Assembly (NCBI GenBank): GCA_903928965.1
Contig: CAIYSZ010000004.1
Span: 1 to 39,373, forward strand
Direction: 5' to 3'
DNA from: an uncultured Pseudomonadota bacterium
Lineage (GTDB): Bacteria; Pseudomonadota; Gammaproteobacteria; Methylococcales; Methylomonadaceae
DNA: 39,373 nucleotides
The position numbers were made by a program, and so were the translations under genes. Positions 1 through 39,373 of this stretch are shown here, one piece after another. Each line of letters opens with the position of its first letter. Positions within the stretch are counted from its first letter, which is position 1. The notes under the pieces are model-generated. The model was not told the origin of the DNA. It saw only the letters and a list, made by a program, of their open reading frames with translations, and did not search any database.

Positions 1-1227
1 GGTTTTGTCGTGTACAGAGCAGAAGTAGTCAAGGATTATTTTTTTTATTTCATTAATGTTAGCTTCATTTTGCTTAGGCAGCAAATCAAAATAATGTTTT
101 ATTTTAATAAACTTGCGGGGATCGTGAGTTAATTTTGGACTAAAAATTGATTCAATATATTTAATCGACTCACAGATACTTTCATGCCGTTTGTCTTTAA
201 ACTGAAGAAGCTCTGAATTTCTACTTAAGTATCGAAGCATACCTTTATTGGTGTCATTAATATCGATACCAATATTCTCTGGCTCTGAGAACTTAAGATA
301 ATTCTTTAACAGCTCATAAGACAAATGATATCGAAGGCTTCTTCTCCGCTCCATAATTTGATTACGATTTTTATCTAAAAATCCAGATTGATCTAATTGC
401 AAACAGCGCAATTCATACTCAAGCAACTCATAATGATATGCAATAAGTTTTTCAAAACATGTATGCTCATCACTGGGATGCTTATCAAAATCAATTTTCT
501 CTATAACAGAAATGCATTGGTTAAAGTAGTTAATAATATTAATTAATTCCTCAGTATTGAATTCTTTTTTCAAATCCTCAAAAACATGACTCATAAAAAC
601 AGATGTCTTAAATATTATTTCCGTTTCATTGACTTCTGAGCTACTGAAACCCTCATGTCGCATCCAACGAATTAAGCTATCAATTGTTTGGTATCGTGGT
701 GTTCTTTTACTTTTTAGATCCTGTAAATAATTTTCAATTTTTCCAGACCAAACGAATTTATTTCTAATATAAGCTTTTAGCAGTAACATTGGCGAGATAA
801 TCTTTCCATTTTTCACTATCGGAAAAAATAGCCTCGAACTTTTTAATACTTCCAGCATATTGTGATTTATGTTAAAAAAATGCCATATTGCGACAAGTTG
901 CGGCAAATATAAGTACACAAAAAAAGCTACTTTAATTTGTTTTTCTGGCAATACGGTGTAATAATTTAAATTATTAAGATAAATAAGCTCACTTTCTACA
1001 ACCTGGAGAATATGCTGTATGATTTCTTGTGCTCTTTTATCGTTTTTTGCAATACTATTAAGTATAAGCGGCAGTATTTTATTTGAGTACTGTTCTCGCT
1101 TATTAATATATGATCTTGATTCGCTGAATCTGTTTTTTTGAGTTCTTTTTTCTGTTGTATCATAAGTAACCCCAAGATAGTTGATTAACTTATTTACCAA
1201 ATCTTCATAACGTATTATTTTTATCAT
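1..1227 (-). CDS. Large hypothetical protein, C-terminus cut by the window edge
   Basis: I translated this stretch by hand. From an ATG at 1227 the minus strand stays open for 409 codons to position 1 with no stop, so the gene continues outside the window. The protein begins MIKIIRYEDLVNKL. It is rich in Lys, Ile, Asn, Tyr, Leu and Glu, looks mostly helical, and shows no signal peptide, clear membrane segment or catalytic motif that I recognise. The DNA is very AT-rich compared with the core genes beyond 3.4 kb, as expected for cargo of a mobile element. The integrase at 2258-3337 supports that setting. No clear Shine-Dalgarno lies before the ATG. The function is unknown; genes in this position are often defence or phage-related, but nothing here shows that. 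Confidence 0.75.
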   Translation of the reverse strand, partial: MIKIIRYEDLVNKLINYLGVTYDTTEKRTQKNRFSESRSYINKREQYSNKILPLILNSIAKNDKRAQEIIQHILQVVESELIYLNNLNYYTVLPEKQIKVAFFVYLYLPQLVAIWHFFNINHNMLEVLKSSRLFFPIVKNGKIISPMLLLKAYIRNKFVWSGKIENYLQDLKSKRTPRYQTIDSLIRWMRHEGFSSSEVNETEIIFKTSVFMSHVFEDLKKEFNTEELINIINYFNQCISVIEKIDFDKHPSDEHTCFEKLIAYHYELLEYELRCLQLDQSGFLDKNRNQIMERRRSLRYHLSYELLKNYLKFSEPENIGIDINDTNKGMLRYLSRNSELLQFKDKRHESICESIKYIESIFSPKLTHDPRKFIKIKHYFDLLPKQNEANINEIKKIILDYFCSVHDKT

Positions 1228-1700
1228 ATTTCAATTTGTGTCAAAGTTATGCTGTGACAAGTACTTCGCAGCAAGTTCGCTTTCAATATAATGCCAATAA
1301 AATCAATAAACTGCATAAGCAATACAAAAAGACTTTCGGATTTGCACTTATCGTTTATAAGCAAACCTTGAAAAAGGAGATTTCTCGACTCAACTAGATT
1401 TACCTAAATTCAATCAACAACAATGAGAAGCACCGAGTAAAGATAACGCTAAATCATAATCCAATGCAATCGGCGTAGTTGATCTTTTAACCGATCTTTA
1501 AAGAGGCATGTGTAGCCCTCGGTAAACGATTAAGTCAGGATCAGCTAACTGATTATAGTTTATCAAAGTTCAACACGAAAAATATAACGCGAACCAATCT
1601 TTCCCTAGTCGTGTCTGTGGTGCATCGTGAGATGATTCGCGAAACGTTGACAAGGGAAATTGTCAGGGCCCCGCAGCCACGAAGCGCCAAATCAAGAAAC
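1228..1700. other. AT-rich intergenic stretch without a recognisable gene
   Basis: This separates the large hypothetical gene (minus strand) from the istB relic. A plus-strand frame is open from 1491 into the istB remnant, but its translation before about 1700 resembles nothing I recognise. It may be the decayed front part of the same IS gene. I see no RNA gene or clear promoter. Confidence 0.5.
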
Positions 1701-1947
1701 CGAAGCGCCTATTTGTTGTTAATTGATGAAGTGGGCTTTCCGTTGTCCAAATCTTCACGCGAACTTGTTGTTCGAACTCATCATCCGCCGATACGAGTGC
1801 AAAAAAAACAGTCATCGCTACTAACAAGGTCTTCGTAGAATGGGCGCGGTGTTTACCGACGACGCTTGCATTGTCGCCCTGATCGACCGCTTGGCTTATG
1901 ACTCCGAAATCAAGGGGTACGGAAAAAGAGCCCTTTTTAAGCATTAA
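1701..1947 (+). pseudogene. istB: Decayed IS21-family istB (transposition helper ATPase) fragment
   Basis: Reading across three frames rebuilds the C-terminal half of an IstB-type AAA+ ATPase. The first frame gives LLLIDEVGF (Walker B) and PLSKSSREL. The second gives FELIIRRYECKK. After a shift at a run of eight A residues comes TVIATNKVFVEWAR, and after another shift VFTDDACIVALIDRLAYDSE. This order matches IstB: the IDE(V)GF block, the RRYE block, the T-x-x-TN-K-x-F-x-EW block and the DRL block near the C-terminus. At least three frameshifts make it non-functional. No intact istA or clear IS ends were found in the window. It marks an old IS21-type insertion inside the integrated element. 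Confidence 0.7.
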
Positions 1948-2051
1948 AAGTAACAGTAAATTAGCATTTTTTATCATTGATGAGATTTTGAGATGTTTAG
2001 ATACACAATGTTATTTGTTTTTGCTTATAGAAACTATGTCTTATAACCAAT

Positions 2052-2408
2052 ATGCAGTTTCCTCCAAGAATTTTAAGATTAGATGAAGCTGCTTACTATT
2101 GCGGCATGGGCCGTACATTATTTGAACGAGAAATCAGACCGTTAGTTAATGAGATAAAGATCGGGGCAACAGGTGTTGGCTTTGATTTGATTGACTTGAA
2201 CCATGCCATTGATGTATATGTATCGCGCAACGTGAAGGTTCGCGAGGAGAAACCTTTATGTCTAAAACAAAAACCCCTGGACTGTACTGGGACAAAGAAA
2301 CAGGTAAAGGCTCCGTCGACAAGCGAATCGACGGAGTTGGAAGGGTTCGCCACCGCTTTACGGCAAGCACGCAAGGAGAAGCGAAAGCGGAATACCACCG
2401 TGCCATAG
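2052..2408 (+). CDS. AlpA/excisionase-like DNA-binding protein of the integrated element
   Basis: This is a small protein of 118 residues. Residues 3-60 (PRILRLDEAAYYCGMGR... through GVGFDLIDLNHAID) have the winged-helix layout of AlpA/MerR-type excisionases that accompany tyrosine integrases: a helix with the L-x-E-A-A-x-Y pattern, then a short wing. The C-terminal third is basic (RQARKEKRKR) and is encoded in DNA that overlaps the integrase start by 151 bp in another frame. The start is the ATG at 2052; its ribosome site is weak. By family it would direct excision, control the integrase, or both. A C-terminus overlapping the integrase start appears in similar excisionase-integrase pairs as far as I recall, so I keep the full length. 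Confidence 0.7.
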   Translation: MQFPPRILRLDEAAYYCGMGRTLFEREIRPLVNEIKIGATGVGFDLIDLNHAIDVYVSRNVKVREEKPLCLKQKPLDCTGTKKQVKAPSTSESTELEGFATALRQARKEKRKRNTTVP

Positions 2409-3337
2409 CACATGCAAAAACCTTGGCAGCGACGCCAAAGTTTAGAAGTTTTAGGGAAGCAGCCACTAAATTTTTAACGGAGGAAAACAAGGTTAGCTTA
2501 GATCGGGACGCTACTTGTCTTGCAAATTTGGATGCCTGGATTGGTCATTTAACCCTTGACCAAGTTCACCAGGGAACTCTGCAACCATATATCGAGCATA
2601 GAAGAGCTCAGGGCATAAAGAGTGGTACAGTGAATCGTGAGTTAGCTGTTGTTCGGCGAATTCTGACGTTGGCCACTAGGGTTTGGCGAGATAGCGAGAA
2701 TCAACCATGGTTGCCGTCAGCACCATTACTGAGAAAACCTGATTGGGGAGATGCGGCGAAGCCTTACCCCTTGACAATCGAAGAGCAGCGGCGTTTTTTC
2801 AAGGAATTACCGCCGCATTTGGTACAAATGGCGCTGTTTGCGGTTAATACTGGAGCTAGAGATAGGGTTGTAGGTGAGCTTCGCTGGGAGTGGGAGGTGA
2901 AGGTGCCTGAAATGGATACTTCTGTTTTCTTGGTACCGGGGGAGTTCACGAAAAACGCTACTCCATGCCTAATTGTGCTGAATTCCGTAGCCAAAATGAT
3001 TATTGATGAGCGCAGAGGAAAGATAACTACGCACGTTTTTGGTTATCGGGGAAAGCCAGTTGATCGCATGTATAACACGGCTTGGAAGAAAGCTTGGACG
3101 AGAGCGGGCTTACCGGAAGGCAAAGGTATTTTATCGGGCCCTCACAATTTGAGACACACCTTTGCCCGTCGCTTGCGATTGGCTGGAGTACCTTTGGAAA
3201 CTCGGAAAGCCTTGATGCACCACATTGATGGTGATATCACGGTGCATTATTCTCCGGCCGAAGTGGGTGAACTTCTCAAGGCAGTAGAAAAGTTAAATGA
3301 GGTGGAATCTACCACTATGCTTAGGTTATTATCATAA
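2258..3337 (+). CDS. int: Tyrosine recombinase (phage-type integrase)
   Basis: This 359-residue site-specific recombinase should integrate and excise the element at the adjacent tRNA-Thr gene. An N-terminal arm-type region (about 1-60) is followed by a core-binding domain (about 62-150) and a catalytic domain (about 170-345). Visible catalytic residues are Arg201/203 in NTGARDR, Lys232 in FTKNATP, His296 and Arg299 in HNLRHTFARR, His321/322 in LMHHIDGD and the nucleophile Tyr331 in VHYSP. The set is complete, so the enzyme looks functional. The start at 2258 has a good ribosome site (GAGGAG, about 7 nt upstream), and the GLYW start of the protein is typical of the family. It lies inside the end of the alpA frame and stops 77 bp before the tRNA 3' end, the usual place for a tRNA-targeting integrase. 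Confidence 0.92.
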   Translation: MSKTKTPGLYWDKETGKGSVDKRIDGVGRVRHRFTASTQGEAKAEYHRAIAHAKTLAATPKFRSFREAATKFLTEENKVSLDRDATCLANLDAWIGHLTLDQVHQGTLQPYIEHRRAQGIKSGTVNRELAVVRRILTLATRVWRDSENQPWLPSAPLLRKPDWGDAAKPYPLTIEEQRRFFKELPPHLVQMALFAVNTGARDRVVGELRWEWEVKVPEMDTSVFLVPGEFTKNATPCLIVLNSVAKMIIDERRGKITTHVFGYRGKPVDRMYNTAWKKAWTRAGLPEGKGILSGPHNLRHTFARRLRLAGVPLETRKALMHHIDGDITVHYSPAEVGELLKAVEKLNEVESTTMLRLLS

Positions 3338-3365
3338 TTTTACCCACTGGGTAATTTAGGGTAAA
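3338..3365. repeat. Two mutually exclusive inverted repeats just after the integrase
   Basis: TTACCCA-C-TGGGTAA (3340-3354) is a perfect 7-bp inverted repeat. Its left arm TTTTACCC (3338-3345) is also complementary to GGGTAAAA (3358-3365). The two hairpins share the left arm and cannot coexist. The site lies between int and the presumed attachment site, so it could be an integrase/excisionase arm site or a weak terminator. Which one is inference. Confidence 0.5.
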
Positions 3366-3414
3366 AAGATGGGGTAGCCGAAAAATTACAAGCTATTGAT
3401 ATATATAATTTTAA

Positions 3415-3490
3415 TGGTGCCGGAGATAGGAATCGAACCTACGACCTTCGCGTTACGAGTGCGCTGCTCTACCTGCTGAGCTACACCGGC
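3415..3490 (-). tRNA. thrW: tRNA-Thr (anticodon CGT)
   Basis: Read on the minus strand, a 76-nt cloverleaf runs from GCCGGTG to CTCCGGC plus an encoded ACCA end. The D arm is GCTC...GAGC, the anticodon loop CTCGTAA gives anticodon CGU (threonine, ACG codons), and the T arm is GTAGG-TTCGAAT-CCTAT. The anticodon stem resembles the Escherichia coli tRNA-Thr(CGU) stem, with one extra A-C mismatch next to the loop. It begins 9 nt after the hisI stop on the same strand, so it is probably transcribed with the his genes and processed out. Its 3' end faces the integrase, making it the likely attachment site. The symbol follows the E. coli CGU gene and is a guess. Confidence 0.96.
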
Positions 3491-3499
3491 ATGATGGGA

Positions 3500-3889
3500 T
3501 TATTTATAGATATGTTCGGGATCTTTCAGCACGGGTTCCCGAGTCCGCCAACCGCCGTCTTCCAAACCGCGGTAAAAACAGCTGGCGCGGCCGGTGTGGC
3601 AGGCTATGCCGCCTTCTTGTTCGATTTGCAGCAAAATCACGTCGGCGTCACAGTCGATCTGCATGTCGATCACCCGTTGCCGGTGGCCGGATTCCTCCCC
3701 CTTGCGCCACAGGCGTTGGCGGGAGCGGGACCAATACACCGCGTAACCTTCTTGCACGGTTAAGGCCAAGGCTTCGCGGTTCATCCAGGCGAACATGACT
3801 ACTCGGCCGCTGTCATGTTGTTGAGCGATGACCGGGATCAAACCGTCGTCAGTCCAGGCAACCTCATCTAGCCATGCGGCTGAACTCAT
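3500..3889 (-). CDS. hisI: Phosphoribosyl-AMP cyclohydrolase HisI
   Basis: This 129-residue cytoplasmic enzyme opens the purine ring of phosphoribosyl-AMP in histidine synthesis. Family motifs are clear: [10 protein letters not shown] near residue 32, [20 protein letters not shown], then D-x-D-x-D in IDCDADVIL (Mg site) and the Zn-binding cysteines in [14 protein letters not shown]. It is monofunctional, lacking the HisE pyrophosphohydrolase half; a separate hisE lies at 20196. Its start overlaps the hisF stop by 4 bp (ATGA), so it is translationally coupled as the last his gene of this operon. The tRNA-Thr gene follows 9 nt after the stop. Confidence 0.97.
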
Positions 3890-4659
3890 AATCTTACCTC
3901 GATCCCGTTCTGTTGTAAATGCCGTTTTGCCTGTTCGATGCTGTATTCGCCAAAATGAAAGATACTAGCCGCCAATACCGCGTCGGCCTTGCCTTGCAAA
4001 ATGCCGTCGGCCAAATCCTGCAGCACGCCGACGCCGCCGGAAGCGATAACCGGAATGCTCACCGCCTCGCTAATGGCGCGGGTCAAGGGCAGGTCAAAAC
4101 CCGATTTGGTGCCGTCGCGGTCCATGCTGGTCAACAGAATTTCCCCGGCGCCGTAAGACTGCATTTTTTCCGCCCAGCCTACCGCTTCAATGCCCGTGGG
4201 CTTGCGGCCGCCGTGGGTGAACAATTCCCAGCGCGGCGCTTCGCCCTCGGCGCTGACTTTCTTGGCGTCTATTGCCACCACAATGCATTGCGCGCCGAAT
4301 TTGTCGGCGGCCTGACGCACGAATTCCGGATTAAGCACGGCGGCGCTATTAATGCTGACCTTGTCCGCGCCGGCGTTCAACATGCGGCGTATATCCTCAA
4401 GGCTACGGATGCCGCCGCCCACCGTCAACGGAATAAACACCTCGCCGGCCACTTGCTCCACGACGTGCACCAGGGTGTCGCGGTCGTGGTGGGTGGCGGT
4501 AATGTCCAAAAAAGTGATTTCGTCCGCGCCTTCCCGGTCGTAGCGGCGGGCAATCTCCACCGGATCGCCGGCGTCGCGGATATCCACGAATTTAACGCCC
4601 TTGACCACTCGGCCGTTATCAACGTCTAAACAAGGGATGATGCGTTTAGCCAGGCTCAT
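3886..4659 (-). CDS. hisF: Imidazole glycerol phosphate synthase, cyclase subunit HisF
   Basis: This 257-residue (beta/alpha)8 barrel pairs with HisH. It uses ammonia from HisH to turn PRFAR into imidazole glycerol phosphate and AICAR. The N-terminus [18 protein letters not shown] is diagnostic, with catalytic Asp12. The second catalytic Asp lies at 131 in VVAIDAKKV. Phosphate-binding loops are seen in LTVGGGIRS and IASGGVG. Length is normal for the family. It lies 3 bp after hisA and overlaps hisI by 4 bp, in the order hisB-hisH-hisA-hisF-hisI. Confidence 0.98.
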
Positions 4660-4662
4660 AGT

Positions 4663-5397
4663 TCAACCAAATGATTCGGCAAGTTTTTCGGCCACGCTGA
4701 AATCCAGCGTGCCTTCATAAATGGCGCGGCCGGTAATGGCGCCGATGATGCCTTCGTGCGCCACCGCGCCCAAGGCGCGTATATCGTCCAGGTTAGTGAT
4801 GCCGCCGGAGGCGATGACCGGAATGTGAATCGAGCGCGCCAGTTTGGCGGTAGACTCTACGTTGACGCCTTGCATCATGCCGTCGCGGGTAATATCGGTA
4901 TAAATAATCGCCGCCACGCCGTTGGCCTCAAATTTTTGCGCCAGGTCGATCACATCGTGCCGCGACAACTTAGACCAGCCATCTATCGCCACCTTGCCTT
5001 CGCGGGCATCAAGGCCGATGATGATATGCCCCGGAAATTCGATGGAAATATCACGCACGAAATGCGGCTCGCTGACCGCCTTGGTGCCGATGATGACAAA
5101 CTCCACCCCGGCTTCCAGATAGGCTTGAATCGTATCCTCGTCACGGATGCCGCCGCCGATTTGCACCGGAATGTCGGGGTATGCGTCCACAATGGCGTGT
5201 ATCACCTCGGCATTGCGCGGCCGGCCGGCAAAAGCGCCGTCCAAATCCACCAAATGCAGTCGTTTGGCCCCGGCGTCAATCCAGCGCCCAGCCACCGCCA
5301 CCGGATCGTCGGAGAATACGGTGTCGTCCTCCATGCGCCCTTGGCGCAAGCGTACGCATTTGCCTTCTTTCAAATCAATGGCAGGTATCAGCAACAT
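4663..5397 (-). CDS. hisA: ProFAR isomerase HisA
   Basis: This 244-residue barrel enzyme isomerises ProFAR to PRFAR, the substrate of HisHF. Family signatures are [19 protein letters not shown] (catalytic Asp8), [19 protein letters not shown] (second catalytic Asp) and VIASGGI for phosphate binding. The length is typical. The gene sits between hisH (61-bp gap) and hisF (3-bp gap) on the minus strand. The gap before it contains a short GC-rich inverted repeat but no clear minus-strand terminator, so hisA is probably part of the same transcript. Confidence 0.98.
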
Positions 5398-5458
5398 AGC
5401 TAGTTCTCAATGGTTAACGTCGTTATTATAATTAAGCCGGCCTCGGCGGCTTTTTGGG

Positions 5459-6106
5459 TTAAACACGGCCATCCCAATCTAAAAAGTTCCGTAACAACCG
5501 CAAGCCCGCGGCTTGGCTTTTTTCAGGATGGAATTGCACGGCAAAAATTTTGCCGTGGGTTAGCGCGCAGGCGAACGGGGCGGGATAATCGCTTTCCGCG
5601 GCGCAATGCGCCGGGTTGTCCGGCGCGGCGTAATAACTATGCACAAAATAAAAGCGGCTGTCTTGCGGAATACCCTGCCACAGCGGATGCGCATGCTGCC
5701 GCACTTGATTCCAGCCCATGTGCGGAATCTTCAGCCGTTGCCCGTCCGCTCCGGTCAAATGATAGCCAAAGCGGCGCACATGGCCGGGGATCAGGTTCAA
5801 ACACGGGGCTAGGCCGCCTTCCTCGCTATCGGTCAACAAGGCTTGCATACCTAGGCATATGCCCAATAACGGTTTTTCCGCGGCGGCAGCGCGTAAGGCT
5901 TCGTCCAGGCCGGATTCGCGCAAGGCGCGCATGCAGTCGGGCATGGCCCCGACACCGGGAAACACCACCCGGTCGGCGGCGGCGATGACCTTAAGGTCGG
6001 CGGTAACCTGCACGGCCGCCTCGGGGGCGACGTGTTGCAGGGCTTTGGCGATGGAATGCAGATTTCCCATTCCGTAATCGATAACGGCGACGGACGACAT
6101 AATCAT
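5459..6106 (-). CDS. hisH: Imidazole glycerol phosphate synthase, glutaminase subunit HisH
   Basis: This is a class I glutamine amidotransferase of 213-215 residues that supplies ammonia to HisF. The catalytic triad is visible: Cys84 in LLGICLGMQ, and His193 and Glu195 in VQFHPEKS. The N-terminus VAVIDYGMGNLHS is typical. Two in-frame ATGs (6106 and 6100) are possible; the second gives the usual MSSVAVIDYG start. It follows hisB after 36 bp and precedes hisA. Confidence 0.97.
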   Translation of the reverse strand: MIMSSVAVIDYGMGNLHSIAKALQHVAPEAAVQVTADLKVIAAADRVVFPGVGAMPDCMRALRESGLDEALRAAAAEKPLLGICLGMQALLTDSEEGGLAPCLNLIPGHVRRFGYHLTGADGQRLKIPHMGWNQVRQHAHPLWQGIPQDSRFYFVHSYYAAPDNPAHCAAESDYPAPFACALTHGKIFAVQFHPEKSQAAGLRLLRNFLDWDGRV

Positions 6107-6142
6107 AAAGTCAGGCGGATGTGCGTGTTGGAAGTCCCAGGT

Positions 6143-6736
6143 TTACAAGCTGCCTTTGGTGGAAGGAATGACGTGCGCCAGACGCGGGTCGTGGCTAATG
6201 GCCATTCGCACCGCGCGGCCAAACGCCTTGAATACGGTTTCGGCGATATGGTGTGCGTTGCCGCCTTTCAAATTGTCGATATGCAAGGTCGCGCCGGCGT
6301 GGTTCACAAAGCCTTGAAAGAACTCGCGGAATAAATCCACGTCAAATTGACCTATCATGCCGCGCGTAAACGTCACATTGTAAAACAAACCGGGGCGGCC
6401 GGAAAAATCCACCACCACCCGCGACAAGGATTCGTCCAAGGGGACATAAGCATGGCCGTAACGGTTGAGCCCTTTTTTATCCCCCAGCGCGCCGGCAAAG
6501 GCCTGCCCCAGCGTGATGCCTATATCCTCTACCGTGTGATGAGCGTCAATATGCAAATCGCCTTCCGCGTTGACCGTTAAATCAATAGCGCCGTGCCGCG
6601 CCACTTGGTCCAGCATATGCTCCAGAAACGGCAAACCGGTAAACAGCGCGGACTTGCCGTCGCCATCCAAATTAATCTCGATTTTTACGCGGGTCTCCAG
6701 AGTGTTGCGTTCCACCCTAGCTAAACGTGGGTTCAT
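6143..6736 (-). CDS. hisB: Imidazoleglycerol-phosphate dehydratase HisB (monofunctional)
   Basis: This 197-residue enzyme dehydrates imidazole glycerol phosphate. It carries the two metal-binding repeats, [14 protein letters not shown] and [14 protein letters not shown], and the N-terminus [20 protein letters not shown] start it at the ATG at 6736 ([11 protein letters not shown]), which gives the standard length. A longer frame from 6859 would run into the pepN end and add 41 residues unlike the family. The enterobacterial HisN phosphatase half is absent, so histidinol-phosphatase must be encoded elsewhere. The 88 bp between pepN and this gene probably hold the promoter of the his operon. The ribosome site is weak. 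Confidence 0.95.
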
Positions 6737-6824
6737 AAAACTTTTGTCGTGTGCATCAATTAAATTGAAAACCGCCCAATTAAAATCCCCAATTGGGTGC
6801 GCGTAGTTTACGTTATTGTTACGA

Positions 6825-9464
6825 TTACGCCAAACTCTTGCTGGCGATTTCGTAAACATCTTTCGATAAATGCTCGCTACCGATAATCCGTTGCAGCTCT
6901 TGCCGCATTAAATGTTGCCGCGCCGAGTCATAGCGCCGCCATTGCGCCAGACCGGCCACCATGCGCGCCGCGATTTGCGGATTCAAGGCGTTCAAAGCCA
7001 ACACTTGATCGGCCAGAAAGCGGTAACCTTCGCCGTTTTTAGCATGAAAATGGACGGGATTCGATTGGCTAAAAGAGCCGATCAAGGCGCGCACCCGGTT
7101 CGGGGTTTTCAAATCAAACGCCGGATGCCGCAACAAGCCTTGCACGGTTTCAAAAGTATCCGGCAAAGTGCCGCAAGCTTGCAAGGAAAACCATTTATCG
7201 ATCACCAGCGGCTCGCGCCGCCATTGTTGATAAAAACTGTCCAAGCTGCGCGCCCGCGCCGGATGTTGGCTGTTGCCGATAACGCCGAGAGCCGCCAACT
7301 GATCGGTCATATTCCCGGCGCCGTAGAACTGCTGCTCGGCCAATTGATAAATTTGGGGCGTTTCCAGCGTCATCAAATAACCCAGACAGCAGTTTTTCAA
7401 GCGGCGGCGGCCGATGGCGGCCGGGCTGAAATCACCGGATTCGTCTTTTAAATAGCGCTGATAAACGGTTAAAAACTCATCTTGCAATAGCTTGGCCAAG
7501 GTTTTTTTAACAAATTCCCGCGCCTGATGAATGGCATCCACATCCGCCACCTGCATTTGTCCAGCCAGATAAATTTCGTCCGGCAAACTTAACAACAGGG
7601 CTTGATAAGACAAATCATCCAGCTTTTGCAGCAGCACATGCCGCCAGGCGTCGGTTAAAATCGGATTCAGCGTCAGTTCTTGCCGGTTTTGTATCGCCTC
7701 AATCAAACCGAAAATGGTTTGCAATGCCAATTGCTGGCCGGCCTCCCAACGGTTAAAGGCGTCGCTGTCGTGGCGCAATAAAAACGCCAGTTCCGGCAAG
7801 TCGCGCGGCATGTTCAAAATCACCGGCGCGGAAAAACCGCGCAGCAGCGAAACCACGGTTCCAGGTTGAATTTGGCTGAAACTAAAGGTCTGCTCGGCTT
7901 CGGTTAAATGCAAAGTGGTTTCACTAAGCGTTTGCCCTTGATAATGTATCGGGGCTATAGAGCCGTCCGCCGTCAGCAAGCCTATTTTCACCGGAATATG
8001 GAACGCCTGTTTTATCGGCTGATTAGGCGTAGGTGGACAATGTTGCTTGATAGTCAGCTTAAGCTCGCCGGCGGCGGCGTCATAATCCTGAACCACATCC
8101 AACACCGGCGTGCCGGCTTGCGAGTACCATAATCTGAATTGGCTAAAATCAGTTTGATTGGCATCTTCCATGGCCTTCACGAAATCCTCGCAAGTTACCG
8201 CTTGTCCGTCATGCCGTTCAAAATATAAATCGGAGCCCTTGCGGAAGCCTTCCGCACCCAGCAAGGTGTGCAGCATGCGCACTACTTCAGCCCCTTTTTC
8301 ATACACGGTCAGCGTGTAAAAATTATTGATTTCAATATAGGCTTCCGGCCGCACCGGATGCGCCAACGGCCCCGCGTCCTCGGCGAACTGACGGGTGCGC
8401 AGATTGTTCACGTCGCCGATGCGCTTCACCGCGGCCGAACCTTGGTCGGCGCTGAATTGCTGGTCGCGGAATACGGTAAAGCCTTCTTTCAGGCTTAACT
8501 GAAACCAATCGCGGCAGGTGATGCGGTTGCCGGTCCAGTTGTGAAAGTATTCGTGACCGATGACGCTTTCGATGTGCTCATAGTCGCTGTCGGTGGCGGT
8601 TTCCGGCTTGGCCAGCACGAACTTGGTGTTGAAGATATTTAATCCTTTGTTCTCCATCGCGCCCATGTTGAAATGGTCCACCGCGACGATCATATACAAA
8701 TCCAGATCGTATTCCCTGCCGTAGGCGCGTTCGTCCCAAGCCATGGCGTTTTTTAAGGAACGCATGGCGTGAGCGCATTTGTCCAGATTGTGGCTTTCCA
8801 CGTACAAGCGCAAACTGATCTCGCGCCCGCTGACGGTGATGAAACGGTCAGTGACGCACGCCAATTGACCGGCGACTAAAGCAAATAGATAACTGGGTTT
8901 GGCGAAGGGATCTTCCCACGTGACCCAATGACGGTTATCCGGCGATTCGCCGCCGGCGACGCGGTTGCCGTTGGACAGCAATACCGGATATTTGCTTTTG
9001 TCGGCGCGCAAGGTGGTGGTGAAACGGCTCATCACGTCAGGGCGATCCAAAAACCACGTGATCTTGCGGAACCCCTGCGCCTCGCACTGCGTGCACAACA
9101 TGCCGCTGGACAAGTACAAGCCCTCCAGCGCGGTGTTGGCGGCCGGGCTAATGCGGTTGTGAATGCGCACCACAAACGGCCGGTCTTGCGGCAAACGGAG
9201 TATGGTCAAGCCTTCCGCATCCAATTGAAAATCCGGCGGGTTTAAAGGCACGCCATCCAGGCTGATGGACTCTAACTCCAATTCCTCGCCGAACAGCCGC
9301 AGGGCGGCGGTATTGTCTGCTTGCGGATTTTTGCGCACATGCAAACTCGCTTGCACCCGGGTGTCGTGCGCATCTAAATCGAACTCCAGTTCAACCCGGT
9401 CGATTAAATATTCCGGGGGGGTGTAATCACGCAAATAAACGGTTTGCGGAGAAGCGTCGCGCAT
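6825..9464 (-). CDS. pepN: Aminopeptidase N (M1 zinc metallopeptidase)
   Basis: This 879-residue cytoplasmic M1 aminopeptidase removes N-terminal residues from peptides. The substrate-recognition motif GAMEN is at residues 268-272. The zinc site [11 protein letters not shown] has ligands His304 and His308 with catalytic Glu305, and the third ligand is Glu327 in LKEGFT. N-terminal beta domain, catalytic domain, then a small beta and a helical C-terminal domain follow, ending in a family-typical helical tail. Length fits the proteobacterial PepN group (about 870-890). It lies 89 bp downstream of exbD and 88 bp upstream of hisB on the same strand. Confidence 0.97.
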
Positions 9465-9553
9465 GTCGGTAACTCTTACGGCTCAGGAAAAATAAGTAAA
9501 AACGATTAATAGCAAATGATATCAATTTGTCAAAAAATATGCGTGAAAGCGGC

Positions 9554-9964
9554 TTATTTTTGAGTGGATACGAACGCCAGCTTGGTAATGCCTATATGCT
9601 GCGCCAATGCCATCACTTCGGCCACCCGGCCATAATTGACCGCGCTATCGGCATAAATATGCAGCGTCAACTCTGGGTCATGCGCAAATTCGTTGCGCAA
9701 ACTGACCTCCAATTGGCCGAGATCGGTCATGCCGTTTTTGTTCAAGGTAATACCGCCTTGCGCGTCTATACCCAATTGAAACGGTTGTTTTTGGGTGTCC
9801 GGGTTGGTGGATTCGGTTTTCGGCAGGTTCACTTGCACCGATTGCGTCAACAATGGCGCGGTCACCAACAGAATGATGACCAACACCAGCATCACATCCA
9901 CTAGCGGCGTGACATTGATTTCGCTAACGGCGTCATCGTCCTCGGAATTGGTTTTAAACCCCAT
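9554..9964 (-). CDS. exbD: Biopolymer transport protein ExbD
   Basis: This 136-residue inner-membrane protein works with ExbB to convert the proton gradient into energy for TonB. After a short cytoplasmic end (INVTPLVDVMLVL) there is one membrane helix at about 22-41, containing the conserved proton-carrying Asp23. The periplasmic domain follows, with the ADSAVNYGRVAEVM segment. It starts 11 bp after the exbB stop, in the order tonB-exbB-exbD. Confidence 0.95.
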   Translation of the reverse strand: MGFKTNSEDDDAVSEINVTPLVDVMLVLVIILLVTAPLLTQSVQVNLPKTESTNPDTQKQPFQLGIDAQGGITLNKNGMTDLGQLEVSLRNEFAHDPELTLHIYADSAVNYGRVAEVMALAQHIGITKLAFVSTQK

Positions 9965-9975
9965 GCTGCAACCTC

Positions 9976-10641
9976 TTACTGTTTGTTAGTGTCGTTACCG
10001 AGGGCGATATGCAAAAAACCCTCCACGAAATTTTCCAGCGATGCCCGCTGCTGCTTGGCCCGACGCTGAAAAAAGTTATAGGCCAGCACCGCCGGCACCG
10101 CCACGGCGATACCGATGGCGGTGGCGATCAAGGCGTCGCCAATCGGGCCCGCGACCACGTCCAAACTGGCCGAGCCGGTTTCGCTGATATGATGCATGGC
10201 GTGCATAATGCCCACCACGGTGCCGAACAAGCCGACGAACGGGGCGGTGCTGCCTATGCTGGCCAACATGGTCAAGCCGGTTTCCATTTGCCGCTGCTCC
10301 TCCTGGGTTTGCTTGCGCAAGGTTTGCGCCAGCAGATCCAGGGGCTCGCCCTTAAAACGCAAGCTGTTTTGGGTCCGCGGATGTTGGGATTCGTCCAGCC
10401 AACGGAAGCCGCAAGCGGCGATGCGCGCCTTCGGGCCGACCGCCAAATCCGCCGGCAATTGGCGCGCCGCGTTTAAATCCGGCGCTTCCCAGAACGCATC
10501 GTTATAGCGTTTGTTGCCGCGGCTGTTTTTTGCGTTTTGCCAAATCTTGAAAAATATTAAAGTCCAAGTGATCAATGAAAAAGCCAGCAAAATATACAGC
10601 GTGGCATTGATGACTAAATCGTGAGCGGCGATGGATGGCAT
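9976..10641 (-). CDS. exbB: Biopolymer transport protein ExbB
   Basis: This 221-residue MotA/TolQ/ExbB-type proton channel protein has three membrane helices: about 10-30 (TLYILLAFSLITWTLIFF), about 118-142 (SIGSTAPFVGLFGTVVGIMHAM) and about 158-185 (GDALIATAIGIAVAVPAVLAYN). The GLFGTVVG and DALIATAIGI blocks are family hallmarks. The start has a clear ribosome site (GGAGACAGG). It forms the motor with ExbD and TonB. Confidence 0.95.
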   Translation of the reverse strand: MPSIAAHDLVINATLYILLAFSLITWTLIFFKIWQNAKNSRGNKRYNDAFWEAPDLNAARQLPADLAVGPKARIAACGFRWLDESQHPRTQNSLRFKGEPLDLLAQTLRKQTQEEQRQMETGLTMLASIGSTAPFVGLFGTVVGIMHAMHHISETGSASLDVVAGPIGDALIATAIGIAVAVPAVLAYNFFQRRAKQQRASLENFVEGFLHIALGNDTNKQ

Positions 10642-10672
10642 TCCTGTCTCCCTGGTTTGTTATTATAGAGTT

Positions 10673-11428
10673 TTAATCAGACAAGCTAAAAATAATCGGC
10701 ACAATCACCGAACTTTCAATCGGGGCGTCCCCGCGCTTGGCCGGCACGAATTTCCAGGTTTTCACTGTTTCCACCGCTTGATCGTCAAGGATTTCGTGCC
10801 CGCTGCTGCGTTCTACTTCCACCTTCGCGCTATTCCCGGCGGCGGAAACCAGCACCCTCAGCAATACCTTGCCTTGCCAGCCGCGGCTTTTCGCGGTCAT
10901 TGGATAATTCGGCTTGGGGTTTTGTAAATAATCGGCCCGGAAACTCGCCTCGGTCACCTCCTCGGTTCTGGCTGGCGCGGCCGGCGCGCTGACCGGCGGC
11001 GCATTGGAGGGGAGGGCGGCTTCAACCGCCGGCGCGGGCGCGCTTTCCGCCGCCTTAGGCGCCGGCGCGTTGTCCACGGGCTTGGGCGGCGTTTTTTTCA
11101 CTACCGGCTTCACCACGGGTTTAACCTTGGGTTCCGGCGGCTTGGGCAGCGGTTGCGGCTTCGGCGGCTCCGGTTGCGGCGGCGTGATAGGCGCGGGTTG
11201 CGGTGCCGCCGGCGACGGAATGGTCACCATCGACACCTGAATAATTTGCGGCGGCGGCGGAGATTCTTGCATTAACGGACGCCGCAGCCAATACCACAAC
11301 CCGACATGCAGCACGGCGGCAATGCCGAACATCAGCAGCAACACCCGTCTTTGCCGCGCGTCGCCGATTGAAATCACACGCCGGTCGGCGTCAAGGCCGA
11401 CGACGGAATTAAAAAAACTGGCGGACAA
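10673..11428 (-). CDS. tonB: TonB energy-transducing protein
   Basis: This 251-residue protein spans the inner membrane once (about 29-47, LLLMFGIAAVLHVGLWYW). It then has a long Pro-rich periplasmic linker with PPQPEPPKPQPLP-type repeats (about 70-130), and the C-terminal TonB domain (about 165-251) with PNYPMTAKSRGWQGKVLLRV and VKTWKFVPAKR. It passes energy from ExbBD to outer-membrane receptors. The start codon is TTG at 11428, with GGAGG four bases upstream; the next ATG would cut into the membrane helix. It heads the minus-strand tonB-exbB-exbD cluster and diverges from kup. Confidence 0.94.
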   Translation of the reverse strand: MSASFFNSVVGLDADRRVISIGDARQRRVLLLMFGIAAVLHVGLWYWLRRPLMQESPPPPQIIQVSMVTIPSPAAPQPAPITPPQPEPPKPQPLPKPPEPKVKPVVKPVVKKTPPKPVDNAPAPKAAESAPAPAVEAALPSNAPPVSAPAAPARTEEVTEASFRADYLQNPKPNYPMTAKSRGWQGKVLLRVLVSAAGNSAKVEVERSSGHEILDDQAVETVKTWKFVPAKRGDAPIESSVIVPIIFSLSD

Positions 11429-11603
11429 CAGGCCTCCGGAAGCGAACTGACAAAAAGTACAATGGGTTATTTTACTGTAAATTGCGCCGCGTCATTTAAG
11501 CAATCCGTATCGATATTGAGAAGATTCATAAAAATTATGTAAAAATGTTCGCATTTTTGATGGCATAATTTTAGGTTGCATCGCAACTATTCGGATTATT
11601 TAC
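11429..11603. promoter_or_regulatory. Divergent intergenic region between tonB and kup
   Basis: These 175 bp must hold promoters for both genes. On the plus strand CATAAT (11564-11569) is a plausible -10 for kup, but no convincing -35 lies at the right distance. I see no clear Fur-box-like 19-mer. Confidence 0.3.
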
Positions 11604-13490
11604 ATGTCTGACAAGCACAACGCGTACTCCAAGGAACAACTCCTGGCGCTGTCCCTAGGAGCCATAGGTGTGGTGTTCGGCGATATAGGCACCAGCCCGT
11701 TATATGCCGTTAAGGAGGTGTTTCACGACGGCGTGAGCATCGATCCACCGCACATCATCGGCGTATTGTCGCTAATCTTCTGGTCGTTGACCTTGGTGGT
11801 AACCACAAAATACGCCATTTTCATCATGCGCGCCGATAACAAGGGCGAAGGCGGCATCATGGCTTTGATGGCCTTGGCGCTATTAGGTTCCCGCGAACAA
11901 CCGAAATTGCATTTTTTTATCATGACCATCGGTTTGCTGGGCGCTTCACTGTTCTATGGCGACAGCATTATTACGCCGGCCATTTCAGTGCTCAGTGCGG
12001 TGGAGGGCTTGCAAATCATGGCCCCGACATTGGATCAATATATACTGCCGATAACGATGGCGGTGCTGTTCTTGTTATTCGTATTGCAAGCCAAAGGCAC
12101 GCACACCATGGGCAGCATGTTTTCACCCGTGATGATTTTTTGGTTTGCGGTATTGGCGTTGCTGGGGGCGGTGAATATTTTTAAGGCGCCGGAAGTATTA
12201 CAGGCGGCCAACCCTTATCACGCCCTGCACACCTTGTACGAACTCGGCTGGAAAGGCTTCGTCATCATGGGCGCGGTGGTGTTGTCGATCACCGGCGCGG
12301 AAGCCCTGTACGCCGACATGGGGCATTTTGGCTTGAAGCCGATACGTTTAGCCTGGTTCTGGTTTGTGTTTCCAGCGCTATTGCTCAATTATTTCGGCCA
12401 AGGCGCGTTATTGATCCTAAATCCGGCGGCCATAGAAAACCCCTTTTATTTAATGGCCCCGGATTGGGCCTTGTATCCACTGCTGATTTTATCCACGCTG
12501 GCCACCGTCATCGCCTCGCAAGCGGTCATTTCAGGCGCGTTCTCGATTACCCGGCAAGCGATACTGCTCGGCTATTGCCCGCGCATGAACATACGTCACA
12601 CCTCCGGCGATGAAATGGGGCAGATTTATGTGCCGGCGGTGAATTGGATACTGATGACAGCGGTGTTTGTACTGGTGCTCACCTTCAAAAGCTCGTCCGC
12701 GCTGGCCTCGGCTTACGGCATCGCCGTTACCGGCACCATGATGACCACTACGATACTGGCTTTTATTGTCATTCAAAAACTATGGCAGTGGAACACGCCC
12801 ACCAGCGTCGGATTTTTGGCTTTTTTCCTGTTGATAGACCTGTCATTTTTGTTGCCGAACTGTCTAAAAATTCCTAGCGGCGGCTGGTTGCCGCTATTGG
12901 TCGGCCTGATTTTATTCACGGTGATGAAAATCTGGATCAAGGGCCGCCAACTATTGTTCAAATATCTGGACGAACGCCGCGTTTTGTTCGAGGAGTTGGA
13001 AGAACGTTACAGCGCCACGCCATTGACCCAGGTAAATGGCACCGCCATTTATTTGGCGCGTAGTGTACATGGGGTGCCCTTGGTATTGCTGCATAACTTG
13101 GAGCATAACCACGTATTGCACGAACAAGTCATCGTATTAACCATCGTCACCAAGGAAGTGCCTTACGTGGACGAAGCGCACCGGGTCAAGGTGCGCGCTT
13201 TCGGCAAGAAGCGCAGTTTTTTCCGGGTGAAACTGTATTTCGGCTTCCAGGAGGAGCAAGACGTACGCCGCGCCCTGCGCTTGTGTAGCCATGAAGGATT
13301 GGTGATAGACCCGAAAACCGTTTCCTTCTTTGTCGGCAGCGAACGTTTGTCTTTCCGCCGTTACAGCCCTATGCCGAAATGGGGCCGGCCGCTGTTTAAA
13401 TTTTTAACGCATAATTCGGCCAGCGCCATCGAATATTTCAAAATTCCGGTTGACCGAGTCATTGAGTTGGGCATTCGCATAGAATTGTAG
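11604..13490 (+). CDS. kup: Low-affinity potassium transporter Kup
   Basis: This 628-residue KUP/HAK/KT family potassium:proton symporter of the inner membrane begins with the diagnostic LGAIGVVFGDIGTSPLYAVKEVF segment. About twelve membrane helices follow up to residue ~450, including GDSIITPAISVLSAVEGL and SITGAEALYADMGHFG. A cytoplasmic C-terminal domain ends the protein. Length matches the family (about 620-630). It is transcribed alone from the region shared with tonB. It is followed by a 135-bp gap before trpE that holds a hairpin and 15-bp repeats. Confidence 0.97.
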   Translation: MSDKHNAYSKEQLLALSLGAIGVVFGDIGTSPLYAVKEVFHDGVSIDPPHIIGVLSLIFWSLTLVVTTKYAIFIMRADNKGEGGIMALMALALLGSREQPKLHFFIMTIGLLGASLFYGDSIITPAISVLSAVEGLQIMAPTLDQYILPITMAVLFLLFVLQAKGTHTMGSMFSPVMIFWFAVLALLGAVNIFKAPEVLQAANPYHALHTLYELGWKGFVIMGAVVLSITGAEALYADMGHFGLKPIRLAWFWFVFPALLLNYFGQGALLILNPAAIENPFYLMAPDWALYPLLILSTLATVIASQAVISGAFSITRQAILLGYCPRMNIRHTSGDEMGQIYVPAVNWILMTAVFVLVLTFKSSSALASAYGIAVTGTMMTTTILAFIVIQKLWQWNTPTSVGFLAFFLLIDLSFLLPNCLKIPSGGWLPLLVGLILFTVMKIWIKGRQLLFKYLDERRVLFEELEERYSATPLTQVNGTAIYLARSVHGVPLVLLHNLEHNHVLHEQVIVLTIVTKEVPYVDEAHRVKVRAFGKKRSFFRVKLYFGFQEEQDVRRALRLCSHEGLVIDPKTVSFFVGSERLSFRRYSPMPKWGRPLFKFLTHNSASAIEYFKIPVDRVIELGIRIEL

Positions 13491-13523
13491 TCCCCGAGGA
13501 TTATAATCGCTCGGGCGATAACG

Positions 13524-13568
13524 CGAGTGGAGATAACCCGAGTGGTTATCTCCCGAGTGGTTTTAAAA
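13524..13568. repeat. Three 15-bp tandem units with embedded hairpin, upstream of trpE
   Basis: CGAGTGG occurs three times exactly 15 bp apart (13524, 13539, 13554). The tails of the first two units are complementary: GGAGATAACC (13529-13538) and GGTTATCTCC (13544-13553) form a perfect 10-bp stem with loop CGAGT. No T run follows directly, so it is a weak candidate for a kup terminator. TACAAT at 13574-13579 could be a -10 for trpE, with the repeat just upstream. The role is unknown; operator or hairpin are both possible. Confidence 0.6.
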
Positions 13569-13625
13569 CGGGGTACAATGTACGTTTACCCGATAGCATG
13601 CCGATGTAACGCCTAGAGAACCGCC

Positions 13626-15110
13626 ATGACCCCCGAGCAATTCAATCATTACGCCAGCCAAGGCTACAACCGTATTCCGGTCGGACGCGAGGTATTGGCC
13701 GATTTGGACACGCCGCTCAGCGCCTACCTAAAATTGGCCGACGCGCCGTATTCTTACTTGTTTGAATCCGTGCATGGCGGCGAGCAATGGGGCCGCTATT
13801 CCATTATCGGGCTGCCCTGCGCCACCCGGATCAAAATTAGCGGTTTTGAAATCCGCTTGCAGCGTGATGGCCTGGCGGACGAAATTTTCACCCACCCGCA
13901 ACCCTTGCAATGGCTGGACGAATTCCGCCAACAATTCCGCGCACCCGAGGTGGCCGGCTTGCCGCGCTTTAGCGGAGGCCTAGTCGGCTATTTCGGCTAC
14001 GAAACCGTGGCGTATATCGAACCGCGCCTGCGCGGCCCCGCCAAACCGGACCCCATAGGCGCGCCGGACATTTTGTTGATGGTGTCGGACAATTTACTAG
14101 TGTTCGACAATTTAAACGGCAAACTTTTGCTGTTGACGCATGTGGACCCGGCCAGTCAAGCGGACGCACTAACCGCCGCCCGCCTTTACCTTGACGACCT
14201 GGCGCAACGTTTGCGCGAACAAATCATTCACGCCCAACCGCGTCCGGTACGGCAGGTATCCGAGGCTGACTTCGTATCGGGTTTCACCCAAGCCGGCTTT
14301 GAAGCGGCGGTACTGAAGGCTAAGGAATACATCAGCGCCGGCGACGTCATGCAAGTAGTATTGTCGCAACGCATGAGCATACCGTTTGAAGCCGCGCCCT
14401 TGGATTTATACCGGGCGCTGCGTTGCTTGAATCCGTCGCCGTATATGTTTTACCTGAACCTGGACGATTTTCATATCGTCGGCTCCTCGCCGGAAATTCT
14501 GGTGCGCGCCGAAGACGGCGCGATCACCGTGCGGCCTATCGCCGGCACCCGCCCGCGCGGCGCGACGCCTGAGCGAGATTTGGCCTTGGAGCAAGAACTG
14601 CTGGCCGACCCTAAGGAAATCGCCGAGCATTTAATGTTGATCGACCTCGGCCGGAACGACGTTGGCCGGGTGGCCGCCATAGGCAGCGTGACGCTGACCG
14701 ACAAAATGGTGATAGAACGTTATTCACACGTCATGCATATCGTATCCAACGTCACCGGCGGCCTGCTAGCCGGTAAAACCGCCTTTGACGTGCTGGCGGC
14801 CACTTTTCCGGCCGGCACGGTTAGCGGCGCGCCGAAAATCCGCGCCATGGAAATCATCGACGAACTGGAGCCGGTCAAGCGCGGCGTGTATGCCGGCGCG
14901 GTAGGCTATATTTCCTGGTCCGGCAATCTGGACACCGCCATCGCCATCCGCACCGCGGTGGTCAAGGACAAACACTTGTACATACAAGCCGGCGCCGGCA
15001 TCGTTTACGACTCGATACCGCTGAACGAATGGGAAGAAACCTTGAATAAGGGCCGCGCGGTGTTCCGCGCCGCCAGCATGGCCGAAGCCGGCCTGGGAGG
15101 AAAGGCGTGA
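13626..15110 (+). CDS. trpE: Anthranilate synthase component I TrpE
   Basis: This 494-residue chorismate-using enzyme makes anthranilate, the first step of tryptophan synthesis, with ammonia from TrpG. The N-terminal domain includes the feedback-site region [15 protein letters not shown]. The catalytic domain has [52 protein letters not shown] and [11 protein letters not shown], all typical of TrpE. It overlaps trpG by 4 bp. I see no Trp-rich leader peptide upstream, so control by TRAP- or ribosome-type attenuation is not evident. Feedback inhibition is expected from the family. Confidence 0.97.
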
Positions 15111-15700
15111 GCGGCGTCAAATTGTTAATGATCGACAACTACGATTCGTTTACCTACAATCTGGTGCAATATTTCGGCGAACTGGGCGCACAAGTAACCG
15201 TGGCGCGCAACGACGAATTGACGCTAGCGCAAATCGCCGCCTTGCGGCCGGAGCGGCTAGTCATATCCCCCGGCCCCTGCACCCCCAAGGAAGCCGGCGT
15301 CTCGGTGGAAGCCATCCGCCGCTTCGCGGGTGAAATTCCGATACTCGGCGTTTGCCTGGGCCACCAAAGCATAGGCTACGCCTTCGGCGGCAACATCATC
15401 CGCGCCAAAAGCATCATGCACGGCAAAACCTCGGCCGTGTATCATCATCACCAAGGCGTGTTCAAAGGCCTGTCCAACCCGTTCACCGCCACCCGCTACC
15501 ATTCCTTGGTCATAGAACAGAACAGCCTGCCGGATTGCCTGGAAATCACTGCCTGGACCCAAGACGCGGTCGGCGACATGGATGAAATCATGGGTGTGCG
15601 GCATAAAACCTTGCCCATAGAAGGCGTGCAATTTCACCCGGAGTCGATATTAACCGAGCACGGGCATGATTTATTGCGGAATTTTTTGCATAAGGGTTGA
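15107..15700 (+). CDS. trpG: Anthranilate synthase component II TrpG (may also serve as PabA)
   Basis: This 197-residue class I glutamine amidotransferase gives ammonia to TrpE. Catalytic residues are visible: Cys in LGVCLGHQ, and His and Glu in [13 protein letters not shown]. The start is GTG at 15107, preceded by GGAGG and overlapping the trpE stop, so the two are coupled. The usual partners trpD and trpC do not follow; a toxin-antitoxin pair does. The last 58 bases of the gene are repeated at 16742, and another fragment of the gene is found near 17549. PabA and TrpG cannot be told apart from sequence alone, but the trpE link favours TrpG. Confidence 0.95.
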
Positions 15701-15703
15701 GGG
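15643..15703 (+). repeat. trpG 3' end, first copy of a 61-bp direct repeat
   Basis: The last 58 bases of trpG including the stop, plus 3 bp, are 57/61 identical to 16742-16802. Together the two copies flank mqsRA. This copy is inside the intact gene. Confidence 0.9.
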
Positions 15704-15781
15704 TCGAAAATAGACCACTTGTGTTTGAGCCTAGTCAGCGGCAGCAGTCAAGAAAAATGCAACCTTAAGAGTATGGGACTG

Positions 15782-15810
15782 TTGAAACAAACAACCTAAT
15801 AGGTTAATAT
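15782..15810 (+). promoter_or_regulatory. mqsRA promoter with MqsA-type operator
   Basis: TTGAAA (15782-15787), a 17-bp spacer and TAATAT (15805-15810) form a strong sigma-70-type promoter. Between the boxes sits AACCT-AAT-AGGTT (15793-15805), which matches the AACCT(N)AGGTT palindrome known to be bound by MqsA in E. coli. It touches the first base of the -10, so bound antitoxin would block polymerase: autorepression, as known for this family. A weaker half match, AACCTTAAGAG, lies near 15762. Confidence 0.75.
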
Positions 15811-15816
15811 AAGCCT

Positions 15817-16113
15817 ATGATAAAAAGTACGCCTCACTGTAAGTTGTCAGTCGTCAAGGCTATGCTCAAGGATGGCAAGGTACGCACAACGAAAGCAGCC
15901 CGTGAAGGCGGCGCGGCATTAGGGTTTGATTTCGACGGCATGATTGCTGTGGTGATGGCCTTGACTTCGGCGGATTTTTACAAAAGCATGACGACACACG
16001 TTGACCATCGGATTTGGCAAGATGTGTATCGGCCCAGCACACCGGCTGGGGAAGTCTATTTGAAACTCACGATCATTGATGACGTACTCATCGTGTCCTT
16101 TAAGGAGCTATGA
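15817..16113 (+). CDS. mqsR: MqsR-family toxin (mRNA interferase)
   Basis: This 98-residue protein is the normal size for MqsR, a RelE-fold ribonuclease that cuts mRNA at GCU/GCA-type sites and stops growth when free. Family features include the Lys-rich N-terminal strand, the A-x-x-x-G-AALGFDFDGMIAVV region, the segment LTSADFYKSMTTHVDHRIWQDVY and a C-terminal VYLKLTIID-VLIVSFKEL strand pair. The toxin gene comes first and the antitoxin second, overlapping by 4 bp, the typical mqsRA order. It lies right behind trpG in an accessory patch. Specificity of cleavage is from the family, not seen here. Confidence 0.9.
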   Translation: MIKSTPHCKLSVVKAMLKDGKVRTTKAAREGGAALGFDFDGMIAVVMALTSADFYKSMTTHVDHRIWQDVYRPSTPAGEVYLKLTIIDDVLIVSFKEL

Positions 16114-16517
16114 ACATGAAATGTCCATCTTGCGCGGCGGCGGAACTGGTTTTTGACACACGCGACATAGCGTATATTTATAAGGGTGAATCGACCATTA
16201 TCCCGGCAGTGATGGGCGAATTTTGTCCTGCATGCGACGAATCCATTTTGGCGGAAGAGGAATCACGACGCACGATGAGTCTGATGCTTGAATTCAACAA
16301 ACAAGTGAATGCATCGATTGTTGATCCGGATTTCATTGCCACTGTACGCAAAAAACTAGCGCTCGACCAAAGGGAAGCCGCCGAGATTTTCGGTGGCGGA
16401 GTTAATGCTTTTTCCCGCTATGAGAATGGGAAAACCAAGCCGTCTTTAGCGTTAGTTAAGCTATTTAAACTACTTGAACGGCATCCCGACCTTCTCAACG
16501 AAGTCAGAACAATTTAA
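16110..16517 (+). CDS. mqsA: MqsA-family antitoxin and autorepressor
   Basis: This 135-residue antitoxin has two domains. The N-terminal zinc finger has CPSC (about 5-8) and CPAC (about 42-45); in MqsA this part binds the toxin. The C-terminal helix-turn-helix (about 70-130) includes LALDQREAAEIFGGGVNAFSRYE, which carries the Asn and Arg that contact DNA in MqsA, then TKPSLALVKLFKLLERHP. The start at 16110 has a good AAGGAG site and overlaps the mqsR stop. It should neutralise MqsR and bind the operator at 15793-15805. Related HigA-type antitoxins lack the zinc finger, so MqsA is the better call. Confidence 0.92.
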   Translation: MNMKCPSCAAAELVFDTRDIAYIYKGESTIIPAVMGEFCPACDESILAEEESRRTMSLMLEFNKQVNASIVDPDFIATVRKKLALDQREAAEIFGGGVNAFSRYENGKTKPSLALVKLFKLLERHPDLLNEVRTI

Positions 16518-16741
16518 TAAATGAGCTAGGCAATAAAACTTACCGGCTTGTAACTTAACAGGCTGTCGATTTTCTAAAAATTTTGCCAGACTTGGATTGG
16601 TGTAAGCCTAACTCGGGAATATACGCCCCGATGTGCAAATCCTTTCCTTATGCTTAATTATTTAAATCACTGTTACTAAGGTCACAATTATTTAAAATCG
16701 TGAAAACCATTTGCCGCCAGTAATGCGGGTGTCATGAGGAC
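16518..16741. other. AT-rich intergenic stretch after mqsA
   Basis: I see no gene, RNA or strong terminator here. It ends at the second trpG 3' copy. With the DNA on both sides it makes a gene-free gap of about 365 bp before the DUF29 gene. Confidence 0.5.
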
Positions 16742-16802
16742 GTCGATATTAATCGAACACGGGCATGATTTATTGCGGAATTTTTTGCATAAAAGTTGAG
16801 GG
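16742..16802 (+). repeat. Displaced copy of the trpG 3' end
   Basis: The stretch matches 15643-15703 at 57 of 61 positions. All four differences are changes toward A or T (one C to T, three G to A). It still reads as the last codons of TrpG, from SIL through LLRNFLHK, and ends in TGA, but has no gene body. It bounds the mqsRA segment on the right, like one arm of a duplicated insertion site. Confidence 0.9.
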
Positions 16803-16883
16803 TTTAGCTCGCGTTGCTCGGATTAGCGCCGGCGGAATCTGAATTTATTAAGCTTTGGCCGATTAACCATACGATATATACCA

Positions 16884-17312
16884 ATGATTGATTACAATAC
16901 AGATTTCTATGGCTGGACTCAGGAGCAGGCCGCGCTATTAAGAGCCGGACGTTTATCGGAGCTTGATATGGAAAATTTGATTGAAGAGGTTGAAACAATG
17001 GGTCGAAGCGAAAAGAGAGCGCTCGAAAGCCGTTTAACAATCTTGTTATTGCACATGCTTAAATGGCAATATCAGCCTGCTCGGCGCGGTAGAAGCTGGA
17101 AGCTTAGTATTGATGAACAACGCCTGCAATTCCAAAGGATTTTTATAGACAATCCAGGTTTAAAATCTGAAATTGATAAAATCATGCTCGATGCCTACCA
17201 GCTTGCCATACTCAAAGCCGCCAACGAAACCGGGCTTGAAACAGACACTTTCCCGCCTGAATGTCCGTGGTCGATTGAGCAAGCCACTGTTTCGGGTTTT
17301 TATCCCGAATAG
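16884..17312 (+). CDS. DUF29 family protein
   Basis: This 142-residue protein matches the DUF29 pattern: DFYGWTQEQAALLRAGR, ELDMENLIEEVETMGRSEKRAL, then LTILLLHMLKWQYQP and RGRSW, followed by a helical C-terminal part with DNPGLKSEID. DUF29 proteins are small, helical, of unknown function, and common in cyanobacteria and proteobacteria, often among accessory genes. It lies between two trpG 3' fragments (16742-16802 and 17549-17597), suggesting it came in as a unit. The start follows ATATACCAATG with only a weak ribosome site. I do not assign a function. Confidence 0.88.
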   Translation: MIDYNTDFYGWTQEQAALLRAGRLSELDMENLIEEVETMGRSEKRALESRLTILLLHMLKWQYQPARRGRSWKLSIDEQRLQFQRIFIDNPGLKSEIDKIMLDAYQLAILKAANETGLETDTFPPECPWSIEQATVSGFYPE

Positions 17313-17420
17313 GGTGTATATATGCCAATAAACAAATTCAAAATTTAATTAGTGGTGTTGCTTATCATGTTAAGTCCAGAACCAGGTCGCCGCTACCTAT
17401 AACAGATATTTGCCGCGTAG

Positions 17421-17447
17421 CTCCGATTAGTGTCATTGTAATCGGAG
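17421..17447 (+). terminator. Hairpin downstream of the DUF29 gene
   Basis: CTCCGATTA and TAATCGGAG form a perfect 9-bp stem with a 9-nt loop, followed by only TTT. It is a possible weak terminator for the DUF29 gene. The rest of the roughly 325-bp gap (17313-17638) has no gene except the trpG remnant. Confidence 0.45.
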
Positions 17448-17548
17448 TTTATGAAGCCTATGAAAGTGTTTGCCTTTTATTGTAAGCTACATGCGTTTGA
17501 TTTCACTACGTACTTTAACAAGTCGCTAAGCTCAATCGTACCTTCGGG

Positions 17549-17597
17549 CTGCCGGATTGCCTGGAAATCGCCGACTGGTCGGGCTGATATTAACCGA
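17549..17597 (+). pseudogene. trpG: Second trpG remnant (internal deletion)
   Basis: Positions 17549-17569 are identical to trpG 15527-15547 (encoding LPDCLEI). After a few diverged bases, 17586-17597 repeats trpG 15646-15657 exactly. The order is kept, but about 80 bp between them is missing. This is a third, heavily decayed piece of the trpG end, located just after the DUF29 gene. The 63-residue frame over it is not a gene. Confidence 0.7.
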
Positions 17598-17638
17598 ATA
17601 CTTTCACCGAACTCGGTATACTCAACCAATAAAATAGC

Positions 17639-18031
17639 TTAACTCTGCTCCCACGGCAAACCATGAAAGCGCCAGCCGTCGATAGTGCCGCGATGCTTAT
17701 CCGCGTCCAGCGCGCCTTCAAAGCCCTGCACAATGTTGACCAAATGCTGGTAGCCTACCGCCTCCAACGCCTTGGCCGCTTCCACCGAGCGCACGCCGCT
17801 ACGGCAGAGCAATAGTACCGGCGCGGTTTTATCCGGGGCATGTTGTTGCACCTGCTCGACAAATTGGCCGTTTAATTGCATGCCGGGAAATTCTTTCCAC
17901 GGCACGGAAATGGCTTTTGGCGGATGGCCGACAAAACTGTGTTCAATGCTAGTCCGTACATCGATGAAAACCGCTTTTGGGTTGTTTTGCAACAATTCCC
18001 AAGCGGCTTTAGGCTCCAGATTTTCAATCAT
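17639..18031 (-). CDS. Rhodanese-like sulfurtransferase
   Basis: This is a single-domain rhodanese of about 130 residues. Markers are VFIDVRTSIEHSFVGHPP at about 20-37 and the active loop LLLCRSGVRS with the persulfide Cys. I start at the ATG at 18031 (MIENLEPKAAW) because AGGAG lies a few bases upstream; the longer frame adds 18 residues with no ribosome site. Such proteins move sulfur from thiosulfate or persulfides to acceptors, but the true substrate is unknown. It is the last gene of a lysR-methyltransferase-rhodanese cluster on the minus strand. Confidence 0.9.
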   Translation of the reverse strand: MIENLEPKAAWELLQNNPKAVFIDVRTSIEHSFVGHPPKAISVPWKEFPGMQLNGQFVEQVQQHAPDKTAPVLLLCRSGVRSVEAAKALEAVGYQHLVNIVQGFEGALDADKHRGTIDGWRFHGLPWEQS

Positions 18032-18090
18032 TATGGGTTCTCCTGTGTTGAGGTTGAACGTGAGTTGATTATTCTCGGCCGGCAAACGAA

Positions 18091-18711
18091 TTAAATTAAC
18101 GGCTTTAGCGCCGCTAAACAGGCTTCGTTGCGGTTGGCGCGGCTTAAATCGCCGACGCGGCCGTACTCTTCAAAATATAGCACGGTTAGCGGCGCGAACA
18201 AGCGCAATAATTCATTCGTCTCCAGCAAATAATTCGGGTTGCCGGGTCCTGAAGGGTCAAGTTTGTCGCGGATAAAGGTTTGGTAAAACAGCAAACCGCC
18301 CGGTTTTAAGGCTTGCATGATGATGCCGCAGAGTGAACGCTCTAAATAGCGGCTAACGACGATAACGTCATAGCGCGCGGCCGGCCATGCCGTAGCGGTT
18401 GCATCACAAGCGCTGGCATTGACGCGGAGTCCGCGTTTGGCGGCTTCCGCACGCAGCCGCCCCACCGCTACCGCCGAAATATCCCAAGCCTCCGCCTCAA
18501 GTCCTTGCTGGGCCAACCATAAGGCGTTGGCCCCGTGGCCGCAGGCTAAATCCAAGGCCAGACCCTGGGCGGGCAGGAGAAACGCATGCCGGGACAATAC
18601 GTCGCAGACAGAGTCGAAATCCGCGCTTTCCCGTCCCAAATAGCAATTGTCCCATTTATCGCGCGCATCCGCCGTCACGGCGGGTCCATGCCGATGCGGT
18701 GCGGCAGCCAT
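18091..18711 (-). CDS. SAM-dependent methyltransferase, TehB-like
   Basis: This 206-residue class I methyltransferase has motif I LDLACGHGANALWLAQQG (about 54-71), an acidic second strand (EAWDISAVAV), motif IV YDVIVVSRYLERS, and ALKPGGLLFYQTF after it. The layout resembles TehB and other small-molecule methyltransferases. The substrate cannot be read from sequence; tellurite or thiol methylation are only possibilities. Its start overlaps the 3' end of the lysR gene by 37 bp, so the two are probably co-transcribed. A GTG a few codons downstream is a possible alternative start. Confidence 0.85.
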   Translation of the reverse strand: MAAAPHRHGPAVTADARDKWDNCYLGRESADFDSVCDVLSRHAFLLPAQGLALDLACGHGANALWLAQQGLEAEAWDISAVAVGRLRAEAAKRGLRVNASACDATATAWPAARYDVIVVSRYLERSLCGIIMQALKPGGLLFYQTFIRDKLDPSGPGNPNYLLETNELLRLFAPLTVLYFEEYGRVGDLSRANRNEACLAALKPLI

Positions 18712-19580
18712 TGCTGAATAAAATCCAGAAATGATCTAACCTTGGCCGACAAATACTTGCGGTGCGGGTACACCGCGTAAACTTCCAACGGGGAGATGCC
18801 GTATTGCTCCATGACCACTTTCAATCGGCCGGTCTCAATATCGCCGCCGACGATATATTTTGGCAGCATGATCAGCCCCAGGCCGTTGACGGCGGCGTTA
18901 CGGATGGGGTCGGCCATATTGGCTTGCATGCGTCCGGTGACGGTTATCGTGCGGTCGCCGAGTATGCCCTTGAATCGCCATTTGTTGCGCGGCGGTATCG
19001 CCCAATTGATTAAACAGCTGTGGTCTTCCAAGTCTTCCGGGTCCCTGGGTTCTCCGTGGAGCTTCAAATATTCCGGCGAAGCGCACACCACTAGCGACGA
19101 ATTGGCCAATTTGCGCGCCACCAGACTGGTGTCGTTCAATTGCCCCAGGTAAATCGCAATATCCACGCCTTCGTCGATCAAATCCACTTGGCCGCCTTTC
19201 AACACCATTTCCACCGACAAATCGGGAAAGGATTTCAAGTATTCGGTCAATCCGGGAGCGATGTGCGTGGCCCCAATCACCGGCGGCGCATGAATTTTCA
19301 ACACGCCTCGCGGTTCGGTTTGCAGCTTGGTTACTGCCGACTCCATTTCCTCCACATCCAGCAACACTTGCTGGCAACGCTCTAAATATTCCTCTCCGGC
19401 CTCGGTCAAGCTCAAGCTGCGGGTAGTGCGATTAAACAAACGCGTGTTCAATTCGCTTTCCAACTGCATGATATGCTTGGTCGCCATCGCTCGGGAAATG
19501 TCCAAGTCTTTCGCCGCCTTGGCGAAACTACCCGCCTTTGCCACGCGAACAAACACATTCATGCTGGTTAATTTATCCAT
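18675..19580 (-). CDS. LysR-family transcriptional regulator
   Basis: This 301-residue protein has an N-terminal winged helix-turn-helix (about 3-60, MNVFVRVAKAGSFAKAAKDL, and RLFNRTTRSLSLTEAG) and a periplasmic-binding-like effector domain (about 90-295). The ribosome site GGAGAG precedes the ATG at 19580. It resembles the large CrgA/AaeR-like branch, but the effector is unknown. It overlaps the methyltransferase gene downstream, so it may regulate its own operon. The gene-free 615 bp upstream hold its promoter on the minus strand and a likely small RNA on the plus strand. Confidence 0.92.
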   Translation of the reverse strand: MDKLTSMNVFVRVAKAGSFAKAAKDLDISRAMATKHIMQLESELNTRLFNRTTRSLSLTEAGEEYLERCQQVLLDVEEMESAVTKLQTEPRGVLKIHAPPVIGATHIAPGLTEYLKSFPDLSVEMVLKGGQVDLIDEGVDIAIYLGQLNDTSLVARKLANSSLVVCASPEYLKLHGEPRDPEDLEDHSCLINWAIPPRNKWRFKGILGDRTITVTGRMQANMADPIRNAAVNGLGLIMLPKYIVGGDIETGRLKVVMEQYGISPLEVYAVYPHRKYLSAKVRSFLDFIQQWLPHRIGMDPP

Positions 19581-19840
19581 CCAGCTCTCCTCTAACGCCT
19601 AATAAAGTGTGTGGGCCACGCCCTTTTTTCCGAATCACGCCTGCATGGACCAGCCTGAACTCATACTTTCCGTCCCGACTAAAGCTCAGGGTGTAAGTTA
19701 TTGTTGTATAAGCGTTAAAAACAGGAGGCATTCGTTTTTTTATATCAGTTTTCCGGCGCGTCCTAGATTAAAGCCTTGGCGCGCCTAGTTATTATTTTAA
19801 TTGTTTCTCGAATGTTTACAAATAATTTTTTTTAGCCTTA

Positions 19841-19868
19841 TTGTAAACTTTTTTTTCTGCTGTATAGT
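19841..19868 (+). promoter_or_regulatory. Sigma-70-type promoter of the putative small RNA
   Basis: TTGTAA (19841-19846), a 16-bp T-rich spacer and TATAGT (19863-19868) are a good match to the consensus. Transcription would start near 19875. No protein gene starts before hisE at 20196, and a terminator stands in between. Confidence 0.6.
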
Positions 19869-19874
19869 ACTCAC

Positions 19875-20142
19875 CAACGAAGCAACAATAGAATCTCTAT
19901 TTTGTCAATAGCAGATTTTCACGATAGCCCAACGTTAGCTTGAAACCGATTCAAGCATTACCGGCAAAACGCCATTTTTTGCTATTAGAGCCGATTAGTC
20001 AAACTTTCCTTGCGTTGGCGGCTCTTACTACATGAATTGTAACTACCTCCTGGTGTTGTAATATCGAGCGGAAACCTCCTCAATCACACTCCGCTTGTTT
20101 TCCAACCTCCGTCCGCATTAAGGCGAACGGAGGTTTTTTTTT
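19875..20142 (+). ncRNA. Putative structured small RNA with three CCUCC motifs
   Basis: The stretch lies between a good promoter (19841-19868) and a strong intrinsic terminator (20104-20142), giving an RNA of about 268 nt with no open frame of 60 codons. Hairpins I can see are GCTTGAA/TTCAAGC (19938-19956), AGAGCCG/CGGCTCT (19987-20025), CGAGCGGA/TCCGCTTG (20065-20097, one G-U pair) and the terminator. CCTCC occurs at 20046, 20075 (in the 17-nt loop of the third hairpin) and 20106 (in the terminator stem). CCUCC can pair with Shine-Dalgarno sequences, as in the CCUCC-loop 'cuckoo' RNAs of alphaproteobacteria. It does not resemble 6S, tmRNA, SRP or RNase P RNA. A long untranslated leader of hisE with an attenuator is the main alternative. 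Confidence 0.55.
20104..20142 (+). terminator. Strong intrinsic terminator
   Basis: AACCTCCGT pairs with ACGGAGGTT (9 bp), extended inside by CGC/GCG after one mismatch, with loop ATTAAG. A run of nine T follows. It works only in the plus direction. It stands 54 bp before hisE, so it ends whatever is transcribed from 19.87 kb. Confidence 0.85.
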
Positions 20143-20195
20143 GCCTGGCCGGCAATGTGGTATGATTTTTCACATATCAGCTTGAGCATCGTTGA

Positions 20196-20513
20196 ATGAG
20201 CGACGTATTACAACAATTAGCCGCGGTACTGGAGCAGCGCAAGACGCAATCCGCCGAACACTCCTATGTCGCCAGCCTTTACGCCAAAGGCCTGGATCAC
20301 ATACTTAAAAAAGTCGGCGAGGAAGCGGCGGAAACCATTATCGCCGCCAAGGACGGCGATAAGTCAAAAATTGTCTATGAAACGGCCGACTTGTGGTTTC
20401 ATAGCCTAGTTATGCTGGCGGCGCTGGATTTAGGTCCCGATCAGGTATTGGAAGAATTGGGCCGCCGCTTCGGCTTATCCGGGTTGCAAGAAAAAGAGCA
20501 ACGTCCATCCTAG
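20196..20513 (+). CDS. hisE: Phosphoribosyl-ATP pyrophosphohydrolase HisE
   Basis: This 105-residue MazG-fold enzyme removes pyrophosphate from phosphoribosyl-ATP, the second step of histidine synthesis. The motif [19 protein letters not shown] holds the Mg-binding acidic residues, and [14 protein letters not shown] completes the site. It is separate from hisI (3500-3889) and heads the hisE-tatABC cluster, an order also known in Pseudomonas, where hisI-hisE precede tatA. TATGAT at 20161-20166, after the terminator, may be its own -10. Confidence 0.96.
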
Positions 20514-20528
20514 GATTAAGGGGGTATC

Positions 20529-20738
20529 ATGGGATTTAGCATTCCGCATTTATTAGTCGTTCTGGCGATTGTTATTTTGGTGTTCGGCACCAAGCGCCTG
20601 AAAAATGTCGGCGCCGACCTTGGCGACGCCATTAAAAGTTTTCGCAACGCCATCAAGGAGGGCGAGGATAACGCCGCGCCCGAAAGCAAGGATGCTATCG
20701 AAGGCGAAGTCAAACATAAAGAACAAGAGCCGCATTAA
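20529..20738 (+). CDS. tatA: Sec-independent translocase protein TatA
   Basis: This 69-residue protein has an N-terminal membrane helix (about 4-21, [17 protein letters not shown]), the [10 protein letters not shown] hinge and an amphipathic helix ([15 protein letters not shown]), then a charged tail. This is the classical TatA layout: it forms the pore that passes folded proteins. It starts 15 bp after hisE with AAGGGGG upstream, and tatB begins 5 bp after it. Confidence 0.95.
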
Positions 20739-20743
20739 GCTTT

Positions 20744-21055
20744 ATGTTTGAAGTGGGTTTCTCGGAATTATTGATGGTAGGTCTAGTGGCTTTGTTAGCG
20801 CTAGGACCGGACAAATTGCCGAAAGCCGCGCGCGAGGCCGGCTTTTGGCTGGGGCGGCTGCGCCAGATCAGCGCGTCGGTGAAGGCGGAGATTCAACAGG
20901 AGCTGTACGCCGAGGAAGTGCGGCAAATGCTGCGGCGAGAAGAATCCGAATTAAGGAATATACTCGACGAAACCGAGCGCGACATCGCCGAAACCCTTGC
21001 CGCCGTAGAGCCGGAAGCCCAATCGCCCGGCAAACCGCATGAACCGAATACCTAA
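20744..21055 (+). CDS. tatB: Sec-independent translocase protein TatB
   Basis: This 103-residue protein begins MFEVGFSELLMVGLVALLALGPDKLPKAAR, with the Glu in the first helix and the GP hinge that mark TatB. A long amphipathic, charged helix follows (about 30-85). With TatC it forms the receptor for twin-arginine signal peptides. The last 17 bp overlap tatC. Confidence 0.94.
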   Translation: MFEVGFSELLMVGLVALLALGPDKLPKAAREAGFWLGRLRQISASVKAEIQQELYAEEVRQMLRREESELRNILDETERDIAETLAAVEPEAQSPGKPHEPNT

Positions 21056-21785
21056 TCCCGCCGCTGAGGAATCGACGTTTTTCAGCCATTTGGTTGAATT
21101 GCGCAACCGGCTATTACGCGTGATTTTTGGCGTACTGGCGGTTTTTATTGGCTGCGCCTATTACGCCAACCAAATTTACGCTTATTTTGCCGAACCTTTG
21201 TTGCGCCATCTGCCGAAAAACAGCAGCATGATCGCCATTGACGTGGCTTCGCCGTTTTTCGCTCCGTTCAAACTAGCTTTCGTGGTGGCGGTTTTTATAT
21301 CCGCACCCTACATTCTGTATCAATTTTGGGCTTTCGTCGCTCCCGGCCTGTATCGGCACGAGAAAATAATGATACTGCCGTTAATGGTGGCCAGCACTTT
21401 GTTATTTTATGCCGGCGCGTCGTTCGCCTATTTTTTGGTATTTCCGGCGGTATTCGGCTATTTGACCTCCAACGCGCCGGCCGGCGTGGCGGTCATGACC
21501 GACATCAACGCCTATCTCGATTTTGTACTGGCCATGTTTATCGCCTTCGGCCTATCGTTTGAGATACCGATCATTACCATCGTCTTGGTGTGGCTTGGGG
21601 TGATTAGCCCGCAAAGCCTGGCGGAAAAGCGATCCTACGTCATTGTCGGCGCGTTTGTGATTGCCATGTTTTTAACGCCGCCGGACGCATTGTCGCAAAC
21701 CTTGCTGGCGGTGCCGATGTGGCTTTTGTTCGAGATTGGCCTGTTTTGTTCCCGTTTTTTCGCCAATAAGCGTAACATCGCATGA
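21039..21785 (+). CDS. tatC: Sec-independent translocase protein TatC
   Basis: This 248-residue inner-membrane protein with six helices binds twin-arginine signals. The N-terminus FFSHLVELRNRLLR is diagnostic, and the family FxxxPF and periplasmic-loop regions are present (APYILYQFWAFVAPGLY, SFAYFLVFPAVFGYL, GLSFEIPIITIVLVWLG, TPPDALSQTLLAVPMWLLFEIGL). It overlaps tatB by 17 bp and yggS by 4 bp, giving a tight hisE-tatABC-yggS unit. Confidence 0.97.
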   Translation: MNRIPNPAAEESTFFSHLVELRNRLLRVIFGVLAVFIGCAYYANQIYAYFAEPLLRHLPKNSSMIAIDVASPFFAPFKLAFVVAVFISAPYILYQFWAFVAPGLYRHEKIMILPLMVASTLLFYAGASFAYFLVFPAVFGYLTSNAPAGVAVMTDINAYLDFVLAMFIAFGLSFEIPIITIVLVWLGVISPQSLAEKRSYVIVGAFVIAMFLTPPDALSQTLLAVPMWLLFEIGLFCSRFFANKRNIA

Positions 21786-22456
21786 GCGAATCGGAGGAAC
21801 GCTATCAGCGCGTGCTTAGCCAAATCCGGCATGCCGCGAGCATAGCCGGCCGGCCGCGGGAAAGCGTGAACTTGCTCGCGGTCGGTAAAAGCAAGCCTAG
21901 CCGCGATATCGCCAATCTATACCGGCTGGGGCAACGCCATTTCGGCGAAAATTATGTACAAGAAGCCTTGTCGAAACAAGAGCGCCTAGGGGCTTTCGAC
22001 ATCACTTGGCATTTTATAGGTCCGATTCAATCGAACAAAACCAAGCCTATCGCTGAACATTTTACCTGGGTGCATAGCGTGGATCGCTTCAAAATCGCCG
22101 AGCGCCTAAGCCAGCAGCGCCCCGATTTCCTGCCGCCGCTGAATATCTGCCTGCAAGTGAATATCAGCGGCGAGGATAGCAAATCCGGGGTCGAGCTGGA
22201 TGAATTGCCGGAGTTGGCCGCCGCCGTCGGGCAATTGCCGGGCTTAAGTTTGCGCGGCGTGATGGCGGTTCCGGCCCCGGAGGATAATTACCATCGCCAG
22301 CGCCAACCTTACCGGCGTCTACGCGAGGCGGTGGAACAAATGCATAATATTAAGTTAAACACTTTTTCGTTTGGCATGAGCGGAGATTTAAAGGCGGCCA
22401 TTATGGAAGGGGCCACTTGGGTGCGCGTCGGCTCGGCCCTATTCGGCGAACGCTAG
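21782..22456 (+). CDS. yggS: PLP homeostasis protein, YggS/PROSC family
   Basis: This 224-residue protein has the single TIM-barrel of the YggS/PLPBP family. The PLP lysine is in LLAVGKSKP (about 31-39). HFGENYVQE, WHFIGPIQSNK, MSGDLKAAIMEGATWVRVGSALFG and the C-terminal end are typical. It keeps free pyridoxal phosphate in balance. The motif MSGD replaces the more usual MSxD-with-M/A variant only slightly. It is coupled to tatC by a 4-bp overlap. Confidence 0.95.
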   Translation: MSESEERYQRVLSQIRHAASIAGRPRESVNLLAVGKSKPSRDIANLYRLGQRHFGENYVQEALSKQERLGAFDITWHFIGPIQSNKTKPIAEHFTWVHSVDRFKIAERLSQQRPDFLPPLNICLQVNISGEDSKSGVELDELPELAAAVGQLPGLSLRGVMAVPAPEDNYHRQRQPYRRLREAVEQMHNIKLNTFSFGMSGDLKAAIMEGATWVRVGSALFGER

Positions 22457-22556
22457 CCCTGCTTTTTTATGCGCGCGCCACATTGATGCGGCGTGAATTA
22501 AGTTAAACTGTAAACATTAGCGCCACACTTTCAACCTGTTTCCACGCTTAAACTTG

Positions 22557-23228
22557 ATGGCTAGTAGAGACTACAAACACCGCGCCGCCACAAACAGCGG
22601 CCGCTACCACGCAGGAAAACAGGCGCCCGCCCGCCCGCCGGCGTGGCGCTGGTTAGTTGTGGCCGCGCTCATCGCCGTGTTTGGATTTCTGGCGCAAATT
22701 TTATTCACCAAACTGCCTATTCTTCTGCGCGCCTGGAGCGGCGCTGAAGTATCCGTTCCACGCCTGCGCGAGGAATTACAGGAAGAATTGAAGCAAGTGC
22801 TCCCGTTGCCGGGTTTAAATTCGAGTTCAAAATCCGCGGCTGAAGCGGACAAAACGCCCCCGGCGCAAACTCCTGCTGCGCAACAGGAAGCTCCGCGTTT
22901 TGATTTTTACACCATATTGCCCGACTCCGAGACCGTGGTGCCGGATTATGAAATTCAAACCCGAGAACGCGAGGAATTCGTAGGCAAGTCCAAGCCTGTC
23001 AAATACATCATGCAAGCGGGTTCGTTTCAAAAGCAGGAGGAAGCCGAGCGCTTAAAACGTAAGCTGGCGGAACTGGGTATAGAATCGCAAATCGAAACCG
23101 CCAAGATTGGCGCCAGCGTTTGGCGCCGGGTCAAAATCGGCCCTTATAACAATCCTTCCAGCGTCACCAGCATCAAAGAACTGCTGCAAAAAAACGGCAT
23201 TGGCGTGTTGGTCACGGAAAGCGAATAG
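22557..23228 (+). CDS. SPOR-domain protein, FtsN-like
   Basis: This 223-residue inner-membrane protein with one membrane helix (about 31-50, RWLVVAALIAVFGFLAQILF) has a periplasmic Pro/Ala/Gln-rich linker and a C-terminal SPOR domain (about 145-222: YIMQAGSFQKQEEAERLKRKL to RRVKIGPY). SPOR domains bind denuded peptidoglycan at the septum. The start is the ATG at 22557; a TTG three bases earlier is also in frame. FtsN is often next to argS, which is not here, so I leave it unnamed. It is convergent with the crp-like gene, 20 bp away. Confidence 0.88.
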   Translation: MASRDYKHRAATNSGRYHAGKQAPARPPAWRWLVVAALIAVFGFLAQILFTKLPILLRAWSGAEVSVPRLREELQEELKQVLPLPGLNSSSKSAAEADKTPPAQTPAAQQEAPRFDFYTILPDSETVVPDYEIQTREREEFVGKSKPVKYIMQAGSFQKQEEAERLKRKLAELGIESQIETAKIGASVWRRVKIGPYNNPSSVTSIKELLQKNGIGVLVTESE

Positions 23229-23248
23229 CGCGAGAAACCGATTCTTCC

Positions 23249-23902
23249 CTAGCGCGCCCCGAATACCACGATGGTTTTACCATGCGCGCTGATGACGCCC
23301 CGGCCTTCCAACTCCTTTAACACGCGGCCGGCCATTTCCCGCGAGCAACCCACGATGCGGCCTATTTCCTGCCGAGTGATGTGCAGCTGCATGCCGTCCG
23401 GGTGGGTAATGGCGTCCGGCTCCTTGCATAAATCGAACAAGGTGTTCTCAATACGTTCTTCCACATCCAAAAACGCCAAATTTTGATATTTTTGGTTAGT
23501 GGACAACAGGCGGTTGGACAATTGCTCACCCAATTTCATCAACAATTCCACCGCGTATTCGCGCAAATCGCTGTGCAACAACACCCGAAAACGTTCGTAG
23601 CTGATTTCAGCCATTTGACAGCGGCCGCGGGTTTTCACAAAGGCCGAGCGCTTCTCGAACGCCTTGAATACGCCGATATCGCCAATGAAATCATATTGCT
23701 TCAAATAGCTCAAGATCAATTCGTGTCCGTTTTCATCCTCCAGGCTAACGGTGACCGAACCTTCCAACACCATTAATAATTTGTCGCCAATTTCGCCGGG
23801 CCGAATGACCGTAACCTTGCCGGGATAGGTGCGTACATGGCAATGATGCAATAGCGCGGCCAGCGCCTCGGCGGAAATTTTGGAATTTTTTGCTGAGTTC
23901 AT
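23249..23902 (-). CDS. crp: Crp/Vfr-like cyclic-nucleotide regulator
   Basis: This 217-residue protein is close to E. coli CRP and P. aeruginosa Vfr along its full length. Residues 1-135 form the cyclic-nucleotide domain and 172-213 the helix-turn-helix, ITRQEIGRIVGCSREMAGRVLK. The recognition residues Arg188, Glu189 and Arg193 are kept, so TGTGA-type sites are expected. In the ligand pocket FIGDIGVF has Asp75 where CRP has Glu72, Arg85-Ser86 are kept, and the position of Ser128 is Asn136 (Thr135 kept). That may alter ligand affinity. The gene diverges from osmC and speD, as vfr sits near PA0653 and speD in Pseudomonas. Confidence 0.92.
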   Translation of the reverse strand: MNSAKNSKISAEALAALLHHCHVRTYPGKVTVIRPGEIGDKLLMVLEGSVTVSLEDENGHELILSYLKQYDFIGDIGVFKAFEKRSAFVKTRGRCQMAEISYERFRVLLHSDLREYAVELLMKLGEQLSNRLLSTNQKYQNLAFLDVEERIENTLFDLCKEPDAITHPDGMQLHITRQEIGRIVGCSREMAGRVLKELEGRGVISAHGKTIVVFGAR

Positions 23903-24028
23903 GGGGCCACTACATCCTTTTGAAAAAGATAATCACTTATTTGCTTATAAAATATCATAAAAAAAAATGAATGCAACGAGCGTTGGCGTTGTAAAATTTA
24001 ATATGGACCTTAATGATTGGAAATGTTT

Positions 24029-24448
24029 ATGCAAGCAACTGTTAAATGGATAGATGGTCGCATGTTTGTCGGCGAAGCCGGCAGCGGCCACGCCGTAGTG
24101 ATGGACGGCCCCCCGGATCATGGCGGACGTAACATCGGCATACGGCCGATGGAAATGATTTTAGTCGGCCTTGGCGGCTGTTCATCCTTTGATGTGGTGG
24201 ATATTCTGGACAAAGGCCGGCACCGGATAACTTCCTGCGTGACAGAACTCAGGGCGGAACGCGTGGACGCCGTCCCCAGTGTGTTCAGTAAAATCCATTT
24301 ACATTTCAAGGTAACTGGACATAACCTGCCTGTCGCCGCGGTTGAGCGCGCCGTTAAACTTTCCGCCGAAAAATATTGTTCCGCCTCTATTATGTTGAGC
24401 AAGGCGGGGGTGGAAATTAGTCATGATTATGAAGTGATTGAGGGTTAA
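24029..24448 (+). CDS. OsmC/YhfA-family protein
   Basis: This protein of about 140 residues has an OsmC fold. Its start [21 protein letters not shown] and middle [24 protein letters not shown] with [12 protein letters not shown] match YhfA of E. coli; the two cysteines of the OsmC peroxide site are at Cys in GGCSS and KYCSA. It may reduce organic hydroperoxides, but YhfA function is not settled. I choose the ATG at 24029 because GGA lies upstream and the E. coli protein begins in the same place; the frame opens earlier. It lies between the crp-like gene and speD. Confidence 0.85.
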
Positions 24449-24452
24449 GTCT

Positions 24453-25232
24453 TTGAGCAAATTACAATTACATGGGTTTAACAACCTAACAAAATCTCTA
24501 AGTTTCAACATTTATGATGTTTGTTACGCGCCCAAGGAACAGGAAAAAGCTTACATCGAATACATCGACGAAGCCTACAACGCCAAACGGTTGACGCAAA
24601 TACTCAAAGACGTGGCCAATATTATCGGCGCGCAAATACTAAATATCGCCCATCAGGATTACGATCCGCAAGGCGCCAGCGTCACCATGCTGATTTCAGA
24701 AGGCGCGGTCATTCCGGCCGGCATGAATTCCGAATCGCCTGGCCCCCTTCCGGACACCATCCTGGCGCATTTGGACAAAAGCCACATCACGGTGCACACC
24801 TATCCGGAAAGCCACCCGGATACCGATATTTGCACCTTCCGCGCGGACATCGACGTCTCCACCTGCGGCCAAATTTCACCGCTGAAGGCCTTGAATTATT
24901 TGATACACAGTTTCGAGTCGGACATCGTCATCATGGACTACCGCGTACGCGGCTTTACCCGCGACGTCTCCGGCCAAAAAATCTACATTGATCATAAAAT
25001 TAACTCGATTCAGAACTACATTGCCGAAAGCACCAAGGAACTGTATCAAATGATCGACGTGAACGTATACCAGGAAAACATCTTTCACACCAAAATGATG
25101 CTGAAGGAAACCGAACTGGAAAACTACCTGTTTGAAAAGGAAAGCAATTTCACCGAAGACGAAAAAGATGAAATTCAGGACATGCTGCACGACGAGATGG
25201 AGGAAATTTTTTACGGCAGAAATTTCACCTAG
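24453..25232 (+). CDS. speD: S-adenosylmethionine decarboxylase proenzyme SpeD
   Basis: This 259-residue enzyme decarboxylates SAM for spermidine synthesis. It is the long E. coli type. The proenzyme cleaves itself at Lys109-Ser110 ([16 protein letters not shown]) to make the pyruvoyl group. [35 protein letters not shown] and [14 protein letters not shown] are diagnostic. No ATG fits; I start at TTG 24453 ([11 protein letters not shown]), which has GAGGG 8 bp upstream. An upstream TTG at 24438 adds five codons and would overlap osmC. The start context overlaps the osmC stop, so the genes are probably coupled. Confidence 0.96.
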
Positions 25233-25299
25233 GATTACTCATTAACCTCAGTCCCCGCGCCTAAACGTGCATACATTTTATGACCTAGGAGTCCATAAC

Positions 25300-26304
25300 A
25301 TGAAAAAAAACTTAACCCAAATTCTCAAGACGCTGGCGCTCGGCGTAGTCTTATACACCCCAGCCTGGGCCGCCGAACTCAATCTGTTGAACGTATCCTA
25401 CGACCCCACCCGGGAACTGTATAAAGAATACAACGAAGCCTTCGGCAAATACTGGCAAGCTAAAACCGGCGATCATGTCAGCGTCAACCAATCGCACGGC
25501 GGCGGCGGCAAACAGGCGCGCGCGGTAATCGATGGTTTAGAAGCCGACGTGGTAACGCTAGCCTTGGCCTACGACATTGATCAACTGTACATTCGCGGCA
25601 AATTGCTGCCGCAAAACTGGCAAAGCCAGTTGCCCAATAACAGCTCGCCCTACACTTCCACCATTGTATTCGTGGTGCGCAAGGACAATCCGCAAAAAAT
25701 CAAGGATTGGGACGATTTAATCAAGACCGGCGTCGGCATCGTCACCCCTAACCCTAAAACCTCGGGCGGCGCGCGCTGGAATTATATGGCGGCCTGGGCT
25801 TACGCGCTCAAGCACAACGCCAACAGTGAAGAAGCCGCCAAGGAATTCCTGAGTAAACTTTACCGTAACACCTCGGTGCTGGACACCGGCGCGCGCGGCG
25901 CAACCACCAGCTTCGCCGAACGCGGCATCGGCGATGTACTGATCACTTGGGAAAATGAAGCCTATCTAGTATTAAAAGAATTTGGCGCCGACAAATACGA
26001 AGTGGTGACGCCATCATTAAGCATCCTGACCGAACCTCCGGTGGCGGTGGTGGAAGAAGTGACGCGTAAACACGGCACTACCGCCTTGGCTACCGAATAT
26101 CTGAAATATCTGTACAGCAAGGAAGGGCAGGAAATCATTGCCAAAAACTACTACCGGCCTATCGACAAGGAAATTGCCGCCAAATACGCCAAACAATTCC
26201 CTAATCTGGAACTGGTCACCATCGCCCAACTGGGCGGCTGGACCGAAGCGCAAGCTAAACATTTCGGCGACGACGGCGTGTTCGACAAAATCTACGGCCA
26301 ATAA
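25300..26304 (+). CDS. sbp: Periplasmic sulfate-binding protein
   Basis: This 334-residue protein (ATG at 25300, TAGGAG upstream) has a signal peptide of 24 residues ending in PAWA. The mature part has [33 protein letters not shown] and [18 protein letters not shown], typical of Sbp/CysP-type binders, along with [11 protein letters not shown]. It delivers sulfate (or thiosulfate) to the CysTWA permease encoded convergently at 26485-29251. Sbp and CysP cannot be told apart with certainty. It follows speD after 67 bp. Confidence 0.93.
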
Positions 26305-26355
26305 ACGCCTAACAATAAAGACATAAGCTCATTAAACGTAAAAAGACTTGGTATT

Positions 26356-26394
26356 CCTAGGTATATGGCGAGGGTCCCATGCCAAATACCTAGG
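26356..26394. terminator. Large hairpin between convergent sbp and cysA (first of two)
   Basis: CCTAGGTAT-A-TGGC pairs with GCCA-A-ATACCTAGG: 13 base pairs with one A-A mismatch, loop GAGGGTCCCAT. It has no direct T run, so it may end transcription from either side only weakly, or stabilise the 3' ends. Confidence 0.5.
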
Positions 26395-26434
26395 TCAGCC
26401 AGGATGGCGGCCGCCTAAAGGAGGCGCGAAAGGC

Positions 26435-26473
26435 TTGTTTCAGCTAGCTTAAGTCATGCGCTCGCTGAAACAA
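26435..26473. terminator. Second hairpin between sbp and cysA
   Basis: TTGTTTCAGC (26435-26444) and GCTGAAACAA (26464-26473) form a perfect 10-bp stem with a 19-nt loop. It lies 11 bp from the cysA stop. Its likely role is to end or protect the convergent transcripts. Confidence 0.5.
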
Positions 26474-26484
26474 CGTTCCCCGCC

Positions 26485-27537
26485 TCAATTAAACCATTGC
26501 GCGTGTTTGATGTGCACCGCGACCGCATCCCCTTTTTCCAAATGCAGTTCGCGGAAACGTTCGGTCGGCATTTCAGCATAGATAACGCTGCCATGTTCCG
26601 CCTGCAATTGCGGATAGCGCAGCTCGATCCGAATAATAGCGCCTAAATGCTGCCAATCTTTGATGGTCAATGGCGTATCAATATCGGAGACGGCTTTTTC
26701 AACTGATATATTATGCGGTCGGATGTGCGCCACCGCGCCGTCACCGGGCTGCTCACCCGGTAAACTGGCTTCGTCCAGCCATTCCCGCCGCAGATCACGC
26801 CAAGACAAGATATTGGTTTGACCGATAAACTTCGACACAAACGCATTCCGCGGATAATCGTAAATATCCGCCGGCGAACCTTGTTGCTCAATATTGCCGT
26901 TATGCAGCACCACCACTTGGCTGGCCACTTCCATGGCCTCTTCCTGATCGTGAGTCACGAAAATACTGGTTACATGCAATTCTTGATGCAAATCACGCAA
27001 CCATTGCCGTAAATCCTTACGCACGCTAGCGTCCAATGCGCCAAACGGCTCATCCAACAACAATACCTCCGGCTCCACCGCCAGAGCGCGCGCCAAGGCT
27101 ATCCGCTGCCGCTGACCGCCGGACAATTGATCAGGAAAACGTTCGCCCAGCCACTCCAGCTGCACCAAGGCCAACAAGCTGCTGACTTTTTGCTTGATTT
27201 GCGCTTCGCTCGGCCGGTCGCGCCTGGGTTTGACCCGCAAACCAAACGCCACGTTATCAAATACCGTCATATGCCGGAACAAAGCATAATGTTGAAACAC
27301 AAAACCAATACCGCGGCTGCTGACGTGATGCGACGTTTTATCCACGCCGTTCAACATAACATGGCCGCTATCGGGCCTTTCCAGTCCTGCGATAATTCGC
27401 AACAGCGTGGTTTTACCGCAACCCGACGGGCCTAGCAAGGCCACCAGTTCGCCCTCGGCAATCTCCAGATTGATATCTTTCAATGCGGAAAAATGACCGA
27501 ATTTTTTGCTAATATTTCTTAATTCAATGCTCATCAT
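26485..27537 (-). CDS. cysA: Sulfate/thiosulfate ABC transporter ATP-binding protein CysA
   Basis: This 350-residue ABC ATPase has Walker A GPSGCGKT (36-43), Q-loop FVFQHYALF, signature LSGGQ (138-142), Walker [13 protein letters not shown] with Asp162-Glu163 and the switch His in [11 protein letters not shown]-terminal TOBE-type domain (about 265-350) follows. It powers uptake through CysT-CysW. The start ATG at 27537 follows an immediate AGGTTC; it is the last gene of cysT-cysW-cysA, 24 bp after cysW. Confidence 0.96.
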
Positions 27538-27561
27538 GAACCTCCCGGCCCGGCCGACGCC

Positions 27562-28413
27562 TCAGGCGCGGCTTTGTTTCCATTCTAAAAGTGTTTTCAA
27601 AATCAAGGTCACCACAGCCAAGCCGGCTAAAATCGACGCACTGGCGAACGCGCCGACGGCGTCATAATCGTTGTAGCAAACCTCAATATGCAAAGGCAGG
27701 GTATTGGTCAAACCGCGAATATGCCCCGACACCACCGAAACCGCGCCGAATTCACCCATGGCCCGCGCGTTGCATAACAACACCCCGTATAACAGCGCCC
27801 ATTTGATATTCGGCAAGGTAACCTGAAAAAACGTGCGCCAGCCGCTGGCCCCCAAGGACAAAGCCGCTTCCTCTTCCTCGTTGCCCATCTCCTGCATCAA
27901 CGGTATCAACTCGCGCGCCACAAACGGAAAAGTGATGAACAAGGTGGCGATTACTATCCCCGGCGTGGCGAAAATAATCTTGATGTGTTGTGCGCTCAAC
28001 CATTCCCCAAACCAGCCCTGGCTGCCGAACATCAACACGAAAATCAATCCTGAAATCACCGGTGACACCGAAAACGGTAAATCGATCAAGGTTTCCAGCA
28101 AACTTTTACCGGGGAATTCAAAGCGGGTGATCGCCCAAGCGGCGGCAATCCCGAACACCGTATTTAAGGGAACGGTAATCAAGGCCACAACAAGCGTCAA
28201 ACGCAAAGCCGCCAACGCATCCGGATGAGTAAGCGCATTCAGGTAGGCGTCCCACCCCTTGGCCAGCGCTTGATACAACACTAAACCCAACGGCGCGCAT
28301 AAAAATAAAGCGATAAAGGCGAAGGCAAAGCCAATCAACGACCACCTGACCCAAGCCGGATCGTTCAGGGCTTGCAGACTGCCAGCGGACATAGCGGAAA
28401 TCGGTTTTAACAT
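27562..28413 (-). CDS. cysW: Sulfate ABC transporter permease CysW
   Basis: This 283-residue inner-membrane permease has six helices. It carries [15 protein letters not shown] and the EAA loop [25 protein letters not shown] that docks to CysA, and [18 protein letters not shown], all typical of CysW. It begins 10 bp after cysT. The three helices after about residue 70 and a final one near 260-275 are plain. Confidence 0.95.
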
Positions 28414-28423
28414 GCCGTTCTCC

Positions 28424-29251
28424 TCAAATCTGGCCGGAGCGCATGCGCACCCAGCGTTGCAGCAGATTAATCAACAACAACAGTACAAACGAAATCACCA
28501 ACATGGTCAAAGCAATGGCGGTGGCGCCGGCGTATTGATATTGCTCCAACTTAGTTACGATCAGCAAGGGCACGATTTCCGATACATAAGGCAGGTTGCC
28601 GGCGATAAAAATAACCGAACCGTATTCACCGACGCCGCGCGCAAATGACAGAGACACCCCGGTAAGCAAGGCCGGAAAAATGTTAGGGAAGATTACCCGG
28701 CTGAAAATTTGCCAGCGCGACGCACCCAAGCTGGCCGCCGCCTCCTCCATGGAAGCGTCAAACTCCTGCAGCACCGGTTCGACGGTACGCACAATAAAGG
28801 GCAGGCCGATAAACACCAACGCCACCACTATCCCTAGCGGGGTATAGGCAACTTTTAGGCCGAAGGTATTAAACAGCCATTGCCCCAGCACGCCGCTGGG
28901 TTGATATATCGTGGCCAACACCACGCCGGCGACCGCGGTCGGCAAGGCGAACGGCAAATCAATCAGCGCATCCAAGAACCGCTTTCCCGGCACCGGATAA
29001 CGCACCATCACCCAAGCAATGATGAACCCGAAAAACCCGGTCGCCAACGCGGCGACGAAAGAAGTAGCGAAACTGACCTTAAAAGCCGCCAACACCCGCT
29101 TATGGGTGATGATGGCCCAATAATCGCCCCAACTGAGCTGAAAGCTTTTAAAAACCAAAGAGCTAAGCGGTATCAACACCACCAGGCTCAAATAAAATAC
29201 AGTAAAAGCCAGCGTTCCGCGAAAACCCGGCATGATATAACTCAAACTCAT
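28424..29251 (-). CDS. cysT: Sulfate ABC transporter permease CysT (CysU)
   Basis: This 275-residue permease has six helices, [20 protein letters not shown], and the EAA loop [21 protein letters not shown], followed by [16 protein letters not shown] start at the ATG at 29251 ([12 protein letters not shown]), which gives the E. coli length; a GTG at 29287 would add 12 residues. It is the first gene of the cysTWA operon, with a good promoter 62-98 bp upstream. Confidence 0.94.
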
Positions 29252-29319
29252 TAACTCTTCATCCTGCTGTGCAAGGTTAGCGGCCACTACAATCCAATTA
29301 CCGCTATATATGTAAAGGA

Positions 29320-29348
29320 ATCATAGTGAAAGTATTAATCCATGTAAA
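29320..29348 (-). promoter_or_regulatory. cysTWA promoter
   Basis: On the minus strand TTTACA (29343-29348), a 17-bp spacer and TATGAT (29320-29325) give a near-consensus promoter. Transcription would begin near 29313, leaving a leader of about 60 nt before cysT. Confidence 0.65.
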
Positions 29349-29368
29349 ATGCCATATACTGAAAAGCA

Positions 29369-29385
29369 TATCTAATTTTTAGATA
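29369..29385. promoter_or_regulatory. Perfect AT-rich palindrome upstream of the cysTWA promoter
   Basis: TATCTAA-TTT-TTAGATA is a 17-bp inverted repeat ending 20 bp upstream of the -35. This is where an activator such as CysB (known for cys genes) would bind, but it is not matched to a known motif. Confidence 0.4.
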
Positions 29386-29479
29386 AGTATAACAGCCTTG
29401 GCGACGAGATAGCGGCCATGGGCCGCGGGGTGACTCTAAGGCAAGACGCAGAAATCCACGACGAGAGTAAAATCAAACA

Positions 29480-30985
29480 CTACCGACCATCCTGAGCCTC
29501 GGTTTCATTATTTTCAGCCGGTCTCCCTGACGCAAACGCTAAATGCGCGGCGGATTTTAACAACCCCGCGCGGCTGTCTATTTCAACGTAACGGGCGTGG
29601 GCCAAGTCTTTTTGCGCGGACAATAGCTCAACCACCGTCGAAAATCCCTGAGTGTAAGACTCCTGGGCGGCATTATACGATTCCTCCGCGGCGCGCAACA
29701 AATCCAAGGCGAATTGGCGTTTTTCCAAAGCTGTTTTTGTGTCCGCGTACGCCTTCCAGATATCGCGAACGATTTCCAAGCGTAAAGCCTCCAATTGGGC
29801 TTGCGCGGCTTGTTTTCTGGCTTGCATTTCGTTCACGGCATTGCGCCGCTCGAAACCGTCAAACAAATTCCATTCAAAGTTCAACATGGCCGCTCCGACC
29901 ACATTACTTGATGAATATATTTCACTGCTTGGCGGGCTGGTGTGAATATTCCCCCAATAATTATTGCCGACATTGCCTTTAAGCGACAGTTTCGGCCAAA
30001 AATCCGCCCGCGCTTTTTTCAATTCCGCCTCGCGGGCGCGCAATTCCGCCAAGCGCGCCTGTAAATCGGGATGATCTTCCAGGGATTGGTCGACAATTTT
30101 CTCCACCGACGGCTCCAAGCCGGCCGGCAAAGGCAATTGACTCATGTCGACGAATTTCAAAGTCTGATCCGGTGAAACGCCGATACTGCTGCTTAAATCC
30201 GCTTGCGCCTGCATCACAGCACCCTTGGCGTCTTGCAACTCGTAATTCGCTCTTGCCTGTTCTTGTATCGCCAGCAACAATTCAGGCCGGGTGGCCAAAC
30301 CCTTGCCGATCTTGGCCTGCACCGAGGACGCGCTGGTCTTGGCCGCTTCTAAAGTCTGCCCTGTGGCGGCTACCTTGGCCAAGGCGGCCTGATAGTTAAA
30401 AAAACCTTGCGCCACCCGATAGGCGATTTCCTGATGTTTGCGGTCCAAGGCGAAACCGGCCGCGCTTAAACGCTCCGCGCTGGCATCAATCAAAGCTTCG
30501 CGGCGGCCGAAATCGAATAACGTCCATGCCAATTCTAAACTGCCGGCCACGTTATAGCCGCGGCTAACCAGCACGCTTTGCGGAATCGGAATGCTCATTT
30601 TGTAATACTGGCCCAAAGCCATTGCGGTCAGCGTCGGATACCATAGACTGCGGTTCCGCTCCAGGCGGGCGGCGGCGGCCTTGGCCTCCTCCCAGCTGAC
30701 CCTGGTTTCCGGATGGTTTTGCAAGGCTAAATCCACCAACGCGGGCAAATCATATTTTTGCAGGGGATCGATGGCGGGTTCGCTGTTAGGCAATTCCGGC
30801 GCGGAAAGCGCATCCGCGCTAAAAACCGCCGGCGGGGCGGAACGTAGGTAACGCTTCGCTGTTTCCGGAGCGGCAAGCATTCCCGCCTCTCCGGCATGCT
30901 CGGCAAGCGGCGGAGCGCATGCCGCCGACGCCGCAAGCGCGGGAATGATCAGGTATCCAAGCAACCGCCGCCTAATTTTTTGCAT
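29480..30985 (-). CDS. TolC-family outer-membrane efflux protein
   Basis: This protein of 501 residues (ATG at 30985; a TTG at 31015 adds ten) begins with a signal ending ALAASAAC, which looks like a lipobox, so the Cys may be lipidated as in OprM-like channels. Two TolC-type repeats follow, with long coiled coils (LALQNHPETRVSWEEAKAAAARLERNRS and EDHPDLQARLAELRAREAELKKARA) and FEWNLFDGFERRNAVNEMQAR. It would form the outer channel for the pump encoded by the divergent ytcA-hlyD-fusC genes. Substrates are unknown; the MdtNOP-type setting suggests aromatic or cationic compounds. Confidence 0.9.
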   Translation of the reverse strand: MQKIRRRLLGYLIIPALAASAACAPPLAEHAGEAGMLAAPETAKRYLRSAPPAVFSADALSAPELPNSEPAIDPLQKYDLPALVDLALQNHPETRVSWEEAKAAAARLERNRSLWYPTLTAMALGQYYKMSIPIPQSVLVSRGYNVAGSLELAWTLFDFGRREALIDASAERLSAAGFALDRKHQEIAYRVAQGFFNYQAALAKVAATGQTLEAAKTSASSVQAKIGKGLATRPELLLAIQEQARANYELQDAKGAVMQAQADLSSSIGVSPDQTLKFVDMSQLPLPAGLEPSVEKIVDQSLEDHPDLQARLAELRAREAELKKARADFWPKLSLKGNVGNNYWGNIHTSPPSSEIYSSSNVVGAAMLNFEWNLFDGFERRNAVNEMQARKQAAQAQLEALRLEIVRDIWKAYADTKTALEKRQFALDLLRAAEESYNAAQESYTQGFSTVVELLSAQKDLAHARYVEIDSRAGLLKSAAHLAFASGRPAENNETEAQDGR

Positions 30986-31040
30986 AGCACGCCAAATACG
31001 CGGCGCTACCCCCAAATTTAAATATGTCTGCTTTCAACGC

Positions 31041-31075
31041 TGGCTAGTGATGAAATGGCTAGTCCTATAATTATA
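31041..31075. promoter_or_regulatory. Repeat and -10-like palindrome in the divergent efflux promoter region
   Basis: TGGCTAGT occurs at 31041 and 31056, one start every 15 bp. Then comes TATAATTATA (31066-31075), whose minus strand gives a perfect TATAAT -10 for the TolC-type gene, with TTTGCA as a poor -35 15 bp upstream. The direct repeat downstream of that -10 is a possible operator. Confidence 0.35.
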
Positions 31076-31227
31076 ATTGAAATTTAAGACTGCAAACATG
31101 AAACAAACCCGCAACCAAATGATCTCAATTCAAGATCAAATACACCGCCATAGCCGCCTAAATTTATGCTATTCTAAATTTTGATATCACATAGTTCCAA
31201 TTAAGCCGTTCCAATAAAAGGTAGGTA

Positions 31228-31497
31228 ATGCGACACTATTCCGTCCTGGGAACCAGTCTAACGCCTTTAGTTTCCTTGGTTTTTCTCACTGGCTGCGATC
31301 CCATGCTGAGCCTGGAGGGTTCGTTTTGGCCGGCCTGGATTATATGCATCATGGCCGGACTCGCGGCTAGCATCGCACTGATGTGGCAACTGGCCGAGTT
31401 CCGCTTGGCGCCTTATTTGGGGCCGCCATTGTTAATTGCGCCCAGTCTGTGGGCCTTATGCACCTTTATCATCTGGCTACTGTTTTTTTCCTCCTAA
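31228..31497 (+). CDS. YtcA-family small lipoprotein
   Basis: This 89-residue protein has an N-terminal signal ending in the lipobox FLTGC. The segment CDPMLSLEGSFWPAWIICIMAG resembles YtcA, and two further helices (about 34-50 and 66-86) follow. In E. coli ytcA precedes mdtN-mdtO-mdtP. Here it also precedes an HlyD-like and a FUSC gene. Its role is unknown. A good ribosome site (AAAGGTAGG) precedes the ATG. Confidence 0.8.
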   Translation: MRHYSVLGTSLTPLVSLVFLTGCDPMLSLEGSFWPAWIICIMAGLAASIALMWQLAEFRLAPYLGPPLLIAPSLWALCTFIIWLLFFSS

Positions 31498-31507
31498 TCC
31501 TTGCAGG

Positions 31508-32722
31508 ATGGCACAAGAATTAACGCTTAAGCAATATCAATCCCTAAAACGCCGCAAGTTTTACGGACGCGGCATAGGTATCGCCATCGTGCTGGGAGCG
31601 CTGGCCACCGGTATGCTGACTTGGCGCATCAATTACATCAATCCGCGCACTAACGACGCCATGGTACAAGCCAACATCATCGGCGTGGCTCCGGAAGTCA
31701 GCGGCAGAATTACCGAATTGCACGTAGAAGACAACCAATTCGTCAAAAAAGGCGATTTGTTGTATGTCATCGATCCGCGCCCCTATGTGGCCAAACGCGA
31801 CAAAGCCAAGGCCGATCTGTTATTGGCGGAAAAAGAAGTCGATTCCTTGCGCGCCTCCAGCGGCTCGGCGCAAAGTGAAATCGAAAGACTGCAACAGCAA
31901 TACATCTCCGCCGGCGCTGAAATAAAACGCATAGAAGCCGAGGACGAATACCTGCATAATCATCTGCAACGCCTAGAGCCTCTGGCGGAACGCCAATACG
32001 TCACCGCCGACCAGCTCAAGCAAGCGCGGTCGCGTTACGAAGCCTCGCGCGCCGAATTGGCGGACGCGCGAGCCAAGGAAGAATCGGTCAAGGCGGGGAT
32101 AGAAGCGGCCAAGAACAATCGCCGGCGGGCCGTATCGCTGATCGCTCAGGAAAACGACGTCAATGCCCGCATTGAAGCGGCCAAAGCGGTATTATCGGCC
32201 GCTGAATTGGATCTGGAATATTGCTGGGTGCGCGCGCCTTTCGACGGTTACGTCACCAACCTGAATACCCGCGAGGGAGAGTACGCCAAGGCCGGCGCGG
32301 AAATGTTCGCCTTAGTGGACGACCGCCATTGGTATGTGATTGCCAATTTTAAGGAAACCTATTTACAAGCGATCCGGCCCGGCCGTAACGCCGAAATCTT
32401 TTTGGTCGGCTATCCGGGGAAACGCTACCGCGGCGTAGTCACCGGCATCGGTTGGGCCAACTCCCCGGACAATATCAAACAAAAAGGCGTATTGCAGGAA
32501 GTCCAGCGCAGCCTAAACTGGGTGGTGCTGGCCTCCCGTTTTCCGGTACGGATTGAAATCATGGAGCGCGACGCCGATTTTCCGTTCCGCATGGGCATGA
32601 CCGCGTTCGTCACCATTCAAAACGAAACCGCTCAAGACCAAACCGCTCAAAACCAAGCGGCCGAAAACAAACCGCCGCCGCTTACATCCGGGAACCTTAA
32701 GCAACCGTCAAGCCCGGAATGA
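31508..32722 (+). CDS. HlyD-family periplasmic adaptor (MdtN/AaeA-like)
   Basis: I start this 404-residue protein at ATG 31508 (MAQELTLKQYQSL); the frame opens further upstream but inside ytcA. After one membrane helix (about 21-40, GIAIVLGALATGMLTWRINY) come the biotinyl-lipoyl half (NTNDAMVQAN-like TNDAMVQANIIGVAPEV), a long coiled coil (about 95-205), the second half (YCWVRAPFDGYVTN) and a beta-barrel. The C-terminus is a Gln/Asn/Pro-rich tail with a repeated QDQTAQNQ-type pattern. It links the inner pump to the outer channel. FUSC follows with a 4-bp overlap. Confidence 0.9.
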   Translation: MAQELTLKQYQSLKRRKFYGRGIGIAIVLGALATGMLTWRINYINPRTNDAMVQANIIGVAPEVSGRITELHVEDNQFVKKGDLLYVIDPRPYVAKRDKAKADLLLAEKEVDSLRASSGSAQSEIERLQQQYISAGAEIKRIEAEDEYLHNHLQRLEPLAERQYVTADQLKQARSRYEASRAELADARAKEESVKAGIEAAKNNRRRAVSLIAQENDVNARIEAAKAVLSAAELDLEYCWVRAPFDGYVTNLNTREGEYAKAGAEMFALVDDRHWYVIANFKETYLQAIRPGRNAEIFLVGYPGKRYRGVVTGIGWANSPDNIKQKGVLQEVQRSLNWVVLASRFPVRIEIMERDADFPFRMGMTAFVTIQNETAQDQTAQNQAAENKPPPLTSGNLKQPSSPE

Positions 32723-34971
32723 ACAAAGGCAACCGCGGCGGCATGCAATCCAAACCGGCTTGGCGGCGGCATGCCCGGTTCTGGTTCGGAACCGGGCTGA
32801 CCCAATTCCTAAGCGCCGAACTCAAGGACTTTCCGGAACGGCGCATCGCGGCGCTGCGTTTATTCACCGTATCATTGACCATCGCCCTGGTCAGCCAAAG
32901 CCTGCACGTGCCGCCTTTGGGCGCCGTTGCGGTGCTGATCTGCCTCAGTTACGACGCCTACGCCAACGCCGGGCAATCCTTGCAATTCGGATTAAGGCAG
33001 ATTGGTTACATGCTCATCACCGTCATGATTTCCGTATTTACGCTCATATTCTGCGGAGACAATATTTGGCTCATGCTACCCGTGTCCTTTCTGGTGATGG
33101 CGGTAGGCTTGTTTCATGCGCGTTTGATCGCCTGGCCCACCGGCATCCCGCTTTGGTTCTCCATGTCCGTGCTGTATAGCCCAAGCACTCCGGACGAGAA
33201 TATATACAGCGCCTTATGGATTATCCCGATTATCGGCTTGCTAGGGCATGGCGTCTGGACCCTAGTGCATTTGCTGATCAAACCTCAAGACCCGTTTATT
33301 CAATTGCAAGAAACGCTGATCTCGCAACTAGCGGCAGTGGAATTTATTTTTAAGAAACGCTTGGCCGACAGCGGCATCGGCGGGCCTTGCCACAGGCCGG
33401 AGGAGACCAAGATCGGTGGCGCTGGCGGCTTCGGCAAAATTACCTTGTTATTATCCAACGCGGAGTTTGTTCATCCGCGCCTCCGCAAGCAACGCCGCGC
33501 CTACAAAGCCTTGCTGCTGGAAATCGACGGCTTGCGCCAGCTCGCGGCATGGCTGGAGCTATCCTTGTCGGCGGAATTTCGCGCCCGGCGCATGTCCCCC
33601 GAAAAAATAAAAGTCTATATGGCCTTGCGTAGCGCCTGCGCCGCCTTGCGCCTAGGCGTGGAAAAATCGTACGACTTTTCCGAACTGGTCAACGGATTAT
33701 TGACGCAAGAGGTATTGCACGAATATTCCAGGGAAACCAATCCCACGGTATTAACCGCCCTGTGGAACGCGCTGTTGCGCACCTCCGATCTGCTGCGCCA
33801 AATTTACCACCCGGAAGCCATTACGGACGAGGAACCGGATAGGGAGACGGCCTCCGCCGCCGAGGAAGCCGCCAGCCGCATGTATGCCTGGCTAAGATAC
33901 GATTTTTGGGAAAAGAACGCGGACAGCCTGCAATTCGGCATTAAATTTTCATTAGGCGCAATTATTTGCATGCTCATCGTGCAAGGATTGCAATGGCCGG
34001 AAATCAATACCGCCATCGTCACCTGCCTGGTCGCCGCGCAAACCAGCCTGGGCGCGGATTACCGTTTATCATTACTACGCATCGCCGGGGCCGCCGCGGG
34101 CGGTTTGTGCGCCTATCTCTATTTAGTCGCGTTCCAATCCCAACTCGACACCATCGCCGGATTTACGCTGGCCACCGCCCCGGTATGGGCGCTGGCGGCC
34201 TGGATTAGCGCCGGCAGCGAACGCATTGCTTATCTGGGGCGGCAATTGGGATTTTCCTTCGCCTTGTTTGTACTGCATGATTTTAATGCGGTGACAGACT
34301 TATACCTGCCGCGAGATCGGGTTATCGGCATATTGCTCGGCCTTGTCGTCATGGGCGTTCTGGATTACGCCCTGTGGCCCAGACGCTCGATAACCCTGGC
34401 CGCGCATCACAGCGCCGCGGCCTTGCGCGCGTTGTCCCGGTTCAGCCTGCGCATGCAGGATGCCAGCCATCTGCTAAGCATGCTGCCGTTGCGGCTAGCG
34501 GCGGAAAAAGATCTCGCCGCCGCGACGCTATTGATTTCACATGCCGTGTTGGAGCCCGACGCCCGGTTTAAGAGCAGAATGCATAAACGCGCCGCCTTGA
34601 GAGCCATCGTCAGGGATGCTGGCCATGTTTCCGCGCTGCTGCAAGTGCGCAGGCGTTACCGCTTGCTGAGCGGCCAACGATTCTCCGCGTTTCCGCAAAC
34701 CTTGCAGCTGCACAGCCGCGCCTTCGACGACGCGCTGTCTGACGCCTTGGAACACGCCGCCGAAATTTTACAAGGCCAAAAACAAGCAGCCTTAACCAAC
34801 GCCGCCGACGTTCACGAACTTCTAAAACAAAGCTACACCGATTATCATGGGATAGACAACCTGCCGGATGATTTAGCCAAGGAATGGGAGCTACGCTTCA
34901 TGTTAGATCGGCAAATCATCGCCATGTTGGACAGCATACAAATCAAGGCGCAATATTTCGCCGCAAAATAG
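32719..34971 (+). CDS. FUSC-family efflux transporter (MdtO/AaeB-like)
   Basis: This 750-residue inner-membrane protein has the FUSC layout: an N-terminal cluster of about six helices (about 45-190), a long cytoplasmic region (about 190-400) and a second six-helix block (about 410-560, with SLGAIICMLIVQGLQWPEINTAIVTCLVAAQTSLG), then a C-terminal helical domain. It overlaps the adaptor stop (ATGA), so the pump is made as a unit. FUSC proteins export aromatic acids or related compounds in AaeAB and MdtNOP systems; the substrate here is not known. The start could also be ATG 32743. Confidence 0.9.
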   Translation: MNKGNRGGMQSKPAWRRHARFWFGTGLTQFLSAELKDFPERRIAALRLFTVSLTIALVSQSLHVPPLGAVAVLICLSYDAYANAGQSLQFGLRQIGYMLITVMISVFTLIFCGDNIWLMLPVSFLVMAVGLFHARLIAWPTGIPLWFSMSVLYSPSTPDENIYSALWIIPIIGLLGHGVWTLVHLLIKPQDPFIQLQETLISQLAAVEFIFKKRLADSGIGGPCHRPEETKIGGAGGFGKITLLLSNAEFVHPRLRKQRRAYKALLLEIDGLRQLAAWLELSLSAEFRARRMSPEKIKVYMALRSACAALRLGVEKSYDFSELVNGLLTQEVLHEYSRETNPTVLTALWNALLRTSDLLRQIYHPEAITDEEPDRETASAAEEAASRMYAWLRYDFWEKNADSLQFGIKFSLGAIICMLIVQGLQWPEINTAIVTCLVAAQTSLGADYRLSLLRIAGAAAGGLCAYLYLVAFQSQLDTIAGFTLATAPVWALAAWISAGSERIAYLGRQLGFSFALFVLHDFNAVTDLYLPRDRVIGILLGLVVMGVLDYALWPRRSITLAAHHSAAALRALSRFSLRMQDASHLLSMLPLRLAAEKDLAAATLLISHAVLEPDARFKSRMHKRAALRAIVRDAGHVSALLQVRRRYRLLSGQRFSAFPQTLQLHSRAFDDALSDALEHAAEILQGQKQAALTNAADVHELLKQSYTDYHGIDNLPDDLAKEWELRFMLDRQIIAMLDSIQIKAQYFAAK

Positions 34972-35005
34972 CTTTCAGGCTTGGGCTTGCAGGCATAAAA
35001 CAAAC

Positions 35006-38000
35006 TTATAGGGAATCTCCCCGTGGCCGGTACTCCGCCAACAATTTTTGCAATTGTTTGAAATCGGCCGGTTTTACCATAAATTCGTTAATGCCGGCTT
35101 GCAACGCTTTTTGCCGATCTTCGTCACGGCCGTAGCCGGACATGGCAATCAGCAACACAGACTCCAATTCAGGCCGGGCGCGCAGTTTTCCCGCCAATTC
35201 ATATCCATTCATGCCTGGCAAGCCGATATCGAGAATAATCGCATCCGGAGTATTGTTCTCGACATACGCCAAAGCGTCCGCGCCATTATAGGCCACGCTA
35301 GGTTGATTGCCATCCATATCCAAAAGCAAAGCCAGACTGTCGGCTACATCCTGATTATCTTCCACGATCAGAATTTTTAATTTTTCGGAGGCCGCCAGTT
35401 TAGGCTCCGGCGGCGGCAGGGGCTGTACCGGCGTCGGCGCCCCTCGCGTCAAAGCCAACCGCGGCAAGCGAATCACGAACTCGCTCCCCTTGCCCAAGCC
35501 CGCGCTGTATGCCTTGACCGTACCGTGATGTTTTTCCACCAATTGCTTGACAATGGTTAACCCCAGACCCAAACCGCCATCGGTGCGGTCCAAACCGCGG
35601 CTGGTTTGATAAAACAACTCAAACAATTTAGGTAAATCATCGGCGGCTATACCTCTGCCGTCATCGCGTACGCGCACGCACACGCTATCCGGATTAGCTT
35701 CCACAATCAATCGGATATGCCCGCCCGGCGGCGTATATTTTGCTGCATTGTTCAAAAGATTTGAAAATGCCTGCGTCAATCGTATCGGATCGCCCTCCAA
35801 CCAAATAGCCTGGTCGGGCAAATATTGGCTGAAATGGTGTTGGCGTTGCGCAATGAGCTCCTGGCAACTTTCCACGGCCGATGCGACGACGTCCCGTATT
35901 TCCAGGCGCTGTTTTTTTAAGGTAATCAAGCCTTTGTTAATACGCGAAATATCCAAAAGATCGTCTATCATAATCATCAGATGATGCAATTGGCGATCGA
36001 TGATATCGGCGCAATGAGGAATGCAATCCTCAGTTCCGAATTGTTTCAAGATTTCCGCCGCGTTTTTGATCGGCGCCAGCGGATTGCGCAATTCATGCGC
36101 CAACATGGCCAGAAAATCGTCTTTTTGCCGGTCCGCGTCGCGCAAACTCATTTCAATTTGCTTTTGCTCGGTAATATCGTTGATCAAGCCAATGACTCGT
36201 TCAAGGCCGCCGTCCGCTTGACGCAAATGCTTGGACTTGATCGACAGCCAACGGATTTCGCCGTCAACGCGCCGTATTCGGCATTCAAAACAACAATCCT
36301 GTATATTTTTTAAACAGTCGGACTGTATTTTCGCAACTTCCTCGCGATCTTCTTCCACCACATGTTGCAAAAAAATTTGGAAAGACCAAAAACTCGGCGC
36401 CACAACGTACCCAAAAATTCTTGAATGCATTTCCGAACGCCACTCTTGGCCGGTGAGCAAATTCGTTTCCCAAGCGGCCATTTGCCCAGCTTCCAACGCG
36501 AACCGCCACCGTTCCAGATTTTCGCGTAAACTGATCTCCACCTGCTTGAACTCGGTAATGTCCCGATTAGTGCCGACCATCGCCTCGACCTGGCCGGAGG
36601 GATTAATCACGACATTGTAGACCACCTCAATAAAGCGGATTTCACCGTCGCTTTGCCTCCGTATGCGAAACTCGCCCGCGGCATCCCGGCGGTCGGCAAT
36701 GACGCGCTCAACCTTCGCTTGCAATTTCGGCCAATCCTCCGCCAATACAAACTGACTCCAAGCCGCATAATCGAAGCGTAAATCGGCGGTAGGATGCACT
36801 CCGTAAATACGAAACATTTGCGCGTCCCAAGTCAAGGTATTATCGGATAAATTCCGCTCCCAAATCCCCACCCTGGACGCGGCGGTAGCCAATTTCATGC
36901 GTTTTTCATTACGTAGCCGTTCCGCCTCGGCGCGTTTCCGCTCGGATATATCCATTACAAATGCGTAATACATAAGCGGCTTGCCATCCGCGGCGGTTTG
37001 CATATTGAGCAATAATTCCACCGGTATCCGGCTGCCGTCCTTGCGGATATATTCCTTTTCATAGCGCACCGAGCGACCGGTCTCGGAAATTTCTTGGAAT
37101 TTCGCCCGCTCGAACTCGCGCCATTCCGGCGGCGTCAAATCGATCATACAACTTAGATGCATGAGTTCATCGGCCGCATAACCGGTCAGCGCTTCATAGG
37201 CGGCGTTAAACATGCTGAATTTGCCGTTGGCGTTGACGATCGCAATCGGCTGTGAAGAAAAACGCATCAAATCCGCGAAAATCTGGTTTTCTTTTTGACT
37301 TGCCTGCAACTGTTGCTCGGCCTCGATTCTTTCAGAAGTATCACGGATAATAGCGGTATAAATTTTGTTGGCGCCTTCCCCGCTATGCGCGATTGAAACC
37401 TCAATCGGGAACGTCAATCCGTTCGCCCGCAACCCATAAGCCGCTCTTCTTGATTTCATGCGGAAGCTGGACGCTTGCTCAAGGCCGAACATCTCAACCT
37501 GGTGATGATGGTCGCGCCGAAACTGTTCGGGTATGAAGGTCTCCACCGGCAAATTCAGCGCATATTCGGCGGAACAGCAAAACATGCGCTCCGCTCCGGA
37601 ATTGAATAGCGTAATGCGCTGTTGAGCGTTAATAGTAATAATGGCGTCCATCGCCGATTCCACAATATCCTGATAATGCCGGCGACTCTCTTGCAATTGC
37701 TTTAGATAGTTTTCCTGGCTAGTGATATCGCGAAAACTCCAAACTCGGCCCGCCACCTGGCTATTGACATATTGCGGCGCCGAAGCGCGCTCAACGACTC
37801 TGCCGTCTTTTAAATGTAGAATGTCAAATGAACTAATATTCGGCTTGGCTTTTAACTCCAAGACCTTGCTTATAAACGCTTTCGGCTCGGCCATTTGTTG
37901 CATGGCATAAGCCAGGGCTTGTCGATCATCGCCCGCGGCGGCCATTTCCGCGTCGACAGCCCACATCCGCAAAAATTGTTGGTTATACAATAGCCAACGA

Positions 38001-39160
38001 TCTTGCAAATCCACCGCCAGAATAGCATCGTTGCAACAATTCAGAGTCGCCTGTTGCAGTGAGGTTAACTTGGCCAAGCGCAGATTGATGCGATATATAT
38101 AAGCAGAGATTGCAAATATCACGGCAATAAGAGCGCTCAGGCCGGCCAGCCCCAGATATAATTTTTGATTATCTTGCGCGGCTGGCGGCAGGTATAAAAA
38201 ATCATGCACGTCAACGTCGGCCGGCAGCATGCCAAGTTCCGCGTAACTGGCGGCAATGCGCCGCCAACGTTCCTCGCTCATGTGGCCGATCGCCACAAAA
38301 TCCGGCTTGATCAATTTCCTTAATTGTTCCGCCTCAAACATCAGCGCCTCGATGCTTTTATCGGGCGCGTAGCGTTCGTGTATCAGACGGCTGGTTTCCT
38401 CCACATGCTCTAATGCATAACGCCAGCCTTGCAGGCTGGCTTGCAAAAACGCCTCCACCAAGGCGGGATTATGCTTCGCCAAATAGAGACTGGTCACCAA
38501 TACGTCGTTATAAAAATCCACGCCGTAATCCTGCGGACGAATCAAGGAATAGGGCACGCCCAATTGCCGAAGTTGATACGCTTCATTACTGATATAACCG
38601 AAATAGGCATCCGCCTTCCCGTCTATCAACGCTTGCAAGGCCATGGACTCTTTTTCCGGCATCATGATAATCTGTTTGGCATCCAAGCCTTCTTTCTGTA
38701 ACAAGGCTAGCGCCTCGGATGACTCCGAAAGCAGTATCTTTTTACCTTGCAAGTCGAGCAAGTTGTGGATGCCGCTATCGGTGCGCACCATAAACACGCC
38801 TGGAGAACTCTGCATAATGGCCGCCAGAGCCGCCACGGGTTTGCCGCGTGCAAATTCCAAAACCGCGCCGCTACTGGTTACGCTAAAATCCGCTTGGCCA
38901 TCTAGCACTTGTTGCACAAGAAGTTGATCCCGGCCATTTAAACCGCTTGGTTCAGGCAGCGCGCCTCCGCCCGGCAGTATTTCAACATCCAGTCCGGCAG
39001 CGCGGTAGAATCCATTTTCCAGCGCCATATAATATCCGGCGAATTGGAATTGGTGAAACCATTTCAATTGCAAACGTACTTTCTGATCGGCGTAGGACAA
39101 AGACGAATTGCATAGCAATAAAAAAACCAATAAAACCTTAAATAAATTATTCAAAATCAC
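35006..39160 (-). CDS. Hybrid histidine kinase with NMT1/THI5-type binding domain and five PAS modules
   Basis: This is a 1,384-residue membrane protein. A signal peptide (about 1-24) is followed by a periplasmic NMT1/THI5-type ligand-binding domain (about 27-310, LQLKWFHQFQFAGYY and GLDVEILPGGG), a membrane helix (about 333-355), five PAS-like segments (about 365-480, 492-612, 625-740, 755-870, 880-998), HisKA with His1022 (AHELRNPLAP), HATPase with NLLNNAAKY, DDGRGI and GGLGLGL, and a receiver (about 1262-1378) with Asp1311 and Lys1363. GTG 39160 is the longest start, but AAGG with a 7-nt gap favours TTG at 39154 (MNNLFKVLLV). The ligand is unknown, perhaps a pyrimidine or aromatic compound as in related binders. 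No partner regulator is nearby. Confidence 0.93.
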   Translation of the reverse strand: MILNNLFKVLLVFLLLCNSSLSYADQKVRLQLKWFHQFQFAGYYMALENGFYRAAGLDVEILPGGGALPEPSGLNGRDQLLVQQVLDGQADFSVTSSGAVLEFARGKPVAALAAIMQSSPGVFMVRTDSGIHNLLDLQGKKILLSESSEALALLQKEGLDAKQIIMMPEKESMALQALIDGKADAYFGYISNEAYQLRQLGVPYSLIRPQDYGVDFYNDVLVTSLYLAKHNPALVEAFLQASLQGWRYALEHVEETSRLIHERYAPDKSIEALMFEAEQLRKLIKPDFVAIGHMSEERWRRIAASYAELGMLPADVDVHDFLYLPPAAQDNQKLYLGLAGLSALIAVIFAISAYIYRINLRLAKLTSLQQATLNCCNDAILAVDLQDRWLLYNQQFLRMWAVDAEMAAAGDDRQALAYAMQQMAEPKAFISKVLELKAKPNISSFDILHLKDGRVVERASAPQYVNSQVAGRVWSFRDITSQENYLKQLQESRRHYQDIVESAMDAIITINAQQRITLFNSGAERMFCCSAEYALNLPVETFIPEQFRRDHHHQVEMFGLEQASSFRMKSRRAAYGLRANGLTFPIEVSIAHSGEGANKIYTAIIRDTSERIEAEQQLQASQKENQIFADLMRFSSQPIAIVNANGKFSMFNAAYEALTGYAADELMHLSCMIDLTPPEWREFERAKFQEISETGRSVRYEKEYIRKDGSRIPVELLLNMQTAADGKPLMYYAFVMDISERKRAEAERLRNEKRMKLATAASRVGIWERNLSDNTLTWDAQMFRIYGVHPTADLRFDYAAWSQFVLAEDWPKLQAKVERVIADRRDAAGEFRIRRQSDGEIRFIEVVYNVVINPSGQVEAMVGTNRDITEFKQVEISLRENLERWRFALEAGQMAAWETNLLTGQEWRSEMHSRIFGYVVAPSFWSFQIFLQHVVEEDREEVAKIQSDCLKNIQDCCFECRIRRVDGEIRWLSIKSKHLRQADGGLERVIGLINDITEQKQIEMSLRDADRQKDDFLAMLAHELRNPLAPIKNAAEILKQFGTEDCIPHCADIIDRQLHHLMIMIDDLLDISRINKGLITLKKQRLEIRDVVASAVESCQELIAQRQHHFSQYLPDQAIWLEGDPIRLTQAFSNLLNNAAKYTPPGGHIRLIVEANPDSVCVRVRDDGRGIAADDLPKLFELFYQTSRGLDRTDGGLGLGLTIVKQLVEKHHGTVKAYSAGLGKGSEFVIRLPRLALTRGAPTPVQPLPPPEPKLAASEKLKILIVEDNQDVADSLALLLDMDGNQPSVAYNGADALAYVENNTPDAIILDIGLPGMNGYELAGKLRARPELESVLLIAMSGYGRDEDRQKALQAGINEFMVKPADFKQLQKLLAEYRPRGDSL

Positions 39161-39373
39161 ACCTTTAATATATTCAAGTTGCTATTCTGAAAAGAGAGCG
39201 AGGCGATATGCAAAAGGAATGAATAATAACATGCTTAGATTTAAAACAAAGATTAACCTGAATCCGTGTTACGAGTAGTTTAAGGGAGGTCATCCGCGTT
39301 TTCGGCTCGATTTTTAAAATATATCCTTCATCAATCAAAACTACAAACCCCTTTTATCAGTCCCTCAATCGCA
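39161..39373. other. Region upstream of the sensor kinase gene
   Basis: This has no gene that I can see. It must hold the kinase promoter, but no clear boxes stand out. It lacks the THI-box pattern of a TPP riboswitch, although the kinase has an NMT1-type domain. Confidence 0.4.

Follow-up and report, generated by a model that had tools for sequence, protein, structure and literature searches.

The window, by which we mean the whole stretch of 39,373 nucleotides that was analysed, belongs to a genome of the genus Methylomonas, in the methanotroph family Methylomonadaceae. Its minus strand carries genes for a LysR-type regulator (18675..19580), a SAM-dependent methyltransferase (18091..18711), and a rhodanese-like protein (17639..18085), and this operon has the same content as the watR-smtM-rstM operon published for Methylomonas sp. 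DH-1 (PMC6767647). By operon content and position, the regulator gene is the watR ortholog, and the other two genes occupy the smtM and rstM positions. On the plus strand lies hisE (PRA-PH, 20196..20513), and 615 nt separate the start of the lysR gene from that of hisE. The initial annotation described this gap as free of reading frames and placed a candidate small RNA in it; the size of the gap is right, but ORFs of 31-36 aa do exist there, none of them like the small protein that relatives encode at this place.

The predicted RNA gene is divergent from watR. Its promoter, TTGTAA-N16-TATAGT (19841..19868, plus strand), was confirmed as annotated, with TTGTAA at 19841-19846, inside ATTGTAAAC, a spacer of 16, and TATAGT at 19863-19868, and the pattern is conserved in the family; five promoter-like sites were counted within 19300-20400, against 1.3 expected. 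With a start placed from the -10 box, the RNA would run from 19875 to 20142 on the plus strand (about 267-268 nt) and would consist of a non-conserved 5' part (19875..20029) and a conserved 3' element of ~113 nt (20030..20142). The parts of this element, all on the plus strand, are hairpin 1 (20036..20062; loop UCCU at 20048-20051), whose sequence is near-invariant within the genus, hairpin 2 (20065..20097; 17-nt loop, AACCUCCUCAAUCACAC), whose stem shows compensatory changes across the family, and an intrinsic terminator (20104..20142) that ends, as first noticed, in nine T (20134-20142). The terminator is absent from a simple terminator scan because of an internal mismatch in its stem and is visible in the folds. 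Three CCTCC motifs had been pointed out, and all are present (20046-20050, 20075-20079, and 20106-20110); the third, however, forms the 5' side of the stem of the terminator, where it is paired with GGAGG, and therefore only two are exposed. Folding of the 268-nt RNA gives -73.7 kcal/mol (z -4.48), a value that 0 of 200 shuffles matched, and when the bases of 19841-20142 were shuffled 5000 times, at least three CCTCC motifs were found in 0.56% of the shuffles.

When 19841-20142 was compared by BLAST, matches were obtained in 22 of 24 same-genus genomes and in 0 of 16 other-family genomes; the two same-genus genomes with no match have a completeness of 83% and 77%. The order lysR, RNA, hisE, tat genes is kept in all 23 same-genus loci found in this way. 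Their alignment contains two conserved blocks: one is the promoter region (ATTGTAAAC ... TATAGT), and the other comprises the final ~113 nt, within which TACCTCCTGGTGTTGTAA is present in 23/23 loci. The 5' ~155 nt are not conserved, except in a single genome (G021), where this holds for the first ~35 nt only, and the hairpins first proposed fare accordingly: those of the last ~113 nt are conserved, but the first predicted ones sit in the variable 5' part. An exact scan for the 18-base motif yielded 32 stretches, of which 15 are from Methylomonas, one from Methylococcales, five from uncultured proteobacteria, and 11 are chance matches in unrelated genomes that resemble coding sequence; the invariance of the motif is by construction in the five sequences fetched with it and holds in 23/23 sequences fetched without it.

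Covariance models of the 3' element, R1 and R2, were used at larger evolutionary distances, and it should be mentioned that E-values of such RNA models are rough. At E 0.05, R1 matches 121 of 151 Methylomonadaceae genomes and 27 of 29 genera, and at E 1e-4 it still matches 109 genomes and 26 genera; several genomes have two or three matches. An order-wide model search gave matches in 152 of 251 genomes, every one of them in Methylomonadaceae; of the 99 genomes with no match, the listing covers 20. In 369 genomes of the class, R2 gave seven matches: two in the family with E below 1e-15 (the window's own genome and one other, the only family members among the genomes listed) and five outside it with E from 3e-4 to 7e-3, where chance alone would give about 3.7 at an E of 0.01 for each genome. 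Three of these five look like little more than terminators, and the other two, L152 and L153, are CCUCC-rich with a different layout. Spread beyond Methylomonadaceae is therefore rejected, as the outside matches are near the chance number and none has the same layout. L152, from another gammaproteobacterial family, has a hairpin GUUGAAACC-(loop CCCCCUCCUCCUCAA)-GGUUUUAAC with a terminator and with ATTGTAAC upstream, and looks like an unrelated CCUCC-loop RNA.

At the Rfam 15 gathering score, the window contains only a tRNA and the loci of 20 relatives contain nothing; the best sub-threshold match, NsiR1 (24 bits against a gathering score of 39), falls on the terminator. A known Rfam class is thus rejected for the window RNA, as the initial annotation had supposed. 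The checks that it proposed, an Rfam search, an alignment of the lysR-hisE gap, and a test for covariation, have in this way led to no Rfam class, a conserved element, and covarying stems.

Forty further loci were fetched, and 64 loci were used in all, that is, 65 model matches minus L137, a duplicate of L038. They were hand-picked from the match lists for genus spread, so that they are not a random sample, and were divided by eye into 53 of type A and 11 of type B or other kinds (including L122 and L140). Within the flanks fetched, which extend for about 1.2-1.5 kb, the same LysR gene lies divergent to the RNA in 44 of the 53 type-A loci and in none of the other 11, whereas hisE adjoins the RNA in only six loci of the 64, all of them from Methylomonas. 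Because hisE starts 53 nt past the T-run in the window, the RNA could be thought a leader or attenuator of hisE; we reject this idea as very improbable, since hisE is not the conserved neighbour and lies outside the conserved unit. The conserved neighbour is watR, which had not been foreseen.

When 52 type-A elements were aligned by fitting them to the model, double changes were seen in 21 of 27 pairs, a number as high being reached in 0 of 500 shuffles, and the terminator is the best-paired helix. Since an alignment of this kind is biased towards the model, the distinct type-A elements from outside Methylomonas, 46 in number, were also aligned on sequence only, 41 of them being used and the divergent L118, L119, L126, L127, and L131 left out. 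From this second alignment, RNAalifold recovered hairpin 2 and the terminator de novo, with double changes in nine of their 14 pairs, but did not recover hairpin 1. Support for hairpin 1 comes mainly from sequence conservation and the model-fitted alignment, and the ORF-less copies L131, L144, and L145 deviate in it. In the hairpin-2 region, CTCCTC is kept in 47 of the 53 type-A loci, though the stem covaries. Among 49 folded type-A transcripts, the two CCUCC motifs, where present, have mean unpaired probabilities of 0.84 and 0.77, against 0.45 overall, and the hairpin-2 motif is mostly paired (below 0.3 unpaired) in six of the 47 transcripts that have it. Loop 2 varies even within the genus (CCUCCUCAU vs CCUCCUUCU), and therefore pairing, if real, may be rather generic and not directed at one specific target. 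The computations show a conserved promoter-hairpin-hairpin-terminator unit in which the CCUCC loops are predicted to be exposed, and it is plausible that these loops pair with Shine-Dalgarno sequences. The first interpretation is partly supported, namely as regards a structured RNA of no Rfam class with exposed CCUCC loops, which is moreover conserved.

The sequence recognised by WatR is ATTGTT-N11-AACAA, and watS1-watS5 as well as the WatABO pump are under WatR control (PMC10355033). The watS products are proteins of ~50 aa, four of them homologous and each with one membrane helix, and the main text of that paper handles the WatS transcripts as protein genes and leaves an RNA half undescribed: there, 'sRNA' and 'untranslated' each occur 0 times and 'small RNA' appears in two reference titles alone (PMC10355033). 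On both strands of the window, ATTGTT-N11-[AT]ACAA has a single match, and this predicted WatR box, ATTGTT-N11-TACAA (19800..19821, plus strand), with one mismatch to the published sequence, lies upstream of the RNA promoter. Strict WatR boxes are found in seven of the 53 type-A loci (0.025 expected) and relaxed ones in 13 (0.1 expected), vs 0 of 11 type-B loci in both cases, and other loci carry variants. A rough consensus of the promoter region across the loci is ATT.TTTCT.AA...GAAACAAT ... ATTGT(AAAC/ATCC)-N14-TATAGT. The second part of this pattern is matched at 13/15 or better in 43 of 64 loci, against 0.3 in shuffles; at a cut-off of 11 it is matched in 60 of 64 against 22 in shuffles, so that the latter count says little. 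Control of the RNA by WatR is likely. The WatR orthologs of 22 other Methylomonas loci are 86-95% identical to that of the window, vs 76-83% for hisE and 54-71% for tatA. A lactate-tolerant evolved strain of DH-1 has a 2-bp TT deletion between watR and an opposite operon (PMC6767647), and the site of this deletion is probably the bidirectional promoter of watR and the RNA; were the shared box the place of the deletion, the transcript linked to watR would have escaped notice.

In the majority of the relatives read, an mRNA for a small protein has the element as its 3' part, another feature that the initial annotation did not anticipate. An ORF of ~50 aa with one hydrophobic (membrane) helix (e.g., MNEFKKDVLVGTLFIAGILNFLSGLFVISTVLFAATSMFSN...) lies directly upstream of the element in 36 of the 53 type-A loci. 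The products of two relatives' ORFs have no Pfam or NCBIfam match above the cut-off. All of 12 chosen family genomes have 2-8 copies of the small ORF, and in the class the protein was found in two of 274 genomes, both Methylomonadaceae. Judging from size, helix, copies, and promoter, this ORF would be of the WatS kind: like the watS genes, it occurs as homologous copies per genome, each encoding ~50 aa with one hydrophobic helix, and has a predicted WatR box at the promoter, the window's box being one base off the consensus. The window copy differs from the watS genes in having no such membrane-helix ORF.

The remaining 17 of the 53 type-A loci, the window included, are without the small ORF, and they span ten genera; in a set of 28 loci, the ORF is absent or broken in five (L001, which is the window, L003, L004, L023, and L042). 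In the window, the 155 nt at the ORF site have no likeness to the small ORF by alignment or profile, and ORF tails are left in L083, L133, and, by eye, L081. The promoter pattern is kept at 12/15 or better in 15 of the 17 ORF-less copies, and in five copies (L086, L087, L125, L144, and L145) the promoter stands directly before the element, with a predicted transcript of only 136-143 nt. Because the ORF is lost while the promoter is kept and some copies have shrunk, the 3' element seems to outlive the ORF. The genome of the window has four related small ORFs on other contigs and none at the RNA locus, and therefore the function of the protein may be covered there. That the protein part is gone and the RNA is kept in the window hints at a function of the RNA itself.

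One might argue that the element is a mere 3' UTR, which ends and stabilises the messenger of the small protein and has no target, and that the ORF-less copies are decaying remains. The ORF directly upstream in most type-A loci, the terminator as the best-paired helix, and two of the 17 ORF-less copies (L131 and L146) that have no recognisable promoter pattern speak for such a view. We regard it as unlikely, however, given the promoters retained by the other 15 and the five copies reduced to promoter and element; moreover, small-protein genes need not carry the element, as 15 of 31 small-ORF loci have no CCTCC, CTCCT, or CCTCTC ahead of their terminator according to a crude scan, whose motif counts are slightly low (e.g., L176).

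Further forms of RNA were also seen. In the window genome, L163 (contig C5:8073-8155, minus strand), a weak model match of 27 bits and E 0.05, lies ~570 nt downstream of the WatS-like ORF L158 and has a ATTGTAAAT...TATAGT promoter, a ACCUCUCG loop, an AAGCAG/CTGCTT hairpin, and a terminator; it is probably a diverged sibling RNA. At L183/L160 (contig C99 of the same genome) and at L189, AACAG-(loop with CCCTCCTCTGG)-CTGTT with a terminator stands behind a WatS-like ORF, a CCUCC-loop form that R2 does not report. The type-B loci L115, L124, L134, L136, L138, L141, L147, and L148 contain a paralogous RNA that has only one loop, which reads ACCUCCUCGUA or nearly so, and a similar promoter pattern; they have no small ORF, and no lysR in the fetched flanks.

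The reading that we prefer, and hold to be rather probable, is that the window RNA is an sRNA-type member of a new RNA family, which is controlled by WatR and whose loops pair with Shine-Dalgarno sequences. According to this reading, the divergently encoded LysR regulator WatR would control the promoter, from which a short transcript would be made; in most relatives read, this transcript would encode the one-helix membrane protein of the WatS kind, followed by the conserved element, and in the window genome, where the protein part has been lost, the promoter would drive the RNA alone (~267 nt). Two hairpins of the 3' element would expose (A)CCUCCU ahead of a strong terminator, and the exposed loops may pair with Shine-Dalgarno sequences and lower the translation of certain mRNAs as weak acids accumulate, with the WatS-type proteins, encoded elsewhere in the window genome, acting on efflux.

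Pairing could also take place in cis, the loops binding the Shine-Dalgarno sequence of their own small ORF or that of the divergent watR, which would amount to autoregulation. Purine-rich stretches are seen by eye before several small ORFs and before the watR of the window. This alternative nevertheless seems improbable to us, because the loops are predicted to be exposed in most full transcripts and are retained in ORF-less copies, and because some watR genes (L013-L015 and L019) have, by eye, no GGAGG-like sequence before their start.

Action in trans, as in our preferred reading, was followed by two pattern searches. Among 16 Methylomonas genomes, that of the window being one, the pattern ACCAGGAGGT-N2-11-ATG occurs at six places and its reversed control at two, and one of the six is the antisense strand of the RNA gene itself; in nine other-family genomes it occurs at eight places vs three for the control, so that there is no enrichment where the RNA occurs. 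The count for TATGAGGAG-N2-12-ATG in 20 family genomes, 54 places vs 19 for the reversed control, has to be read knowing that a Shine-Dalgarno pattern is expected to exceed its reversal, and among the 30 of these 54 places that were read, only same-genus pairs recur. A conserved specific mRNA target was found in neither search. This result would fit an RNA that damps initiation broadly, either as a mimic of the 16S rRNA end with the anti-Shine-Dalgarno sequence or by titrating a protein. The sequence ACCUCCU is the core of the 16S rRNA 3' end, and it is present in the first 35 nt of 33 of the 53 type-A elements. Against this, sequestering many mRNAs would presumably need a high copy number, and we give such a broad action little credence.

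More tentatively, the locus may be a dual-output stress module of one methanotroph family, in which WatR switches on a pump-tuning small membrane protein and an anti-Shine-Dalgarno RNA together and the RNA half is kept where the protein half is lost; part of the WatR response, such as WatR-dependent repression without WatR binding, could then run through an overlooked RNA. We consider this possible, yet somewhat doubtful. The T-run of the RNA lies less than 500 nt from the watR start in 21 of 23 Methylomonas loci, and therefore the RNA gene was probably present as well in the published cassettes that include 500 bp of sequence upstream of watR (PMC6767647). One of them, with the watR upstream region, smtM, and rstM, gave no lactate tolerance (PMC6767647); the probable presence of the RNA gene in it counts against a role of the RNA in lactate tolerance. 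Among the matches listed in open-access PubMed Central (titles and abstract starts), there was no paper on the window RNA and none on a native regulatory sRNA of gammaproteobacterial methanotrophs. The element would thus provide these organisms with a family-wide RNA tied to a weak-acid-tolerance regulator that is used in strain engineering, and the loss of the protein half in ten genera is a natural experiment that could help to separate the function of the small protein from that of the RNA. The nearness of the RNA gene to watR also suggests that the published watR constructs and ChIP data merit re-reading.

Several known systems resemble the locus in part. In GcvA-GcvB and OxyR-OxyS, a LysR-type gene is divergent from an sRNA gene, as it is here; the difference is that the window RNA has no Rfam match at the gathering score. 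SgrS/SgrT is a dual-function RNA, a single transcript that encodes a small stress protein and also contains an RNA element; most relatives read share this arrangement, whereas the window copy has no ORF, and the Rfam model of SgrS gives the window RNA a score of 10.2 against a gathering score of 37. By prediction, the window RNA also has the intrinsic terminator with a U-tail and the exposed seed of an Hfq-type sRNA. The loops of the CcsR RNAs contain a CCUCC-type motif, and these RNAs are controlled by an alternative sigma factor. CcsR1-4 of Rhodobacter sphaeroides come from the 3' UTR of the ccaF1 mRNA, are induced by stress, and are linked to C1 metabolism (PMC8625941). The RNAs SmelA075 and SmelA099 of Rhizobiales have hairpins with anti-Shine-Dalgarno loops, three and four of them with CCUCCUCCC (PMC3927594); the name 'cuckoo', under which such alphaproteobacterial RNAs were first brought into the discussion of this locus, is not used in that paper. 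Likenesses to CcsR are the position behind a small ORF (here in most relatives), the CCUCC-type loops, the link to C1 metabolism, and, presumably, the induction by stress; hairpins with anti-Shine-Dalgarno loops and variable stems are shared with SmelA075/SmelA099. Kinship with these RNAs is not supported, however: CCUCCUCCC and CCTCCTCCC were each found in 0 of 64 elements, DUF1127 was not found in the ORF products of two relatives (Pfam, E 1), and the window has no such ORF. The elements moreover belong to another bacterial class, are likely under LysR-type control, and expose two CCUCCU motifs in different surroundings. We therefore reject membership in the CcsR/SmelA075 group, with which the elements share CCUCC predicted to be exposed in hairpin loops, and regard them as a new RNA family that may, by analogy, work like those RNAs.
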